Origin: Cohaesibacter celericrescens
GTDB lineage: Bacteria; Pseudomonadota; Alphaproteobacteria; Rhizobiales; Cohaesibacteraceae
Assembly: GCF_002866925.1 (NCBI RefSeq)
Contig: NZ_PKUQ01000016.1
Coordinates: forward strand, 1 to 64,000
Reading direction: 5' to 3'
DNA length: 64,000 bases
Shown here: positions 1-64,000 of the stretch, in pieces
How positions within the stretch are numbered: position 1 is the stretch's first letter
Layout: each line of letters begins with the position of its first letter
The notes under the pieces: model-generated
What the model was told of the DNA's origin: nothing
Seen by the model: the letters and a program-made list of their open reading frames with translations, nothing else
The model's database searches: none
Position numbers and translations under genes: made by a program

Positions 1-272
1 TTTAAAAATTTACCAGAGGGTGGGGGAGGATGCTTGTTGCTAAATAGTATATTGCGCACATTTATTCATCGAATTGAATGATGTTGCCCTTCTTGAAAGG
101 CGAACATGGCGGCGGCTATCTAGACAGCTCTACGGGTCCCTGAAATTTTAAATTGGGGCAGCGGTTAGGGCTTTCTTGGCACGGTGTTTTAAAACAATGC
201 TGATTGGCCATCGTAGATAAATTGTTTAGCTATCTTATGGCTATGATTGACGATGGGCCGCTATTATTGAGG
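1..272. other. Left-edge stretch without a recognised gene
   Basis: No frame here has a start codon, ribosome site and recognisable protein together. One plus-strand frame is open from base 1 to a stop at 79-81 and could be the last 26 codons of a gene lying outside the window, but its residues match nothing I know. An imperfect inverted repeat (GGCCATCGT at 206-214, ACGATGGGCC at 250-259) lies just beyond the stop of the minus-strand gene to the right. It lacks a T-run, so I do not call it a terminator. Confidence 0.4.
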
Positions 273-881
273 TCATGTGTGGCAAAATACGACACTCAAA
301 TTGTTTGCGGGCATCTCGACGATTGAAGTTAGAGTCAAACCATATTGGTTGGCCGCATTTATCACGTCCTCCACCTGACGAATGCCCCAAGCGGGGTTTT
401 TTGCGCGCAGATAGGCATCAAATTCAGCGTTGCTATCGACAAATGGTCGTCCTTCTTGTCGATATGGGCCGTAAAGAACGAGCGTTCCTCCGGATGGAAG
501 AATGTTGCCAGCTTTCTTGAATAAACCCTGAGTCGCAGCCCAAGGGCTGATGTGCACCATGTTAATGGCTATCATCGCATCAGCATATTCGATAGGCCAT
601 GTTTCACTTGTTGTATCGATATCAAGTGGCGGTAAGAGATTGTTTTGGGTTTCTTCCTGCGACCATGCCTGTATCGATTCACGCGCCTGCGGAGAGGGAT
701 CTGAAGGTTGCCATGTCAAGGCTGGAAGCGAGGATGCGAAATGGAGAATATGCTCACCCGACCCACTGGCGATTTCCAGCACCGTACCGCTTTCAGGCAA
801 AACATCGCGCAACAGCTCAAGTATGGGGTCTCGATTACGAAGAGTAGACGGGCTGTGTAACTTTAGATCTTGATTCGGCAT
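273..881 (-). CDS. DUF938 family SAM-dependent methyltransferase-like protein
   Basis: This 202-residue protein of the DUF938 family is probably a soluble class I methyltransferase-like enzyme; its substrate is unknown. The glycine-rich SAM loop LEIASGSGEH is at residues 35-44, and a later strand with NMVHISPW and GGTLVLYGPY fits the family pattern through to the C-terminus. The length is normal for DUF938. I chose the ATG at 881 because GAGGGA lies nine bases upstream; an in-frame ATG at 905 has no ribosome site. It is transcribed alone and converges on nothing visible. Family assignment is firm; enzymatic activity is inference. Confidence 0.85.
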   Translation of the reverse strand: MPNQDLKLHSPSTLRNRDPILELLRDVLPESGTVLEIASGSGEHILHFASSLPALTWQPSDPSPQARESIQAWSQEETQNNLLPPLDIDTTSETWPIEYADAMIAINMVHISPWAATQGLFKKAGNILPSGGTLVLYGPYRQEGRPFVDSNAEFDAYLRAKNPAWGIRQVEDVINAANQYGLTLTSIVEMPANNLSVVFCHT

Positions 882-1090
882 GGAATGTTCCCTCAAATGA
901 AACATATATGTGAATTCTTATCCTAGAGCATATATGCCTTGCGCATTTTTCCGCTTTCGGTCGTTCGCACTAAATTTCCAACAATAAACTCGGCCGCGCC
1001 TTTTTTGAAAATCCCAGATTTTCGCAAGGCCATTGATGATTTTTGGGGGCTTTATTGGCAGTTAAGCTTATTTGTGCGTTTGCTTTTTTG

Positions 1091-3268
1091 TTAGGCGCGC
1101 TTTTTAGTTATTTTTTGACCCAATGCGAAAATTGCTTCAACTGCCTGCGGAATATCAGCGGCTACCATCGGTTTTGCGTGGAAGTAGCCCTGAATGGAAT
1201 TGCAGCCAATTTTGGCAACGCATTCTACCTCTTCGCGTGTTTCAGCACCTTCGGCTACGATACTCAAACCGAGACCTTGACCAAGTGTCACAATACCAGC
1301 CAATAGCTTTTGATTATGAACATCCTTGTCAACATTCATGACAAAGCTTCGATCAACCTTTAGCTGATCAAAGGGAAGCCGATTGAGATAGCCCAAAGAC
1401 GAATATCCCGATCCGAAGTCATCCAGAGAAAGAGAAACACCAAGGGCTTTTAGTTTGCCAAAAATTGCACGAATGCGGCCTTCGTCCTGCTCCACGAAAA
1501 GGCTTTCCGTTACTTCGAGGCAAATATGCTGTCCGGACAGCTGGTAACGCTCTAGTGCGCAGCGAACGACGTTCACAAAGTCAGGCTGCAAGAGCTGAAT
1601 TGGTGATACATTGACCGAGAGATGTTTGAAATCGAAACCGACATTTACCCAGTCGCGTGCCTGACGACAAGTTTGATCCAGAATTAGTGAACCGAGTTCT
1701 ACGATTAGCCCTTTGGATTCCGCAACCGGAATAAACTCGGACGGTGAAATCATTCCCTTGGTCTCATCGTGCCAGCGCGCAAGCGCCTCCAGACCGGTCA
1801 AGCTATTATCTGATGGATCGATTTGGGGTTGAAAATGCGGTATAATCCTTCGGTTTATAATTGCTTCGCGCAAATTGCGCTCTAGCTCGATCTGACTTTG
1901 CACATGCATGTACATTTCTTCAACAAAGACCGCGCAACAGTTCCCACCATCGTCCTTTGCCTTGCGCAAAGCGAGGTCGGCTTTCAAATGCGCTTCTTCT
2001 GCACCAACTGCATCTTGGGGTAGTCGAACTACGCCTAAGGATGCACTCAAATGCAGGTCTGTTGGCCCCAAATTAAAGGGTTTGTTCAGGCGGATTAACA
2101 AGGCGCTGCATACCCTAGAATGACTGGATACTTTTTGTTTTAGTGGCACTAAAACGGCAAATTGGTCGCCTGAGAGGCGTGATATCGAGGCTTGGTCGCC
2201 AGCAGTTTCCTTAATAGCCGATGCGACTTGCTTTAACAGCGTATCTCCGCCCGATTGACCGAAGGCAACATTGACATCCTTAAAGCGGTCCAGGTTGATG
2301 TGTAAAAGCGCCCATTCGCATTTGTTCGTCTTCACCTCGATGGCAACCTTGTTAAGATCAGCCAAATAGCGACTACGATTGCCCAGACCTGTCAATTTGT
2401 CAGTGTAAGCCAAATAGGCAAGTTCATGCTGAATGTCGACAACACGGGACAGACCCTGAGCAAGTGCACCAACTTCGTCAGAACGTTGTGTATAGGGCAC
2501 TGTGTTTGTGTTGTTGCCAGATGCTAGGTCATTGGCAAAATTGGCTAGCTTCTTGAGTGGCTGCAATTCAGCAGTCATCCTCCAGATGCCAAGTCCAACA
2601 ACGAGCATGAGGATCGCAATCGCGGAACCTGCAATCAATGTCTGAAGCTCAAGGCGCGCTGTGTGAAGATCATCAACCCACCCAACGTCAACGGCCAGCG
2701 CTCCTGATACCGTGCCGTCAGGCGATTGAATGGGCGTTAAATACGCAAGTCGCAATCGCCCCATGACCGGAACATCACCGATATGAGGCCGGTTTGCCAT
2801 GAGATCATCATAGGCCGGATGCCCTTTGGAGAGAGACATTGGCGGAGGCATGGAGCCATCTGGATTTCGAAATGTTGTAGCGAACCGGTCAAATTTCTGC
2901 GTATTGGGATTGAGTTTAAAAAGGTTGGCTGCCCCCTGATTGGTCAAGCCTATTTCCTTGAGAAGACTATCGTGCTCATTGCGAAACGTTAAGGCCTTTT
3001 CAGAGGACGCTGCCAAAATACGAATGGCCTCGGGACGCCCGGATTCATCTCTTTCGATAACAAATTCGTTCGCAAGACTATGGCTGAAGATAGATGCTGC
3101 CGCCCTTGCTGCGCGATCAATGCGGATCGCTGCATTGACCTCGCTTGCTTCGTAGAGTTTGGTGTAACTCAGGGTCGCCATCACAAAAATTGAGAGAGTA
3201 ACCAACGCAATCAGCAGTGCCATCACGCGGAACGTGAATCTGTTGAGTTTCGTAAAATGTGTACTCAT
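1091..3268 (-). CDS. Membrane sensor with degenerate GGDEF and intact EAL domain
   Basis: This 725-residue inner-membrane protein probably degrades cyclic-di-GMP. Two membrane segments (about 13-35 and 209-229) flank a periplasmic sensor region, followed by a HAMP-like stretch, a GGDEF domain (about 285-450) and an EAL domain (about 465-715). The GGDEF signature reads SGDQF at 366-370, so cyclase activity is unlikely. The EAL domain keeps EALAR (494-498), DDFGSGYSS, LKVDRSFV and VAEGAET, as expected of an active phosphodiesterase. The ATG at 3268 follows GTGAGAA; a TTG eight codons earlier has no ribosome site. The ligand sensed is unknown, and the gene stands alone. Confidence 0.9.
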   Translation of the reverse strand: MSTHFTKLNRFTFRVMALLIALVTLSIFVMATLSYTKLYEASEVNAAIRIDRAARAAASIFSHSLANEFVIERDESGRPEAIRILAASSEKALTFRNEHDSLLKEIGLTNQGAANLFKLNPNTQKFDRFATTFRNPDGSMPPPMSLSKGHPAYDDLMANRPHIGDVPVMGRLRLAYLTPIQSPDGTVSGALAVDVGWVDDLHTARLELQTLIAGSAIAILMLVVGLGIWRMTAELQPLKKLANFANDLASGNNTNTVPYTQRSDEVGALAQGLSRVVDIQHELAYLAYTDKLTGLGNRSRYLADLNKVAIEVKTNKCEWALLHINLDRFKDVNVAFGQSGGDTLLKQVASAIKETAGDQASISRLSGDQFAVLVPLKQKVSSHSRVCSALLIRLNKPFNLGPTDLHLSASLGVVRLPQDAVGAEEAHLKADLALRKAKDDGGNCCAVFVEEMYMHVQSQIELERNLREAIINRRIIPHFQPQIDPSDNSLTGLEALARWHDETKGMISPSEFIPVAESKGLIVELGSLILDQTCRQARDWVNVGFDFKHLSVNVSPIQLLQPDFVNVVRCALERYQLSGQHICLEVTESLFVEQDEGRIRAIFGKLKALGVSLSLDDFGSGYSSLGYLNRLPFDQLKVDRSFVMNVDKDVHNQKLLAGIVTLGQGLGLSIVAEGAETREEVECVAKIGCNSIQGYFHAKPMVAADIPQAVEAIFALGQKITKKRA

Positions 3269-3632
3269 TGAGATTTTCTCACTATTTGCCAAGTGATCGC
3301 CCGAGTTTCAAATGCGACCTGCATCCAAAATGCTCGTTTGCAGTGGTATTCTTTTGGGTAATATCGCCTTTCGCAGATAATACTTCGTTAGTGCTCCATA
3401 AAATCGGATTTCAGGGTTTATACTTACTTACCGCTGTTCGATTTCGCGATGCCTAATCGGAAGGGCTCATCGTCTGTGCGGCCCTGATTCTCAGTTTTTT
3501 GTAATGAGGAAAGAAACCCGCTCGCATGTCGGCGCGGCAAGGGCGCGCTGGGGGGCGAATTTTTCAGGCGATGCAGTCGGCTTTTGAGGGGATTTGATTG
3601 CTAAATACGGCTTGATGGGGTCGATGTTTGGT
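3269..3632. other. Intergenic gap, nothing recognised
   Basis: About 360 bases between two minus-strand genes, containing the promoter region of the EAL gene and the 3' flank of the lacI-type gene. I see no gene, no strong hairpin with a T-run and no repeat. Short frames on both strands lack ribosome sites. Confidence 0.4.
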
Positions 3633-4682
3633 CTACAGGGTTTTGGAAGGGTGGGGTGCGGTGGTTTCCCGATCAATGAAGCGAACGCCAAGGCTGAGGC
3701 GGCGGGCGCTTTTGGGCTCGTTTTGTGCTTGTTCCAATAGCAATTGGACTGCCTGATAGGCCATTTCCGGGCCATCAATTTCCATTGTGCTAAGGGGGGG
3801 AGAGGCGTGCGCACCGAGTGTCAAGCCGTCAAAGCCAACCACTGAGATGTCGTTTGGGACAGTGAGACCTATGGTGGTGATCGCACGTATAACGCCCAAG
3901 GCTACCATGTCGTTGGCGCAAAAAATTGCAGTGGGCCTTGGATTGCTGTTTTTAAGGAAGCCAGCCACAACATCACAGCATGCCATGCTGAGTTGATCGG
4001 GGGAGCCGACATCACAGATATGGCGTTGTTTGGAAAAGTCCAAACCCGCATCTTCCATTGCTTCGCGAAACCCCATCATGCGCCGTTTGAGGGATTCACG
4101 ATACAGATGGGTGACATGAAGTATTTCAGTGTGTCCGAGTTCGAGAAGCCTGCGTGTGACGTCTCTACCGCCAAAATAGTTGTCTGGGGAAACACTGGAA
4201 AGATTCATGTGTGTATCCATGCCGTTGACAAGGACGGCAGGGCGGCCAATGCTACGCACAGCGTCGATGACTGCGGTGTCGTCCAATCCCACAAGGAAAA
4301 TCGCGTCGGCGGCAGAAGAAAGCAATCGGCTGAAATCGCGATGCGCAATGTCTCTAGGGGTGAATATTGCGAGATCGATGTCTATTTTTTCTGCCCGAGC
4401 ATTTTGCAGAATCGCGTCTATAATTTGTCCATAGAAAGCGTCGTTGGATACATATCTGTCCATCGTTGCGACGACAGCAGACCGAATGCGCCCCGTGGCA
4501 GCAGCCCCCCGTCCGCTGATGCCGCTATAGCCAAGTTCTTCGGCTATTTTTGCAACCAAAGCACGATTGGCGGCGCTGACGCCGCCTCTATTATTGAAAA
4601 CCTTGGACACGGCTGCTACCGAAAGACCGGCCGCGGCAGCCACATCTTTCAATGTCGGTGTGGTTTGCGATTTTTTGTCCAT
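3633..4682 (-). CDS. LacI-family transcriptional regulator of the adjacent uronide locus
   Basis: This 349-residue LacI/GalR-type repressor has an N-terminal helix-turn-helix (about residues 9-32, [20 protein letters not shown]) and a periplasmic-binding-protein-like effector domain (about 70-340) with typical [14 protein letters not shown] and DISVVGFDG motifs. The ATG at 4682 has GGAGAAG eight bases upstream; a GTG five codons earlier would overlap that site. It lies 81 bases downstream of the GH88 gene on the same strand, and a candidate operator sits in that gap, suggesting autoregulation. By context the inducer is probably a uronic acid or unsaturated disaccharide product; that is inference. 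Confidence 0.93.
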
Positions 4683-4718
4683 AGGTGTCTTCTCCACGGT
4701 GTCGACATATTTCGTAGG

Positions 4719-4738
4719 TCAACGAAAGTTTCGTCATG
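4719..4738. promoter_or_regulatory. Candidate LacI-type operator upstream of the regulator gene
   Basis: Centred on a perfect odd-length palindrome, ACGAAA-G-TTTCGT (4722-4734), in the 81-base gap between the GH88 stop and the lacI start. The 15 bases at 4722-4736 match 13 of 15 positions of the site at 5994-6008 in the GH88/dctP divergent promoter. The recurrence next to both transcription units makes it the best candidate for the binding site of the adjacent LacI-family protein. Confidence 0.55.
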
Positions 4739-4763
4739 TGGTTATATGGAAGCGTCGACACAA

Positions 4764-5948
4764 TTACCAGAAAAATTGCGTATGACCTTGCGAGCGCATC
4801 AAGGCTTCTATGAAATAGTAGTCTCCATAGGGCAACATGGCATCACAACGCCCTGCAGGAACATGGGCTGCACCATGGGCCAGTAATCCTTGTGCGCCTT
4901 CTGTTGTGGTGAGGTCACAGGTTTCAAGCAATCCATCCAATAACCGGTTGCCAAAAGCTCTCCAATGGTCAGATTCTTCATTTGGAATATCTTGATCCGA
5001 CAGCAAATAGAGACCTGCGGCCATTACGGCGGCGGCTGAACTGTCAAGATGAGGGGTCTCATGAGAGGCTAATGAAAAATCCCAAACCGGTACTGAGTCT
5101 GTGCCGAGCAGTGCTTCGGCCTTGGAGCAAACACGGCGTGCCATATCCAACATGTGTTTGTCGCCTGTATAGGCATAGCACTGCGTGAAACCATGCATCA
5201 GCCATGCCTGTCCGCGCGCCCAACATGAATTGTCAGCATACCCCTGATGGGTTTCACCACGCATTGGCTCACCTGTTGCGGGGTCAAATAGATAGGTGTG
5301 GAAGGTGGTGTCGTCGGCGCGCACCAGATGATCAGCGGATGTCTGGGCATGTATCTGTGCTATGTCACGATAGTCCGCGATGCCTGTTTCCTTGTGGGCC
5401 CAATGCAACAAAGCCAAGTTTTGGATCGTATCAGCAATCATGCGGCCATTTGTGAACTTGGCCCGTTCGGGGTCGTTTGCACCAAAGGGCGACCAAGCTT
5501 GAATATAGCCGCCTTCCGGGCGAAAACGGGATATCAGCGCAAATGCTGCAGAAAGTCCCATGTCACGGGCTTCTTTGTCGCCGGTCATCAGCCAGTCTGC
5601 AACGGAGTGTAGCGAGAACTGGAACCCTAGATCATGGTCTCGGAAACGGTGATTTTCTAATATTTTGCGATATTCCGGACGGCGTGCTTGTGCTGCATTG
5701 CGAAAGGCAGCATCTCCGGTGAGTTGATAGGCCAGCCAATATTGTCCGGATTGAAAGCCCATCACCCAGTCGGGGCCGTCACAATAAATCCACTTGTTGC
5801 CATCCGTGCCTATTTTGGGATTGCGCAAACCAATCGTTGCCATTTGCTCGTGCAGTCGGTCCACACATCGCTTTAAGGCCCGATCGTACCTGTCTTCAGT
5901 ATGCACTGATAGCTCTTGTGCAAAATATGGATTGTTGAGCCCGTTCAT
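4764..5948 (-). CDS. GH88 unsaturated glucuronyl hydrolase
   Basis: This 394-residue cytoplasmic glycoside hydrolase of family 88 has no signal peptide. Enzymes of this family hydrate the double bond of the 4,5-unsaturated uronic acid left at the non-reducing end by polysaccharide lyases, which releases the sugar. DHDLGF at 104-109 and the aspartate in IADTIQN (D173) sit where the two key acidic residues of the family are expected; WARGQAW (243-249), DSSAAA and the C-terminal LPYGDYYFIEAL also match. The ATG at 5948 has GGAG nine bases upstream; a TTG five codons earlier lacks one. It diverges from the TRAP transporter genes. No polysaccharide lyase is seen, so the substrate is probably supplied from outside. 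Exact specificity is unknown. Confidence 0.9.
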   Translation of the reverse strand: MNGLNNPYFAQELSVHTEDRYDRALKRCVDRLHEQMATIGLRNPKIGTDGNKWIYCDGPDWVMGFQSGQYWLAYQLTGDAAFRNAAQARRPEYRKILENHRFRDHDLGFQFSLHSVADWLMTGDKEARDMGLSAAFALISRFRPEGGYIQAWSPFGANDPERAKFTNGRMIADTIQNLALLHWAHKETGIADYRDIAQIHAQTSADHLVRADDTTFHTYLFDPATGEPMRGETHQGYADNSCWARGQAWLMHGFTQCYAYTGDKHMLDMARRVCSKAEALLGTDSVPVWDFSLASHETPHLDSSAAAVMAAGLYLLSDQDIPNEESDHWRAFGNRLLDGLLETCDLTTTEGAQGLLAHGAAHVPAGRCDAMLPYGDYYFIEALMRSQGHTQFFW

Positions 5949-6231
5949 ATCAGAAATCTCCAAAACTGTCTGTTGGGAGTATTTTCGTAAAAAAAGAAAA
6001 TTTCGTCAATAGAGAAAATTTATGTTGACGTTTCATCTGTGCAGAGTTTAGATTTGAGACAATCTGCTAAACGGATCACGGGGTGATATTGGCGGATTGT
6101 GAGGGCAAATAATGGTGCTTATTATATGAAATGTGATGCTAGAGACTTGGGTGAATAATGCTTTGTCTTTGCTGTTGCACGCGCCAAATTGTTCCCGATC
6201 AGAAATTTACAGTCGTAAAGGGTAGGAAAAA
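5949..6231. promoter_or_regulatory. Divergent promoter region of GH88 and dctP with operator candidate
   Basis: This gap carries the promoters of two divergent units. AAGAAAATTTCGTCA at 5994-6008 matches the palindrome before lacI at 13 of 15 bases. A further half-site pair, CGTCAA (6004-6009) and TTGACG (6025-6030), forms an inverted repeat. A single bound repressor here could control hydrolase and transporter together. I did not find an unambiguous -35/-10 pair. Confidence 0.5.
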
Positions 6232-7221
6232 ATGAAAGTTTCGCGAAAAATCTTGAGCTTGGCTTGTGTGTTGGCCGTTATGTCTACTGGTGCGATGGCA
6301 AAAACCTATAAGATCGCGACCAATGTGCAGGAAAAAAGCACAGCAGGCGAAATGATCTCGGAATTTGCCAAATCGGTGGCGGAGAAAACTGACGGTCGCG
6401 TCAAGTTCAAAGTCTTTTCAAACGGCGTTTTGGGTGATCAACTGGACTATTTCCAGCAAATCCAAAAAGGTGTGGTGGATGTTGGGTTGGTCAACAGCGC
6501 TGCTCTGGAAAATGTGATCCCAGCCTATGGCGTCGTGAACCTTCCTTACGTGTTCCGGTCTTCAGAGGAATATGGTAAGGTCATGGCCGATGCCGGTGTT
6601 CGTGCGGCTTTGTTCGATGCGGCTGCCAAGCATAATTTTGCGCCTCTCGGTTTCTTGTCCAGTGGCTTCCGTTCGCTGTATGTGACCACTCCAATCAACA
6701 GTGTGGCTGATATCAAGGGTAAAAAACTGCGCACCATGAGCAGTGAAACCTATATCGACATGCTCTCCCGCTTCGGTGCGGTTCCAACGCCTCTTTCCTT
6801 CGGTGAACTTTATTCCGCTATGCAACAGGGTGTTGTTGATGGTGCCGAGGGTGGTTTGGCCGGTCTGTGGTCCGCGAAATTTGGTGAAGTTGCCAAATAT
6901 GCGCTGAAAACCGAACAGACACGTCTGACCGATTTTGTGGTCACCAGCTTGGAATTCCAGAAAAGCGTTTCTGCAGAAGACCTCGAAACCATCAACGAGA
7001 TTTTTGCTGAGATTTCCAAACGTTCAATTGAATGGGCCGATGCCAGTGAAGCGCGTGACCTGAAGTTGGCCGTTGACAAAATGGGCGTCACCGTGGTGGA
7101 AATCGATAAAGGTCCTTTGATGGAATCTGTCGTGCCTATGTATAAAGATGCTATGAAAGATGCTGACAAAGCTGCGCTTTTGGGTGCGATCTTTAAAATT
7201 GAAGGCCGGACCTTCGACTAA
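6232..7221 (+). CDS. TRAP transporter substrate-binding protein, DctP family
   Basis: This 329-residue periplasmic binding protein has a signal peptide ending after AMA (residues 21-23). Such proteins deliver carboxylate-bearing ligands to a DctQM permease driven by the sodium gradient. The conserved arginines in GFRSLY (R147) and GKKLRTM (R167), then PTPLSFGELYSAMQQGVVDG, are the family hallmark; the R167 position normally pairs with the ligand carboxylate. The start has a purine-rich site (GGTAGGAAAAA). It is followed after 142 bases by the fused permease gene, with a strong hairpin between them. Context with GH88 suggests a uronate-containing mono- or disaccharide ligand; this is inference. 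Confidence 0.93.
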   Translation: MKVSRKILSLACVLAVMSTGAMAKTYKIATNVQEKSTAGEMISEFAKSVAEKTDGRVKFKVFSNGVLGDQLDYFQQIQKGVVDVGLVNSAALENVIPAYGVVNLPYVFRSSEEYGKVMADAGVRAALFDAAAKHNFAPLGFLSSGFRSLYVTTPINSVADIKGKKLRTMSSETYIDMLSRFGAVPTPLSFGELYSAMQQGVVDGAEGGLAGLWSAKFGEVAKYALKTEQTRLTDFVVTSLEFQKSVSAEDLETINEIFAEISKRSIEWADASEARDLKLAVDKMGVTVVEIDKGPLMESVVPMYKDAMKDADKAALLGAIFKIEGRTFD

Positions 7222-7277
7222 GGTTTAGCCAGAGGACTGACCAGTTATTACACTGGGATTTCAGCTGGAAACCAATT

Positions 7278-7301
7278 TGAGGCGGCCGATTGGCCGCCTC
7301 A
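7278..7301 (+). other. Intercistronic hairpin between dctP and dctQM
   Basis: A perfect 10-bp stem, TGAGGCGGCC (7278-7287) and GGCCGCCTCA (7292-7301), closed by GATT. No T-run follows, so it is not a classic terminator. Such elements often protect the upstream message and yield more binding protein than permease; that role is inferred from position. Confidence 0.7.
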
Positions 7302-7363
7302 TCCCTCCACATATATGGTCGGGGTGAAGACTGCGCTTGCCCCTGTTTGTCGGGAAGACCAAG

Positions 7364-9307
7364 ATGCAAAACAAGACCAAATCCGCCCCTGAAACCACTT
7401 CGCAAAATCACGATTTGGCAGACAATGCCGTTACCGTGCCCGGTTATGGGTTGTTGACAAAAAGCGTTGGAGTGGTGCTTGCCGTCCTTCTGGGCTTCAT
7501 GGCCATTCTGATTTCTTATCAGGTGATAGCGCGCTATTTCTTTAATGCCCCTAGCAGCCTATCCGTCGAAATGTTGCGTTTCTCTCTGATCTGGCTTGGT
7601 GTTCTGGGGTCAGCATATTGCTTTATGCTCAACAAGCACCTCAATTTGCCTTTGTTGGTTGACGCTTTGAAGCCGAAGAACCGTGATCGCCTTAAGTTGT
7701 TCAATGCCTCTTTGACGCTGTTGTTTGGTGCTTTGTTGGCGTGGGGTGGTTTTAATTCTATCCTTGCCAATGCGCTGACCAGAACGCCGATGCTGCATCT
7801 TTCAATGGGCACTTTGCAGAGTGTGCTGCTGATTGCCGGCGTATTGATCTGCATTTCTCAGCTTTTGCTGATATATACGTTGTTTAAACAGGGTTCATCC
7901 AAGATTATTGATCTGATCGGGATGGTGGTGTTGTTGTCCTTGGTCCTGTATCTGGCGAGCCTGTTCCGTGCTTCTGAGACATATATGTTCTGGGTTGATG
8001 AGCATCTTGAACTGTTTTCGACTGTTGTATTGTTTGGCACCTTATTTGCCTTGTTGTTCTTGGGCACTTCCATTGCCGTCGGGTTGGCTTTTTCTGGTAT
8101 TCTGACCCTTAGTTTGCAGGTTGATATTTCAGTGCTGTTCTCGACCATGGGCGAGAAATTATTCAGCGGCCTGGATTCTTTCGGATTTCTGGCTCTGCCC
8201 TTCTTTGTGTTGGCCGGTAATATCATGAACCAAGCAGGTATTGCCCGACGGTTGATTGATTTTGCCATGTTGTTTGGCAGACGCATTCCCGGCAGTTTGT
8301 GGCAGACCAATACGTTGGCCAATATGTTGTTTGGTTCACTGTCTGGTTCGGGCATTGCTGCGGCCACTGCAATTGGCGGTATCGTCTCGCCGATCGCCAA
8401 AGAAGAAAAATATGATATGGCCATAACCACTGCGGTCAATGCGGCTTCCGCTCCTTGCGGTATGCTCATTCCGCCGTCCGGTGCGCTGATTGTCTATTCC
8501 TTGATTACCGGTGGCAGTGCCTCAATTGTTGCTCTGTTTCTGGCTGGTTATGTTCCGGGGATGATCATGGGTGTCAGCGTTATGGCAGTTGCCTATATCT
8601 ATGCAAAAAATCGGAACTATTCAGTTGATAAAAGCCCCTTCCGTATGAGCGAAATGGCGCGTTCTTTTGCGATGGCGGCGCCGAGTTTGCTCCTGGTTGT
8701 TGTGGTGATTGGCGGTATTATTTTTGGTGTCTTCACCGCGACCGAAGGCTCTGGCATTGCGGTATTCTATTCCTTGGTGCTGGCATTGGTCTATCGTCGG
8801 TTGACGCCTCAGGTGCTTTATAAAGTCTTGTTGGATACCGCGGCGGCTACAGGTGTCATCCTGTTTCTGATTGCCTGCTCCAACCTGATGAGTTGGAGCA
8901 TGACCTTTGCGAGCATTCCCGATACGATTGGCGAGTTCCTGACCAGTCTATCAAACAACAAATATGTTATCTTGCTGCTGATCAACATCACATTGTTGGT
9001 GATTGGGGTGTTCATGGATATGGCTCCCGCACAGCTGATTTTCACTCCAATTTTCTTCCCGGTGGTAATGGAGCTTGGTGTGGATCCTGTGCATTTTGGT
9101 ATCATCATGGTCTACAATCTGTCGATGGGCGTGGTGACACCTCCGGTTGGCACCGTGTTGTTTGTTTCCTGTAGTGTGTCCGGAGAGAAAATCACGAAGG
9201 TAATACGGCCCTTGTTGCCTATCTTCTCGGTGCAGATTGCAGGTTTGCTCCTGATTACCTTTATTCCAGCTTTGTCCTTGACGTTGCCTCGCTTGTTTGG
9301 CGTCTAG
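7364..9307 (+). CDS. Fused TRAP transporter permease, DctQ-DctM
   Basis: This 647-residue integral membrane protein joins both TRAP permease subunits. The small four-helix DctQ part covers about residues 30-180, a linking helix follows, and the large DctM part with many helices covers about 215-647, including the conserved GSLSGSGIAAATAIGG and the helix pairs ending in MAPAQLIFTP and NLSMGVVTPPVGTV. It imports the DctP-bound ligand with sodium. The ATG at 7364 follows GGGAAG; a TTG nine codons earlier is a weaker choice. QM fusions are well known in the family. Its only obvious partner is the adjacent dctP. Confidence 0.93.
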   Translation: MQNKTKSAPETTSQNHDLADNAVTVPGYGLLTKSVGVVLAVLLGFMAILISYQVIARYFFNAPSSLSVEMLRFSLIWLGVLGSAYCFMLNKHLNLPLLVDALKPKNRDRLKLFNASLTLLFGALLAWGGFNSILANALTRTPMLHLSMGTLQSVLLIAGVLICISQLLLIYTLFKQGSSKIIDLIGMVVLLSLVLYLASLFRASETYMFWVDEHLELFSTVVLFGTLFALLFLGTSIAVGLAFSGILTLSLQVDISVLFSTMGEKLFSGLDSFGFLALPFFVLAGNIMNQAGIARRLIDFAMLFGRRIPGSLWQTNTLANMLFGSLSGSGIAAATAIGGIVSPIAKEEKYDMAITTAVNAASAPCGMLIPPSGALIVYSLITGGSASIVALFLAGYVPGMIMGVSVMAVAYIYAKNRNYSVDKSPFRMSEMARSFAMAAPSLLLVVVVIGGIIFGVFTATEGSGIAVFYSLVLALVYRRLTPQVLYKVLLDTAAATGVILFLIACSNLMSWSMTFASIPDTIGEFLTSLSNNKYVILLLINITLLVIGVFMDMAPAQLIFTPIFFPVVMELGVDPVHFGIIMVYNLSMGVVTPPVGTVLFVSCSVSGEKITKVIRPLLPIFSVQIAGLLLITFIPALSLTLPRLFGV

Positions 9308-9316
9308 TCTGGACAG

Positions 9317-9353
9317 CCTGCGTCAGTTTTCCTCCCGCTGGCGCAGGTTTTTT
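9317..9353 (+). terminator. Rho-independent terminator after the TRAP permease gene
   Basis: The stem CCTGCGTCAG (9317-9326) pairs with CTGGCGCAGG (9338-9347), with one G-T wobble, and is followed directly by TTTTTT. It lies ten bases after the dctQM stop and would reduce read-through into the DUF2264 gene. Confidence 0.8.
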
Positions 9354-9358
9354 CAATA

Positions 9359-9383
9359 GGGCTCGTCTTTTGTTGGCGAGCCC
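9359..9383 (+). other. Second hairpin before the DUF2264 gene
   Basis: A 7-bp perfect stem GGGCTCG (9359-9365) and CGAGCCC (9377-9383) immediately follows the terminator. No T-run follows it. The tandem arrangement suggests partial attenuation of the last gene of the operon, or a processing site; function is inferred. Confidence 0.45.
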
Positions 9384-9412
9384 GATTGTCTTCAATTTAT
9401 GGATAGCTTGTG

Positions 9413-11197
9413 ATGTCTCTTCGCCTTGACGGATTTTCCGATAACCCAATGCGATCCCGTGCCGATTTTCAAGATGCGGCCCGTGCTCTGAATAAGCCGT
9501 TGATACCCTTTCTGGATCGCGGTGGGGCGGCTCTCGATTTGGAAGAGGGGGCGGCGAAATTTGATATGCGGGCCAGCTCACTGGAAGGTGTTGTCCGGCC
9601 ATTGTGGGGTTTGGTGCCATTGGCTTTGGGCGGGGGAGCTTTTTCGCATTGGCCGTTGTTTCAACGCGCCATCTGTGAAGGCGTTGATCCTGAGCATCCC
9701 CGTTTTTGGGGGGCTATTGGCGATGTAGATCAACGGGCCGTGGAAATGGCTGCCATCGGCTTTTTGTTGGCGGCGTTGCCCAACGAAGGCTGGGACCAGT
9801 TGCCCGAAACCTCGCAAGAACATTTGGTAAACTGGCTTTCTGCTATGCAAAAAGTCCCGATGTCGCAAAACAACTGGCTGTTTTTTACGGTGCTTGTGCA
9901 GCAGGGGCTGAAGCGGATCGGGCGGGGTGATATCGTTGATCTAGCACTAGAGCACAAACATCTGCAACAGCTGGCCGATTGGTATCGCGGCGATGGCTGG
10001 TATGGCGATGGCGGCAGCAAAGCGGTTGACCATTATGGCGGCTTTGCAATGCATTTTTATGGGATGCTTTATGGCTGGCTGAAAGGTGATCAGCTAGATG
10101 AATTCTCGGTACTGTTTCGCAAGCGGGCAAGTGAGTTTGCTGTTCCCTTTAGTCACTGGTTTGCTGATAATGGTGAAGCAATGATACAGGGGCGGTCGCT
10201 GACCTATCGGTTCGCAACAGCGGCTTATTGGGGCATGCTGGCTGTATCGGGCGAACGTCCATTGTCCATTGGTCAGATAAAGGGGGTGTGGGCGCGGCAA
10301 TTGCGTGTCTGGCGTGACCGTCCGATCTTTCGGTCTGATGGGATTCTGTCTCGCGGTTTTGCCTATCCCAGCTTGATGGTGTGTGAGGATTATAATTCTC
10401 CCACCTCTCCCTATTGGGCCATGAAAGCCTTTATGCCACTGGCGCTGGATGAGGCTTCTGACTTCTGGCAGGCGGATGAAGAGCCATTGGATGACCTTCG
10501 CTCTGTCTATGCTATGCCGCATGCGGATAGTTTGGTTCAGCGCGTTGAGGGCCATGCTATTTCCCATTTTGCAGCTCCAATTCACACATGGCTGCAAATG
10601 GATAAATACAACAAATTTGCCTACTCAACGGTCTGTGGATTTGATGTTGGCAGTTTGCAATATGCCAATATGGGCATATTTGGCGACAACTTGCTGGCAT
10701 TCAGTTTTGACGACGGCGCAAACTGGCAAATGCGTCAGAAAAATCTCGATGTTTGTGTGGCTGATGACAATTTGACTGTGCGTTGGTCGACGGGTGCCTT
10801 GGAGGTTGAAACCAAAATTGAGGTTGTTGGGGATGGCCTGTTCACACGCAGCCATGCCTTTGAACTTTCGGTTCCCACACAGGTGGTTGAGACCGGCTTT
10901 GCGGTCAATCAGTGGTATCGCGAGGCTGAGCGCCTTGACCCTGCCGATGCACATCAGGCGATCCTTTTGAATGGTGAAAACGCTCTGTCAGGGATCTTGC
11001 CGATGGATGATCTACCGCGTCAATCGATTGCCTGCGGACGGGTGAATAGCAATATGCTGTCGCCGCGGACGTTGGTGCCCGGCTTTAGCCTATCTCTGGC
11101 TGCTGGAAACCATCAAATCAAGCACGGGTTTTGGTTGTCACCGGACAAGAGAGAGGAAAAATGCGAGGCCTTTTTGGCTTTGCAGAAAGGGCATTGA
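9413..11197 (+). CDS. DUF2264 domain protein, probable glycoside-processing enzyme
   Basis: This 594-residue protein has no signal peptide. The N-terminal two thirds match the DUF2264 family: the start RLDGFSDNPMRSRADFQD, then SQNNWLFFTVLVQQGL, WYRGDGWYGDGG, VDHYGGFAMHFYG and SPYWAMKAFMPLAL. These aromatic- and Asp-rich segments resemble an alpha/alpha-barrel. I recall that CAZy treats relatives as a glucuronidase-type family (GH154), but cannot verify it here. Beside GH88 and a TRAP transporter it probably handles a uronic-acid glycoside in the cytoplasm. The ATG at 9413 is preceded by GGAT; the GTG directly before it is an alternative. Confidence 0.8.
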   Translation: MSLRLDGFSDNPMRSRADFQDAARALNKPLIPFLDRGGAALDLEEGAAKFDMRASSLEGVVRPLWGLVPLALGGGAFSHWPLFQRAICEGVDPEHPRFWGAIGDVDQRAVEMAAIGFLLAALPNEGWDQLPETSQEHLVNWLSAMQKVPMSQNNWLFFTVLVQQGLKRIGRGDIVDLALEHKHLQQLADWYRGDGWYGDGGSKAVDHYGGFAMHFYGMLYGWLKGDQLDEFSVLFRKRASEFAVPFSHWFADNGEAMIQGRSLTYRFATAAYWGMLAVSGERPLSIGQIKGVWARQLRVWRDRPIFRSDGILSRGFAYPSLMVCEDYNSPTSPYWAMKAFMPLALDEASDFWQADEEPLDDLRSVYAMPHADSLVQRVEGHAISHFAAPIHTWLQMDKYNKFAYSTVCGFDVGSLQYANMGIFGDNLLAFSFDDGANWQMRQKNLDVCVADDNLTVRWSTGALEVETKIEVVGDGLFTRSHAFELSVPTQVVETGFAVNQWYREAERLDPADAHQAILLNGENALSGILPMDDLPRQSIACGRVNSNMLSPRTLVPGFSLSLAAGNHQIKHGFWLSPDKREEKCEAFLALQKGH

Positions 11198-11246
11198 CCT
11201 GAATGGTTTGAAGAATCACGTTTACTGTTTGGCTGAAATCTTGTTT

Positions 11247-11281
11247 ACGGTTCAAATGCATAGCATTTGAACCGTTTTCTT
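11247..11281 (+). terminator. Strong terminator ending the TRAP/DUF2264 unit
   Basis: A perfect 13-bp stem, ACGGTTCAAATGC (11247-11259) and GCATTTGAACCGT (11263-11275), has a 3-base loop and is followed by TTTCTTT. It lies about 50 bases past the DUF2264 stop and separates the uronide locus from mgtE. Confidence 0.85.
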
Positions 11282-11480
11282 TGTGCCAATCTGTCAGAAA
11301 CCACTTGTGATGGACACGTAATTATCGCCTGCGATGGACTGGAATCTATCATCCTCGAGCCATTTTTCGAAATATACGTATAATTCTCCTCTGTTTGGAA
11401 AACGAGCTTGATGTTGTAGGTTGGTTTGCGGCACAACAGTTCGTGTGATCATCAACCCTTAGTAAATGTGAGGATAACAG

Positions 11481-12887
11481 GTGCAAGAAAACCATCTTGA
11501 CTATTCCGGCACGCTTAAAGGGGTTGAAGTGCGTGATGAGCGCGGGATGATTTCCCAAGAGTTGTTCAAGCTCATCGATGATGCGATTGAGCAGCGCGAT
11601 AGCGATCATTTGATCAGCCTCACGCAGGACCTTCACGAAGCAGACCTTGGTGATATCATCGAGGCGTTGAGCCCAAGGGATCGTATCGACTTTCTTGAGC
11701 TGCTTGCCGATGATTTCGACTTTACGGTCCTGACGGAGCTGGATGATTCTCTACGCCTGAAAATCGTCGAAGCTTTGCCAAATAAACGTGTTGCCGAAGG
11801 AATCAGTGAACTCGATTCTGATGATGCGATTGTCATTCTTGCGGACATGGAAGAGGAGGATCAGGAAGAAATTCTGGCCGCTCTGCCTGCCCTGGATCGG
11901 ATACAGCTGAAACGATCTCTGGACTATCCAGAGGATTCTGCTGGCCGTTTGATGCAAACGGAATTTATCGCTGTTGCTCCCTTCTGGTCGGTGGGGCAGA
12001 CCATCGACTATATGCGCGAAACTCAGGATCTGCCGGATGAGTTCAACCAGATTTTCGTGATTGATCCCGGGCACCGGTTGCTTGGTAGTGTCTCGCTTGA
12101 CACGTTGCTGCGGTCGCGGCGGCCCACCAAGATTTCTGAAATTCAGCATGAAGAACGCCTTTTTGTCGAGGCGGGTCAGGATCAAGAATATGTCTCCCGT
12201 TTGTTCGAACGTTACGATCTTCTGTCCGCTGCGGTTCTGGATGAGGGTGAACGTCTGGTTGGTGTGATCACCATTGATGACATCGTTGACGTTATCCATG
12301 AAGAAGCCGACGAAGATATCAAACGTCTCGGTGGTGTTGGCGACGAAGAAATCACTGATACGGTTCTTGAAACGATGCGGTCTCGCTTTATTTGGCTGTC
12401 GGTCAATCTTGTGACCGCCATTCTAGCGTCGTCGGTGATCGGGCTGTTTGATACGACCATTCAACAGATGGTGGCCCTTGCTGTCTTGATGCCCATTGTG
12501 GCTTCTATGGGGGGGAATGCTGCGACCCAGACCATGACCGTGGCTGTACGCGCGTTGGCGATGCAGGATTTGGATAGTTTCAACGTGTTGCGCGTTGTTT
12601 CGCGTGAAGTTTACGTCGCCGTTCTTAACGGCTTTGCTTTTGCCATTATTCTTGGCGTTGTGGCTTGGCTTTGGTTTTCCAATTATGAGTTAGGAATCGT
12701 TATTGGAGCGGCGTTGATCGTCAATCTGTTCTTCGCGGGGCTTGCGGGCATTTTGTTTCCAATTGGTTTGCAAAAAGTGGGTATTGACCCGGCGATTGCC
12801 TCTTCTGTTTTTATAACGACTGTCACCGATGTTGTTGGCTTCTTTGCATTTCTCGGCCTTGCGGGCTGGTGGTTTGGATTGTTGTAG
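11481..12887 (+). CDS. mgtE: Magnesium transporter MgtE
   Basis: This 468-residue inner-membrane magnesium channel/transporter consists of an N-terminal superhelical domain (about 15-135), two CBS domains (about 140-265) that sense cytosolic magnesium, a plug helix and a five-helix pore domain (about 290-468). The pore motif MPIVASMGGNAATQTM is intact. The GTG start is favoured by TGAGGA eight bases upstream. It is probably monocistronic: a strong terminator precedes it and 168 bases follow before the next gene. I see no recognisable magnesium riboswitch in the 200-base leader. Confidence 0.95.
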   Translation: MQENHLDYSGTLKGVEVRDERGMISQELFKLIDDAIEQRDSDHLISLTQDLHEADLGDIIEALSPRDRIDFLELLADDFDFTVLTELDDSLRLKIVEALPNKRVAEGISELDSDDAIVILADMEEEDQEEILAALPALDRIQLKRSLDYPEDSAGRLMQTEFIAVAPFWSVGQTIDYMRETQDLPDEFNQIFVIDPGHRLLGSVSLDTLLRSRRPTKISEIQHEERLFVEAGQDQEYVSRLFERYDLLSAAVLDEGERLVGVITIDDIVDVIHEEADEDIKRLGGVGDEEITDTVLETMRSRFIWLSVNLVTAILASSVIGLFDTTIQQMVALAVLMPIVASMGGNAATQTMTVAVRALAMQDLDSFNVLRVVSREVYVAVLNGFAFAIILGVVAWLWFSNYELGIVIGAALIVNLFFAGLAGILFPIGLQKVGIDPAIASSVFITTVTDVVGFFAFLGLAGWWFGLL

Positions 12888-13055
12888 GCCGCAGCGGGCA
12901 GCGCGGTCTCATCAAACCGAGAGATTTTATGTCTCCTCTAGACAGTTTGTGAATGAACAGGTTATTTCTGAAGGCTCAGAAATGCTGACGTCGGCCTGCG
13001 TCTTGATTTCATGTATCTTGAGGGCGCTTGAAACGTTGCAGGGAGGGAAAAACGC

Positions 13056-13487
13056 ATGCGGCCTAGCATTAAGGGCATCTTGGAAACGCCGGTCTATGTG
13101 GATGACCTTGCTCTCTCCCATGCGTTTTATCATGGACTTCTCGGTTTTGAGCGCATGATAGAAGGAGACCGTCTTCATGCCTACAATGTTGCGCCTGCAC
13201 AGACCTTGATTGTATTCTTGCGTGGCACCTGTGATGAGGATTTGTGGATCCGTGGCGAAAAAGTACCTGGTCATCGGTCTGATGGCCCCAGTCATTTTGC
13301 TTTTCGCATCGAGATCAAAGTGCTTGCAGACTGGATGGCTTATTTGAAAGCGGAAGGCGTGGACATTGAAAGTCATGTGCACTGGCCCTTAGGGGGCGAG
13401 AGCATTTATTTCCGCGATCCTTTTAACAATGTTGTTGAATTAGCGACTGGAGGCATTTGGCCCAATGACGCGGTTGTTAATTCATAG
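13056..13487 (+). CDS. VOC (glyoxalase/bleomycin resistance) superfamily protein
   Basis: This 143-residue single VOC-fold protein shows the paired beta-alpha-beta-beta-beta pattern. ILETPVYVDDLALSHAFYHGLLGFE opens the first module; HFAFRIEIKVLADWMAYLKA and SIYFRDPFNNVVELA form the second, ending in the acidic ligand of this fold (the E of VVELA). Such proteins bind a divalent metal and act as lyases, isomerases or dioxygenases; the substrate cannot be told. GGGAGGG precedes the ATG. It lies between mgtE and liuR with no obvious link to either. Confidence 0.85.
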   Translation: MRPSIKGILETPVYVDDLALSHAFYHGLLGFERMIEGDRLHAYNVAPAQTLIVFLRGTCDEDLWIRGEKVPGHRSDGPSHFAFRIEIKVLADWMAYLKAEGVDIESHVHWPLGGESIYFRDPFNNVVELATGGIWPNDAVVNS

Positions 13488-13555
13488 TGGTTTGGGTCTT
13501 TTGAATATTGGTCTAAGGTATTAAATTTTTGTATTTAATACATAAATCAGATTCT

Positions 13556-13585
13556 ATTGACTTTTACGTAATTTGCCCCAATACT
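13556..13585 (+). promoter_or_regulatory. liuR promoter with LiuR-type box
   Basis: TTGACT (13557-13562) and AATACT (13580-13585) are separated by 17 bases, a good sigma-70-type promoter. The -35 and spacer form ATTGACTTTTACGTAATTTG (13556-13575), which matches 18 of 20 bases of the box before the methylcrotonyl-CoA carboxylase alpha gene at 21901-21920. MerR proteins normally bind in the spacer, so autoregulation by the adjacent LiuR is likely. Confidence 0.6.
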
Positions 13586-13601
13586 GGAGCTCGGAGGCTC
13601 A

Positions 13602-13988
13602 ATGGCTGACTATTTGACTATCTCTGAACTGACCAACGAGTTTGGGTTGACCACTCGGACCTTGCGTTTTTATGAAGACGAAGGATTGATCAAACCTGTG
13701 CGGCGTGGGCGACAGCGCCTTTATCGCCCAAGTGACCGAACACGACTCAAGTTAATCTTGCGTGGTAAGCGGTTGGGGTTGTCTCTCGATGAAATCAGTG
13801 ATGTGATCGATATGTACCGGCAGCCTCCGGGAGAAGCAGGACAGTTGAACCTGTTGATTGAAAAGATTGAGGCACGCCGACAGGACATGCGCCAGAAGCT
13901 GGCAGATATTCAAGAGACCATTGAGGAACTTGATGCGGTTGAAGAAACCTGTCGGTCCCGTCTTTCTGTCTTGAGTAGTGATAGCTAA
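13602..13988 (+). CDS. liuR: MerR-family regulator LiuR of leucine catabolism
   Basis: This 128-residue DNA-binding protein has an N-terminal winged helix (about 5-72, LTISELTNEFGLTTRTLRFY, then EGLIKPVRRGRQRLY) and a C-terminal dimerisation coiled coil (about 85-120), with no metal-binding cysteine cluster. This short form is typical of LiuR, which controls leucine/isovalerate degradation. GGAGG lies six bases before the ATG. It is followed by a thioesterase and isovaleryl-CoA dehydrogenase. Assignment to LiuR rather than another MerR protein rests on this neighbourhood and the shared box before the carboxylase gene. Confidence 0.85.
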   Translation: MADYLTISELTNEFGLTTRTLRFYEDEGLIKPVRRGRQRLYRPSDRTRLKLILRGKRLGLSLDEISDVIDMYRQPPGEAGQLNLLIEKIEARRQDMRQKLADIQETIEELDAVEETCRSRLSVLSSDS

Positions 13989-14013
13989 ACGCGATTTTTT
14001 CGACGTTTGACCT

Positions 14014-14038
14014 CATCAATAAGCCGATTGATGCTTTT
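14014..14038 (+). terminator. Weak hairpin between liuR and thioesterase genes
   Basis: CATCAAT (14014-14020) and ATTGATG (14027-14033) form a perfect 7-bp stem followed by CTTTTGC. With a short T-run and few G-C pairs it is at most a partial terminator. Confidence 0.35.
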
Positions 14039-14051
14039 GCATTAATCGGGG

Positions 14052-14513
14052 ATGGGGGCTGGTCGTTTGTCTGAATTTAGGATCCGGGACGAAAACTATA
14101 GGGCGCGAGTCCAAGATTCCTATGCTCACCAAAGCTTTCTGCAGAGTATGGGAGCCACAATTAGCCATATCGCGCCGGGGCAGGTCGATATTGCATTGTC
14201 TGCACGTGAGGATCTATTGCAGCAGCACGGCTATTTCCATGCCGGCGTGACCTCCACCATCGCAGATTCGGCCGCAGGCTATGCGGCCTATTCCCTATTT
14301 GCTGCAGGCGATGGGGTTCTAACCAGCGAATTCAAAATCAATCTACTCAGTCCAGCGCAAGGCGAAACCCTTGTGGCGCGGGGGCGTGTGCTCAAGTCAG
14401 GCAAGCAACTCACCATTTGCGCCAGTGATGTTTATGGCCTGCAAAATGGCACTCAGACTCATGTGGCGACGGGCCTCTTCACTTTGATGCGGATGGAGGG
14501 GATGGAAGCATGA
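14052..14513 (+). CDS. PaaI-type hotdog thioesterase
   Basis: This 153-residue single hotdog-fold protein is expected to hydrolyse acyl-CoA thioesters in the cytoplasm. The central helix motif QQHGYFHAGVTSTIADSAAG (residues 56-75) contains the HG and D positions used by PaaI-family enzymes, followed by the strand TSEFKINLLSPAQGE. It sits between liuR and the isovaleryl-CoA dehydrogenase gene, so it may clear acyl-CoA intermediates of leucine breakdown; that role is inferred from position. The ATG follows a GGGG-rich stretch rather than a textbook site. Confidence 0.85.
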   Translation: MGAGRLSEFRIRDENYRARVQDSYAHQSFLQSMGATISHIAPGQVDIALSAREDLLQQHGYFHAGVTSTIADSAAGYAAYSLFAAGDGVLTSEFKINLLSPAQGETLVARGRVLKSGKQLTICASDVYGLQNGTQTHVATGLFTLMRMEGMEA

Positions 14514-14595
14514 GTATCGTTCATCAAGACAATCATAAAATGAAAAACAATCTGCACTCGCATTTGAGTGGGCAAGTAGATCTAGGGAGGAAATA

Positions 14596-15771
14596 ATGGG
14601 CCTGTCAAACCAAGCTCCGATGTTTAATTTTAATTTGGGTGAAACAGCAGATATGCTGCGCGACGCAGTGGCCAGCTTTGCTGCAGCTGAATTGGCCCCG
14701 ATCGCGGCCGATATTGATCGCAACGATGCGTTCCCACGTTCGCTGTGGACCAAGATGGGTGAGATGGGCCTGTTGGGGATCACCGTGCCGGAAGAGCATG
14801 GCGGAGCCGGTATGGGTTATCTAGAGCATGTGGTGGCGGTTGAAGAATTGTCCCGTGCGTCCGCATCCGTTGCCTTGTCCTATGGCGCACATTCTAATCT
14901 ATGCATCAATCAGATCAATCGTAATGGCAACGAGGAGCAAAAGGCGCGCTATTTGCCCAAGTTGATATCAGGCGAACATGTCGGGTCTCTGGCCATGTCT
15001 GAGCCCGGCGCTGGGTCGGATGTGGTATCTATGAAATTGAAGGCCGAAAAGAAGGGGGATCGTTATGTGCTCAATGGTTCTAAAATGTGGATCACCAACG
15101 CGCCAGATGCTGACGTGCTACTGGTCTATGCCAAGACAGATCCAAGCGCTGGTTCCAAAGGCATTTCAACCTTCCTGATCGAGAAGGATTTTAAGGGTTT
15201 TTCAGTCGCGCAAAAGCTGGATAAACTGGGGATGCGTGGCTCAAGCACTGGCGAATTGGTGTTTGAGGATTGCGAAGTGCCGGAAGAAAATCTGGTTGGC
15301 ACGTTGAACAAAGGTGTGCGTGTGTTGATGTCCGGACTGGACTATGAGCGCACTGTGCTTTCCGGCGGCCCGTTGGGCATCATGCAAGCTTGTATGGATG
15401 TGGTACTGCCCTACATTCACGAGCGTCAGCAATTTGGCAAACCGATTGGCACGTTCCAGTTGATGCAGGGTAAAATCGCCGACATGTATGTCAATATGAA
15501 CGCCTGTCGTGCTTATGTCTATCAGGTGGCACAAGCGTGCGATCGCGGAGAGACCACGCGTCAGGATGCTGCGGGTGCCATTTTGATTGCTTCGGAGAAA
15601 GCCACTCAAATGGCTCTGGATGCTATCCAGATATTGGGCGGCAATGGTTATATCAACGACTATGCAACCGGTCGCCTGTTGCGTGATGCCAAGCTCTATG
15701 AGATCGGTGCCGGTACGTCTGAGATCCGCCGCATGCTGATCGGGCGTGAATTGTTCAACGCCACAGCGTGA
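14596..15771 (+). CDS. liuA: Isovaleryl-CoA dehydrogenase
   Basis: This 391-residue FAD-dependent acyl-CoA dehydrogenase oxidises isovaleryl-CoA to 3-methylcrotonyl-CoA in leucine degradation, passing electrons to ETF. It has the N-terminal helical, central beta and C-terminal helical domains, with [10 protein letters not shown] (134-143), [10 protein letters not shown] and the C-terminal [18 protein letters not shown]. The catalytic base is placed in [12 protein letters not shown] (E251), as in isovaleryl-CoA dehydrogenases, and the usual MCAD-type glutamate is replaced in [11 protein letters not shown]; this combination separates it from other paralogues. AGGGAGG precedes the ATG. A terminator follows. 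Confidence 0.93.
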
Positions 15772-15819
15772 GACCAACGACAGTGGAGAAAGCTCAGGGT
15801 AGTGTGTTTTTCGTCATGA

Positions 15820-15844
15820 GGGCCGGTTTTTCCGGCCCTTTTTT
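15820..15844 (+). terminator. Terminator after isovaleryl-CoA dehydrogenase gene
   Basis: GGGCCGG (15820-15826) and CCGGCCC (15832-15838) form a perfect 7-bp stem with a five-T loop, followed by TTTTTT. This is a textbook rho-independent terminator 48 bases after the stop. Confidence 0.92.
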
Positions 15845-15925
15845 GTGGGCTTCTTGGTGTGTCTTGGGCCTGGTCACGCTTTCGCCTTTATGGCGGAGCT
15901 GTTTTTGGCATAATGAGGTTCAACA

Positions 15926-16291
15926 ATGAAGGAATGTGGCATGCGTCTTTTGAATGGAAAATGGATTGGATTGGCTTTGCTGTCGGGTTTGGTTCTGGCA
16001 CCGGGTGTCGGTTTGGCTCAGGGGGCGCAAAGCCCGTATGACACGATCTATGTGGTCAAATCGGATGCCAAGATGCGGGTTGCCATTGAAACGAATTCTG
16101 CTGTTAAAGCAACCCTGAGCAAAGGCACCGAAGGTGTCGTTATGCGCTGGTGTCGCAATGAGTTCAATTTTCGAGATTGGGCCTATGGTTCGCTTTCAAA
16201 GCGTCGCTCTATGCTGAAAAACCGCGTTTGTGAAGTGCAAGCTGCTGGCAAAATCGGCTTTGTTGAAGCCAAATATCTTGATTTGATGTAA
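15926..16291 (+). CDS. Secreted SH3-like domain protein
   Basis: This small exported protein (121 residues from this ATG) has a signal peptide that probably ends at GLAQG (about residues 29-33). The mature part begins YDTIYVVKSDAKMRVAIETN and ends GKIGFVEAKYLDLM, the strand pattern of bacterial SH3 domains that often bind cell-wall components. Two cysteines (in RWCRNEF and NRVCEV) could form a disulfide. An alternative ATG at 15941 also has an AAGGA site and gives a shorter, equally good signal peptide. It is alone after a terminator. The role is unknown. Confidence 0.7.
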   Translation: MKECGMRLLNGKWIGLALLSGLVLAPGVGLAQGAQSPYDTIYVVKSDAKMRVAIETNSAVKATLSKGTEGVVMRWCRNEFNFRDWAYGSLSKRRSMLKNRVCEVQAAGKIGFVEAKYLDLM

Positions 16292-16330
16292 GAGGGTCGC
16301 TTGCGATCCGCTTGATGGATCTGATTGCTC

Positions 16331-17233
16331 CTATTTATTGGCGCGTGGTGGCATCCGTGCCACCAACAGGCCTGCTATGATCAGGCCCAATGCCAACCAA
16401 GTGGTCAATGGGACATGTTCTGAGAGCAAAATAGCGCCCATGATGACGCCAAATATGGGAATCAGATTCATGCCCAAGCCAAAGAAGCTTGCCCCTACCG
16501 CCCAAATAAGCCGATAACGCAGAATGGTGGCAAGGCCGGTGGGGAGTAAGCCCAAGAAGATGAGGCTGACCCAGCCATCGGCGGCAATGGCGGTGAAATC
16601 GGGGAGCCCTTGCGCAAGGCCAAGTGCGATGAGCTCCACAGATGACAAGCCTAATATGAGCGTCGCCAAGCGGGTGGGTGGCACGTCTTTGACTTGTCTG
16701 ATCATGGCGCCCGATAGGGCGTAACACAGTGAAGCGCCCAATATGGCTAGCTGTGCAAGAATTCCGTTGTTCATATGAGCGAGAGCTTCTCGCCCGACCA
16801 CCAGAGCAATCCCAGAAAACCCGAGTGCAATTCCCATCAGCTTGAACCGATTGATCTTGTCGTCTTCGGTAGTCACATGACTGAGAACAAGGGCAAGCAG
16901 GGGCCCCGTGCCCAACAATAGGGAGGCCATGCCTGCTGATACTGTCAATTCGGCCCAGGAGATGAGCAGAAAAGGCAGGGTTACGTTGAATAGGGAAATG
17001 GCTACCAGAAATGCCCAGTTTTTCGCCGACTTTGGCAGCATAAAGCCGCGATAGAACGCCCACGGTAACAGTACGGCAAAGCCAATGCAGACACGGATGG
17101 CGGCCAGCCAAACCGGCCCTGTTTGGGGCACTGCAACTTTGATTGCGACAAAAGAAGACGACCAGACAATGGTCAGAAACAACATCAGTGCCAAATCAAC
17201 CGCGGTTGGTTTGCGTATCGTGGGTGATCGCAT
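16331..17233 (-). CDS. EamA-type DMT superfamily transporter
   Basis: This 300-residue inner-membrane protein has ten predicted helices made of two EamA repeats (about 10-145 and 160-292). The first helix FLTIVWSSSFVAIKVAV and the second-half motifs ALSGAMIRQ and LGMNLIPIFGVIMGAILLSE are typical of RhaT/EamA drug-metabolite exporters. The substrate cannot be predicted. It starts at ATG 17233 and is oriented opposite to the SH3 gene, convergent with it. No operon partner is evident; the DUF599 gene upstream on the same strand is 119 bases away. Confidence 0.9.
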   Translation of the reverse strand: MRSPTIRKPTAVDLALMLFLTIVWSSSFVAIKVAVPQTGPVWLAAIRVCIGFAVLLPWAFYRGFMLPKSAKNWAFLVAISLFNVTLPFLLISWAELTVSAGMASLLLGTGPLLALVLSHVTTEDDKINRFKLMGIALGFSGIALVVGREALAHMNNGILAQLAILGASLCYALSGAMIRQVKDVPPTRLATLILGLSSVELIALGLAQGLPDFTAIAADGWVSLIFLGLLPTGLATILRYRLIWAVGASFFGLGMNLIPIFGVIMGAILLSEHVPLTTWLALGLIIAGLLVARMPPRANK

Positions 17234-17352
17234 TGTGTGAAACCTAGCAGGAGGGTATGAGCGTAAAAGATCACGCTCTTCCTTCTAACGTCATTTTCCC
17301 TATCAGGTCAAATCCTGATGGTTCGATTAAAATGGCTATCGGTTCGCTCTGT

Positions 17353-18042
17353 CTAGGGGAGTAGACGGGTGGCAAGCTTTTGTGAACGTGAGAAAAACTG
17401 ACGTCGCACAAGAACCATACCGACAAAGGTTGTGGCAGCTATCAGCAACATAGGGTGGATGAACCAGCCAAACAGGGCAAGAGAGAAGAAGAATGCGCGC
17501 AGGCCCAGATTGAAATGACGACCGGCTAGAGAATTGATTTCTGCTACCTGCTCTATCGCTATCTCCATGTCCTCTGGACTGGTGGATTTGTGGTAGGGAA
17601 GCGCTCCGATCAATATGGAGGTGTAGTTGAAAAGGCGGTATGCCCAACCGAACTTGAAAAATGCATAGACATAAATGCAGATCAAGCTAAGGGCTTTTGT
17701 TTCCCAAAGTGCTCTGGTGGTCTCGACCGGCAAAGACAAATCACGGGTAACCTGCAACGCAAGATCTGTTGAGTTGAGCAAAGCAAATCCGGCACCAATT
17801 GCCAACAGTGAGGTCGATGCGAAGAATGCTGTGCCATTTTGCAGACCTGTAATAATGGCCGTGTCAATCATACGCAAATCTCTGTTTGCCATATTCTTGA
17901 CCCAACGGCGGCGGTGTCCGTTCATCAAATGTGATAGGTTGCGGTGGCTTAAGGGGGAGTGGTCCACGACGAATGAAAATAGCGCCCAGAAGGCCGCATA
18001 CCATACAATGGCGATGATATCGAGGGTGGAGAACGGAATCAT
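17353..18042 (-). CDS. DUF599 family membrane protein
   Basis: This 229-residue protein of the DUF599 family has four probable membrane segments (about 8-26, 70-92, 116-136 and 181-210). The conserved SHRNLSHLMNGHRRRWVKNM after the first helix and RLFNYTSILIGALP are characteristic of the family, found widely in alphaproteobacteria with unknown function. GAGGAGAT lies a few bases before the ATG, so the start is secure. It is likely transcribed alone or with the DMT transporter downstream. Confidence 0.88.
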   Translation of the reverse strand: MIPFSTLDIIAIVWYAAFWALFSFVVDHSPLSHRNLSHLMNGHRRRWVKNMANRDLRMIDTAIITGLQNGTAFFASTSLLAIGAGFALLNSTDLALQVTRDLSLPVETTRALWETKALSLICIYVYAFFKFGWAYRLFNYTSILIGALPYHKSTSPEDMEIAIEQVAEINSLAGRHFNLGLRAFFFSLALFGWFIHPMLLIAATTFVGMVLVRRQFFSRSQKLATRLLP

Positions 18043-18303
18043 AAGTATCTCCTCATATTAAATTCCCTTGAAATGGGTGGCGGTGCGTTGCTGTTAACGA
18101 ATTGTCACGAAGTTGCCACAATACGCACATTTTTATAATTTGCTAGTCTATTGATTCTTATGGCGGAATTGAAGTCACTAGCTGACATGTCCCTATTGCA
18201 TGCCTTATTGGTTGCTTAAGTGTTTCCAAGGCGTTAATTAATGCCGCAAGTGCTACGGTCGTAAGGCGCGTGGTAATTTATTATCAGTGACAGTTGAGGT
18301 TAC

Positions 18304-18429
18304 ATGGACAACGAAATCGACGTTTCTTGTTGGGGTGTCACAATGAAAGCGGTTTTGGCGCTAGGCGCTTTACTCGTGATCGTTTACTTCTTTGGAGCAT
18401 TTGATACGGCTGCGATCGTAGCAGGTTAA
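18304..18429 (+). CDS. Small single-pass membrane protein, 41 residues
   Basis: An ATG with TTGAGG five bases upstream opens a 41-codon frame that stops 34 bases before a strong terminator. The first 13 residues are polar and acidic (MDNEIDVSCWGVT), followed by a hydrophobic segment KAVLALGALLVIVYFFGAF (residues 15-33) and a short tail. This is the layout of a small inner-membrane protein. An internal ATG at residue 14 could also start it. I recognise no family. Ribosome site, membrane segment and dedicated terminator together argue that it is real. Confidence 0.55.
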   Translation: MDNEIDVSCWGVTMKAVLALGALLVIVYFFGAFDTAAIVAG

Positions 18430-18462
18430 ACAAACCTCCCTGTTAGGGGTGTTTGGATGTTC

Positions 18463-18497
18463 AAAAAAGCGTGGGGTAACCCGCGCTTTTTTTATGC
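18463..18497. terminator. Terminator after the small membrane protein gene
   Basis: AAAAAAGCGTGGG (18463-18475) pairs with CCCGCGCTTTTTT (18480-18492), one G-T wobble, with a GTAA loop; further T residues follow. The A and T tracts on both sides make it usable from either strand. Confidence 0.85.
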
Positions 18498-18563
18498 TTG
18501 CTTTTTCCTTGGACATTTTAGACGATCTGTTTGCTAACTTGTTTGGCGAAAAGGGATGGATAT

Positions 18564-18977
18564 ATGACGCAGACGATTTCTATAACCTACCAAGAGCTGC
18601 TTGATGCAGCTGAGGCCGAGATTGAAACTTTGACTGTTGAAGAGGCCAAGGCTCTTTTGCATGACGAGACCTGTGTGTTTATCGATATTCGCGATATTCG
18701 AGAGCTTGATAAGTCTGGGCGTATTCCCGGCTCTGTGCATGCCCCTCGTGGCATGCTGGAATTTTGGGTTTGCCCTACAAGTCCCTATCATCGTGACGTT
18801 TTTGCCCAAGACAAGAAATATATTTTCTTTTGTGCTGGTGGTTGGCGCAGTGCTTTGGCCACCCAGCAAATGCAGCGAATGGGTTTGGCTCCAGTTGCCC
18901 ACATTGAGGGTGGCTATTCCGCTTGGCTCGCGGCTGGTGGCGAAGTGGATATCAACGAGATTTCAGATCCCGTTTGA
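18564..18977 (+). CDS. Rhodanese-like sulfurtransferase
   Basis: This 137-residue cytoplasmic single-domain rhodanese starts from the ATG at 18564, preceded by AAGGGATGG; an in-frame start eleven codons earlier lacks a site. VFIDIRDIRELDKSGRIPGS gives the CH2A-like strand, and the active-site loop FFCAGGWRSALA carries the persulfide cysteine C90. It ends with IEGGYSAWLAAGG. An N-terminal extension of about 20 residues precedes the domain. It lies between two unrelated units, and the sulfur acceptor is unknown. Confidence 0.85.
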   Translation: MTQTISITYQELLDAAEAEIETLTVEEAKALLHDETCVFIDIRDIRELDKSGRIPGSVHAPRGMLEFWVCPTSPYHRDVFAQDKKYIFFCAGGWRSALATQQMQRMGLAPVAHIEGGYSAWLAAGGEVDINEISDPV

Positions 18978-19105
18978 ACTATTGGGAATCCTGCCTCTTT
19001 TCAAATCGCTCTGAAGTGTCTTTGAATCTGATTATGAATTTTTGCTAATTCCCACATTGCAATATTATGGTGTCTCCGTCTTAATGTCTGTGTTCAACTA
19101 AAGCA

Positions 19106-19116
19106 GTTAACGTAAC
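19106..19116 (+). promoter_or_regulatory. Possible weak LiuR box before the MCC beta gene
   Basis: GTTA-ACG-TAAC is a short inverted repeat 125 bases before the start. Its surroundings match 10 of 14 bases of TTTTACGTAATTTG in the liuR box. This is suggestive only; the spacing to any promoter is unclear. Confidence 0.25.
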
Positions 19117-19241
19117 ATGCTTAGAAATTCTTTATTTATTTCTGGTGGTTGTGTATAGTCTTCCCACGATTATAAACGGATTTTAAGCTGCTTGCGGATG
19201 GATCGAATAACGGTTCAGGCAAGGTAAGAAGGGGGAAGACA

Positions 19242-20849
19242 ATGGCTGTGCTTCGATCGGACATTCGTCCTGAGTCTGAAGACTTTATGTCCAACAGAGA
19301 CGAAATGTTGTCTTTGGTTGCCGATCTCGATGCGAAGCGTGCAGCGGCCGCACAAGGTGGCAATGAGCGGGCCCGCGAACGGCATTTGTCCCGAGGAAAA
19401 TTATTGCCTCGTGATCGCGTGATGCAATTGCTCGATCCGGGAGCGCCGTTTTTGGAGCTGTCCCCGCTAGCCGCCAACCAAATGTATGATGCTGCAATTC
19501 ATGGAGCAGGGTTGATCACAGGGATTGGGCGCGTAGAAGGCCGCGAGTGTATGATTGTTTGCAATGACGCAACGATCAAGGGCGGCACTTACTATCCCAT
19601 GACTGTGAAAAAGCATTTGCGGGCACAAGAAGTGGCGCAAGAGAACCGCTTACCATGCATTTATCTGGTGGATTCTGGCGGCGCCAACCTGCCGCAACAG
19701 ACAGATGTTTTTCCTGATAAAGAGCATTTTGGCCGAATCTTTTTTAATCAGGCAACCATGTCATCCATGGGTATTCCGCAAATTGCAGTTGTGATGGGAT
19801 CATGCACCGCTGGTGGTGCTTATGTGCCTGCTATGTCGGATGAAACCATCATCGTACGCGAACAGGGGACCATCTTTTTGGCAGGTCCTCCGTTGGTCAA
19901 AGCGGCAACAGGCGAAGTGGTGTCAGCTGAAGACTTAGGTGGTGCAGACGTGCATACCAAGGTTTCTGGTGTGGCGGACCATTACGCGCTCAATGATGCC
20001 CACGCGCTTGAACTGGCGCGTTCCATTGTATCCAATCTCAATATCCGCAAAGATGTCGATATTGAACTGCGTGAACCAGCCGAACCGCTTTATGATACAG
20101 CTGAGCTGAATGGTATCGTGCCGGTGGATCTCAAAAAGCAGTATGATATCCGTGAAGTGATTGCTCGACTGGTGGATGGCTCGCGGTTTGACGAGTTCAA
20201 GGCACGCTTCGGAACAACATTGGTAACGGGGTTTGCGCATATCCATGGCATTCCCGTTGGCATTATAGGCAACAATGGGATTTTGTTCTCTGAGAGTGCT
20301 CAGAAAGGCGCTCATTTTGTTGAGCTCTGCTGTCAGCGTCGTATTTCGCTGTTGTTTTTGCAAAATATCACCGGCTTTATGGTCGGGCGTGACTATGAGG
20401 CTGGAGGTATCGCTAAGGATGGGGCCAAACTGGTAACCGCCGTCGCCTGTGCCCAAGTACCCAAAGTCACTCTGTTGGTTGGTGGCTCATATGGGGCAGG
20501 CAATTATGGCATGTGTGGCCGCGCCTATAGCCCAAGGTTTCTGTTTAGTTGGCCCAACAGTCGCATTTCAGTGATGGGTGGAGAGCAAGCCGCCAGCGTT
20601 TTGGCGACCGTTAAGCGCGACAATCTGGAAGCGGCGGGGGAGGAATGGTCTTCTGAACAAGAGGCCGCTTTTAAGGAGCCAATTCAGAGCCGCTTTGAAG
20701 AAGAAGGTCATCCCTATTATGCGACAGCAAGGCTTTGGGATGATGGCATTATTACGCCGTCCGAAACGCGACGCGTGTTGGGAATGGCCTTTTCTGCAGC
20801 GCTGAATGCGCCGGTGCCGGAAACACGCTTTGGCGTCTTCCGCATGTAA
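19242..20849 (+). CDS. liuB: Methylcrotonyl-CoA carboxylase, beta (carboxyltransferase) subunit
   Basis: This 535-residue carboxyltransferase subunit moves CO2 from biotin on the alpha subunit to 3-methylcrotonyl-CoA, forming 3-methylglutaconyl-CoA in leucine catabolism. Two crotonase-like lobes are visible. The first contains [13 protein letters not shown] and [17 protein letters not shown]; the second contains [20 protein letters not shown] and [15 protein letters not shown], the acyl-CoA and biotin site signatures of MCC beta rather than propionyl-CoA carboxylase. AAGGGGGAAG precedes the ATG. The alpha subunit is 1.2 kb downstream, with a minus-strand sulfur operon in between, and a terminator follows this gene. 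Confidence 0.94.
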
Positions 20850-20866
20850 GCTTTGATTGAAAAGAC

Positions 20867-20894
20867 AAAGGGGCCATGACTTTGGGCCCTTTTG
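20867..20894. terminator. Terminator between MCC beta and the convergent rhodanese operon
   Basis: AAAGGG and CC (20867-20875, one bulged G) pair with GGCCCTTT (20885-20892), followed by TTG. It lies between two convergent genes and could serve both. Confidence 0.55.
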
Positions 20895-20913
20895 TGCTCA
20901 CTATAGTTTGCTG

Positions 20914-21315
20914 TCAGGTGCCTGGGATGATGCCTGTGGCCCAGCCTGCAATTAGCAAAATCGCACCAATGCCGAACAGTTTAAACATGCCGCCGCTGCC
21001 TTCTGTCGGGACACCCATGCGGGACAGCGCATGTATGCCTCCGGTCAACATGTAGGCATCGCATTTGACCGAGCTGGCCAGTTTGGTTGCATAGCCATTG
21101 GTTCGTGCACCAGACGCACAAAAGAAAATAGCCGCTTTTGCATCTTTTGTGTCAATGGGGCCGTTGAGTCCGGACAGAGGATGATGCAGCGCTGAAGGCA
21201 CTTTTTTACTCATCAACTCCATCGACTCGCGCACATCAATTAGAACCGCTCCTTGGTTCAACAGTTTCTTTGCTTCGTCATGGTTGATCTGTTTGACGAT
21301 CTGCTTCTTTGCCAT
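20914..21315 (-). CDS. Membrane-anchored rhodanese
   Basis: This 133-residue protein has a rhodanese domain (about 5-105) and one C-terminal membrane helix (about 110-130). VLIDVRESMEL and the loop FFCASGARTNGYA carry the domain signature, with the persulfide cysteine at C66. It is the second gene of an operon behind the ArsR-type regulator, 21 bases apart. Membrane rhodaneses next to BigR/SqrR-like repressors are a known layout for handling sulfane sulfur produced from sulfide, and that is the likely role here. The membrane anchor places it at the cytoplasmic face near respiratory sulfide oxidation. Confidence 0.88.
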   Translation of the reverse strand: MAKKQIVKQINHDEAKKLLNQGAVLIDVRESMELMSKKVPSALHHPLSGLNGPIDTKDAKAAIFFCASGARTNGYATKLASSVKCDAYMLTGGIHALSRMGVPTEGSGGMFKLFGIGAILLIAGWATGIIPGT

Positions 21316-21336
21316 TTTTTCGCAAGTCCTTTGGTA

Positions 21337-21687
21337 TCAATTCGGCTTCGTTTTGCCTGCCTGACGAGGCTTGCCGTCTGTATCACAATAGAGATCCTTG
21401 AGAACAGAGAGCAGTTGTTCAGCGTTGCTATTGGATAGGGAATAATAAATGGTTTGAGCGTCGCGACGGCCCGTAATCAAACCATCCTCGCGCATTTTTG
21501 CTAGATGTTGGGAAAGGGCGCTTTGGCTGATTTGCAGCCGTTCTGCAAGGCAATTGACAGATTTGTCCGGACCATCAACCAGTTGGCAAAGAATGCGCAA
21601 GCGATTGCTATTGCCAAGCAGCTTGAGCAATCGTGCAACTTCATTGGCTTGATCTGCCAACGCCTCAATTGATGGGTCTGCCGCCAT
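21337..21687 (-). CDS. ArsR-family regulator of the BigR/SqrR (sulfane sulfur) type
   Basis: This 116-residue winged-helix repressor carries LLGNSNRLRILCQL and ISQSALSQHLAKMREDGLI, which form the recognition region, and TIYYSL, which ends the wing. Cysteines C34 (in RILCQL) and C101 (in DLYC) occupy the positions of the pair that forms a tetrasulfide in BigR, SqrR and YgaV; C46 is extra. Metal-binding motifs of arsenic sensors are absent. It heads an operon with a membrane rhodanese, and palindromes lie in its promoter. I infer de-repression by persulfides. The name BigR is not assigned because orthology cannot be proven here. Confidence 0.87.
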   Translation of the reverse strand: MAADPSIEALADQANEVARLLKLLGNSNRLRILCQLVDGPDKSVNCLAERLQISQSALSQHLAKMREDGLITGRRDAQTIYYSLSNSNAEQLLSVLKDLYCDTDGKPRQAGKTKPN

Positions 21688-21777
21688 GGTTCATCCCGTG
21701 TTTTGCAGTCTGCCTCGGCAAGATGGCCCTGTGGTGTGGGATGATGTATGGGCCAGCCTTGCTTTGGTAGACTGTCG

Positions 21778-21811
21778 AATTAGACTTGTCTAATTTAGTA
21801 TATTCGAATAT
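21778..21811 (-). promoter_or_regulatory. Palindromic operator pair before the arsR-rhodanese operon
   Basis: AATTAGAC-TT-GTCTAATT (21778-21795) is a perfect 8-bp inverted repeat, and ATATTCGAATAT (21800-21811) is a perfect 12-base palindrome. On the minus strand TTGACT (-35-like) lies at 21813-21818, so bound protein would block this promoter. AT-rich tandem palindromes fit known BigR-type operators. Confidence 0.6.
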
Positions 21812-21900
21812 TTAGTCAAGCCCCTTGTGGTCTGAAGGGCGTGAGCTTGAAAATGTCCAAATTTACACGCCAGAGAACGAAAAAATGAAACTTCTTTATA

Positions 21901-21920
21901 ATTGACTTTTACGTCAATTG
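21901..21920 (+). promoter_or_regulatory. LiuR-type box before the MCC alpha gene
   Basis: ATTGACTTTTACGTCAATTG contains the inverted repeat TTGAC-N6-GTCAA and agrees with the liuR promoter box (13556-13575) at 18 of 20 bases. It lies about 100 bases before the carboxylase alpha start. The shared sequence is direct; binding by LiuR is inferred. Confidence 0.6.
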
Positions 21921-22018
21921 ATTTCATTTTTAACAAATAATTTTAGCAACTTATCAGTTTTGATCTCTGTATTCGGATCAGAATTGGGTCAAACAGAGAT
22001 CGAGTGGGAGAAGGCAGT

Positions 22019-23974
22019 ATGATAGAGAGTGTGTTGATTGCCAACCGTGGCGAGATTGCTTGCCGGGTAATCAAAACGGCGCGGACCATGGGATTGCGCA
22101 CAATTGCTGTCTACTCTGATGCTGACGCCAACGCGCTGCATGTGCGGTTGGCGGATGAAGCTTGGCATCTTGGGCCTGCTCCTGCTGCCCAAAGCTACTT
22201 AGATGTTCAAAAAGTGCTGTCGGTGGCGCAGCAAAGCGGGGCGCATGCGATCCATCCCGGATACGGTTTCTTGTCAGAGAATGCCGCCTTTGCTGAGGCT
22301 TGCGAGGCACAAGGCATTGTATTTGTTGGACCTAGCGCGGACGCAATCCGCGCCATGGGGCTGAAAGATCGGGCAAAAACCCTGATGGATCAGGCCGGAG
22401 TGCCGGTGGTTCCGGGCTATCACGGCAGCAATCAAGACGTTGTGTTTTTGCAGCAGCAAGCGCGCTCTATCGGGTATCCGGTGTTGATTAAGGCAGTGTC
22501 TGGCGGTGGCGGCAAAGGCATGCGTCTGGTTGAGCGGGATGAGGATTTTGTTACAGCATTGGAATCTGCTCAGCGTGAGGGGCTCAATGCTTTTGGGGAT
22601 GCGAATGTGCTGATTGAGCGATTCGTGAAAAACCCGCGGCACATTGAGATTCAGGTTTTTGCTGACAGTCATGGCAATGCGGTGCATCTGCATGAGCGAG
22701 ATTGTTCGTTACAACGCCGTCACCAGAAAGTGATTGAAGAGGCCCCCGCACCGGGCATGACTGATAATGTGCGCGCTGCAATGGGGCAAGCAGCTGTCAA
22801 AGCAGCCCTTGCTGTTGGGTATCGCGGGGCGGGCACGGTTGAGTTCATCGTTGATGGTTCGTCGGGCCTGCGAGAGGATGGCTTTTTCTTTATGGAGATG
22901 AACACGCGTCTGCAAGTGGAACACCCTGTCACGGAGGTCATTACGGGACAGGATCTTGTGGCTTGGCAGTTTGATGTAGCCAATGGCAAACCATTGCCCT
23001 TGGCTCAGGATGCCATTCCTCTGTTTGGGCATGCGGTTGAAGCCCGACTCTATGCGGAAGATCCCGAAAATGGCTTTTTGCCCTCAACAGGCAAGCTGTT
23101 GGGGCTTTCCTTTCATGCGGGAGAAGGTGTGCGAATCGATACAGGTGTTGAAGGAGGCGATGTTATTTCACCCCATTATGACCCGATGATCGCAAAGGTG
23201 ATTGTGCATGGGGCAACCCGTGCAGTTGCCCTGTCTAAGCTGGCTGATGTCCTCCGGCACAGTGTGGTGGCGGGACCCAAGTCCAATGCTGCATTTTTGG
23301 CGGCATTGGTTCAACACCCTGATTTCGTCTCGGAAAACTTTGATACCGGCTTTATTGATGCGCGCCTGGATGCCCTGATCGCGCCCGATCATAACATGCA
23401 AACGCTTGTCGGTGCCGTGGCTTTGCAAACCCTATTGTCCGCCCGCCAGAGATCTGCTTATGCCATGCGCCAGTTGCGTAGCAATGAAAGATCATCCGCT
23501 TGGGATGCCATAGACGGCTTTCAACTGGGGCGGGGGCGCACACAATATTTGCCGATTGTGGTTGATGGGATTGAACAGATGCACTCAGTTCAATTTGGGG
23601 TGGCAGGCTTGATGGTTGAAGGGGCAAAGACCACAGATCAGGTCTCTATCATTGAGAATGCTGATGGCCTTTTACTGATGGCCAACGGGCGGCAATATCG
23701 CGCTCACTTGCCAGATTATGACCACGAGGAAGAAGGTGGCTCGGGACAGATTGGCGCGCCAATGCATGGCAAAGTCATTGCTGTTTTTGTTCAGGAAGGT
23801 CAGTCCGTTGCCAAAGGGGACCGGCTGTTCATTGTCGAGGCCATGAAGATGGAGCACAGCGTTGTGGCTCCGACTGATGGCGTCGTGTCAAAAGTATCTG
23901 CCAAGGAAGGGGATCAGGTGGGAGAGGGGTTTGCTGTCGTTAGCTTGCACGATGAGGCTGAAGCGGCTGCCTAG
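22019..23974 (+). CDS. liuD: Methylcrotonyl-CoA carboxylase, alpha (biotin carboxylase) subunit
   Basis: This 651-residue subunit carries biotin carboxylase (about 1-445, opening VLIANRGEIACRVI with the ATP-grasp loop SGGGGKGMRLV and MNTRLQVEHPVTE), a linker domain and a C-terminal biotinyl domain with EAMKMEH, K610 being the biotinylated lysine. It carboxylates biotin with ATP and bicarbonate for the beta subunit encoded at 19242. The ATG at 22019 follows GGGAGAAGG; an upstream in-frame GTG overlaps that site. A LiuR-type box lies in its promoter. The hydratase and HMG-CoA lyase of the pathway are not in this window. Confidence 0.94.
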   Translation: MIESVLIANRGEIACRVIKTARTMGLRTIAVYSDADANALHVRLADEAWHLGPAPAAQSYLDVQKVLSVAQQSGAHAIHPGYGFLSENAAFAEACEAQGIVFVGPSADAIRAMGLKDRAKTLMDQAGVPVVPGYHGSNQDVVFLQQQARSIGYPVLIKAVSGGGGKGMRLVERDEDFVTALESAQREGLNAFGDANVLIERFVKNPRHIEIQVFADSHGNAVHLHERDCSLQRRHQKVIEEAPAPGMTDNVRAAMGQAAVKAALAVGYRGAGTVEFIVDGSSGLREDGFFFMEMNTRLQVEHPVTEVITGQDLVAWQFDVANGKPLPLAQDAIPLFGHAVEARLYAEDPENGFLPSTGKLLGLSFHAGEGVRIDTGVEGGDVISPHYDPMIAKVIVHGATRAVALSKLADVLRHSVVAGPKSNAAFLAALVQHPDFVSENFDTGFIDARLDALIAPDHNMQTLVGAVALQTLLSARQRSAYAMRQLRSNERSSAWDAIDGFQLGRGRTQYLPIVVDGIEQMHSVQFGVAGLMVEGAKTTDQVSIIENADGLLLMANGRQYRAHLPDYDHEEEGGSGQIGAPMHGKVIAVFVQEGQSVAKGDRLFIVEAMKMEHSVVAPTDGVVSKVSAKEGDQVGEGFAVVSLHDEAEAAA

Positions 23975-23986
23975 AGCCTATAATGA

Positions 23987-24015
23987 AAAATGGGCCGCAA
24001 TAATCGGCCCATTTT
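23987..24015. terminator. Bidirectional terminator after MCC alpha
   Basis: AAAATGGGCCG (23987-23997) and CGGCCCATTTT (24005-24015) form a perfect 11-bp stem with a 7-base loop. The flanking A and T tracts serve the convergent genes on both sides. Confidence 0.8.
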
Positions 24016-24042
24016 GGTGATATCTTGGATCATTTTTCTTGA

Positions 24043-24933
24043 TCATGTCTCGAGAGATATGCGCACCAGATCTTCAATGCTGGTGTATCGCGGCGACCAG
24101 CCGAGCTTATCATGGGCACGATCTGCTTGCATGCGTTGAGACCTACCAAAGCCTGACGCCCAGTTACCAAACCGTTTTTGTGCTTCTTGTACCGTGATGA
24201 TGTTGGCTTGGTACGGTTTGTTAAGCGCTTGGGCAACCTGTTTGCCAATGTCTTGAGCTGTCGCGCTCTTTATCGCTGTTGCGTTGAGCAGAAGGCCGTC
24301 TCCCCGATGCTCTAGGGCCCGAACATATAAATCTGCAAGATCGTCACTTTGTACGATAGGGAAATGGGTGTCGGCTGCGCCCACTATGATGATTTCGCCG
24401 TTCTCCAAAAGCTCCTTGGCATAATCTGCAATGAACCCGCGTCCTTTGTCGACGACCCGTGCAGGGTGAATGACTGTTAGGAGGAAATTGGGGCAGCTGT
24501 GCAGTTGCTCTATGCTATCGAGCATCCAGGCAAATTCTGGAAGTGGTTCCAGAACGTGGCGTTCTGTGATCGGGATAACCGGTGCTTCAGGATAGAGCCA
24601 ACAGCCTCCGGTATAAATAAACGGAATGGTCTTTTCGACAGGCAGTGCTTCGGCAGCCTTTAGCAAAGCCTTGACCAGATGATGGTCTACGTCGCCCATA
24701 TCACTATCAAAAGTTGCTGCTGCATGAATGAAGGCGTCATGGGTGAGAGCTTCACCAACCCAGCTGTCGGGGGATGTCAGGCTGCCTCGCACAGGAGTTG
24801 CGCCGAGTTGAGTTTGAATGTTTGCGCTTTGCTCGGATCTTGCAAGAGTGGTGACTGTATGGCCCTTTGCCAACAGGGCTTTAACCACGCCTGTCCCGAC
24901 TAGCCCCGTGCCACCAGTTACAAAAATACGCAT
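24043..24933 (-). CDS. NAD(P)-dependent epimerase/dehydratase family protein
   Basis: This 296-residue extended short-chain dehydrogenase-like protein opens with MRIFVTGGTGLVGTGVVKAL, the TGGxGxxG Rossmann loop of atypical family members, and contains FIHAAATFDSD and FIYTGGCWLYPE. The usual YxxxK pair is not evident (position near FIYTGG), so catalysis may be atypical. HPARVVDKGRGFI and the C-terminal LGWSPRYTSIEDL fit epimerase-like proteins. The ATG at 24933 has GGAAGGAAG upstream; an earlier start nine codons away is less likely. No operon partner is seen and the substrate is unknown. Confidence 0.85.
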   Translation of the reverse strand: MRIFVTGGTGLVGTGVVKALLAKGHTVTTLARSEQSANIQTQLGATPVRGSLTSPDSWVGEALTHDAFIHAAATFDSDMGDVDHHLVKALLKAAEALPVEKTIPFIYTGGCWLYPEAPVIPITERHVLEPLPEFAWMLDSIEQLHSCPNFLLTVIHPARVVDKGRGFIADYAKELLENGEIIIVGAADTHFPIVQSDDLADLYVRALEHRGDGLLLNATAIKSATAQDIGKQVAQALNKPYQANIITVQEAQKRFGNWASGFGRSQRMQADRAHDKLGWSPRYTSIEDLVRISLET

Positions 24934-25081
24934 AAATCGCTTCCTTCCAATCCAATCCATATGAGACTGGTTTATTTTGTTATAGCGAATTTATAGCAGA
25001 ATGTGCATAAATCCATTGTCTGTTTTAACGAAAAGTGCTGTTTGCTTTATCACAAGTAAACAGCATGATATGGACCAAGTT

Positions 25082-25516
25082 ATGACAGTACATATCATCA
25101 AATTGTGTGTCGGCGTTGACAGCGTCGACGATCTGGAACAGCGAATTATTCTTCGGCAGCAGCTGAGTGCTTTGAACGGAGAGGCGGGTGAGCAGATACA
25201 CACCACGCGCATGACCCCTAAACGTCGCGAGGAGATTCTAGATGGAGGATCACTCTATTGGGTGATCAAGGGTATGATATTGGCACGCCAAAAGATCGTT
25301 GATCTTCGCGCTATACGCGGTGAAGATGGCATAGGCCGTTGCCAAATCGTCATGGATCCGACGCTTGTGCGCACCGAATCCCAACCCCGACGGGCCTTTC
25401 AAGGCTGGCGATATCTCAAGGTCTCTGACGCGCCGCGTGACATTGATCCTTTGCGCACCGCTAACGACTTGCCTGAGGCGTTTCGCCGTGAGTTGGCCGA
25501 TCTGGGGCTGCTATAA
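25082..25516 (+). CDS. DUF1489 family protein
   Basis: This 144-residue cytoplasmic protein of a family almost confined to alphaproteobacteria opens with MTVHIIKLCVGVDSVDDLEQ and contains RMTPKRREEILDGGSLYWVIKG, both conserved features of DUF1489. Function is unknown. The ATG at 25082 lacks a strong ribosome site, but it is where the family homology begins; upstream in-frame starts would add unrelated residues. It precedes the VWA and DnaJ-domain genes on the same strand and may be transcribed with them. Confidence 0.82.
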   Translation: MTVHIIKLCVGVDSVDDLEQRIILRQQLSALNGEAGEQIHTTRMTPKRREEILDGGSLYWVIKGMILARQKIVDLRAIRGEDGIGRCQIVMDPTLVRTESQPRRAFQGWRYLKVSDAPRDIDPLRTANDLPEAFRRELADLGLL

Positions 25517-25639
25517 GGCCAATGGCGCTTTTGTGAAGAGCATTGCGACTTGCCTCTTTGATTTTTTGACCCACATAATGAAGATGGAATAGGCTTGTGA
25601 ATTGTGACGGGCTGGACGTGGGTGGAGGCGCAAAGACAT

Positions 25640-26368
25640 ATGAAAGACAAGCGGGATCAATTGGTTGAAAATGCCGCAAAAGACTTGTCCTCTGAAGGGG
25701 GCAAGGGGGATGTCTCTGCATTTCTGGCCAAAACCAAGATTGTTCGGCAGGCGCAAAAAGCCAAAGGCTTATCGCCCGTAACAGGACGCTTGATGTTTGC
25801 ACTTGATGCTACGATGAGCAGGCAACCGATGTGGGATGTGGCTTGCTCGCTTCAAAGCGAAATGTTTTCTGTTGCTGCTGAACATGGTGGTCTGGCGACA
25901 CAGCTGGTCTATTTTCGGGGCACGGGAGAATGCCGTGCAAGCCGCTGGACACGCACTTCTGATGACATGGTGCGTTGGATGGAACGGTTTGATTGTCGCG
26001 CAGGACGCACACAGCTTGGACGTATCCTTCAACATATCAAAAATGAAGCAGGGCAGACCCATATTGACGCTGTGGTTTTTGTCGGTGATTCTCTGGAAGA
26101 AAACCCTGATGTGATTGTGGGGTTGGCCGGTGACATCGCGCTCAAGCGCATACCGGTGTTTGTCTTTCAGGAAGGCAATGACGGGCTTGCCGCCACAATC
26201 TTCAAGGAAATTGCACGTCTGACTGGCGGGGCCTATGGTCAGTTTGATCCCAGTGCCAAAGATAAGCTTGCGGCCTATCTGAAGGGAATTGCTGCCTATG
26301 CAGCTGCTGGACGGGATGCAACCAGACTGCCAAAAGACTTGCAGAAGCAATTGCCCAAACTGACCTGA
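25640..26368 (+). CDS. VWA domain protein
   Basis: This 242-residue soluble protein has a von Willebrand factor A-like domain (about 48-225). The strand MFALDATMSR gives a D-x-T-x-S MIDAS-like site, followed by CRAGRTQLGRILQHI and DAVVFVGDSLEEN, which supply the other loop positions. An N-terminal region rich in lysine and serine precedes it. The ATG at 25640 has GGAGG about ten bases upstream; a GTG twelve codons earlier is an alternative. It lies between DUF1489 and a membrane DnaJ protein. Its partner and role are unknown. Confidence 0.78.
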   Translation: MKDKRDQLVENAAKDLSSEGGKGDVSAFLAKTKIVRQAQKAKGLSPVTGRLMFALDATMSRQPMWDVACSLQSEMFSVAAEHGGLATQLVYFRGTGECRASRWTRTSDDMVRWMERFDCRAGRTQLGRILQHIKNEAGQTHIDAVVFVGDSLEENPDVIVGLAGDIALKRIPVFVFQEGNDGLAATIFKEIARLTGGAYGQFDPSAKDKLAAYLKGIAAYAAAGRDATRLPKDLQKQLPKLT

Positions 26369-26373
26369 GATGT

Positions 26374-26418
26374 GCGGAACTTGTTTCCGCTTGATAGTAC
26401 TCTTTGCGCGGCAAAGAG
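26374..26418 (+). other. Two tandem hairpins between VWA and DnaJ genes
   Basis: GCGGAA (26374-26379) with TTCCGC (26385-26390), then CTCTTTGC (26400-26407) with GCAAAGAG (26411-26418). Both stems are perfect and neither has a T-run. They may modulate mRNA stability in this operon. Confidence 0.4.
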
Positions 26419-26486
26419 ACCTTACAGACCGAATAAGCAAGCGCCGAAATGCGTGTCTGGCTTTGTTCTACTCAAGAATTGGTGAA

Positions 26487-27185
26487 ATGATGACCTATCT
26501 TCTGGCCGGATTTCTATTGTTTACGGGTTTTTATATGTTGGCACGTTGGGCAGCTCATGCACGGCCTTCTGATGTCGCCCAACTCGGCTACCGTTTGGTT
26601 GGGGGAGCGCTGGGACTGTTTGCGGTTTTTTTGATGTTTCGCAGACAATGGTTTATTGCGATGCCAGTTGCCGCGATGGCATGGGCGATGTTTGGCCGCA
26701 AGCCTGCCGGTGCCGGTGCTGACCGCGCCGGGGGACGCGGCTCTACCGTTCGAACGGCTGCCTTGGAAATGACGCTCGATCACGACACCGGTATTATTAT
26801 CGGACGGGTTTTGGCGGGCACTTATGAAGGCCAAGAACTGGATAGTTTATCAGAGGCTGAACTGGTCAGCCTCTGGGACGAGATACGAAGCGACAAGGAA
26901 AGCCGCGATTTACTTGAAGCCTATCTTGACGGCCGGAGAGCCGATTGGAGAGAGGCATTCGATACGGATACGACTGCGGGGGAAGGACGCGCGTCGGACT
27001 CTGGCCCCATGACCCAAGAGGAAGCCTATGAGGTTCTTGGTCTTTCTGCGGGTGCCAGCAACGCGGAAATTGTTGCTGCGCATCGGCGCCTCATGAAACG
27101 GGTTCACCCTGACCAGGGGGGCTCCACTTTTCTTGCTACCAAGATCAATGCGGCCAAGGCTGTCTTGCTGCGAAAACATGGCTGA
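26487..27185 (+). CDS. Membrane protein with C-terminal DnaJ domain
   Basis: This 232-residue protein has two N-terminal membrane helices (about 4-20 and 33-60, FLMFRRQWFIAMPVAAMAWAM), a middle acidic region, and a C-terminal J domain (about 176-232, EEAYEVLGLSAGASNAEIVA). The HPD tripeptide that stimulates Hsp70 ATPase is present (HPDQGGS). This is the layout of type III J-proteins related to TIM14/DjlA-like co-chaperones. The start is ATG 26487 or the adjacent ATG at 26490, after TTGGTGAA. It follows the VWA gene and converges on the carboxypeptidase gene with a 21-base gap. Confidence 0.85.
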   Translation: MMTYLLAGFLLFTGFYMLARWAAHARPSDVAQLGYRLVGGALGLFAVFLMFRRQWFIAMPVAAMAWAMFGRKPAGAGADRAGGRGSTVRTAALEMTLDHDTGIIIGRVLAGTYEGQELDSLSEAELVSLWDEIRSDKESRDLLEAYLDGRRADWREAFDTDTTAGEGRASDSGPMTQEEAYEVLGLSAGASNAEIVAAHRRLMKRVHPDQGGSTFLATKINAAKAVLLRKHG

Positions 27186-27206
27186 TCTCCAAATACTCAA
27201 CTAAAC

Positions 27207-28697
27207 TCACGGATGGAGCGCCAGACAGGCGAATTTCTGTTTCTGTAGGATCTTGCAGGCGTCACGGGCGGATGATTTACTCTCAAAGCCAGTGAACCGT
27301 GCGCGATACAGGGTTGCATTGTTCTTTTCCACCGTCTCGGTATGGTTGACCCGAGCGAGAAGAAGACGTTTATTTTTAGCGCGTGCTTGGGACAGGATTT
27401 TGTTTGCTGCGGCCAAGGACGGTGCTGCGCCCAATTGAATGTGCCATCCACTTGGTGCCACTTGTGTCGACGACGCTCGCGAGTGGGTGGAAAGATCTCC
27501 AACCGGATCATTGGCTGCACGCGGCAATGGTGGCATTGCAAGAGCTGCTGTGGTCATCCGTGGCTTTGGACTGACGGGGATTGATGCTGTGGCTTGCTGA
27601 TCTGGTTTGGCAGGATTTTCGCGTGGAAGAGCCGCCAGATTGATTGGATTGGCATAGGCCATTTGTGCAGACGACGCCGGTTGAAAGGCAGGAATGCTCG
27701 GAGCCAAGGATGCCATTGCCAGCGGTTGGGAAATTTCAAGGGTTTTGGCTTTTGGCAGGCGAATTGACTTTGCCAGCTGGATATAATTGGCTTTTGATGC
27801 GGTTCCTGCACGCGGCACCACCAATGCTGTTTGCCTTTTACCCGTTTTGGCCTTGGACAGATATTTTGCAATCAGCGACTTCATGTGATTGTCACGGCTG
27901 CGGCCAGATTTTCCGCCCATGACAACGGCAACAATATGGCGATCACGTGTTTTGACGTTTGTCACCAGATTGAAGCCCGATGCACGGGTGTATCCGGTTT
28001 TGATTCCGTCGACACCTTTAACGCGGCCAAGCAATTTGTTGTGATTGCCATAACGACGTTTGCCGTACTTGAAACTTGATGTGCTGAAATACTTATATTG
28101 CTTGGGGAAACGATCTTGCAAAGCGCGTCCCAGCAGGGCCATGTCGGCTGCTGTTGTCTTTTGTTTGCTGTTTGGCAAACCTGATGCATTTTTGAAGGTG
28201 GTCCTCGTCATGCCCAGCGCACGTGCTGTGTCTGTCATCATGGCTGCAAATTTTGCCTCAGACCCACCGATATTCTCCGCCACAGTGGTTGCAACATCGT
28301 TTGCGGATTTGGTGACCAGTGCATAAATTGCATCTCGCACACGAATCGAACTACCTGCCCGCAGGCCTAGCTTGGAGGGGGGACGCGAGGCGGCATATTT
28401 AGACACCTTAAAGCGGGAGTTTAATGTGAGCTTGCCATTTTCCAGCCGCTCGAAGACCATATAAAGGGTCATCATTTTGGTGAGCGAAGCAGGATAACGC
28501 GGAGATGTGGCGTTGCGTGAAAACAGCACTTTGCCGCTTTTCACGTCAATCACATACGCTGCATATTTATTGGCTGCTGCATTGGCTTTGCCCAATGACC
28601 CCAAAGGAGCAAAGGTGAGACAAATTGCAACTGCTGCTAGGATTGCGGGACGCGCAAACCTGAAGCGCCTTACGGCTTGGAACGCTACTCTATACAC
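27207..28697 (-). CDS. D-alanyl-D-alanine carboxypeptidase with SPOR domain
   Basis: This 496-residue exported peptidase of the PBP5/6 (DacA/DacF) type trims the terminal D-Ala of peptidoglycan stem peptides. It has a signal peptide to about residue 40 (KANA). The active site has SLTK (S71-K74), SAN (S131-N133) and KTG (233-235). After a linker of about 140 residues, a SPOR domain (417-496, GWHIQLGAAPS) should bind denuded glycan at the division site. It starts at GTG with AGGA upstream. Carboxypeptidases with C-terminal SPOR domains are typical of this bacterial group. Confidence 0.93.
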   Translation of the reverse strand: MYRVAFQAVRRFRFARPAILAAVAICLTFAPLGSLGKANAAANKYAAYVIDVKSGKVLFSRNATSPRYPASLTKMMTLYMVFERLENGKLTLNSRFKVSKYAASRPPSKLGLRAGSSIRVRDAIYALVTKSANDVATTVAENIGGSEAKFAAMMTDTARALGMTRTTFKNASGLPNSKQKTTAADMALLGRALQDRFPKQYKYFSTSSFKYGKRRYGNHNKLLGRVKGVDGIKTGYTRASGFNLVTNVKTRDRHIVAVVMGGKSGRSRDNHMKSLIAKYLSKAKTGKRQTALVVPRAGTASKANYIQLAKSIRLPKAKTLEISQPLAMASLAPSIPAFQPASSAQMAYANPINLAALPRENPAKPDQQATASIPVSPKPRMTTAALAMPPLPRAANDPVGDLSTHSRASSTQVAPSGWHIQLGAAPSLAAANKILSQARAKNKRLLLARVNHTETVEKNNATLYRARFTGFESKSSARDACKILQKQKFACLALHP

Positions 28698-29146
28698 GTG
28701 ACGTCCTTTGAGTGTTTACTCTGATGGCGGCATACTGCGCGCCTTTTTTGTACATAGTTAGGCAAACTTATGCCTAACGTTTCCTTGCGATCAACATTAA
28801 TGAGACTCGGTTAGGAAAAGGTAAAAACTCCAAGCCGAAATGCAAATTGCGAAAAAAAAGTACGACCCAATGGTTAAAGTTTTTTGCCAAGCCTTTGACA
28901 GATCTCAAGAAAGAAAAGGCTTACAGGGGGTTTGGATATGTCTACTTATGCCCTTACAATGTCGGTGAATTGTGCCTACATAATGAAACTGAATGGTGAA
29001 CATCTGCAATTTGGTCTAATATTTGCCTATGTTCGTAATAAGATTGTGGCGAGCGCTGATGGTTTTTGAGATTTGTGAGCATGGTGGTTGGTTGCCAATC
29101 AAATGCTCGGCGTTGGTCCGAGAAAGTTGTGGAGACAGTCTGAGCA
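28698..29146. other. 450-base gap between dacF-like gene and clpS, with hairpins
   Basis: This divergent region holds the promoters of the carboxypeptidase gene and clpS. GTTAGGCA (28757-28764) and TGCCTAAC (28771-28778) form a perfect 8-bp hairpin. AAGCCTTT (28889-28896) and AAAGGCTT (28915-28922) form a second one with an 18-base loop. A short candidate gene lies at 28938-29069 and is listed separately. I see no recognised riboswitch. Confidence 0.4.
28938..29069 (+). CDS. Candidate 43-residue small protein upstream of clpS
   Basis: An ATG with a GGGGG ribosome-like site opens 43 codons (MSTYALTMSVNCAYIMKLNG, then a mixed tail) ending 77 bases before clpS. There is no recognisable family or clear membrane segment, and codon use is not distinctive. 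It could be a leader peptide or chance. Confidence 0.22.
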   Translation: MSTYALTMSVNCAYIMKLNGEHLQFGLIFAYVRNKIVASADGF

Positions 29147-29473
29147 ATGAGTAAAGATATTCGTCGCCTAGATGAAGATGAAGGCGTTGGTGTTGCCACA
29201 AAGGCCAAGCCCAAGACAAAACGGCCGAATATGTATCGGGTGCTTATATTGAATGATGACTTCACCCCAATGGAGTTTGTGATTCATGTCTTGGAGGCTT
29301 TCTTCAACAAGGGGCGGGAAGATGCGACTCGCATCATGTTGCATGTCCATCACCATGGGGTGGGGGAGTGTGGCGTGTTTACCTACGAGGTTGCGGAAAC
29401 CAAAGTCAGTCAGGTGATGGACTTTGCGCATCAGCAACAGCACCCATTGCAATGCATTATGGAAAAGAAGTGA
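29147..29473 (+). CDS. clpS: ATP-dependent Clp protease adaptor ClpS
   Basis: This 108-residue adaptor delivers N-end-rule substrates to ClpAP. After a charged N-terminal tail, [20 protein letters not shown] contains the NDD-F-T-PM signature, and [20 protein letters not shown] the ClpA-binding face and substrate pocket. Length is normal. It is followed after nine bases by clpA, with which it forms an operon. The ATG at 29147 lies close to TCTGAGCA, a modest ribosome site. Confidence 0.95.
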
Positions 29474-29482
29474 GGAACGTCA

Positions 29483-31960
29483 GTGCCATCATTTTCTAAC
29501 AGTCTTGAAATCGCCCTGCATAAAGCTCTTATGGCTGCCAACGAGCGCTCTCAGGAATATGCGACGCTGGAACATTTGCTTTTGGCGCTGATCGAAGACA
29601 GCGACGCGGCGTCGGTTATGCGTGCCTGCGGGGTTGATTTGCGCTTGTTGGAAACCAGCCTGACCGATTATGTCGATAATGAGTTGACCAATTTGGTGCA
29701 GGAAAAAGGCGAGGATTCTAAGCCCACCGCAGGTTTCCAGCGGGTTATTCAGCGAGCGGTCATTCATGTGCAATCTTCGGGACGCGAAGAAGTGACGGGC
29801 GCGAATGTGTTGGTTGCCATTTTTGCTGAACGGGAAAGCCATGCTGCATTCTTTTTGCATGATCAGGAAATGACCCGCTACGATGCGGTCAATTATATTT
29901 CGCACGGTATTGCTAAAACTCCAGGAATGTCCGAAGGCGTGCCTATTTCCGGCGCCGATGATGACAGCGATGATGACTTTGATCTGGATGATGATGAAGA
30001 GAAAACGGGCGGTAAAACCGAAGCGTTGAAGGCCTATGCCGTCAACCTCAATGAAAAGGCCCGTGACGGTAAAATCGATGTTCTTATCGGGCGGGATACG
30101 GAAATCCACCGCACGATTCAGGTGCTTTGCCGCCGTTCAAAAAATAACCCACTTTTTGTTGGTGATCCCGGTGTTGGTAAAACAGCCATTGCTGAAGGTT
30201 TGGCCAAACGCATTATTGAAAACAAAGTGCCGGATGTCTTGAAAAACGCGACCATCTTCTCTTTGGATATGGGCACCCTTCTTGCGGGCACACGCTATCG
30301 CGGCGATTTCGAAGAGCGCTTGAAACAGGTGATCAAGGAAATTGAAGAATATGATGGGGCGATCCTGTTTATAGACGAGATCCATACGGTGATCGGTGCT
30401 GGTGCTACATCTGGTGGTGCAATGGACGCATCGAACCTACTCAAGCCGTCGTTGTCTGCTGGCAATTTGCGCTGTATGGGGTCTACGACCTACAAAGAAT
30501 ACCGTCAGTTTTTTGAGAAGGATCGTGCTTTGGTGCGCCGGTTCCAGAAGATTGATGTCAACGAGCCGTCTATTCCTGATGCGATTGATATCCTTAAGGG
30601 TCTGAAACCATACTTTGAAGACTATCACAGCGTTAAATACACCAATGACGCCATCAAATCGGCCGTTGAGCTGTCGGCGCGTTATATTCATGACCGCAAG
30701 CTGCCGGATAAAGCCATTGATGTGATTGACGAGACCGGGGCCGCGCAACAATTGCTGCCTGTGTCGCGTCGCCGCAAAAGCATTTCGGCCAAGGAAATCG
30801 AAGTCACGATCGCGACTATGGCCCGAATTCCGCCCAAGACTGTGTCCAAGGATGACAAGGAAGTGTTGTCTAGCTTGGAAACCAATCTCAAGCGTATGGT
30901 CTATGGTCAGGATCAGGCTATCGACGCTTTGACAAGCCAGATTAAACTGGCGCGGGCAGGACTGCGTGAACCAGAAAAGCCAATCGGCAACTATTTATTC
31001 TCCGGTCCCACAGGGGTTGGTAAAACAGAAGTGGCCCGACAACTTGCAGATCTGATGGGTGTGGAGCTGCTGCGTTTTGATATGTCAGAATATATGGAGC
31101 GTCATACCATTTCACGGTTGATCGGTGCGCCTCCCGGGTATGTCGGTTTTGATCAGGGCGGTTTGTTGACCGATGGTGTCGATCAACATCCGCATTGTGT
31201 ACTTTTGCTCGATGAGGTGGAAAAAGCCCATCCTGATCTGTTTAATATTTTGTTGCAGGTGATGGATCATGGCAAGCTGACCGATCACAACGGCAAAAAA
31301 GTCGATTTCCGTAATGTGATTCTGATTATGACCACCAATGCCGGCGCAACTGAAATGGATAAGCCAGCGATGGGCTTTACCAATAACGCTCGATCTGGCG
31401 ATGATGAGGAGGCCATCAACAAGCTGTTCACACCGGAATTCCGCAACCGGCTTGATGCGGTCATTCCGTTTGGGGCGTTGCCCACTGATGTGGTGCATCA
31501 GGTGGTGCGCAAGTTTGTTATGCAGCTTGAAGCGCAGTTGGCCGACCGTGGTGTGATGTTTGAACTGACTGAAGCGGCAACGGCGTGGCTCGCCAAAAAA
31601 GGCTATGATCCCAAAATGGGAGCGCGGCCATTGTCACGGATCATTCAGGAGCATATCAAGCGGCCTTTGGCCGACGAGATTCTGTTTGGCAAGCTGATAA
31701 AAGGCGGCACCGTACGGGTGGATATTGATCTTGATAATATGGAAAAATTGTTCCTGACCGTCATTGAGGATCAACCGCCTATTCCTGAGAAAGCTGCTGC
31801 AGCCAAAAAGGCACCCGTGAAGAAAGCTCCTGCCAAAAAGGCGACCAGTCAGTCTACTGGTAACGGGGAGTCGGATGGAGAGCCTAAAAAACCGGCTGTC
31901 CGTGCGGCTGCAAAGAAAAAGGCCTCAGTGCCGCGCGTTGCCAAAGTTGATAAAAAATAA
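29483..31960 (+). CDS. clpA: ATP-dependent Clp protease ATPase subunit ClpA
   Basis: This 825-residue hexameric AAA+ unfoldase partners ClpP. Domains: N-domain (about 1-145, the ClpS docking site), a strongly acidic linker (159-173), AAA-1 with GDPGVGKT (227-234), AAA-2 with GPTGVGKT, and a C-terminal D2-small domain. The tail (about 771-825) is an unusual Lys/Ala/Pro-rich extension (APVKKAPAKKAT) not found in the E. coli protein. It starts at GTG with GAGGAACG upstream, directly after clpS. The tail resembles that of TopA in this window. Confidence 0.96.
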   Translation: MPSFSNSLEIALHKALMAANERSQEYATLEHLLLALIEDSDAASVMRACGVDLRLLETSLTDYVDNELTNLVQEKGEDSKPTAGFQRVIQRAVIHVQSSGREEVTGANVLVAIFAERESHAAFFLHDQEMTRYDAVNYISHGIAKTPGMSEGVPISGADDDSDDDFDLDDDEEKTGGKTEALKAYAVNLNEKARDGKIDVLIGRDTEIHRTIQVLCRRSKNNPLFVGDPGVGKTAIAEGLAKRIIENKVPDVLKNATIFSLDMGTLLAGTRYRGDFEERLKQVIKEIEEYDGAILFIDEIHTVIGAGATSGGAMDASNLLKPSLSAGNLRCMGSTTYKEYRQFFEKDRALVRRFQKIDVNEPSIPDAIDILKGLKPYFEDYHSVKYTNDAIKSAVELSARYIHDRKLPDKAIDVIDETGAAQQLLPVSRRRKSISAKEIEVTIATMARIPPKTVSKDDKEVLSSLETNLKRMVYGQDQAIDALTSQIKLARAGLREPEKPIGNYLFSGPTGVGKTEVARQLADLMGVELLRFDMSEYMERHTISRLIGAPPGYVGFDQGGLLTDGVDQHPHCVLLLDEVEKAHPDLFNILLQVMDHGKLTDHNGKKVDFRNVILIMTTNAGATEMDKPAMGFTNNARSGDDEEAINKLFTPEFRNRLDAVIPFGALPTDVVHQVVRKFVMQLEAQLADRGVMFELTEAATAWLAKKGYDPKMGARPLSRIIQEHIKRPLADEILFGKLIKGGTVRVDIDLDNMEKLFLTVIEDQPPIPEKAAAAKKAPVKKAPAKKATSQSTGNGESDGEPKKPAVRAAAKKKASVPRVAKVDKK

Positions 31961-31966
31961 GGAAAG

Positions 31967-31990
31967 GGTGCCGGACACATCTCCGGCACC
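31967..31990 (+). other. Hairpin after clpA
   Basis: GGTGCCGG (31967-31974) and CCGGCACC (31983-31990) form a perfect 8-bp stem beginning six bases after the clpA stop. No T-run follows, so termination would be weak. It separates clpA from a small membrane protein gene. Confidence 0.5.
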
Positions 31991-31995
31991 TCATT

Positions 31996-32247
31996 ATGCT
32001 GATGCTTCCTAATCTGCCCTACTGGTTAAAAATCTTGCTTCTATATTTCGCCTTTGCAATTGTTTCCCTGATGGGTGCAAGCGCGACGATGCGGGCAGCT
32101 TTTCCCAACGGGGTTTTTGGGAGTCTGATCGATCCGGCTACAGGGCAAGCTGACGGCATGGAGCTGCTTAAGAATATTCTGACTCTGGCAGCAGGCTATA
32201 TGCTATTGATAACGCTCGTTTTTCAACGCTTTCGCGGGGGCGAGTAA
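31996..32247 (+). CDS. Small hypothetical membrane protein, 83 residues
   Basis: An 83-codon frame with two convincing hydrophobic segments (WLKILLLYFAFAIVSLMGAS at about 10-29 and LLKNILTLAAGYMLLITLVF at about 57-76), joined by a loop with PATGQADGM and ending in RFRGGE. I recognise no family. There is no adjacent ribosome site; the nearest purine-rich run (GGAAAGG) lies before a hairpin, so initiation may be weak or at the ATG two codons later. Membrane topology and the reasonable frame make a real gene more likely than not. Confidence 0.5.
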   Translation: MLMLPNLPYWLKILLLYFAFAIVSLMGASATMRAAFPNGVFGSLIDPATGQADGMELLKNILTLAAGYMLLITLVFQRFRGGE

Positions 32248-32523
32248 GGACTCGCAAAATGGCTCTGGTGATAAGACACAGGCCGTGATGCTTTTCATCA
32301 CTTGTGCTTGCGCAATGCTCGTGTTTGCATAACTGATATTCATTCAATCCCTTTATTTTGTATTATAAGCAGAGTATTGTCCGCCGAACTGGGCTGTGCT
32401 GGCGCATATATACGTAGCAAAGACACAGCCCCTTGCGATTGCTGGTTTCCCTCGGGTTCCCGATCACTTAGCAATCTGTTCCAATGGCGCGGATTGGTTG
32501 GACCGCAAAAAAGAGGTGACCCT

Positions 32524-33945
32524 TTGCTCTCTGCACTTGGGATTTTGATTGCTGCGCTTGGTGGGCTGATGTTCCTGCCCGCGGCAATAGATTTGGCCTT
32601 TTTTCATGACGATTGGCTCGTCTTCGTCGGTGGTGGTTCCATTTCGGTTGGTTTTGGCGTTGCGCTTTTTCTGGCTATGCGTGGTCAGGAAGGGGAGTGG
32701 AATGTTCGCAAGGCTATTCTTTTCGTCAATGGCATCTGGATTCTGGTCAGCCTGTTTGCCTCTCTTCCGCTATATTTTTCGTCGCTCCACTTGAGCTTTG
32801 TGGATGCATTTTTCGAGACAGTTTCGGGGCTAACAACCACCGGGTCAACGGTTCTGAGTGGCTTGGATACCATGGCCCCGGGCTTGTTGTTCTGGCGATC
32901 CTTCATGCAATGGATCGGTGGCTTGGGTATCGTCGCCATTAGTGTGACCATTTTGCCTATGTTGGGCTCGGGGGGACAGAAGTTATTTTTTCTCGAATCG
33001 TCCGAACAGAGCGATAATCCCTATCCCCGCATTCGTGATTTTGCTGCCAAGATTGCCTTGGTGTATTTTGTTTTGACCGTCAGTTGTGCCGTATCGTATT
33101 TTCTATTGGGCATGACATTCTTTGAGGCCATCAACCATGCGATGACCACCGTTTCTACGGGAGGATTTTCTACATCTGATGGCTCAATGGGGCATTTCAA
33201 TAGCATGGGCATTCTGTTGGCGGCTTCCTTCTTTATGTTTTTGGGTGGTCTGCCTTTTCTGTATATGTTGCGCTTTTTTGCTTCTGACAAACCCAAAGAC
33301 CCACAGATTGCCCTTTATGTAAGGGGGGTGATCTTCGCGACCCTGCTGGTGTTTGCCGCCAAGGAAGCGTTGCATCCTGATACGGGCTTTGAGGATTTGG
33401 TTCTTAGTCTGTTTAATGTCATTTCCATTGTAACCACCACAGGGTTTGCCTCTGGCGATTATCAGCTTTGGGGCCCTCTGTTCTGGGCGATCTTTTTGGG
33501 GCTAACTTTCTTTGGCGCTTGTTCCGGTTCCACGTCAGGGGGGCTTAAGCAATTCCGGTTCGTTGTTGCCTGGTTGGTGATCAAAGATGCTGTGGCCAAA
33601 ATGGTCCATCCTGATCGGGTTGTGCCGATGCGGTACGGTCTTAAGGTCGTAGACAATGACATGGCTGCTTCAACGATGTGTCTGGTGTTTTTGTTCTTCG
33701 CCACTTTCACTGTCTTTGCAGTGCTGTTGGAAATGTCCGGTCTAGATTTCATCACGTCCGTCAGTGCATCGGCTACAGCCATCGCCAATGTGGGGCCGGG
33801 GTTGGGCGAAATCATCGGGCCTGCGGGCAATTTTACCTCACTACCGGATATCGCCAAATGGCTGTTGTCATTGGAGATGATTCTGGGCCGGCTTGAAATC
33901 TTATCCGGCTTGGCGATTTTTATGCCTGCATTCTGGCGTTGGTGA
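32524..33945 (+). CDS. trkH: TrkH-family potassium uptake protein
   Basis: This 473-residue potassium-translocating subunit has four pore repeats. The filter segments are visible in order: GLTTTGSTVL, TTVSTGGFSTSD, VTTTGFASGD and IANVGPGLGEI. It normally works with the NAD-binding TrkA, which is not in this window. The frame is open for 74 further codons upstream, but the extra residues are Cys-rich and unlike the family. A TTG at 32524, five bases after GAGGTGA, gives the normal family length and places the first helix correctly, so I use it. Gene identity is certain; the start is probable. Confidence 0.92.
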   Translation: MLSALGILIAALGGLMFLPAAIDLAFFHDDWLVFVGGGSISVGFGVALFLAMRGQEGEWNVRKAILFVNGIWILVSLFASLPLYFSSLHLSFVDAFFETVSGLTTTGSTVLSGLDTMAPGLLFWRSFMQWIGGLGIVAISVTILPMLGSGGQKLFFLESSEQSDNPYPRIRDFAAKIALVYFVLTVSCAVSYFLLGMTFFEAINHAMTTVSTGGFSTSDGSMGHFNSMGILLAASFFMFLGGLPFLYMLRFFASDKPKDPQIALYVRGVIFATLLVFAAKEALHPDTGFEDLVLSLFNVISIVTTTGFASGDYQLWGPLFWAIFLGLTFFGACSGSTSGGLKQFRFVVAWLVIKDAVAKMVHPDRVVPMRYGLKVVDNDMAASTMCLVFLFFATFTVFAVLLEMSGLDFITSVSASATAIANVGPGLGEIIGPAGNFTSLPDIAKWLLSLEMILGRLEILSGLAIFMPAFWRW

Positions 33946-34056
33946 GTGCGCTATGTTTGCGCTCATTTCATGCTTTTGACGCTTGGTTCGTTTGAGAATT
34001 GTTCTAACGCGTGAGATGTGACAGGTTGGAGACTCCCTAATAGTCAAAGACCTGTT

Positions 34057-34815
34057 ATGTCTCATTTAGAATTTCCCCACAAAGAAACATCTGAAGAAGT
34101 CGAGCCGCGGCTTTCGGGTTTTGTTTGGTATCGCCAAGGCATGCGCCATTTGCTATCCACTCCGGCGCTAGTGCTTTGTTTGTCTTTTTTGGGGTTTGGT
34201 GGATTTGCGCGGGAAAGCGGCATTGATATTGTGCATGCGATGGTGATGACGATCAGCGTGTGGGCCTTGCCAAGCAAGGTTGTGTTGGTTGGTGGGATTG
34301 TGTCCGGAGCAGGCCTTGCCGCTATTGCTACCGCCGTTGCGCTTGCTTCTGTGCGGCTTATGCCGATGATTGTCGCATTTATTCCCGAATTGCGAGACAA
34401 AGACACGCCTGCCTGGAAACTTTATGGACTGTCGCATGTCACAGCTGTCACCTCATGGGTGTTCGGTATGCAAAAATTGCCAGAGCTGCCGCGCTATGCA
34501 CGTGTCCCTTTTTATGCAGGGTTCGCTTTGACACTTTCGATCATAAATACCGGTGTCACAGCCTTGGGGTATGGCATCGCAGGGGTGGTGCCGCCGATCG
34601 TCGCGGCCGCTTTGTTCTTAACGACACCACTTTATTTTATGTTGACTTTGCCTAGTGCGGCGCGGTTGGTGTCAGATCGCCTTGCTCTGGTGTTCGGTTA
34701 TGCGCTCGGACCTGTTTTTGCGCTGCTGACACCGGGGATGGATTTGATCTGGACCGGATTGGTGGGTGGGCTTGCGGCTTATGCCATCGGTTATGTCGGG
34801 AGGCGACGGTTATGA
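34057..34815 (+). CDS. azlC: AzlC family branched-chain amino acid exporter subunit
   Basis: This 252-residue membrane protein of the AzlC family works with AzlD in branched-chain amino acid export. The conserved opening GFGGFARESG and the helix LPSKVVLVGGIVSGAGLAAI, then ASVRLMPMIVAFIPELR, are family features. Its stop overlaps the azlD start by four bases (ATGA), so the two are translationally coupled. The ATG at 34057 lacks a strong ribosome site; an upstream GTG at 34018 would add 13 residues. A link to the leucine-degradation genes 10 kb upstream is possible but not shown. Confidence 0.88.
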   Translation: MSHLEFPHKETSEEVEPRLSGFVWYRQGMRHLLSTPALVLCLSFLGFGGFARESGIDIVHAMVMTISVWALPSKVVLVGGIVSGAGLAAIATAVALASVRLMPMIVAFIPELRDKDTPAWKLYGLSHVTAVTSWVFGMQKLPELPRYARVPFYAGFALTLSIINTGVTALGYGIAGVVPPIVAAALFLTTPLYFMLTLPSAARLVSDRLALVFGYALGPVFALLTPGMDLIWTGLVGGLAAYAIGYVGRRRL

Positions 34816-35171
34816 CCCTGACGTTTGGTGCTTTTGATGCCCCTTGGTGGCCCTATCTGTTCATCATTCTGGCGGGCACATTGCCTACCGATGTTTGGCG
34901 CTGGTTGGGAGTGAGCTTTGCCGGGCGGCTGCGTGATGATAGTGAGTGGATTTTGCTGGCCCGTGCGATTGCGAATGCGCTGGTTGCTGGCGTAATTATG
35001 CGCCTGATCTTGTTTCCCAGCGGGGCCTTGCAAGATGTGCCTGTCTGGATTCGTCTGGTTGCTGTTGGGCTTTCTCTGGGGTTGTATTTCAGTCTTTGGC
35101 GCAATCTTCTGCTTGCCGTTGCGGTGGGTGGAAGCAGTCTGGTGGGGCTTTCAATGTTGTTTGGCGTTTAA
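34812..35171 (+). CDS. azlD: AzlD family branched-chain amino acid exporter subunit
   Basis: This 119-residue membrane protein has four probable helices. It contains LFIILAGTLPTDVWRWLGV and LARAIANALVAGVIMRLILFP, both typical of AzlD. It starts within the azlC stop (ATGA overlap), forming the usual two-gene exporter unit, and is followed by a terminator. Function follows from the family and pairing. Confidence 0.88.
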   Translation: MTLTFGAFDAPWWPYLFIILAGTLPTDVWRWLGVSFAGRLRDDSEWILLARAIANALVAGVIMRLILFPSGALQDVPVWIRLVAVGLSLGLYFSLWRNLLLAVAVGGSSLVGLSMLFGV

Positions 35172-35176
35172 ACAAA

Positions 35177-35199
35177 AAAGACCCTCGTGAGGGCCTTTG
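35177..35199. terminator. Terminator between azlD and the convergent HIT gene
   Basis: AAAGACCCTC (35177-35188 region) pairs with GAGGGCCTTT (ending at 35197), one mismatch, around a GT turn. It is preceded by an A-run and followed by a short T-run, so it can serve both convergent genes. Confidence 0.6.
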
Positions 35200-35226
35200 T
35201 GTGTTTGTTGGGCTGGATTGGTGGTC

Positions 35227-35661
35227 TTACATTTTGTCCAAAACAGCGCGCAGTTTTTCAGCTTGTTGGGCCAAAAGGTCGCCGTCGGCCATATCGCCGG
35301 TATGTGGACGCAGGGAGACGCCTTCCTTGCGCGGAATGATGTGCATATGCAGATGAAATATGACCTGCCCACCAGCGCTTTCGTTGAACTGCTGAATGGT
35401 GATGCCATCGGCTTCAAACGCGATCATCTGAGCCTGGGCAATCTTTTGTGTGGTTGCCATGACCGCATTGATGTCTTCGGTGGCGACGTCAAGCATATTG
35501 CGTGAGGCATTCTTGGGGATTACCAAGGTGTGGCCGTCCGCACGGGGCATGATATCCATGATTGCGACGGTCATGTCGTCTTCATAGACCTTATGCGAGG
35601 GGATTTCTCCACGCAGGATCTTGGCAAAAATATTCTCAGAAGCATAGGCGGGCGTTGTCAT
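35227..35661 (-). CDS. HIT family nucleotide-binding hydrolase
   Basis: This 144-residue soluble histidine-triad protein carries NIFAKILRGEIPSHKVYEDD, the typical opening, DIMPRADGHTLVIPK, and the catalytic triad HLHMHII near residue 103. HINT-type members hydrolyse adenosine phosphoramidates; the natural substrate is not predictable. It ends a run of four minus-strand genes (RidA, GDPD, COG3146 protein, HIT) that I recall recurring in related genomes. Confidence 0.93.
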   Translation of the reverse strand: MTTPAYASENIFAKILRGEIPSHKVYEDDMTVAIMDIMPRADGHTLVIPKNASRNMLDVATEDINAVMATTQKIAQAQMIAFEADGITIQQFNESAGGQVIFHLHMHIIPRKEGVSLRPHTGDMADGDLLAQQAEKLRAVLDKM

Positions 35662-35728
35662 TGGTCGGTTCCGTTTTTTGCAAAAGGACTAGGGTTTTTG
35701 TGAGTCTAACAGCGGATCGGCCGGATTG

Positions 35729-36907
35729 CTATGCATCACCCTTTTTGAAAGGCGATAGTGTGGTGAGAAAGTCCTGTTCGGCCTCGGCCGCCTGTCGTTC
35801 CCGTTGTAAATAGTCGTCGATAGCCTCACGAAAAGCGGGATGAGCAATCCAGTGGGCTGACCATGTGGTTTGCGGGATATAACCGCGTGCCAGTTTATGC
35901 TCGCCTTGTGCGCCGGCCTCGACACACAACATTTTATGCGCAATCGCCCAATCAATAGCCTGATGGTAGCAGAGCTCAAAATGCAGGCAAGGATAGTCGC
36001 CCACAGTGCCCCAGTATCGTCCATACAGCGTGTCTCCACCAATAAAATTGAGAGCCCCGGCAACCGGTGTGTCATTGTCATAGGCCATGATCAGCAGGAT
36101 CTTGTCTGCCAACCGCTCGCCGATGAGGGAGAAAAAGGCGCGGTTAAGATAGGGACGCCCCCATTTACGTGCCCCTGTATCCATATAGAAGTCATAGAAG
36201 GCGTCCCAGTCGGCTTCGGTGATGTCGCTGCCCTGTTTGTGCCGAATGATCAGTCCGTGCTTTTGTGCAGTTTTGCGCTCTTTTCGGATATTTTTTCGTT
36301 TTCGCGAGGACAGTTGCGCCAGAAAGTCATCATAACTTTCATAGTCTTCGTTCACCCAGTGGAACTGTTGGTCCCTGCGTACCAGAAACCCCTGTTTTTC
36401 AAATTCGGATTTTTGATCCTCTGGCAAAAAGGTCAGGTGGGATGATGATATTGGATAACGTTCGCAGAGTTGCTGCATACCGTTGGCCATTGCGGCGAGG
36501 GCTGTGCTGAGGTTGATGCCCTTGCGAGCCAACACTTTGGGGGCGTTGACGGGGGTGAAGGGGATAGCGCTTTGCAGCTTGGGGTAATATTGGCCTCCGG
36601 AGCGTTCCAGTGCATCAGCCCAGGCGTGGTCAAAAACATACTCACCTTGGCTGTGTGATTTGAGATACAGCGGCAAAACAGCCAGAGTTTGTGCTGTTTC
36701 ATCCCTCAAGGCCATGTGATGGGGCAACCATCCGGTTTGTTCGCAAACACAACCAGACAGCTCCAGTGCCTCTAGAAAGGCATAGGAGAGAAAGGGGTTG
36801 GCTTTGGTTGGGCTTAGGGTGTCACCAAGACAGGCATTCCACGCGGCTTCACCAATTTCACGAATGGAATGGATGATATGCAGCTGATAGCCAGATGTAT
36901 CAGGCAT
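35729..36907 (-). CDS. COG3146 / FemAB-like GNAT-fold N-acyltransferase
   Basis: This 392-residue cytoplasmic protein of the DUF482/COG3146 family was once annotated as peptidoglycan biosynthesis-related. LSSRKRKNIRKERKTAQKHG, SDITEADWDAFYDFYMDTG and YLNRAFFSLIGERLADKILL are strong family features; the C-terminal LYGRYWGTVGDYPCLHFELC resembles the acyl-binding half of FemAB-type enzymes. The reaction is unknown. It follows the GDPD gene by 35 bases on the same strand and is probably co-transcribed with it. Confidence 0.9.
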   Translation of the reverse strand: MPDTSGYQLHIIHSIREIGEAAWNACLGDTLSPTKANPFLSYAFLEALELSGCVCEQTGWLPHHMALRDETAQTLAVLPLYLKSHSQGEYVFDHAWADALERSGGQYYPKLQSAIPFTPVNAPKVLARKGINLSTALAAMANGMQQLCERYPISSSHLTFLPEDQKSEFEKQGFLVRRDQQFHWVNEDYESYDDFLAQLSSRKRKNIRKERKTAQKHGLIIRHKQGSDITEADWDAFYDFYMDTGARKWGRPYLNRAFFSLIGERLADKILLIMAYDNDTPVAGALNFIGGDTLYGRYWGTVGDYPCLHFELCYHQAIDWAIAHKMLCVEAGAQGEHKLARGYIPQTTWSAHWIAHPAFREAIDDYLQRERQAAEAEQDFLTTLSPFKKGDA

Positions 36908-36942
36908 GTAGAATCCTTAGAAAACTATACATTTACAGAGAT

Positions 36943-37704
36943 TTAGGTCACCTCGTCAGGATTATAACCCTCAAACGTGACCTGATCACAATATTTTAGA
37001 GCGTGGATGTGGCTTTCTGCGCTTTTTGTGGTCCAGCATATCGATGGCATATCATAAACTGTTTTGAAGACATCAACGCTGGGGGTCGGGAAGTCCTCTA
37101 TGCAATAGGAAATGAAATTCGGCTGGCTGTGCTTGGCATGCAGCAAATGCGTTGCTTGATAGCGGTTCTCATCGCTTAAATCATGACCAATCTCGTCACG
37201 AAAATAATTACAAGACACGATGCCGCGTGGACGCTTGGTCATGGGGATCAAGTTTTGAACGATTGCGGGCGAAAAGCTCATCAAAGCCAGCGGTCCGTCA
37301 TAGCCATGCACAGCATCCGCGACGGCTTTCTCTAGGCGACCATCAGCAACCTTTGGCGTTTTGAGCTCGACGATGAGAGCTACCTTGCCTGCCACCTGAA
37401 CCAACAGATCAGAAAGTTCGGTGATACGATCGGATCCGTGCTTGAAAGCGATGCTGGACAATGCCGCCAGAGAGTGCTCGTCAACACGTCCGCTGCCGTT
37501 GGTGAGGCGATCCAGACTATAGTCATGAAAAACAGCTGCCTTGCCATCGCTGGTGATCTGAACATCCAGCTCAATAGAAAAGTCGTGGGCAATTGCTTTC
37601 TCAAAAGCCTGCGTGCAATTCTCGACTATTCCGTTGTATTTGTTATGAAATCCACGGTGGGCAATGGGACGTTTTGTCAACCATTTGAGATCTTGCTGAT
37701 GCAT
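36943..37704 (-). CDS. Glycerophosphodiester phosphodiesterase family protein
   Basis: This 253-residue protein of the GDPD TIM-barrel family hydrolyses glycerophosphodiesters to glycerol 3-phosphate and an alcohol, or a related phosphodiester. Core motifs: PIAHRGFHN with the catalytic histidine, VENCTQAFEKAI, ELDVQITSDGKAAVFHDYSL and RLTNGSGRV. No signal peptide is seen, so it is likely cytoplasmic. Two earlier in-frame ATGs (37797, 37818) add a tail unlike the family, and the outermost lies in a large inverted repeat; the ATG at 37704, after CAGG, starts just before the first barrel strand and is preferred. Confidence 0.88.
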   Translation of the reverse strand: MHQQDLKWLTKRPIAHRGFHNKYNGIVENCTQAFEKAIAHDFSIELDVQITSDGKAAVFHDYSLDRLTNGSGRVDEHSLAALSSIAFKHGSDRITELSDLLVQVAGKVALIVELKTPKVADGRLEKAVADAVHGYDGPLALMSFSPAIVQNLIPMTKRPRGIVSCNYFRDEIGHDLSDENRYQATHLLHAKHSQPNFISYCIEDFPTPSVDVFKTVYDMPSICWTTKSAESHIHALKYCDQVTFEGYNPDEVT

Positions 37705-37801
37705 GGGGACCTGCCGAATCAACTGCACAATAAACGAGAGTGTTGCTTTGACACTTTGGATGTCCAAAGTGGTTGAGACAACGCTTTGTTTTAACATGTA
37801 G

Positions 37802-37839
37802 AGACATTTCAAGCGCATTCAATAGCGCTTGAAATGTCT
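37802..37839. repeat. 15-bp perfect inverted repeat
   Basis: AGACATTTCAAGCGC (37802-37816) and GCGCTTGAAATGTCT (37825-37839) are perfect reverse complements with an 8-base loop, between the RidA gene and the GDPD gene. No T-run follows on either strand. It could be a protein-binding palindrome or an mRNA processing hairpin within the operon. Confidence 0.75.
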
Positions 37840-37865
37840 TAGTACAGATACCGACGCTATCAGGC

Positions 37866-38330
37866 TTAACTCAGTTCGACAATGGCTTCTATCTCAACAG
37901 CCACACCAAATGGCAGTGACGCTGCAGAGACTGCTGAACGCGCATGGCGACCTTTATCACCGAACACTTCAACCATGAAGTTGGAAGCGCCATTGATGAC
38001 CGCAGGTTGTTCGGAAAAATCACCGGTTGAATTGACAAAACCGACCAATTTGACGACACGAGCGACTTTATCCAGATCGCCAGTGGCCGCTTTCATTTGA
38101 GCAATGAGATTGATTGCGCACAGTTTGGCGGCGTCTGCACCTTGGGCGGTTTGCATGGTATCGCCCAATTTCCCCTGAAACTGGATGCCGTCAGCGTTCA
38201 TCGGAATTTGACCTGAAATGAATAGCTGGTTGCCGGTTTTAACGAACGGTACATAGTTGGCGGCAGGGGCTGCTGCCTCTGGCAGTGTGATTCCGAGTTC
38301 TGAAAGTTTGGCTTCAATAATGCCTGACAT
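37866..38330 (-). CDS. RidA family enamine/imine deaminase
   Basis: This 154-residue protein of the YjgF/YER057c/UK114 superfamily is expected to be a trimer that hydrolyses reactive enamines or imines arising in amino acid metabolism. QLFISGQIPMNADG and the C-terminal GRHARSAVSAASLPFGVAVE include the conserved arginine that holds the carboxylate. It belongs to the longer 150-residue RidA subgroup rather than the 128-residue archetype. GGAGAAACC precedes the ATG. It heads the run toward GDPD, COG3146 and HIT genes. Confidence 0.9.
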   Translation of the reverse strand: MSGIIEAKLSELGITLPEAAAPAANYVPFVKTGNQLFISGQIPMNADGIQFQGKLGDTMQTAQGADAAKLCAINLIAQMKAATGDLDKVARVVKLVGFVNSTGDFSEQPAVINGASNFMVEVFGDKGRHARSAVSAASLPFGVAVEIEAIVELS

Positions 38331-38522
38331 GAGGTTTCTCCGTGGGATTTTAAATTGAATTGTGGGATGTAATAAACGGGCAACAGCCCTTTATGTCTTG
38401 ATTTCCACTTTTAGGTGACCGTGGTGGGCATTGCCAGAAAAACCTTGTCTGGCACACGCATTTCAGGCCAAGATTGGCAGTAACTATTTCACCCTTGGCG
38501 GCTTGCCGCTTATATTCATGGT

Positions 38523-39383
38523 TTGATTTTGAGATTGCTTTTTAAACGTTCCTTCGTTGCCGGATTTCTTCTCGTGTGTTGTTGCAGTTTTGTGCAGGCG
38601 CAGACCGAGCATGAGGTGCAGGTGTTGGCACCGCATCGCGTTGTCTATGAAATAGCACTCAGTGACAAAAAGAGTGGAGTGGCGCAGCCCGCATCGTTGT
38701 TTTCTTTGTCTGGTCGCATGGTGTACGAGATGACGGGGGACGTCTGCGACGGCTATTCAATGACCCAAAGACTGGTGACATCATCAGAATTGACGGAAGG
38801 CGAGATGGCTTTGGAGGATGTCCAGCTGGCCAGTTTTGAAAGCCCGAAAGGAGAGGGGTTTCAGTTTGCTACTCGCCGCTTGTTGAACCAGAAACTGCGT
38901 CAAACTTTGCGCGGTTCGGCTGAATCTGCAGGGGAAAGCACTCAGTTATCCATGAAGGAACCGGTAAAAAAGGAGCTGGTTTTACCTCACAAGGCTTTGT
39001 TTCCGATGGGGTATTTACGCGCAATGATCGCAGCTGCGAAGGGTGGTGAGACAATTGTGTCTGCCTATTTGTTTGATGGTGCTGACAGAGTTGGGGAGTA
39101 TTACCATGCAACCGCCTCTATTGGTCGTGAAAGGATCGGACCAGACCAGACCGGCGCTCTTGCGCTTATGCAAGGCAAGCGACATTGGCCAGTCACCATT
39201 GCCTATTTCATCGTAGGGGAGCAAGCCGAAGACATGACGCCGTTGTATGAAATATCGACCGAGTTGTATGAAAACGGGGTCAACAGTGATCTATATCTTG
39301 ATTTTGGAGACTATGCTCTGGATGCCACGGTGACCGATTTGGAACTATTGCCTCAACCGGACTGTCGCCAATCGCATGATTAG
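38523..39383 (+). CDS. DUF1849 / EipB-like periplasmic envelope integrity protein
   Basis: This 286-residue exported protein has a signal peptide ending near VQAQ (residues 24-27). The DUF1849 fold is marked by [35 protein letters not shown] and a C-terminal [20 protein letters not shown]. Cysteines C75 and C281 match the disulfide pair of Brucella EipB, a spiral beta-barrel protein needed for envelope integrity. The start is TTG (38523) with no clear ribosome site, so the first residues are uncertain. It ends in a four-base overlap with the convergent dinB gene. Confidence 0.85.
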
Positions 39384-40735
39384 TTGATGCCGCTGTCTTC
39401 ATCGGGTTTTTGTGCCGAGTGGATAGGGGGATGTTGGTTTGTATTGGGCTTGTCGGGGCTGAGTTTGGCCTTCATGGTAAGACCTAGTTCAACCATTTTA
39501 CCGCCAAATTTTTCGCTCAGTTTGTCGATGGCTTTTTCTGCCTGGGCGCGTTTACCGGCTTGTGCATCAACCAAATCTGGTGGATCGGCAAACTCGGCTG
39601 AATGCAGTTCATTCAGGCCAATGCCGATGAGGCGGAAACTGCGTCCGCTGCCCAGTTCTTTAAGCAGCATGTCCTTGCCAATCGAATAAACTTTGTCGGC
39701 CAACTGGGTCGGGTCGGACAGCGAGCGACTGCGGGTGATGCTTTTGAATTGAGGGTTTTTGAGTTTCAGCGTAATGGTGCGCCCTGCCAGATTTGCCTTT
39801 TTGGCGCGGTTTGCTGTGTCCTCTGACAAGCGCCGTAAGATAGGCAACAGATCCTCTGCATTTGAGAGATCGGTGTTGAAGGTGGTTTCTGAACTGATGC
39901 TCTTGGTTTCCGAGCGAGGCGAAACCGTTCTGTGATCCTCCCCTCGAGCCAGTCTTACAAGTCGCAATCCGAGCGAGCCGAAACGTTTGGCAAGCTCGGT
40001 CTCATCGGCGGTCTGTAATTGCCCGATGGTGTGAAAGCCCTCCATGGCTAATTTCTTTTGAGACACCTTGCCAACTCCCCAGATCAACGAGATTGGTTTG
40101 TCCTTGAGAAAGGCAAGGGTTTCCTGCTTACCGATCAAGGAAAATCCGCGCGGTTTTTCAAAGTCAGATGCGATTTTGGCGAGGAATTTGTTGTGGCTCA
40201 GTCCCACTGACACGGAAATGCCGATTTCTTTTTCGACCGAATGCACAAAGCGGGCAAGGGTCATGGCTGGGTAGGCGTGGTGCAGGCGTTCTGTTCCCGT
40301 CAAATCTAGAAAAGCTTCGTCAATGGACAAAGGTTCCACCAGTGGGGTCAGCTCTTGCATTGCGGTTCTGATCTGGCGACCGACTTTGCTGTATTTTTTC
40401 ATATCGGGCCGAATGATCACCGCATCGGGGCAAAGCTTTTTTGCTTGAAACATTGGCATGGCGGATTTGACGCCGCGAATGCGCGCGATATAGCAGGCCG
40501 TGGACACCACACCGCGTTGCGCTCCTCCTATGATCACGGGCCGGTCACGAATTTCGGGATTGTCTCGTTTTTCAACGGAAGCGTAGAAAGAATCGCAGTC
40601 GATATGGGCAATGGACAGGGCACGCAATTCTGCATGACACAGCAGCCGGGGCGATCCGCAATGAGGACATCGTTTGGGCGCCCCATCGCCATCCATAAGG
40701 CAATCACGGCAAAGAAACTGTTGCGCTGTGCTCAT
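39380..40735 (-). CDS. dinB: DNA polymerase IV
   Basis: This 451-residue Y-family translesion polymerase starts with a short N-terminal extension bearing [20 protein letters not shown], a likely zinc ribbon seen in related alphaproteobacterial DinB proteins. The palm carries [14 protein letters not shown] and [13 protein letters not shown], the carboxylates that bind two metals; the thumb has [16 protein letters not shown], and the little finger domain follows at about 290-400. The polar C-terminus, with KPNTNQHPP, shows no clear clamp-binding motif. It is transcribed alone, convergent with the eipB-like gene. Confidence 0.95.
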
Positions 40736-40804
40736 ATCAGATCACTGTTGCTTGCACCGCCTTGGTGCGACATATCGAGATTTATCCAGATGGCGGAATG
40801 TTGG

Positions 40805-41110
40805 TTAATATGCGCCGGTTGATGCCATACTCATGGGGTCAAGTTTGGCTTTGGCGATCACTACGTCTTCGGGCGCCAAACCGTTGTTGCTGGTAAAGGC
40901 TAATACCAGAGAATCATCTGTCAAAATGAAGTCGAGAATCGCAGCCAAAAAGGACGGCTCCGACGCCACGGCACGTAAATCCGAGGTATCAAGGCCTGAT
41001 AGTGACAAGAATCTTCCCATCAGATCGGTATCGCTCGACAAATAGCCTAATGCTTTGATGGCAATAGCTTCTGCGGTTTCAAAGGATTGGCCGGAGTGAT
41101 TGATATTCAT
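40805..41110 (-). CDS. DUF3572 family protein
   Basis: This 101-residue helical protein is typical of alphaproteobacteria and usually found next to divK-pleD. The sequence AEAIAIKALGYLSSDTDLMG, then FLAAILDFILTDDSLVLAF and GLAPEDVVIAKAKL, defines DUF3572. Its function is unknown. The frame continues upstream for about 200 codons antisense to divK and pleD, but only the segment from ATG 41110 resembles the family. It diverges from divK with a 138-base gap. Confidence 0.83.
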   Translation of the reverse strand: MNINHSGQSFETAEAIAIKALGYLSSDTDLMGRFLSLSGLDTSDLRAVASEPSFLAAILDFILTDDSLVLAFTSNNGLAPEDVVIAKAKLDPMSMASTGAY

Positions 41111-41248
41111 CGACTGTGTTTGTCCTTTTGAAAGGTTTGATCTGTATAGATGTTTCAAGCGATAATACCGCATCTGATGCAGAAGCCCAGATCTATTCGA
41201 TTGTGGGATCATGTCTGTCAAACACACCTCCGATCTGTGGACGGAAAC

Positions 41249-41620
41249 ATGGCCAAAAAAATACTCATTGTCGAAGACAACGAGCTGAATATGAAACTGT
41301 TTCTCGACCTGCTTGAAGCTTATGGCTATGACACCATTGGCACACGAAATGGTCTGGAAGCGCTGGATTTGGCTCGCGATCACCGGCCCGATCTGATTTT
41401 GATGGATATCCAACTGCCTGAAGTATCGGGTCTTGAGGTCACCAAGTGGCTGAAAGAAGATGATGATCTGCGTTCGATTCCTGTTGTTGCGGTTACGGCA
41501 TTCGCGATGAAAGGCGATGAGGAACGGATTCGTCAGGGTGGTTGCGAAGCCTATTTGTCCAAACCGATTTCTGTCGCAAAGTTTATTGAGACCGTGCGCA
41601 CCTACGCAGGTGATGCATAA
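41249..41620 (+). CDS. divK: Single-domain response regulator DivK
   Basis: This 123-residue receiver protein controls cell polarity and division. [19 protein letters not shown] supplies the acidic pocket (E9, D10), LILMDIQLP the phosphorylated D53, and VTAFAMKGD and LSKPIS the conserved Thr and Lys. It has no output domain. Together with pleD, 20 bases downstream, it forms the classic divK-pleD pair of alphaproteobacteria, where DivJ and PleC kinases act on both. The ATG at 41249 follows GGACGGAA. Confidence 0.95.
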
Positions 41621-41640
41621 GGCCGATTTGAGGAATTTGT

Positions 41641-43023
41641 ATGTCCGCGCGTGTTCTTGTCGTTGATGATATTGCAGCCAATGTGAAGCTTCTTGAAGCA
41701 CGTTTGATGGCTGACTATTTCGATGTTTTGTGCGCCTATAGTGGCGCTGAAGCCTTGGATATTCTAGACAAGAATATGGTGGATATTGTTCTGTTGGACG
41801 TCATGATGCCCGAGATGGATGGCTTTGAAGTCTGTCGTCGCATCAAATCCAATCCAAAGACCATGCATATCCCTGTGGTGATGGTGACTGCTCTCGATCA
41901 AGTGAGCGATCGTGTAACGGGCCTGCAAGCCGGTGCTGATGATTTTCTGACAAAGCCGGTTAATGATATGGCGCTGATTTCCCGCGTCAAAAGCCTCGTT
42001 CGCATTAAGATGATGACTGATGAACTGCGTTCTCGTGCCAATACCTCCGAGCAAATGGGCCTGGACGATGGTGCGTTTTTGGACCGTTTGATGCATCAGG
42101 AGGGCGGCAAGATTTTGCTCGTTGACGATATGCGGTCAAATGCTGAGCGCGTCAGCAAGCAAGTGCGGGGGAAATTTGAACTCTTTCTTGAAAACGACCC
42201 ACAGTTGGCGCTCAGACGTTGCACAGACGAGAATTTTGATTGTGTGCTGGTCAATTTGAGTATGCGTACTTTTGATGCTCTGAGGCTTTGTGCGCAAATG
42301 CGCTCATTGGAAACGACCCGTATGTTGCCTATTCTCGTTTTGGCCGATGAAAGCGAACAGGCGAGGATCATGCGTGCCCTCGATTTGGGGGTGAATGACT
42401 ATATTCGGCAGCCTGTCGACAGGAATGAGTTGCTTGCTCGTATGAACACGCAAGTCTTGCGTAAACGTTATACCGATGCTTTGAGGGAGTCTGTCCAGCA
42501 TACAATGGAATTGGCCATTATGGATGGGCTGACTAAACTGTATAATCGGCGCTATATGACATCGCATTTGAATTCTTTGTTGGTGGCAGCGCAAGAAAAG
42601 CAAAAGCCAATGTCCGTTTTGCTTTTGGATATCGACTTTTTCAAATCAGTGAATGACACCTATGGGCACGATGCCGGTGATGAGGTCTTGCGGGAATTTT
42701 CGCAACGGATGCGTCAGAATACGCGTGGTATTGATCTGGTGTGCCGCTATGGTGGCGAAGAGTTCGTCGTGGTTATGCCCGACACAGATCATTCTTTGGC
42801 TATGGTGGTGGCGGAGCGCATTCGCAAGAAAGTTGCCGAGAAGCCTTTCATCATTCACAAGGGTCGCCAAATGATCGATGTAACAGTCTCAATTGGGTTA
42901 GCATCGACGCTGAACGGTGAAGAGTCACAAGATGTGATGTTGAAAAAAGCTGATCAAGCACTTTATAATGCCAAGAAAGAAGGCCGCAACCGTGTGGTTT
43001 CTTCTGGCGATGCTGCTGCGTAA
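41641..43023 (+). CDS. pleD: Diguanylate cyclase response regulator PleD
   Basis: This 460-residue protein is built as receiver-receiver-GGDEF. The first receiver keeps D53 (VLLDVMMPEMDGFEV); the second (about 152-275) lacks the phosphorylated aspartate (CVLVNLSMR), as in Caulobacter PleD where it serves dimerisation. The cyclase domain has YNRRYM, DIDFFKSVNDTYGHDAGDE and an intact GGEEF at 371-375. The RxxD inhibitory site is present at 362-365 (RGID). It makes cyclic-di-GMP at the pole during the swarmer-to-stalked type transition. Operon with divK. Confidence 0.96.
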   Translation: MSARVLVVDDIAANVKLLEARLMADYFDVLCAYSGAEALDILDKNMVDIVLLDVMMPEMDGFEVCRRIKSNPKTMHIPVVMVTALDQVSDRVTGLQAGADDFLTKPVNDMALISRVKSLVRIKMMTDELRSRANTSEQMGLDDGAFLDRLMHQEGGKILLVDDMRSNAERVSKQVRGKFELFLENDPQLALRRCTDENFDCVLVNLSMRTFDALRLCAQMRSLETTRMLPILVLADESEQARIMRALDLGVNDYIRQPVDRNELLARMNTQVLRKRYTDALRESVQHTMELAIMDGLTKLYNRRYMTSHLNSLLVAAQEKQKPMSVLLLDIDFFKSVNDTYGHDAGDEVLREFSQRMRQNTRGIDLVCRYGGEEFVVVMPDTDHSLAMVVAERIRKKVAEKPFIIHKGRQMIDVTVSIGLASTLNGEESQDVMLKKADQALYNAKKEGRNRVVSSGDAAA

Positions 43024-43765
43024 TCCATTTTTTTGAAGTGCGCTTCAACTTTTTTCTTTTCAAGTTTCAAAGCCCATTTTTAAAACGCGCATAATAACAC
43101 AAAGCTTGATTACGCCGTTTCTAACTGATTCTGGCTTAAATACGCGTTTGTGCGTATCAATAGTTAAGCCGAATCTGGATTAGAACTGCGGATAGGGCCG
43201 CATTGTGAGCGTTTTCTCGCCAATACAAGTAGGAATCCTTCGTATTTTGAACGGATTTACCTTAATTCTTCATCATTTTTTGTATTTCCTAACGTTTGGT
43301 TAAACAATTCGTTGAAATTGTCGCCGCTTTTGTTAGGTTTGTCTTGTGCGTTGTGAAATGGGGATGAGCAATTGTGCTGCGTAGTTCTTTGTTGCGCGTT
43401 TTTAGTACCCCCAGTTTTTATCAATTTTTCCCCTGCGGAAAACTCAGGTCCGCCGCATCTCCTGAGCCCGTAGGGCTTGGTCGGTTCAGAAGCAGCAAGA
43501 GTGGCCTCCTCAAAGTGGTCTGCAGCTGAACCGGCCATCCTTTTCCAAACAATTCCCACTATCACTGTTTGAAACGGCCAAGGGATTTTGTCTGTTGGAT
43601 GCATTTCCGGTTTTTTCTTTCAACAAATCAATATCGTTAGAGTCTGTCTAATGCTGTGTAGAGAGCAGGGACCATTTGTGATTTGTGAGTGCATGGTTGG
43701 GCTGTATTCAGGCTTTTGAGCCGAATTCAAAAAGAATGGGGAACAAAGAAAACAAAAGTTTGGGC
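43024..43765. other. Long gap after pleD, no convincing gene
   Basis: About 740 bases without a supported protein gene. A 115-codon minus-strand frame (43257-43604) has no recognised family and a poor ribosome site. The middle holds a cluster of hairpins (43443-43533), listed as an RNA candidate. The rest is AT-rich and unremarkable. Confidence 0.4.
43443..43533 (+). ncRNA. Candidate structured RNA (hairpin cluster)
   Basis: CTCAGG (43443-43448) pairs with CCTGAG (43461-43466). AGCCC (43465-43469) pairs with GGGCT (43473-43477). CGGTTCAG-AA-GCAG (43482-43495) pairs with CTGC-AG-CTGAACCG (43520-43533), enclosing GGCCTCCTC, which could pair with a Shine-Dalgarno sequence. Three stems in 90 bases of non-coding DNA are unusual. 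The strand is not certain, no promoter is clear, and it matches no RNA family I can name. Confidence 0.22.
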
Positions 43766-43800
43766 ACAAAAAAACCCGCTTGTAAAAAACAAGCGGGTTT
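43766..43800 (-). terminator. Terminator of rpmG
   Basis: AAACCCGCTTGT (43772-43783) and ACAAGCGGGTTT (43789-43800) form a perfect 12-bp stem with a 5-base loop. Read on the minus strand it is followed by a run of T, 24 bases beyond the rpmG stop. Confidence 0.93.
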
Positions 43801-43823
43801 CTAAAACTTTGCTGAAAGAAAGC

Positions 43824-43991
43824 TTATTTGATTTTAGCTTCTTTAAATTCAACATGTTTCTTGGCCACAGGATCGTATTTCCGCTGAACCATTTTTTCGG
43901 TCATAGTGCGGGAATTCTTCTTGGTGACATAGAAGTAACCCGTGTCAGCGGTGCTGACCAGGCGGATTTTGATTGTTGTTGCCTTAGCCAT
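43824..43991 (-). CDS. rpmG: 50S ribosomal protein L33
   Basis: This 55-residue ribosomal protein of the large subunit reads [20 protein letters not shown], then [20 protein letters not shown], and ends with a lysine-rich tail, the complete L33 sequence pattern. The CxxC pairs of zinc-binding L33 are absent, so this is the zinc-independent form. A strong terminator follows. It lies downstream of the Nudix gene on the same strand, 243 bases away, probably with its own promoter. Confidence 0.95.
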
Positions 43992-44234
43992 AGTAACTCA
44001 TCCGTCTATTGGACCCGCAAACAGGGGGGAAGCCAAAGGGCGTTCCGATCGTTGCCGGGTCTAAGATGCGCTGAGGGGTAAGCTACCTGCTCAGCAAAAA
44101 AACCTGTTTCGAAGCGACAAACTAGTCAAAGCTGGCCTATTGTCAAGTGTGCAACTGTGTTTATCGACGCAAAGTTAAAGTAGATGCCTCAATAGGCACG
44201 ATTTTGGTCGCTGAATGGCTCAGATCGGACCATT

Positions 44235-45002
44235 TTATATTTCGGCCCTGACCATCGATTTACCAATCATGTAAAAGTAAGGCGTTGGTTCTTTGGGGGT
44301 GAAGTCCGGATCTCGTATGAGTCGGGCTTCCAGTTCCGTTAAGATCTCCAGCGTTATGCGTGGTAAATCTAGATTGCAGGCGTCCGGAATCGTCAGCCAA
44401 TGCAGGTCTTCCAGTTCACCTGTTGGTCCTGTCTCTTCGGGTAAGCGCGCTGCTATGTGGGCCGAGTCGACAGCGAAAAAACGCGTGTCAAACCGGCGGG
44501 TGCGCCCCGGAGGGGTGACTGCACGGGCAATGAATCGGAAAGGCGCAAGGTTGGGTAATATTTCGCGTTCCTTGAATGCTTCCCAATCTCCCCCTTTTAA
44601 ACGTTTGTCTGTTCCCTTGGTGCCTAGAAACAGGCCCGCTTCTTCATAGGTTTCACGAACGGCACACATCACCAACGCGCGCATACGAGTATCGCTGTTG
44701 CCGTTTTTGGCTTGATACCTTAGTTTTTCCATCACATGCGGATGCAGGTCGCTGGCATAGGGGACAAAACGATCTGTTGCATCAAGACGGCCACCCGGGA
44801 AAACGAATTTCCCCGGCATGAAGCGGTGTTTCATGTGCCTGCGGCCCATAAGGATCTTAGGCTCTGCATGCTCTCGATCCAGAATGATCAGTGTCGCAGC
44901 ATCCTTGGGGCGCGTTGTTGGCTGATTCTTGTCGTGAAAATTAGCCGCATTTGCTGTCAGCTCGGGATGCGGGATCGGCGGGCTTGATGATCGTGTGGGC
45001 AT
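44235..45002 (-). CDS. Nudix hydrolase
   Basis: This 255-residue hydrolase of nucleoside diphosphate derivatives has an interrupted Nudix box. FVFPGGRLDATDRF is separated by about 35 residues from AVRETYEEAGLFLG, which carries the REXXEEXG helix that binds magnesium. This split arrangement is known in the COG0494 subgroup related to NUDT19-like proteins. The substrate, possibly a CoA derivative, is not determined. It starts at ATG 45002, 50 bases after the DUF983 gene, in the topA-rnr-DUF983-Nudix run. Confidence 0.92.
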   Translation of the reverse strand: MPTRSSSPPIPHPELTANAANFHDKNQPTTRPKDAATLIILDREHAEPKILMGRRHMKHRFMPGKFVFPGGRLDATDRFVPYASDLHPHVMEKLRYQAKNGNSDTRMRALVMCAVRETYEEAGLFLGTKGTDKRLKGGDWEAFKEREILPNLAPFRFIARAVTPPGRTRRFDTRFFAVDSAHIAARLPEETGPTGELEDLHWLTIPDACNLDLPRITLEILTELEARLIRDPDFTPKEPTPYFYMIGKSMVRAEI

Positions 45003-45052
45003 AAGTCATTTCGCAAGTATGAGCGGACAAAAAGTATGACAGGAAGACGGTT

Positions 45053-45481
45053 TTACGCTTCAGGCAGGTCAGGCTCGGCGTTCGGGTCAAAGCCATGCAT
45101 ATAATTGGCCCATTGCAATGCAACGATGGCGCCCTTGATTGGCCTGAGGAAAGCCAGCGACATGGCAATGGTAATGGGGATCCAAATAGCCATGTGTATC
45201 CATAAGGCCGGTTTAAAGGTGATCTCGGACCAAATCAAAAGCGAAACGACAATGTGGCCGACAATGAAAATTGTAAAATATGGCGGTGCGTCGTCGGCTC
45301 TGTGATGGGAATAGTCTTCATGACAATGGCTACACTTGGGTGTGATCGCCAAAAAACCGTTAAATAGGCGGCCGGATTTGCAATTTGGACAACGCCCCAT
45401 GCACCCTTGCAGCATAGCCGCTAGCACTGGTCTGTGGGGTTTGGTTTCAATCGAAACCGTATTCAGGGCAAGGCTCGTCAA
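45053..45481 (-). CDS. DUF983 family membrane protein with zinc ribbon
   Basis: This 142-residue protein has an N-terminal zinc-ribbon-like part (GRCPNCKSGRLFNGFLAITP and CSHCHEDYSHH) and two membrane helices (about 72-90 and 94-112). Both are defining traits of DUF983, whose function is unknown. It starts with TTG at 45481, supported by TTAGGAG nine bases upstream; no ATG fits the family start. It lies between rnr and the Nudix gene, as is usual in Hyphomicrobiales. Confidence 0.9.
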   Translation of the reverse strand: MTSLALNTVSIETKPHRPVLAAMLQGCMGRCPNCKSGRLFNGFLAITPKCSHCHEDYSHHRADDAPPYFTIFIVGHIVVSLLIWSEITFKPALWIHMAIWIPITIAMSLAFLRPIKGAIVALQWANYMHGFDPNAEPDLPEA

Positions 45482-45547
45482 AGGTCAGATCTCCTAATCA
45501 ATATCCAATGGCATGCCAGCAATTGTTGTTCCTGTCGCTTGATATTC

Positions 45548-47866
45548 TCAGTGGCCACGTCCCTTTTTGCTTCTTGAGCGTGTTGTGCCTGGTTTCTTCT
45601 TGCCCGCACCCTTTTTGTTGGCCATGCCGCGTCCATTCTTTGGAGAGAGGCGTGCTGGCCGTCCTTTGGGGTGCTTGCGTCCTTCTGAGAGCATTTCGAA
45701 GCGCAGGGCCCCTGCAAGAGGCGCTGCTTCTACCAATTTGACTTCTACGCTATCACCAAGTCGGAAGGTTTCGCCAGTGGCTTCCCCTATCATTTGGTGG
45801 TGTGCTTCGTCATAAACATAATAATCATGCCCCAGAGTGGAGGCTGGTATGAAGCCATCCGCACCGGTGTCTGTGAGCTGTACGAACAGCCCCACACGCG
45901 TAACCCCGCCGATTTTCCCTTGGAAAGTGGCTCCAACGCGGTCAGACAAGAAAGCGGCAATCAAACGATCCTTGGTATCGCGTTCTGCTGACATGGCGCG
46001 GCGTTCGGTTGTGGAAATGTGCGATGCGATATCACTCAAGCGCCCTTCGAAGCCTGCCGGAAGCCCGTCGTCGCCGACTTTCAATGCCGCAATCAAGGCG
46101 CGATGGACAATCAGATCGGCATACCGACGGATTGGGGAGGTAAAGTGGGCATAGCGGTGCAGGTTTAGTCCGAAGTGTCCGATATTCTCAGGATTATATT
46201 CAGCCTGTGCTTGGCTGCGTAGGACCACTTGACTGACAAGGTGGGCCTGTTCTGTTTGGGCTGATCTTTTCAGAATGGTATTGAACATCGAGGGGCGCAG
46301 GTTGCCACCTTTGGGTAAATTGATGTCCAGCGAGGCGAGAAATTCCCGAAGGCCTTCCAGCTTTTCAGCAGAGGGGTTGTCGTGGATACGATAAACAAGA
46401 CCTTGTTTGTGTTTCTCCAGCGTTTCTGCTGCAGCCACGTTGGCTTGTATCATAAATTCTTCGACCAGCTTATGGGCGTCCAGACGCGGAGGCACAAACA
46501 CACGGTCGATGGTGCCATCAGGCTTGAGCAGCATTTTGCGTTCAGGAAGGTCCAGCTCTAGGGGCTCGCGATTGTCGCGTCCGGCCTTGAGGGTCTCATA
46601 TCCCTGCCATAGGGGCTTGAGGATAGTGTCAAGGATAGTTGCCGTCTTTACGTCTGTTTGTCCTTCAATGGCGCTCTGAGCCTGATTGTAAGACACTCCA
46701 GCAGCGACGCGGATCATCACCCGATGAAAAGTGTGGCGCTTTTTTTGGCCGTTCTTGTCAAAAATCATGCGCACAGCGAGGGCCGGGCGATCTTGGTCTT
46801 CTTTCAGCGAGCAGAGATCGTTGGAGATACGCTCGGGCAGCATCGGCACAACGCGGTCCGGGAAATAGACCGAGTTGCCGCGCTTGAGGGCCTCTTCGTC
46901 GAGCTTGGAGCCAAGTCGGATATGGTGGGCTACGTCGGCAATCGCGACATAGGCAATGGTGCCGCCTTCATTGTTTGCGTCGGTATCTGGCTCGGCATAG
47001 ATGGCGTCATCATGATCTTTTGCGTCTGCCGGATCAATGGTGATCAATGGCACGTCACGCCAGTCTTCTCGGCCCATCAGGCCGGGCTGGGTCGCGCGTT
47101 CGGCTTCTTGGATGACCGCATCGGGGAAAATATAGGGAATACCCAGAGCGTGAATGGATATCATGCTGACAGCTTGCTCAGACGCCATCGGGCCAATCAC
47201 TTCACGCACATGGGCCCGCGGCACTTTTGAACGGCCCGAACGGGTGATGGAAACCGCGATTAGGTCGCCTTCCTGCGCGTCGCCTCTAGCTGAATCGTCT
47301 ATAGACACTTCGCGGGTTTTCTTGTCGATGGGCACAAGACGGCCGCCGCCGTTGATCGGATCGCGCCGGTAGATGCCGAGGATCGAATCCTCGCGCTTGG
47401 GCATTATTTTGATAACGCGAACCGCTTGCCTGACGCCGGGAACTTCAAACTGTTCAAAATCCTTGTCAATCAGCTTTGCCAATACGCGGTCGCCCACGCC
47501 CGGCACTGCCTTGGATTTTTTATCCGGTTCAATCAGCAGTTTGGGAGGTGGGCTGTTATCATCGCTTTCCCAGTTGACAGGTACGCCGATGAGGTCGCCG
47601 TCACGGTCTCTCTCGGTGATGCGATAGACACCAACCGCAGGCAATTCGCCCGCTTTTACCAATCGTTTGCGATTTTTCTCAATATGGCCGTCTTCGGTCA
47701 GTTCTTTGAGCAAACGCTTGAGGCCTATGCGGGCGCCTCCGGTGATGTTGAATGCGCGCGCGATCTCGCGTTTGCCTGCCTTGCCTGGGTTTTCGGCAAT
47801 GAAGGCAAGCACGTCTTCCTTGGAAGGAAGGCCGTCCTCACTTGTGGGTCTGCGTCTACGTATCAC
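45548..47866 (-). CDS. rnr: Ribonuclease R
   Basis: This 772-residue 3'-5' exoribonuclease degrades structured RNA. Domains: helix-turn-helix (about 15-75), cold-shock OB domains, RNB catalytic domain (about 250-590) with TIDPADAKDHDDAIYAEP, whose aspartates bind magnesium, and a C-terminal S1 domain (about 640-725). It ends with a basic Lys/Arg/Gly tail (about 730-772). It starts at GTG 47866, 51 bases after the topA stop, so the two are probably co-transcribed. The ribosome site is weak. Confidence 0.95.
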   Translation of the reverse strand: MIRRRRPTSEDGLPSKEDVLAFIAENPGKAGKREIARAFNITGGARIGLKRLLKELTEDGHIEKNRKRLVKAGELPAVGVYRITERDRDGDLIGVPVNWESDDNSPPPKLLIEPDKKSKAVPGVGDRVLAKLIDKDFEQFEVPGVRQAVRVIKIMPKREDSILGIYRRDPINGGGRLVPIDKKTREVSIDDSARGDAQEGDLIAVSITRSGRSKVPRAHVREVIGPMASEQAVSMISIHALGIPYIFPDAVIQEAERATQPGLMGREDWRDVPLITIDPADAKDHDDAIYAEPDTDANNEGGTIAYVAIADVAHHIRLGSKLDEEALKRGNSVYFPDRVVPMLPERISNDLCSLKEDQDRPALAVRMIFDKNGQKKRHTFHRVMIRVAAGVSYNQAQSAIEGQTDVKTATILDTILKPLWQGYETLKAGRDNREPLELDLPERKMLLKPDGTIDRVFVPPRLDAHKLVEEFMIQANVAAAETLEKHKQGLVYRIHDNPSAEKLEGLREFLASLDINLPKGGNLRPSMFNTILKRSAQTEQAHLVSQVVLRSQAQAEYNPENIGHFGLNLHRYAHFTSPIRRYADLIVHRALIAALKVGDDGLPAGFEGRLSDIASHISTTERRAMSAERDTKDRLIAAFLSDRVGATFQGKIGGVTRVGLFVQLTDTGADGFIPASTLGHDYYVYDEAHHQMIGEATGETFRLGDSVEVKLVEAAPLAGALRFEMLSEGRKHPKGRPARLSPKNGRGMANKKGAGKKKPGTTRSRSKKGRGH

Positions 47867-47917
47867 GTGCAGGTCTTTCTATACAGTCGCGAGGCCGGAG
47901 GAATGGTACCATCAATC

Positions 47918-50569
47918 TCAGGTTTCTTCGGTTCCTTCGGGCGCAGCTTTTGCTGCTGGTTTTTTCTTAGCTGCGGTCTTTTTAGCAGGAGCCTTTTTCG
48001 AGGCTGCTTTTTTTGCCGCGGGTTTTTTGGTGGCTGGTTTTTTGGCGGCAGCTTTCTTTTTCGGGCTTGCGCCTGCTTTGGCTGCGATCATTTCCAGCGC
48101 CTGTTCCAAAGTCACACTTTCAGGGGCGATATCTTTGGGTAGGGTAGCATTGATTTTACCATGATTGACATAGGGGCCATAGCGACCAGATTTAACAGCA
48201 ATGGCACCGCCATCAGGATGTTCGCCCAGTTCTTTGAGGACTTGTGCTGCACCACGACCGCCGCCTTTGGCACGTTTTTCAGCCAACAGACTGACCGCAT
48301 GGTTGAGCCCAACTGTGAAAATGTCTTCAACGCTTGGTAAATTGGCATAGGTGCCTGCATGCAGCACAAAGGGACCGTAACGGCCAAGTCCTGCCTGAAT
48401 CATTTTTTCATCTTCAGGATGTGGTCCAACATCACGCGGCAAGGAGAGCAGCTTCAAGGCGCGTTCCAGATCAATACTGTCCAGTTCCCAGCCTTTGGGG
48501 ATCGATGAGCGCGGTGGCTTTTTATCTTCGCCCAACTGAACGTATGGTCCGAACCGGCCCGTGCGCAACGAGACTTCCAGATTTGTTTCCGGATCGGTGC
48601 CCAGAACTTTGGGTCCGCTGTCTGCGCCATTTTGGTCTTGACCGTTGCCATCTGCGTTCAACTGGCGAGTAAACCCGCACTCAGGATAGTTGGAGCAACC
48701 GACAAACGCGCCATAGCGGCTGGTTTTGAGGCTCAACTGACCTGTTTCGCACGATGGACATTTGCGCGGGTCGACACCTTCTTCCTTGGGGGGAAAGGCA
48801 TAGGCGGCGAGCACTTCGTTCAGGGTATCAAGCACCTGACTGACTCGCAGCTCTTTGGTGCCGTCAACATGTGAAGAGAATTCAATCCAGAATTCACGTA
48901 GCACGTCTTTCCACTGGAGCTCACCCGAGGAAATGCGATCGAGCTTTTCTTCCAGATCAGCCGTGAAATCATATTGCACATATCGTTCAAAGAAGTTTGA
49001 TAGGAAGCCAGTCACCAGACGCCCTTTGGAGTCTGGGATCAAACGCTTTTTGTCCAGAACCACATAACCGCGATCACGCAGCACCGATAAGGTGGCCGTG
49101 TAAGTGGAAGGGCGACCGATGCCCAACTCTTCCATGCGCTTAATTAGCGTAGCTTCGGTGTAGCGTGGAGGTGGTTCGGTGTGGTGTTGAGTGGCGGTGA
49201 TCTCTTTTTGCTTGAGAGCTTCCCCTTGGCTCACGGGGGGCAAGCGCTTGCTTTCTTCGTCTTCGTCGTCGTCTTTGCTCTCGGTATAGAGGGCAAGAAA
49301 GCCGTCGAATCGCACAACCGTACCCGTTGCGCGCAGATCTGCGCTGCGTAAACCATCTTTGGCTGCGATCTCAATCGTGGTGCGTTCCATCTGGGCCGAA
49401 GCCATTTGGCTGGCCATGGTCCGGCGCCAAATCAAGGTGTAGAGTTTGAGCTGCTCTTCATCCAAATATTGCGCCATCTGTTTCGGGTGGCGGGCAACAT
49501 CGGTTGGGCGGATCGCCTCGTGCGCTTCCTGTGCGTTTTTCGCTTTGGTTGTATATACGCGCGGCTTATCAGGCACATAGTTTTTACCGAACTCGGACTC
49601 GATCGTGCTTCGAATGGGGCCAATGGCTTCAGGAGTGATTTCCACGCCATCTGTACGCATGTAGGTAATCAGGCCGGTGGTCTCGCCGCCAAGTGTGATG
49701 CCTTCATATAGTTTCTGAGCTACCTGCATGGTGCGGGCAGCCGCAAATCCGAGTTTACGTGATGCTTCTTGTTGCAGCGTTGATGTTGTGAAGGGCGCAA
49801 AGGGATTGCGCTTGACGGGTTTGGCCTCAACAGAGCGGATAGACAGATTGGCTTGTTCGACCAGCTTTTTGATGTCAGAGGCTTGTGTTTCGTTGGTGAT
49901 GTCCAGCCGTGCGAGTTTGTTGCCATCGACCGCCACGATGCGCGCTTGCAAGTCAGCGCCCGCTGCGGTTTGAAGATCAGCCAGAACAGACCAGTATTCT
50001 TGAGGAATGAAGCGTTCAATTTCTTCTTCGCGCTGACAAACCAAGCGCAAAGAAACAGATTGTACACGTCCGGCAGACCGTGCTCCGGGCAATTTGCGCC
50101 AGAGCACCGGCGACAGAGTAAAGCCAACGAGATAGTCAAGCGCACGGCGGGCCAAATAGGCATCAACGAGTGGTGTGTCAATCTCGCGAGGATGCTTCAT
50201 GGCTTCAAGGATGGATTCTTTTGTAATCGCGTTGAACACAACCCTCTCAACCGGTTTGTCTTTTAGCACGCGTTTGTTTTTCAACACCTGCAACACATGC
50301 CAAGAGATGGCTTCTCCCTCTCTATCGGGGTCAGTCGCGAGGATGATGCGGTCAGATTCTTTGACGGCAGTTGCGATTTCGGAGAGGCGCTTTTTTGACT
50401 TTGCGTCGGCCTCCCAAGTCATAGCAAAGTCGTCATCTGGCAGTACAGAACCGTCCTTTGAGGGCAAGTCTCGGACGTGGCCGTAAGAAGCCAAAACCTT
50501 ATAATTGCTGCCTAAATACTTGTTGATGGTCTTTGCTTTGGCTGGTGACTCAACGATTACTAAGTCCAT
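47918..50569 (-). CDS. topA: DNA topoisomerase I
   Basis: This 883-residue type IA topoisomerase relaxes negative supercoils. The TOPRIM domain opens MDLVIVESPAKAKTINKYLG and includes the DPDREGEA acidic motif; the active-site tyrosine lies in GLITYMRTDG. One four-cysteine zinc ribbon (CPSC...CSNYPEC) is followed by several topo C-terminal repeats with GRFGPYVQ and GRYGPYV. The end (831-883) is a Lys/Ala/Pro-rich tail, KKAASKKAPAKKTAAKKK-like, which probably binds DNA. Operon with rnr downstream. An AT-rich palindrome lies in the upstream region. Confidence 0.96.
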   Translation of the reverse strand: MDLVIVESPAKAKTINKYLGSNYKVLASYGHVRDLPSKDGSVLPDDDFAMTWEADAKSKKRLSEIATAVKESDRIILATDPDREGEAISWHVLQVLKNKRVLKDKPVERVVFNAITKESILEAMKHPREIDTPLVDAYLARRALDYLVGFTLSPVLWRKLPGARSAGRVQSVSLRLVCQREEEIERFIPQEYWSVLADLQTAAGADLQARIVAVDGNKLARLDITNETQASDIKKLVEQANLSIRSVEAKPVKRNPFAPFTTSTLQQEASRKLGFAAARTMQVAQKLYEGITLGGETTGLITYMRTDGVEITPEAIGPIRSTIESEFGKNYVPDKPRVYTTKAKNAQEAHEAIRPTDVARHPKQMAQYLDEEQLKLYTLIWRRTMASQMASAQMERTTIEIAAKDGLRSADLRATGTVVRFDGFLALYTESKDDDEDEESKRLPPVSQGEALKQKEITATQHHTEPPPRYTEATLIKRMEELGIGRPSTYTATLSVLRDRGYVVLDKKRLIPDSKGRLVTGFLSNFFERYVQYDFTADLEEKLDRISSGELQWKDVLREFWIEFSSHVDGTKELRVSQVLDTLNEVLAAYAFPPKEEGVDPRKCPSCETGQLSLKTSRYGAFVGCSNYPECGFTRQLNADGNGQDQNGADSGPKVLGTDPETNLEVSLRTGRFGPYVQLGEDKKPPRSSIPKGWELDSIDLERALKLLSLPRDVGPHPEDEKMIQAGLGRYGPFVLHAGTYANLPSVEDIFTVGLNHAVSLLAEKRAKGGGRGAAQVLKELGEHPDGGAIAVKSGRYGPYVNHGKINATLPKDIAPESVTLEQALEMIAAKAGASPKKKAAAKKPATKKPAAKKAASKKAPAKKTAAKKKPAAKAAPEGTEET

Positions 50570-50773
50570 GTGAACCCCGTACTGTCCATCTCACACCATT
50601 CCGCACCAGAGACATGGGAGGTTGTGGTCGGTTGGTGGTAAATTTCTCTGATTCTTTTAAAGTTGCTCCTTGTCACATGACGACTTCCCACACCAAGGTC
50701 AAGGGCAGTGCGCATATTCTGCTGAGATATTTTGTCTTTCGCACAAGGCGGGTATTTTTCAAAATACAACCAT

Positions 50774-50798
50774 TTGTATATATATTGGTTATATACAA
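50774..50798. promoter_or_regulatory. AT-rich palindrome upstream of topA
   Basis: TTGTATATA (50774-50782) and TATATACAA (50790-50798) are perfect reverse complements with a 7-base spacer, in the 315-base gap between topA (minus) and a small plus-strand gene. GTAATTG also occurs twice just to the right. It looks like an operator or a bent or easily melted promoter element; which gene it serves is unknown. Confidence 0.4.
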
Positions 50799-50884
50799 TC
50801 GTAATTGTTGGGTGTATTGTAATTGCAACCAGCAGTGACTGGGCTTGCCCCATCGCTCGTTCAATTATGTATTTGGAGAGAGCT

Positions 50885-51076
50885 GTGCCTCAAAAAGCGA
50901 AAGCAGACGTTAGCGGATCGGAGACAAAGACCGCCGATTACGTATATGCCCATTTGAAAGAATTGACCCAGATGGCGCGACAAGAGAATTTGACGATGTT
51001 GGTATATTTGCTTGAAATGGCGCAAATAGAAGCGATGGAATTATCTCAACAAATTCGCCCTGCCGGTCGGCGCTGA
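50885..51076 (+). CDS. Small conserved-type alphaproteobacterial protein, 63 residues
   Basis: This protein starts at GTG 50885, five bases after GGAGAGAG; an in-frame ATG six codons earlier is the alternative. It reads TKTADYVYAHLKELTQMARQ and LTMLVYLLEMAQIEAME, an amphipathic helical pattern I recall from many small uncharacterised alphaproteobacterial proteins. No domain name is known to me. It stands alone between topA and dprA, which are both on the other strand. Confidence 0.7.
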   Translation: MPQKAKADVSGSETKTADYVYAHLKELTQMARQENLTMLVYLLEMAQIEAMELSQQIRPAGRR

Positions 51077-51140
51077 TTGCGGGTCGAGCAGCGACCAATT
51101 ACCGTATATGCAGCTGTGGGGACCGACTGTTGGCTGCCAG

Positions 51141-52367
51141 TCAGGGCTTGAGTGAGACGGCTTGATTGCCGTGTCGCTCCAGTCTTCCTGCCAAATCCAG
51201 CTCAAGCAGAATGATTTGCGCCTGACTTGGGCTCACGCCAGATTGCCGAACAAGCTCATCAATGGCGATCGGGGTCGGTCCGAGGCTTTGAATGAAGCGA
51301 TCGCGCGATTTAACCGGTAACGCGTCTTCAAAATCAAACGGTTCGGAGCTGCTTGCGTTTTCTCGCAGCAAAGGCGGTTGATATTTGAGGGATGGTGTAT
51401 GGTTGGGCAAAGCTGCCAGAATATCATCCGCTTCGCATACAAGGCAGGCGCCTTGCTTAATTAAATGATTGGTTCCATCAGAACGCGGGTCCAAGGGGGA
51501 CCCCGGGATCGCAAAAACCTCACGTCCTTGTTCCAGAGCATAGCGCGCGGTAATAAGCGATCCTGAGCGTTTAGCGGCTTCAATCACCAATGTCCCAGCT
51601 GCCACACCAGAGATGATGCGATTTCGACGAGGGAAATCCTGCGCGCGGGCCTGCCAATTCCAAGGCATTTCGGAGACCAACAAACCGTTTTCTGCAATCG
51701 CGTGGGCGAGTTTGATGTTTTCCTTGGGGTAAATTCTGTTGAGACCACCCGCGACAATCGCGATGGTGCCTGTATAAAGGCTCGCCTTGTGGGCCTCCGT
51801 GTCAATGCCTCTGGCGAGACCGGATGCAATCACGATGCCCTTTTGCCCCAAATCCCGGGCAATGTTTTGTGTCAGCTTGAGTCCGCTGGCAGAGCAATTG
51901 CGTGATCCTACAATGGCGACTGCCGTTTTGTGAGACCATTGACCATCTCCCACAATCGTGAGCAAAGGCGGTGGGGCGTGGATATGTGCGAGGTCTTGAG
52001 GGTAGTCCGGTTCACCCAAAGCCACCAGCCGCGCTCCGCCTTGGTAAATTTGGTTCCATTCCGTTTCAACATCCTGTTGTGTGGCTATGCGAACGGATTT
52101 CTTGGCACCGCCCCGTCGGGACAGGGTAGGCAGGGCATCAAGTGCTTTCTCTGCTGATCCAAAATGGGCACAAAGGTCATGAAAGGTTGCTGGGCCAACA
52201 TTATCGCAGCGAATGAGTCGCAGCCAATTGAAACGTTGGCGGTCTGTCAGATACTGATCTTGTGACCCGGATCCATGGTTCTGGCTATTGAGATCCGAGG
52301 AATGTCCGTTTGAAAGGGCTTGGTCAGGAGCCATATTGGTCAGCATGTCCTGCTGATCCGTTGTCAT
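51141..52367 (-). CDS. dprA: DNA processing protein DprA
   Basis: This 408-residue protein binds single-stranded DNA and loads RecA during natural transformation. The Rossmann-like DprA fold spans about 105-320, with [35 protein letters not shown] and [18 protein letters not shown]-like N-terminal helix bundle precedes it and a winged-helix domain ends it ([20 protein letters not shown]). Its ATG at 52367 overlaps the plsY stop (ATGA), so the two genes are coupled; longer upstream readings lie inside plsY. Confidence 0.95.
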
Positions 52368-53038
52368 GATGCGTTGCTTTCGGGTGGCTCTGCCTGACCA
52401 TCGCCATCGGTCGCTTCGGATGTCTTTTTGTTGCCGCCGATCCGGCTCTCGGTTCCATTCAGCAATCGATTGATGTTGGCTCTGTGTTTGACCCAAAGAA
52501 TAGCCGACAAGACCGCAAATAGTTCTGCCAATTGCCATTCACTAAAACCGAACAGGGCGAAGGGCATCAGGGCGCTGGCGATCAAGGCCGACAGCGATGA
52601 ATAACGGGTGATGTAGGCTGCTGCGAGCCAAATGAAGCCAAAAAGCAAAGCGGCGGGCCAGAAAAGGCCAGCCAAAACACCAATATAAGTTGCTACACCT
52701 TTGCCACCTTTGAATTTAAGCCAAAAGGGAAAGAGATGGCCAAGAAAGGCTCCGACACCTGCCAGATTGGCGGTCTCATTGCCCCATTCCGCGGCGATGA
52801 GCACGGCAAAGGTGCCTTTGAGCATGTCGCCCAGAAGAGTGAGAGCGGCCAGCTTTTTGTTGCCTGTGCGCAAGACATTGGTCGCGCCGATGTTGCCTGA
52901 GCCGATGCTGCGCACATCGCCCAGGCCGCCTAATTTGGTCAGGATCAAACCAAAAGGTGTTGACCCCAACAGATAGCCAAACGCCAGTGCGGCGAAGAAA
53001 TAGGGCAGGGAGTGGCTCCAGCTGATTGGATCGGGCAT
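52364..53038 (-). CDS. plsY: Glycerol-3-phosphate acyltransferase PlsY
   Basis: This 224-residue inner-membrane enzyme transfers the acyl group of acyl-phosphate to glycerol 3-phosphate, the first step of phospholipid synthesis. The three catalytic loops are present: GSTPFGLIL and [16 protein letters not shown], then [20 protein letters not shown], then a late helix near [15 protein letters not shown]-like residues. Five to seven helices are predicted. It has a non-conserved polar tail after about residue 200. GGGAGACG precedes the ATG. It is coupled to dprA downstream. Confidence 0.95.
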
Positions 53039-53128
53039 TTTGTTCGTCTCCCTGATGTAAAGGTCTGCCTAATGCGAAGGTCGGACCAATGTATGGGCCG
53101 ACCTTCGAGTGATTCTTCGGGCCGTTAC

Positions 53129-54436
53129 TTATTTGGGATCGTAGTGGTGAACCAGTTGTCCTTCAACGTATGTTTGCAAAACCCGTCCAGAGAAGCGTGC
53201 CTTGTGGAAGGCTGTATTTTTTGAACGTGATTTTAGGTCGTCCCGATCCATCACCCACGGCTCGTTCGGATCAAAGAGGATCACATCCGCAGGAAGACCC
53301 GGTTGGAGACTGCCTGCTTTTAATCTGAGCAAGGACGCCGGTGTTGTTGATAGGGCTTTGAAGGCTTGCATCAACGTCAATTGATCGTTGTGGACCAGCC
53401 GCATGGTAGCAGCCAACATGGTTTCCAGACCAACCGCGCCGTCGGCACATTCCGCAAAGGGGTGGCGTTTGGTATCGACATCTTGTGGATCGTGAGCCGA
53501 AACAATCACATCTATGGTGCCATCCGCGACACCGGCGATCATGGCTTGCCGCTCGTCTTCCGAGCGCAGTGGCGGCGACATTTTGTAGAAGGTGCGATAC
53601 AGACCGATGTCATTTTCATTCAGCGTCAGATGATTGATGGATACACCACAGGTGACATCCAGCCCCTTGTCTTTGGCGCGCCGAATGATCTCAAGGCTTT
53701 CCGCGCAGGAAATCTGTCCGGCGTGGTAACGACAGCCCGTGAGTTGGGCGAGGCGAATGTCGCGGGCCACCATGATAGTTTCGGCTTCGGCGGGTATGCC
53801 GGGTAGACCAAGGCGTGTCGAGGTTTCGCCAAGATTCATTACACCGTTGCCAACCAGATCGGGATCTTCTGGGTGATGGACGATTAAGGCATCAAAATCA
53901 TGGGCATAGGTCATCACGCGACGCATGATTTGGGCGTTGGTAATGGCTTTGCGACCATTGCTGAGCGCCACGGCTCCTGCTTGTAACATCAGGCCGATTT
54001 CGGTCATTTCCTTGCCGGCAAGGCCTCTGGTCATGGCAGCATAGGGGTGGACATGAACGCGAGCGGTATCGCGGGCGCGGCGGGTGATGAAATCTACCAG
54101 TGCGATGTCGTCGATTACCGGATCGGTATCCGGCATGCAGGCAATAGAGGTGACACCTCCGGCGGCCGCCGCTTTGCTGGCGCTTTTCAGGGTCTCGCGG
54201 TGTTCTGCACCGGGTTCGCCGGTTGTGACATGCATGTCAACAAGGCCGGGAGCAGCAATCTTACCGCCGCCGTCAATACGCAGGATATCGGTGGGCAGTT
54301 GGCCTGCAACATTGGCACCGATGGCTTTGATCTTGCCTTCTTCGATCAGGATTGCGCCGTGCTCTTCAAGGCCGGTTGATGGGTCGAGCAATTGCACATT
54401 GGTGAGGGCGAAGGCTGCTTGTTGTCGTTCTGACAT
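53129..54436 (-). CDS. pyrC: Dihydroorotase-like protein, metal site degenerate (PyrB-linked)
   Basis: This 435-residue amidohydrolase-fold protein lies 13 bases downstream of pyrB. True dihydroorotases carry D-x-H-x-H-x-R; here DMHVTTGEPG (67-76) keeps only H69, the second histidine being T71, and the arginine is lost. The usual lysine region reads ALSNGRKAI, and the late DHAPH-type motif reads SAHDPQD. I infer a non-catalytic partner that assembles with aspartate transcarbamoylase, as in Pseudomonas PyrC', with the active enzyme elsewhere. GAGGG supports the start at 54436 rather than ATG 54442. Confidence 0.88.
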   Translation of the reverse strand: MSERQQAAFALTNVQLLDPSTGLEEHGAILIEEGKIKAIGANVAGQLPTDILRIDGGGKIAAPGLVDMHVTTGEPGAEHRETLKSASKAAAAGGVTSIACMPDTDPVIDDIALVDFITRRARDTARVHVHPYAAMTRGLAGKEMTEIGLMLQAGAVALSNGRKAITNAQIMRRVMTYAHDFDALIVHHPEDPDLVGNGVMNLGETSTRLGLPGIPAEAETIMVARDIRLAQLTGCRYHAGQISCAESLEIIRRAKDKGLDVTCGVSINHLTLNENDIGLYRTFYKMSPPLRSEDERQAMIAGVADGTIDVIVSAHDPQDVDTKRHPFAECADGAVGLETMLAATMRLVHNDQLTLMQAFKALSTTPASLLRLKAGSLQPGLPADVILFDPNEPWVMDRDDLKSRSKNTAFHKARFSGRVLQTYVEGQLVHHYDPK

Positions 54437-54449
54437 GGTCATTTCCCTC

Positions 54450-55397
54450 TTAATCCAGATCTTCAGGGCCAAGCTCTAGGCTGTTTTTGGCGAGCGTTTC
54501 GATGACGGCCATGCGTACGGCAACACCCATTTCAACCTGCTCATGAATAACCGAACGGCCAGAATCCGCCACCGAGCTATCGATTTCTACACCTCGGTTC
54601 ATAGGGCCGGGGTGCATGACGATGGCGTCTTGATGCGCATATTTTAGTTTTTCTTCGTCCAGACCATAGAAGTGAAAATATTCGCGGATAGAAGGCACAA
54701 AAGCGCCGTTCATGCGTTCGAGCTGCAAGCGCAACATCATCACCACGTCAGCGCCATCAAGGCCCTTGCGCATGTCGCGGAAGGTTTTGACACCCAGTGC
54801 TTCCACGTCTGCAGGCAATAGAGTGGAGGGAGCGACCAACCGGACCTCCGCTCCCATGGCATTGAGCAACAAAATGTTGGATCGTGCAACGCGGGAGTGC
54901 AGAATGTCGCCGCAAATGGCAACCACCAGATTTTGCAATGTGCCTTTGTGACGGCGGATGGTGAGCGCGTCGAGCAGGGCCTGTGTCGGATGTTCATGAG
55001 CGCCGTCACCGGCATTGATCACCGAACAGCCGACCTTGCGGGCAAGCAGTTGTGGAGCGCCAGCGGCGGCATGACGCACAACCAGAATGTCGGGATGCAT
55101 CGCATTCAACGTCATGGCTGTGTCGAGCAAGGTTTCGCCTTTGGATACGGCAGAGTTTTTCACTGCCATATTCATCACATCAGCGCCAAGGCGTTTGCCT
55201 GCAAGCTCAAACGAGCTTTGGGTGCGGGTGGAGGCTTCGAAAAACAGATTGATTTGGGTGCGGCCTTTGAGGGCCACTTTTTTCTTTTCAATCCGTCGGG
55301 AGATATCAACCGCTTCTTCAGAAAGGTCCAAAAGAGCATTGATTTCAAGTTGATTAAGCCCGGCTATTCCGAGCAGATGGCGGTGCGCAAATGCCAC
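54450..55397 (-). CDS. pyrB: Aspartate carbamoyltransferase catalytic subunit
   Basis: This 315-residue enzyme condenses carbamoyl phosphate and aspartate in pyrimidine synthesis. The carbamoyl phosphate loop [20 protein letters not shown], the [11 protein letters not shown] motif, and the aspartate-domain [10 protein letters not shown] and [13 protein letters not shown] are complete. It starts at GTG with AGGATAAAG upstream. It is followed by the degenerate pyrC gene, suggesting a stable ATCase-DHOase-like complex. No pyrimidine-sensing leader is evident. Confidence 0.96.
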
Positions 55398-55525
55398 GTC
55401 TTTATCCTAGCGTTTTGGGGTTTCGCTAGAAGTAGACCTATAGGTGGAAAGTTTGATTGCCGCAAGGGCTAGCAACGCACAAACTGCATCTTTTGTGATG
55501 TGGGTTTGTCAGTGGTCAAATACCA

Positions 55526-56467
55526 TCAACCCAGATTCATACTTTGGACCAGCGCTAGCCAAAGCGGAATGGCTAGTGCCGAGAGCGGGGTTTGTAGTGC
55601 GACTATCGCGGCAATCAAGGGTGCGTTGCCGCCCATTTTTTTTGCCAAAACATAACTGTTCATAGCGGTCGGGACGGCTGTGCTGATAATCACCACGTCC
55701 AGTGCGTGCCCTTTTAGACCAAACAAAACCGAGAAAAACAAAGCGATTGCGGGCATACCTATGAGACGCAGACCGCAGGCGAACCAGACTTCTTTTACCG
55801 GTGGAAATGCGTGTCTGAGGCGTAGGCCGGCCCCGACACTCAACAAGGCACAGGCAAGCCCTGCGCGGCCAGTGACGTCGATTGTTGAAACGATTGGTCC
55901 CCACAGCGGGATATTCAAAAGATTGAAGGCCAAGCCAGCCAAGGAAGCGATGATGAAGGGGTTTTTGAGAATATTGCCCAGCACCGTCGAAAAAGAGGGA
56001 CGTTTCTCTGTCGCAAAAATTGCCATGATGGCAATGATGATGATGTTGATGATTGGAATCAACGATGCCATTGCGACGGCGACCAGCGCCATGGCGTCGT
56101 TGCCATAGGCTTTTTGCACGATAGCAAGCGCCATAAAGCCATTCCAGCGCAGTACCCCTTGGTAGATTGAAGTGTAGGAAGGGTTGTCGACGGAGAAAAA
56201 CGAACGGAAGACCGGATAGAGCGATAACAAAAGTACCGCCATCACGATAATAGTGGCAACCAGCACAAAAGCCATGTCATCGATGGGGACATTCGTTAAA
56301 TCAGCTTGGAACAGGGAATTGAAGATCAAAGCTGGGAAAAAAAGCCAATAGGAAATCGTATCCAGGCCCGCCCATTGATTCTCAGGTACCAGTTCGCTGC
56401 GGCGCAAATATAGTCCTAGTCCGACCAAAAAGAATGTGGGAATGATGGCTTCGACTATTGGAGACAT
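55526..56467 (-). CDS. AEC family (auxin efflux carrier-like) transporter
   Basis: This 313-residue inner-membrane protein has ten predicted helices in two five-helix halves. Features: IPTFFLVGLGLYLRRS opening, SVGAGLRLRH in the middle, and FGLKGHALDVVIISTAVPTA followed by NSYVLAKKMGG, the unwound-helix region typical of AEC (COG0679) permeases. Substrates of this family include malonate, malate and unknown organic acids. It starts at ATG 56467 and is oriented with pyrB and ruvX, but with gaps over 50 bases; operon membership is unclear. Confidence 0.92.
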   Translation of the reverse strand: MSPIVEAIIPTFFLVGLGLYLRRSELVPENQWAGLDTISYWLFFPALIFNSLFQADLTNVPIDDMAFVLVATIIVMAVLLLSLYPVFRSFFSVDNPSYTSIYQGVLRWNGFMALAIVQKAYGNDAMALVAVAMASLIPIINIIIIAIMAIFATEKRPSFSTVLGNILKNPFIIASLAGLAFNLLNIPLWGPIVSTIDVTGRAGLACALLSVGAGLRLRHAFPPVKEVWFACGLRLIGMPAIALFFSVLFGLKGHALDVVIISTAVPTAMNSYVLAKKMGGNAPLIAAIVALQTPLSALAIPLWLALVQSMNLG

Positions 56468-56526
56468 GGTGATGGCTTTCGGCGGGAGGACTTGGGCGAG
56501 GCTATGCTGATAATAGACGCAGATGT

Positions 56527-57069
56527 CTAGCTTTCGGTTGCGTTGGATTCTTGCGTTTCATCTGCGGTGGCAAAACGGGCTCGGTCCAATGCGCCTTGTA
56601 GAATGAAAGAGGCAGCCATTTTGTCAACCACTTCATCCCGGCGGGCGCGGGAGGCATCTGCATCCAATAGGGTGCGTGTCACAGCAACGGTAGACAGACG
56701 CTCATCCCAAAACGTCACTGGAATGGGCTGTTGCTGACGTTCGCGCCAGACATCGCGTAGAGAATGGTAAAAATCCCGTGTTGCTTGAGCGCGAGGGCCT
56801 TCACTGCCGTCCATGTTGAAGGGCAAACCAAGCACGAAGCCACCGATAGACTGTTCAAGGCAAATCTCAAACAGGCGTTCAGCATCGGCCATGAATTTCT
56901 TGCGTTGAATGGTTTCCAGCGGTGAAGCAATCATTCGACCTGTATCCGAGATTGCCAGTCCTATGGTCTTGGTGCCCAGATCCAGCCCCAGCAATCGTTG
57001 GCTTGGTTTTAGCCCGGCGATCAATTCGGTCAGAGGAATATCGACGGGTGGTTTTTTCTTTTTTGCCAT
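56527..57069 (-). CDS. ruvX: Putative pre-16S rRNA nuclease / Holliday junction resolvase YqgF
   Basis: This 180-residue RNase H-fold protein carries LLGLDLGTKTIGLAISD, the first catalytic aspartate strand, FVLGLPFNMDGSEGPRAQ, FWDERLSTVAVTRTLL with a metal-binding Glu, and DEVVDKMAASFILQGALD with the last aspartate. The basic N-terminus (MAKKKKPP) is common in this group. The ATG at 57069 is weakly served by AAGG; a TTG eight codons earlier is the alternative. The usual neighbours gatC, pyrB and pyrC are within a few kilobases. Confidence 0.93.
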   Translation of the reverse strand: MAKKKKPPVDIPLTELIAGLKPSQRLLGLDLGTKTIGLAISDTGRMIASPLETIQRKKFMADAERLFEICLEQSIGGFVLGLPFNMDGSEGPRAQATRDFYHSLRDVWRERQQQPIPVTFWDERLSTVAVTRTLLDADASRARRDEVVDKMAASFILQGALDRARFATADETQESNATES

Positions 57070-57209
57070 GGGGAGGGGCCTTGTCGAGTACAAAATTACT
57101 GATTGGGTCGCTCTAGCATATTTGATGGCAAAGGCGAAAGAAAAAGCTGGCAGAGGTCCGATTCAAATCTCTTGGCTTTTGTATCCTGCTGTTTTTGACG
57201 AGGTGAGTG

Positions 57210-58103
57210 CTAGGTTTCAAGACCGGATGCAATCGAGTGAATTAGGTCTGCGATGCGATTGATGCGTGCGGGCAATGTACGCCCGCGTCGAAACACCATC
57301 CAAAGATCTCGCTGACATCCTTCTGGAAGCCTGATGATGCTGATTTTGTCTTTGTCAGGATAAGCATCGATGCCGCTTCTCGGCAACACCGTATAGCCGA
57401 TGCCATGAGCAACAGGGGCCGGAATCTGGCTGATTTGATTTACAAAGGTTCGGATGCGCAATGTGTCCGAGCCTTCAAAGTGATCCGGAAAATTCAAAGA
57501 AAATAGATCGTGTGCATAGGCGAAGCCATCCGGGTGGGCGACAAAGCCGAGTTCATCCAACGCTTCAAGTGTCACGGGTGATGGCAAGCGATCTGGCGGA
57601 ACAATCAGACATAATTCTTCCTCTCCGAGATAGTGGGTATCCAACCTGGGATGGTTTGGCTGGTGGTCTGATATACCCAGATCATACCGTCCTTCAAGCA
57701 CCCCCAGAATAACATCATCTTGTGGAGCTGCTTTCAGCCTGACTGTCAGATCTGGAGATGCCTGCATTAATTTGAAAATCTCAGGATACAGCAGCATGGC
57801 GAAGCTTCCTGAACAGGCGATGTTGACTTCACCAATGCCGGGGTTGTCTTGCCGAACGGCCTCGAATAGAGCGTTTTCTTCAACTCGGCGGGATTGCCCC
57901 ATGGCAAACACCGCTTCACCCGCAGGGGTCAAACTAAAGCCTTTGCCTTGACGGGAAATCAATGGTTTCCCTATCTGGCCTTCGAGTTTGCGCAGATGCT
58001 GAGACACACCAGGTTGTGTCATGCCTAGATGTTTTGCAGTTCGGGTGAAGTGACCGATTTCGACCAATACGGTGAAGGTTTCAATCCATTGAGCGTTTAG
58101 CAT
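57210..58103 (-). CDS. LysR-family transcriptional regulator
   Basis: This 297-residue LysR-type regulator has an N-terminal winged helix (about 1-60, FTRTAKHLGMTQPGVSQHLR) and an effector-binding domain (about 90-295) with GEVNIACSGSFAMLLYPEIF. It diverges from a VOC-family gene with a 103-base promoter between, the classic LysR layout. A candidate box, TTACT-N13-AGTAA, lies in that gap. It probably activates the VOC gene in response to a small toxic or metabolic ligand; ligand unknown. Confidence 0.93.
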   Translation of the reverse strand: MLNAQWIETFTVLVEIGHFTRTAKHLGMTQPGVSQHLRKLEGQIGKPLISRQGKGFSLTPAGEAVFAMGQSRRVEENALFEAVRQDNPGIGEVNIACSGSFAMLLYPEIFKLMQASPDLTVRLKAAPQDDVILGVLEGRYDLGISDHQPNHPRLDTHYLGEEELCLIVPPDRLPSPVTLEALDELGFVAHPDGFAYAHDLFSLNFPDHFEGSDTLRIRTFVNQISQIPAPVAHGIGYTVLPRSGIDAYPDKDKISIIRLPEGCQRDLWMVFRRGRTLPARINRIADLIHSIASGLET

Positions 58104-58109
58104 GGATTA

Positions 58110-58132
58110 TTACTAAACGTTATAAAAAGTAA
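58110..58132. promoter_or_regulatory. Candidate LysR box in the divergent promoter
   Basis: TTACT (58110-58114) and AGTAA (58128-58132) are inverted around 13 bases, just upstream of the LysR start. This fits a T-N11-A type recognition site used for autoregulation and activation of the divergent gene. Confidence 0.45.
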
Positions 58133-58206
58133 ATCAAATGATTATTTTACGTAGTGATTGTGCTGCCCTAAATTTGCATAAACAAAGCGAACCAAAGGAA
58201 AGTATC

Positions 58207-58704
58207 ATGCTACCGACACCTCGGACTTTTTCGCATATCGGCCTGTCTGTTCCGGATCTAGATGCCGCCGTGCAATTTTATACCAACGTTCTCGGCTTTT
58301 ATACCATTATGGAACCAACCGAGATTGTTGAAGATGACAGCGATATCGGTCAGATGTGCACCGATGTTTTCGGTGCTGACTGGAAACGTCTACGTATTGC
58401 GCATCTTGCCACCGCCGACCGCATTGGCTTCGAGCTGTTTGAGTTTGATGGCAATCACCCACCCAAGGAAAACTTGTCTTTTCGCCAGCATGGCACCTTC
58501 CACTTTGCGATCCAAGATCCAGACATAGAAGGCCTCTTGGCCAAAATTGTCGACGCGGGTGGCAAACAACGTATGCCTATCCGTGAGTATTTCCCTGATG
58601 AAAAACCTTATCGTATGGTCTATGTGGAAGATCCGTTTGGTATCGTTTTCGAGCTCTACAGCCACAGTTATGAATTGACTTATTCCGCCGGTGCTTACGC
58701 CTAG
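58207..58704 (+). CDS. VOC family (lactoylglutathione lyase-like) protein
   Basis: This 165-residue VOC-fold metalloprotein has a first module with RTFSHIGLSVPDLDAAVQFY (H of SHIGLSV as metal ligand) and ERIGFELFEF-like residues (ADRIGFELFEF), and a second module with HGTFHFAIQDPDIEGLL and VYVEDPFGIVFELYSH. The H-E-H-E ligand pattern fits glyoxalase I, dioxygenases or fosfomycin-type enzymes; the substrate is unknown. The ATG at 58207 follows AAGGAAAG. It diverges from a LysR regulator that probably controls it. Confidence 0.88.
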   Translation: MLPTPRTFSHIGLSVPDLDAAVQFYTNVLGFYTIMEPTEIVEDDSDIGQMCTDVFGADWKRLRIAHLATADRIGFELFEFDGNHPPKENLSFRQHGTFHFAIQDPDIEGLLAKIVDAGGKQRMPIREYFPDEKPYRMVYVEDPFGIVFELYSHSYELTYSAGAYA

Positions 58705-58719
58705 GATGGCGCATTGCGT

Positions 58720-58774
58720 CCCCTTCCGGCATCGTGCACCTTTTTCCTTCCAGATGGTGCGTGATGCTAAGGGG
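58720..58774. other. Long imperfect hairpin after the VOC gene
   Basis: CCCCTT (58720-58725) and GCATCGTGCACC (58729-58740) pair with GGTGCGTGATGC (58756-58767, two wobbles) and AAGGGG (58769-58774), about 18 pairs in all around a 15-base pyrimidine-rich loop. It lies between convergent genes. The T-run is inside the loop, so termination would be atypical. Confidence 0.55.
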
Positions 58775-58825
58775 CATCTGGCGACAATCCAATGTTTAAA
58801 CCCTCAAAAGCCATGAGACTTGGTC

Positions 58826-59368
58826 TCAAGCCGGTTTCTTGGTCGCCTGATAGAATGCTTCATATCTGGCCAAATAGGTTTGTACCTGCTGGCGGTGCTC
58901 AGCACTTGAAAAGAAGTCTTCTACCTGTTGGGGCGTTTTGTTCATCAGGGGGAAACGCAAGAATAGATCTGTGGCAAAGCTCTGGCTCACCGTTGAGAGC
59001 ACAAGGCGCAGTTGTGCCAGCATGTCGCCCCCTCTGTGGGAGGCGTGCAGGAGGGCAATTGGCTTGTCGACGATATGTTCGCCGGATACCAGCCAATCGA
59101 TGGCGTTTTTCAAGCCGCCCGGGATGGACCTGACATATTCGGGGCTGGCAATAAGCAGTCCGTCCGCGGCTGCGATCGCATCTACAAACTGTTGTACCCC
59201 ATGTGGCAGGGTGATATTTTCCAGATCTGGGGAAAAGACTGGCAGATGTCCAATCCCGTCAAAGACTGAAATCTGGATGTTATTGGGCGCGATCTTGCTG
59301 ACCGTTTGAAGCAAAGCGGTGTTTGTTGACGTGCTGCGGGCACTGCCCGAGATTGCTAAGAGATTCAT
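58826..59368 (-). CDS. NADPH-dependent FMN reductase family protein
   Basis: This 180-residue flavodoxin-like protein carries MNLLAISGSARSTSTNTALL, the FMN phosphate loop, and LLIASPEYVRSIPGGLKNAI, the second flavin contact with the SPEY motif of the COG0431/ChrR-SsuE group. These enzymes reduce flavins, quinones or chromate with NAD(P)H; the preferred acceptor is unknown. It is transcribed alone, convergent with the VOC gene. Confidence 0.92.
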   Translation of the reverse strand: MNLLAISGSARSTSTNTALLQTVSKIAPNNIQISVFDGIGHLPVFSPDLENITLPHGVQQFVDAIAAADGLLIASPEYVRSIPGGLKNAIDWLVSGEHIVDKPIALLHASHRGGDMLAQLRLVLSTVSQSFATDLFLRFPLMNKTPQQVEDFFSSAEHRQQVQTYLARYEAFYQATKKPA

Positions 59369-59632
59369 AGGGCGATGGTGATGGCCTTGCAGTGGCTTGT
59401 CAATCTTGCGTTGCTTTTCTTAAATGCTCTATTTTTTGCTTTGTTTTTCGGCAAATGGGGAAAATTGACGCGTTCGAAGTATCTGGAGGCGCTTGGAGTT
59501 GCGCCCAAAAGTCATGAGGTGCTATAGCCGTGGGTAAGTGAGAGAAGACTCATTTTTGACCCGGTTCTTTTGCGCCGCCCTCAATCATTGATCGGGGCGC
59601 AGACCGGATCTTTATTTGGAAGGCTTGCATTC

Positions 59633-59920
59633 ATGTCAATTGACAAGAATACGGTCAAGCGTGTGGCGCGTCTCGCCCGCCTGTCCGTTACAGAAGATGA
59701 GGCAGAGAACCTCAAGGGTGAATTGAACTCCATTCTCAACTGGGTTGAAATGCTCAATGAAGTTGATGTGGAAGGGGTTCAGCCAATGACCTCTGTGGTT
59801 AATCAGGAAATGAGAAAACGCAAGGATGCGGTCACGGATGGCAATTATGCCGATCGTATCGTCGCCAATGCCCCGATGTCTGAAGACAATTATTTCATGG
59901 TTCCCAAGGTCATCGAATAG
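59633..59920 (+). CDS. gatC: Asp-tRNA(Asn)/Glu-tRNA(Gln) amidotransferase subunit C
   Basis: This 95-residue belt-like subunit stabilises GatA-Gat[41 protein letters not shown] and [12 protein letters not shown] are the complete GatC pattern. The ATG at 59633 follows GGAAGG and is where homology begins; earlier in-frame starts are unsupported. gatA follows after 124 bases. Confidence 0.95.
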
Positions 59921-60044
59921 ACCTTGTCATTTGTCAGGTTGCAGCCCACTGGCTGCAGCCGCAAGCGAACCCGAATTGAAGATGGTCGGGATTTGACGGG
60001 CCAAGATTTGCCCCATAATCTCGCAAAGTGATGAGGATAGCCGC

Positions 60045-61517
60045 GTGACAGATCTCACGGCTTTGACAATTGCCCAAGCCCGCGACGGGTTGGCAAACAA
60101 AGACTTCACAGCGACTGAGCTGACAAAAAGCTATATCACCGCGATTGATAACGCTGATCAGCTCAATGCCTATATCGTCAAAACGCCTGAGAAGGCTTTG
60201 GAGATGGCCGCGCAGTCGGATGCGCGCCTTGAAAAAGGCGAGGGACGTCCGCTGGATGGTATTCCGCTTGGTATCAAGGATCTTTATTGTACCAAGGGGG
60301 TGGGCTCTCAAGCCTGCTCGCATATTCTGGATGGTTTCAAGCCAGAATATGAAAGCACAGTGACACAAAATCTTTGGAACGATGGCGCTGTTATGTTGGG
60401 CAAGCTCAACATGGACGAGTTTGCGATGGGGTCTGCCAACGAGACCAGTTATTTTGGTCCGGTTAAAAACCCTTGGCGTGCAACGGGCGAAGAAATCGAC
60501 CGGGTGCCGGGCGGCTCCTCTGGTGGTTCTGCTTCTGCTGTTGCTGCACGGATCTGTGCTGGTGCAACGGCCTCTGACACGGGTGGGTCCATTCGTCAGC
60601 CTGCGGCCTTCACTGGCACAGTTGGCATGAAGCCAACTTATGGCCGTTGTTCGCGTTGGGGCATGATCGCCTTTGCCTCTTCGCTAGATCAGGCGGGGCC
60701 GATCTCTCGCACCGTGCGCGATGCTGCCATTATGCTCAAATCGATGGCCTCGGTTGATGTCAAAGACACCACCAGTGTTGATTTGCCTGTTCCAGACTAT
60801 GAAGCCGCCTTGACCGGTGACATTCGCGGTATGAAGGTTGGTATTCCCAAGGAATATCGCGTTGACGGTATGCCTGCTGAAGTGGAAGCCAATTGGCAAC
60901 AAGGCATTGACTGGCTGAAAGCTGCTGGTGCTGAGATCGTTGAGATTTCTCTGCCGATGACCAAATATGCATTGCCTGCCTATTATATTGTGGCTCCTGC
61001 GGAGGCGTCTTCGAACTTAGCCCGGTATGACGGTGTGAAATATGGCCTGCGCGTCAATGGTGATGATATCACTGACATGTATGAAAAGACCCGTGCAGCC
61101 GGATTTGGCTCTGAGGTCAAGCGCCGCATTTTAATCGGAACTTATGTGCTGTCGGCTGGTTATTATGATGCCTACTATCTGCGCGCCCAGAAAATCCGCA
61201 CGCTGATCAAACAGGATTTTGAAAAGGCGTTCCAGACCGTCGATACCATTTTGACACCGGCAACGCCGTCGGCTGCTTTTGAGCTTGGCAAAGAAGTGAC
61301 GGATCCCGTTGAGAATTATCTCAATGATATCTTCACCGTGACCGTCAACATGGCTGGCCTGCCCGGTATTTCAGTGCCTGCGGGCAAATCTGCTGAAGGG
61401 TTGCCAATGGGGTTGCAGCTGATCGGTAAGGCGTTTGATGAAGAAACGCTGTTCCGGACTGCCGGTGTGTTGGAAGAAGCTGCAGGCATCCTGGATGCTC
61501 CGGCTAAATGGTGGTAA
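60045..61517 (+). CDS. gatA: Asp-tRNA(Asn)/Glu-tRNA(Gln) amidotransferase subunit A
   Basis: This 490-residue amidase subunit hydrolyses glutamine and channels ammonia to GatB for tRNA-dependent Gln/Asn formation. The amidase-signature triad is visible: K78 in [10 protein letters not shown]158 in [10 protein letters not shown] and S182 in [10 protein letters not shown]. It starts at GTG 60045 with GAGGATAG upstream. The last bases may overlap the next gene by ten. Length and C-terminal region are typical. Confidence 0.96.
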
Positions 61518-61858
61518 GTCTCGTGACCGAAGCAATCCGTAAGCCTGAAGACTGTTTGGAAAAAGCCCATGTTCGGGAAGAAGTGGACCGTATTGATCAA
61601 GCTTTGATTGATTTGTTCGCCGAACGTGATGGCTATGTCCGTCGTATGGCTGAGCTGAAAAAAGACACGTCTGAGGCCCGCGATGAAGAGCGGGTTCGGA
61701 CTGTGCTGGATAAGGTTCTATTCCGATTGGAAGAGCAAGATCTGGCACCTGATCTTTATATGCAGTTCTGGGAAGACCTTATCGAAGTCAATATTGCCTA
61801 TGAGGAAATGGCGATTGCCGCCCTCAAGGATGAGCCTTCAGAGACATCTGGCGCCTGA
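61508..61858 (+). CDS. Chorismate mutase (AroQ class)
   Basis: This 116-residue all-helical protein is of the AroQ fold, which converts chorismate to prephenate. [20 protein letters not shown] and [20 protein letters not shown] supply the Arg and Lys residues of the active site on helix 1 and loop; [20 protein letters not shown] and a last helix complete the dimer unit. It overlaps the gatA end by ten bases from this ATG; a GTG at 61523 avoids the overlap. It is inserted between gatA and gatB, an unusual partner for translation genes. Confidence 0.88.
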
Positions 61859-61915
61859 GCGCTGATTATTCGAAAGCGGAGCCGCGATCAAGGCTCCCAA
61901 GCTAAGGACGAAATT

Positions 61916-63379
61916 ATGGCTGAAGCGTCCAGCAAACTGATCAAAGGGGCAACCGGCGACTGGGAAGTCGTTATCGGCATGGAGATCCATGCTCAGGTCG
62001 CCTCTGAAGCAAAGTTATTCTCTGGGTCTTCCACCGAGTTCGGTGGCGAGGCCAACAACCATGTTAGCTTCGTTGATGCGGCCATGCCTGGCATGCTGCC
62101 TGTGATCAATGAGGAATGTGTTCGACAGGCTATTCGTACCGGTTTGGGCATGAAAGCCAAGATCAACAATCGTTCGTTGTTTGACCGTAAAAACTATTTC
62201 TATCCCGATTTGCCGCAGGGCTATCAGATATCCCAATTCAAAGACCCCATCGTCGGCGAAGGCATGGTGATCTTGGATATGCTTGACGGCGAACGCGTTG
62301 AAATCGGTGTAGAGCGGTTGCATTTGGAGCAGGACGCGGGCAAATCGATGCATGATCAGCATCCGACCATGTCGTTTGTTGACCTTAACCGCTCTGGTGT
62401 GGCGTTGATGGAGATCGTCTCCAAGCCGGACTTGCGCTCTGCTGATGAAGCCAAAGCCTATATGACCAAGATGCGGACAATCGTTCGATATCTTGGCACT
62501 TCGGACGGTAACATGGAGCAGGGGTCCATGCGTGCGGACGTTAACGTCTCTGTGCGTCGCCCCGGTGAAGAACTTGGAACCCGTTGCGAACTTAAAAACA
62601 TGAACTCGATCCGCTTCATCGGTCAGGCTATCGACTTTGAAGCTCGTCGTCAGATTGCGATTTTGGAAGACGGTGGCTCGATCGATCAGGAAACCCGCCT
62701 GTACGACCCTAAAAAGAGCGAAACCCGCTCCATGCGGTCCAAGGAAGAAGCGCATGATTATCGCTACTTCCCCGACCCCGATCTGTTGCCGCTGGAATTT
62801 GATGACGCTTATGTGGAGGCGTTGCGTGCAGAGCTGCCTGAGTTGCCTGACGAAAAACGTGAGCGCTTCATCACAGACTTTGGCCTCAAGCCCTATGATG
62901 CATCTGTCTTGGTGGCATCCAAACGCAATGCCGAGTTCTTTGAAAAAGTTGCCGATGGCCGTGATCCCAAATTGGCTGCCAACTGGGTGATCAACGAATT
63001 CTTTGGTCGCCTGAACAAGGAAGGCACTGATCTTGACGACAGCCCTGTCTCGGCCGATCAGTTGGGCAAGATTGTTGATCTGATCAAAGCCGGTGATATT
63101 TCGGGCAAGATCGCCAAAGACTTGTTTGAGATTGTCTGGGCCGAAGGCGGAGATCCTGCAAAGATTGTTGAAGAAAAAGGCATGAAACAGGTCACTGATA
63201 CTGGGGCAATTGAAGCGATTATTGAAAAGATCATCGCAGACAATCCCGATCAGGTTGAAAAGGTCAAAGAAAAACCGAGTCTTATCGGCTGGTTTGTCGG
63301 TCAGGTGATGAAAGCTTCACAAGGCAAAGCCAACCCGCAGGCCGTGAACCAAATCCTGAAAGAAAAACTCGGGCTTTGA
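61916..63379 (+). CDS. gatB: Asp-tRNA(Asn)/Glu-tRNA(Gln) amidotransferase subunit B
   Basis: This 487-residue kinase/transamidase subunit activates misacylated Glu-tRNA(Gln) or Asp-tRNA(Asn) and accepts ammonia from GatA. It opens with [38 protein letters not shown] and [13 protein letters not shown] follow; a YqeY-like C-terminal tail (about 340-487) binds tRNA. Start ATG 61916 lies 57 bases after the chorismate mutase stop. A strong terminator ends the gatC-gatA-CM-gatB unit. Confidence 0.96.
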
Positions 63380-63412
63380 GTTAAAAGCAGAGTTGCGAAT
63401 TAAAAATGAATA

Positions 63413-63442
63413 AGGGGAGTGGTGCCGAACCACTCCCTTTTT
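63413..63442 (+). terminator. Terminator after gatB
   Basis: GGGAGTGGT (63415-63423) and ACCACTCCC (63429-63437) form a perfect 9-bp stem with a GCCGA loop, followed by TTTTT. It lies 36 bases after the gatB stop. Confidence 0.93.
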
Positions 63443-63535
63443 ATATTGAGAGACAGATTTGTTTTGCGGGTTAAGGGGGATCCTGATACTCAAACCAGCA
63501 AAGGCTGTGACTGTTTTCATTTGTGAGGACCAACA

Positions 63536-64000
63536 ATGACTATGCTTATTTTGGGCGTGCTGCTCTGGACCGTGGCGCATTTCTTCCCGGTTTTTATGCC
63601 AAATTTACGTGCTGGTGCGATTAGTAAAGTGGGTGAGGGGCCGTATAAAGGGCTCTTTACGTTGGTTATTGTCGGCGCTCTGATCTTGATTGTTTTTGGT
63701 TGGCGTTCGGTTGGCGTAGGCGCTGATCTTTATAGCGCCCCTTGGACGCGTCATGCGACTTATGCTCTTGTGCTGGCTTCGATCATTTTGTTTGGGGCCG
63801 CCAAGGGACAAAGCCGCATTCGTAAGCTGGTGCGCCATCCTATGCTGACAGGTGTGGCTGTATGGGCTATTGGCCATTTGTTGGTCAATAATGATCCTCG
63901 CTCGATGGTTCTTTTTGGTGGCATGCTGCTCTGGGCTGTGGTGTCAATCTTTGGCATCAACCGCCGTGACGGTGCCTATACGGCACCTGAGGCTTGGAGT
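63536..64000 (+). CDS. NnrU family membrane protein (cut by window end)
   Basis: An ATG with TGAGGACC upstream opens a frame that is still open at base 64000 after 155 codons, so the gene continues beyond the window. It begins MTMLILGVLLWTVAHFFPVF and continues LRAGAISKVGEGPYKGLFTL, LASIILFGAAKGQSRIRKLV and RHPMLTGVAVWAIGHLLVNN, the hallmark of the NnrU/isoprenylcysteine methyltransferase-like membrane family, with about five helices so far. NnrU was linked to nitrogen-oxide respiration, but homologues are widespread and their function is uncertain. Confidence 0.9.
   Translation, partial: MTMLILGVLLWTVAHFFPVFMPNLRAGAISKVGEGPYKGLFTLVIVGALILIVFGWRSVGVGADLYSAPWTRHATYALVLASIILFGAAKGQSRIRKLVRHPMLTGVAVWAIGHLLVNNDPRSMVLFGGMLLWAVVSIFGINRRDGAYTAPEAWS

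Follow-up and report, generated by a model that had tools for sequence, protein, structure and literature searches.

Five genes lie between positions 3633 and 11281 of the window, by which we mean the whole 64-kb stretch of DNA that was analysed, and the ORF list together with the Pfam matches places a LacI-family regulator, a GH88 hydrolase, DctP, DctQM and a DUF2264 protein in this one locus, as the first-pass annotation had described. The GH88 and lacI genes read leftward, and dctP, the fused dctQM and the DUF2264 gene read rightward. The likely start codons listed here were re-read from the ORF translations.

3633-4697, minus strand: LacI-family regulator, likely ATG start at 4682 (Pfam LacI 48.8 bits, Peripla_BP_3 115.6 bits)
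4722-4734, no strand: candidate LacI operator ACGAAAGTTTCGT, upstream of lacI, the sole mismatch-free match to ACGAAANTTTCGT in the 64-kb window
4764-5963, minus strand: GH88 unsaturated glucuronyl hydrolase, likely ATG start at 5948 (Pfam GH88 33.7 bits)
5994-6006, no strand: candidate LacI operator within the promoter region between the divergent GH88 and dctP genes, the sole one-mismatch match to ACGAAANTTTCGT in the window
6232-7221, plus strand: DctP, TRAP solute-binding protein (Pfam DctP 221.2 bits)
7278-7301, no strand: hairpin between dctP and dctQM, 10-bp perfect inverted repeat
7337-9307, plus strand: fused DctQM TRAP permease in a single ORF, likely ATG at 7364 (DctQ 90.7 bits, DctM 350.9 bits)
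9354-9388, no strand: hairpin between dctQM and the DUF2264 gene, 12-bp arms, 92% complementary
9410-11197, plus strand: DUF2264 protein, ATG at 9413 (Pfam DUF2264 357.2 bits, DUF2264_C 38.7 bits)
11247-11275, plus strand: candidate intrinsic terminator closing the dctP-dctQM-DUF2264 operon, a perfect 13-bp stem with a 3-nt loop and a T-rich tail

The TRAP set is complete, with DctP, DctQ and DctM all matched in Pfam and Q and M fused, and the regulator is matched in both its HTH and its ligand-binding domain. The interval ends directly past the hairpin at 11247-11275; terminator-like patterns are commonplace in the stretch, where 12 were found and 9.8 are expected by chance. The two hairpins between the rightward genes perhaps govern how much binding protein is made relative to permease. 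Judged by eye, the N-terminus of DctP carries a signal peptide and those of the GH88 and DUF2264 proteins do not, and both enzymes are apparently located in the cytoplasm. The absence of a lyase from the locus, remarked on in the first-pass annotation, was borne out by a Pfam scan of seven proteins (the five locus products and the flanking protein to either side), which matched no lyase family; the same scan returned no isomerase or reductase for free uronates in the locus, and KduI and KduD are absent from it.

The DUF2264 protein matches its family profile at 357.2 bits against a Pfam cut-off of 25, and alignment shows all ten residues of the active-site set of the glucuronate dehydratase BcGDH (E74, R78, N176, N177, W178, F181, Y229, R285, Y289 and Y354) to be conserved in it, eight of them mapped directly and two placed, as E59 and R63 of the window protein, through spacing and their invariance in the family alignment. 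The protein also presents the BcGDH fold. It is predicted to be a β-D-glucuronate (glycoside) dehydratase with a C-terminal beta domain, its reaction being one that we infer from the characterised homologues; it shows the tested features of the BcGDH-type dehydratase family, and the window locus probably operates in the manner of BcGDH and its GH88. On its own test substrate BcGDH is a slow enzyme, and BT_3677, the founding GH154 member, is a two-domain protein like that of the window and dehydrates methyl β-D-glucuronate (PMC12269599). Earlier reports for BT_3677 and BD-β-Gal (described in PMC12269599) would fit a true glycosidase, either a GH154 β-glucuronidase or a β-galactosidase, acting in parallel with GH88. 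The 2025 study, however, attributed no glycosidase activity to BcGDH, the activity of some preparations being inconsistent, whereas BcGDH and BT_3677 were both active as dehydratases and the compared structures had no glycosidase-like active site (PMC12269599); with the BcGDH active-site residues conserved in the window protein as well, we consider a glycosidase very improbable.

The Pfam score of the GH88 protein is weak when taken alone (33.7 bits, cut-off 26.6), but among solved structures it lies closest to the Bacillus unsaturated glucuronyl hydrolase 1vd5 (phmmer, E 1.6e-70). D88 and D149 of the Bacillus enzyme, which we take to be its catalytic aspartates, correspond to D111 and D178 of the window GH88; both are invariant across all 12 aligned sequences.

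A dehydratase beside GH88 can make an unsaturated residue from a saturated one, so that imported saturated β-glucuronides would suffice and a polysaccharide lyase would be dispensable. Our main reading, to which we assign a probability of about 0.7, is thus that the locus imports saturated β-glucuronides by the TRAP system and that the DUF2264 dehydratase makes the unsaturated cap for GH88. Counting against it are the slow action of BcGDH on its test substrate, the lack of KduI and KduD in the locus, the free hexuronates bound by two of the nearest solved DctP relatives, and an assembly that is 91% complete with 8% contamination. The ligand, the aglycone, the location of the enzymes in the cell, the later steps and the regulation are all predictions of this scheme. 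In the periplasm DctP would bind small β-glucuronides, in which a saturated GlcA caps the non-reducing end of a sugar or another aglycone, for passage through the inner membrane by way of DctQM. The DUF2264 protein, acting in the cytoplasm with Y209, R262 and Y266 as predicted catalytic residues, would eliminate water across C4-C5 of the terminal GlcA to give a 4,5-unsaturated glucuronide, which GH88 would hydrolyse to 5-keto-4-deoxyuronate and free aglycone. The earlier proposal that only an unsaturated uronide freed by the lyases of other organisms can serve as substrate is not supported, since the DUF2264 protein is homologous to glucuronate dehydratase and keeps its active site; the likely import is therefore a saturated β-glucuronide in which the double bond would be made intracellularly.

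Among characterised homologues, BT_3677 presumably forms part of a gut Bacteroides arabinogalactan system and not of a TRAP locus. The closest functional parallel is the chondroitin pathway of Bacteroides caccae PUL25 (BcGDH and BcGH88), in which a glucuronate dehydratase of the same family likewise prepares the unsaturated end for GH88; PUL25 differs in being a Bacteroidota PUL with a PL35 lyase, a GH109 and a dehydratase that lacks the second domain (PMC12269599), whereas the window has TRAP genes, a LacI regulator, the C-terminal domain and no lyase in the locus. The ulvan dehydratase P29_PDnc acts with a GH105 by the same logic, the dehydratase priming and the unsaturated uronyl hydrolase cutting (PMC8511951), and has no sequence relationship to the GH154 family (PMC12269599). 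Haloarchaeal hyaluronate/chondroitin loci also hold GH88 and GH154 together but, in the available text of PMC13260240, with ABC uptake genes and a GAG lyase inside the locus.

Conservation of the neighbourhood bears directly on the main reading. When 18 genomes of the genus are compared, the same six hold both relatives of the window GH88 and members of the DUF2264 family, with seven copies of each and each GH88-DUF2264 pair within about 8 kb; of the seven loci, the window, L024, L025 and L026 are TRAP-type, and L030-L032 are ABC-type and include a GH2. From at least 556 confirmed DUF2264 places in a named scan, the best 80 were kept. The ten closest of these (L046-L055) all have GH88, six being TRAP-type (among the matches listed: Martelella radicis, M. 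lutilitoris, Vibrio maerlii, two Mangrovibacter and Paracoccus sediminilitoris) and four Opp-type; among the other 70, some on contigs cut short, 17 have a GH88 match and none has window-type TRAP genes. In a tree of 59 proteins the window clade comprises 14 rows with an SH-aLRT support of 100, of which ten are TRAP-type and four Opp-type, GH88 being found in all. GH88 and DUF2264 occur together at all 15 loci of the window clade that were examined.

An order-wide sample of 397 genomes yielded 41 DUF2264 places in 36 genomes, all of which were checked (40 by tblastn, plus the window). Five are TRAP-type, all with GH88, the sole new one being L228; GH88 is present at 15 places overall. The 26 of 41 places without a GH88 match in the stretch fetched, of which 16 are Opp-type, four have a MalG-type ABC gene and one has no match to the DUF2264 query either, speak against the main reading, as DUF2264 is often without GH88 nearby. 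A phylum sample added 15 fetched places, ten with GH88, none with TRAP genes and two without a match to the DUF2264 query. On these counts the GH88-DUF2264 partnership extends throughout the window clade as sampled and not to the whole family. Among the matches listed and the samples there are 11 TRAP-type loci in total, and GH88, TRAP genes and DUF2264 stand together in every one; the co-occurrence check suggested with the first-pass annotation thus came out in its favour, and its view of the locus as a uronide functional unit with a TRAP transporter is supported by conservation in other genomes.

The same counts weigh on the possibility that TRAP mainly imports unsaturated disaccharides from the lyases of others, with GH88 as the main enzyme and DUF2264 serving only leftover saturated ends. 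Described systems do use GH88 and GH105 on the products of lyases (PMC12269599, PMC8511951), the B. caccae dehydratase operates next to a lyase, and the window locus matched no lyase family. Yet such an arrangement predicts loci with GH88 and TRAP genes and without DUF2264, and none was found among the seven GH88 places in the genus; instead DUF2264 is the regular partner of this GH88, in the same six of 18 genomes, at equal copy number and at every clade locus examined. A GH105-like locus elsewhere in the assembly, on contig C24, is without DUF2264, as expected of an importer of unsaturated sugars. We therefore judge this explanation of the window locus unlikely.

The six closest PDB relatives of DctP include 4x8r and 4n8y, and the remaining four are presumably hexuronate-bound. 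According to the available text of PMC11668362, 4x8r is glucuronate-bound and 4n8y galacturonate-bound, and two arginines and one asparagine make the conserved carboxylate contacts in hexuronate-binding TRAP proteins. With two of its nearest solved relatives binding free hexuronates, the transporter might carry monosaccharides. The window DctP keeps R147 and R167, and the asparagine of the clamp, which lies in an AENN motif in all five relatives aligned, is replaced by G207; the equivalence was drawn from the alignments to these five and from the 40-residue spacing from the second arginine. The set of two arginines and an asparagine on the carboxylate is thus incomplete in the window DctP, which owing to this substitution resembles the hexuronate binders and yet is not classed as a plain one. 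Glycine occupies the position in 11 of 11 TRAP loci. Among the 30 TRAP binding proteins found in the window's own genome, the clamp motif was readable by a rough pattern in 22, with asparagine in 12, another residue in nine and glycine in the window protein alone; AENN itself is present in three of the genome's other TRAP proteins. The glycine is a hint, not proof, that the ligand is something other than a plain hexuronate.

Two further loci of the same assembly (91% complete, 8% contamination) place the window system in context. Contig C7 (L279:1784-15618) has a TRAP system, its binding protein called by NCBIfam and its permeases by similarity to the window DctQM, together with a GH2 glucuronidase-like protein (best NCBIfam model β-glucuronidase, 254 bits, below the cut-off of 544), glucuronate isomerase, a fructuronate reductase-like protein, mannonate dehydratase, KDPG aldolase, a protein matching alpha-glucosidase/xylosidase models and a UxuR-like regulator, and is apparently a classical glucuronide route. 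An AENN-type protein adjoins its GH2 gene, so that AENN alone does not exclude glycosides. Contig C24 (L013:320-9999), over which, as over other small contigs, the 8% contamination casts some doubt, carries TRAP genes, LacI, the GH105-like hydrolase, a KduI-family gene and an SDR, and may be a second unsaturated-uronide locus; an 845-aa ORF on it (3485-6022) has no Pfam match. Three TRAP-type uronide loci, each with its own kind of first enzyme, thus seem to coexist in the genome.

These comparisons also bear on an alternative in which the TRAP system carries free hexuronates (GlcA or GalA) and is merely co-regulated, the substrate of GH88 and DUF2264 entering by another transporter. It would account for 4x8r and 4n8y being among the closest structures. 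Free GlcA, however, requires neither GH88 nor a dehydratase, the locus is without isomerase or reductase for free uronates, the separate TRAP locus on C7 has the glucuronate isomerase, fructuronate reductase-like and mannonate dehydratase genes, and DctP is without the clamp asparagine in all 11 such loci, whereas AENN is found in three other TRAP proteins of this genome; we regard the alternative as quite improbable. For the import of whole glucuronides, the more specific proposal of a lyase-free route, in which a TRAP binding protein re-shaped by the Asn to Gly change in the clamp would take up whole saturated glycosides for cytoplasmic conversion to the unsaturated glycosides on which GH88 acts, as a second glucuronide route beside the TRAP-fed GH2 glucuronidase-like route in the same cell, seems to us evenly balanced.

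TRAP uptake of uronides had been put forward as unusual; the two additional TRAP loci with GH105-like and GH2 proteins make it less odd than was stated. The prediction for RhiABC, which we take to be a TRAP transporter, points the same way. In the available text of PMC3870299, RhiABC is similar to a C4-dicarboxylate transport system and is tentatively predicted for rhamnogalacturonides; it resembles the window system as a proposed importer of uronide oligosaccharides and differs as a rhamnogalacturonide system for which that text mentions no dehydratase.

For the later steps, the genome has four matches to the KduI/IolB family, which does not separate KduI from IolB, and three to the KDPG-aldolase family. 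At the conserved TRAP loci, KduI-family genes and an SDR occur in L025 and L026, a KduI-family gene in L054, and an SDR with an RpiB/LacAB-type isomerase in L050; the SDRs are termed KduD-like solely by similarity to the SDR beside the KduI-family gene on C24.

A LacI-type regulator stands beside ten of the 11 TRAP loci, weakly so in L050 (21% identity), and the eleventh, L046, is on a contig cut inside GH88. The candidate operator at 5994-6006 overlaps a -35-like TTGACG on the minus strand. Palindrome-like ACGAAANTTTCGT sites were found computationally at both equivalent places in the close relatives L024, each with one mismatch, and L228, with two; L046 has a two-mismatch site in its divergent region, and L054 has one between lacI and GH88. 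None was seen at the equivalent places in L025, L026, L048, L050, L051 and L052. Through ACGAAANTTTCGT sites, LacI would repress both divergent operons and itself.

The main reading turns an unexplained DUF2264 gene and an apparently missing lyase into a complete pathway, and would carry the dehydratase/GH88 chemistry described in 2025 beyond gut Bacteroides, to TRAP-type loci in Proteobacteria. Should DctP accept intact glycosides, the uptake systems for saturated glucuronides would come to include TRAP transporters, and the presence of GH88 could not on its own be taken to indicate lyase products.

ABC-type loci likewise hold DUF2264 and GH88 together, with ABC instead of TRAP genes: MalFG-type in Rhizobium, Roseibium, Paenibacillus and three genomes of the window's genus (L030-L032, which add a GH2), and Opp-type in Vibrio and Photobacterium. 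DUF2264 also occurs with Opp-type ABC genes and no recognised GH88 in L028, L059, L062, L065, L229-L234 and similar loci. In L030, L031 and L032 a MalG-type permease, GH88, MsmK, an SBP and the GH2 lie beside DUF2264, with a DUF624-like protein in L030.
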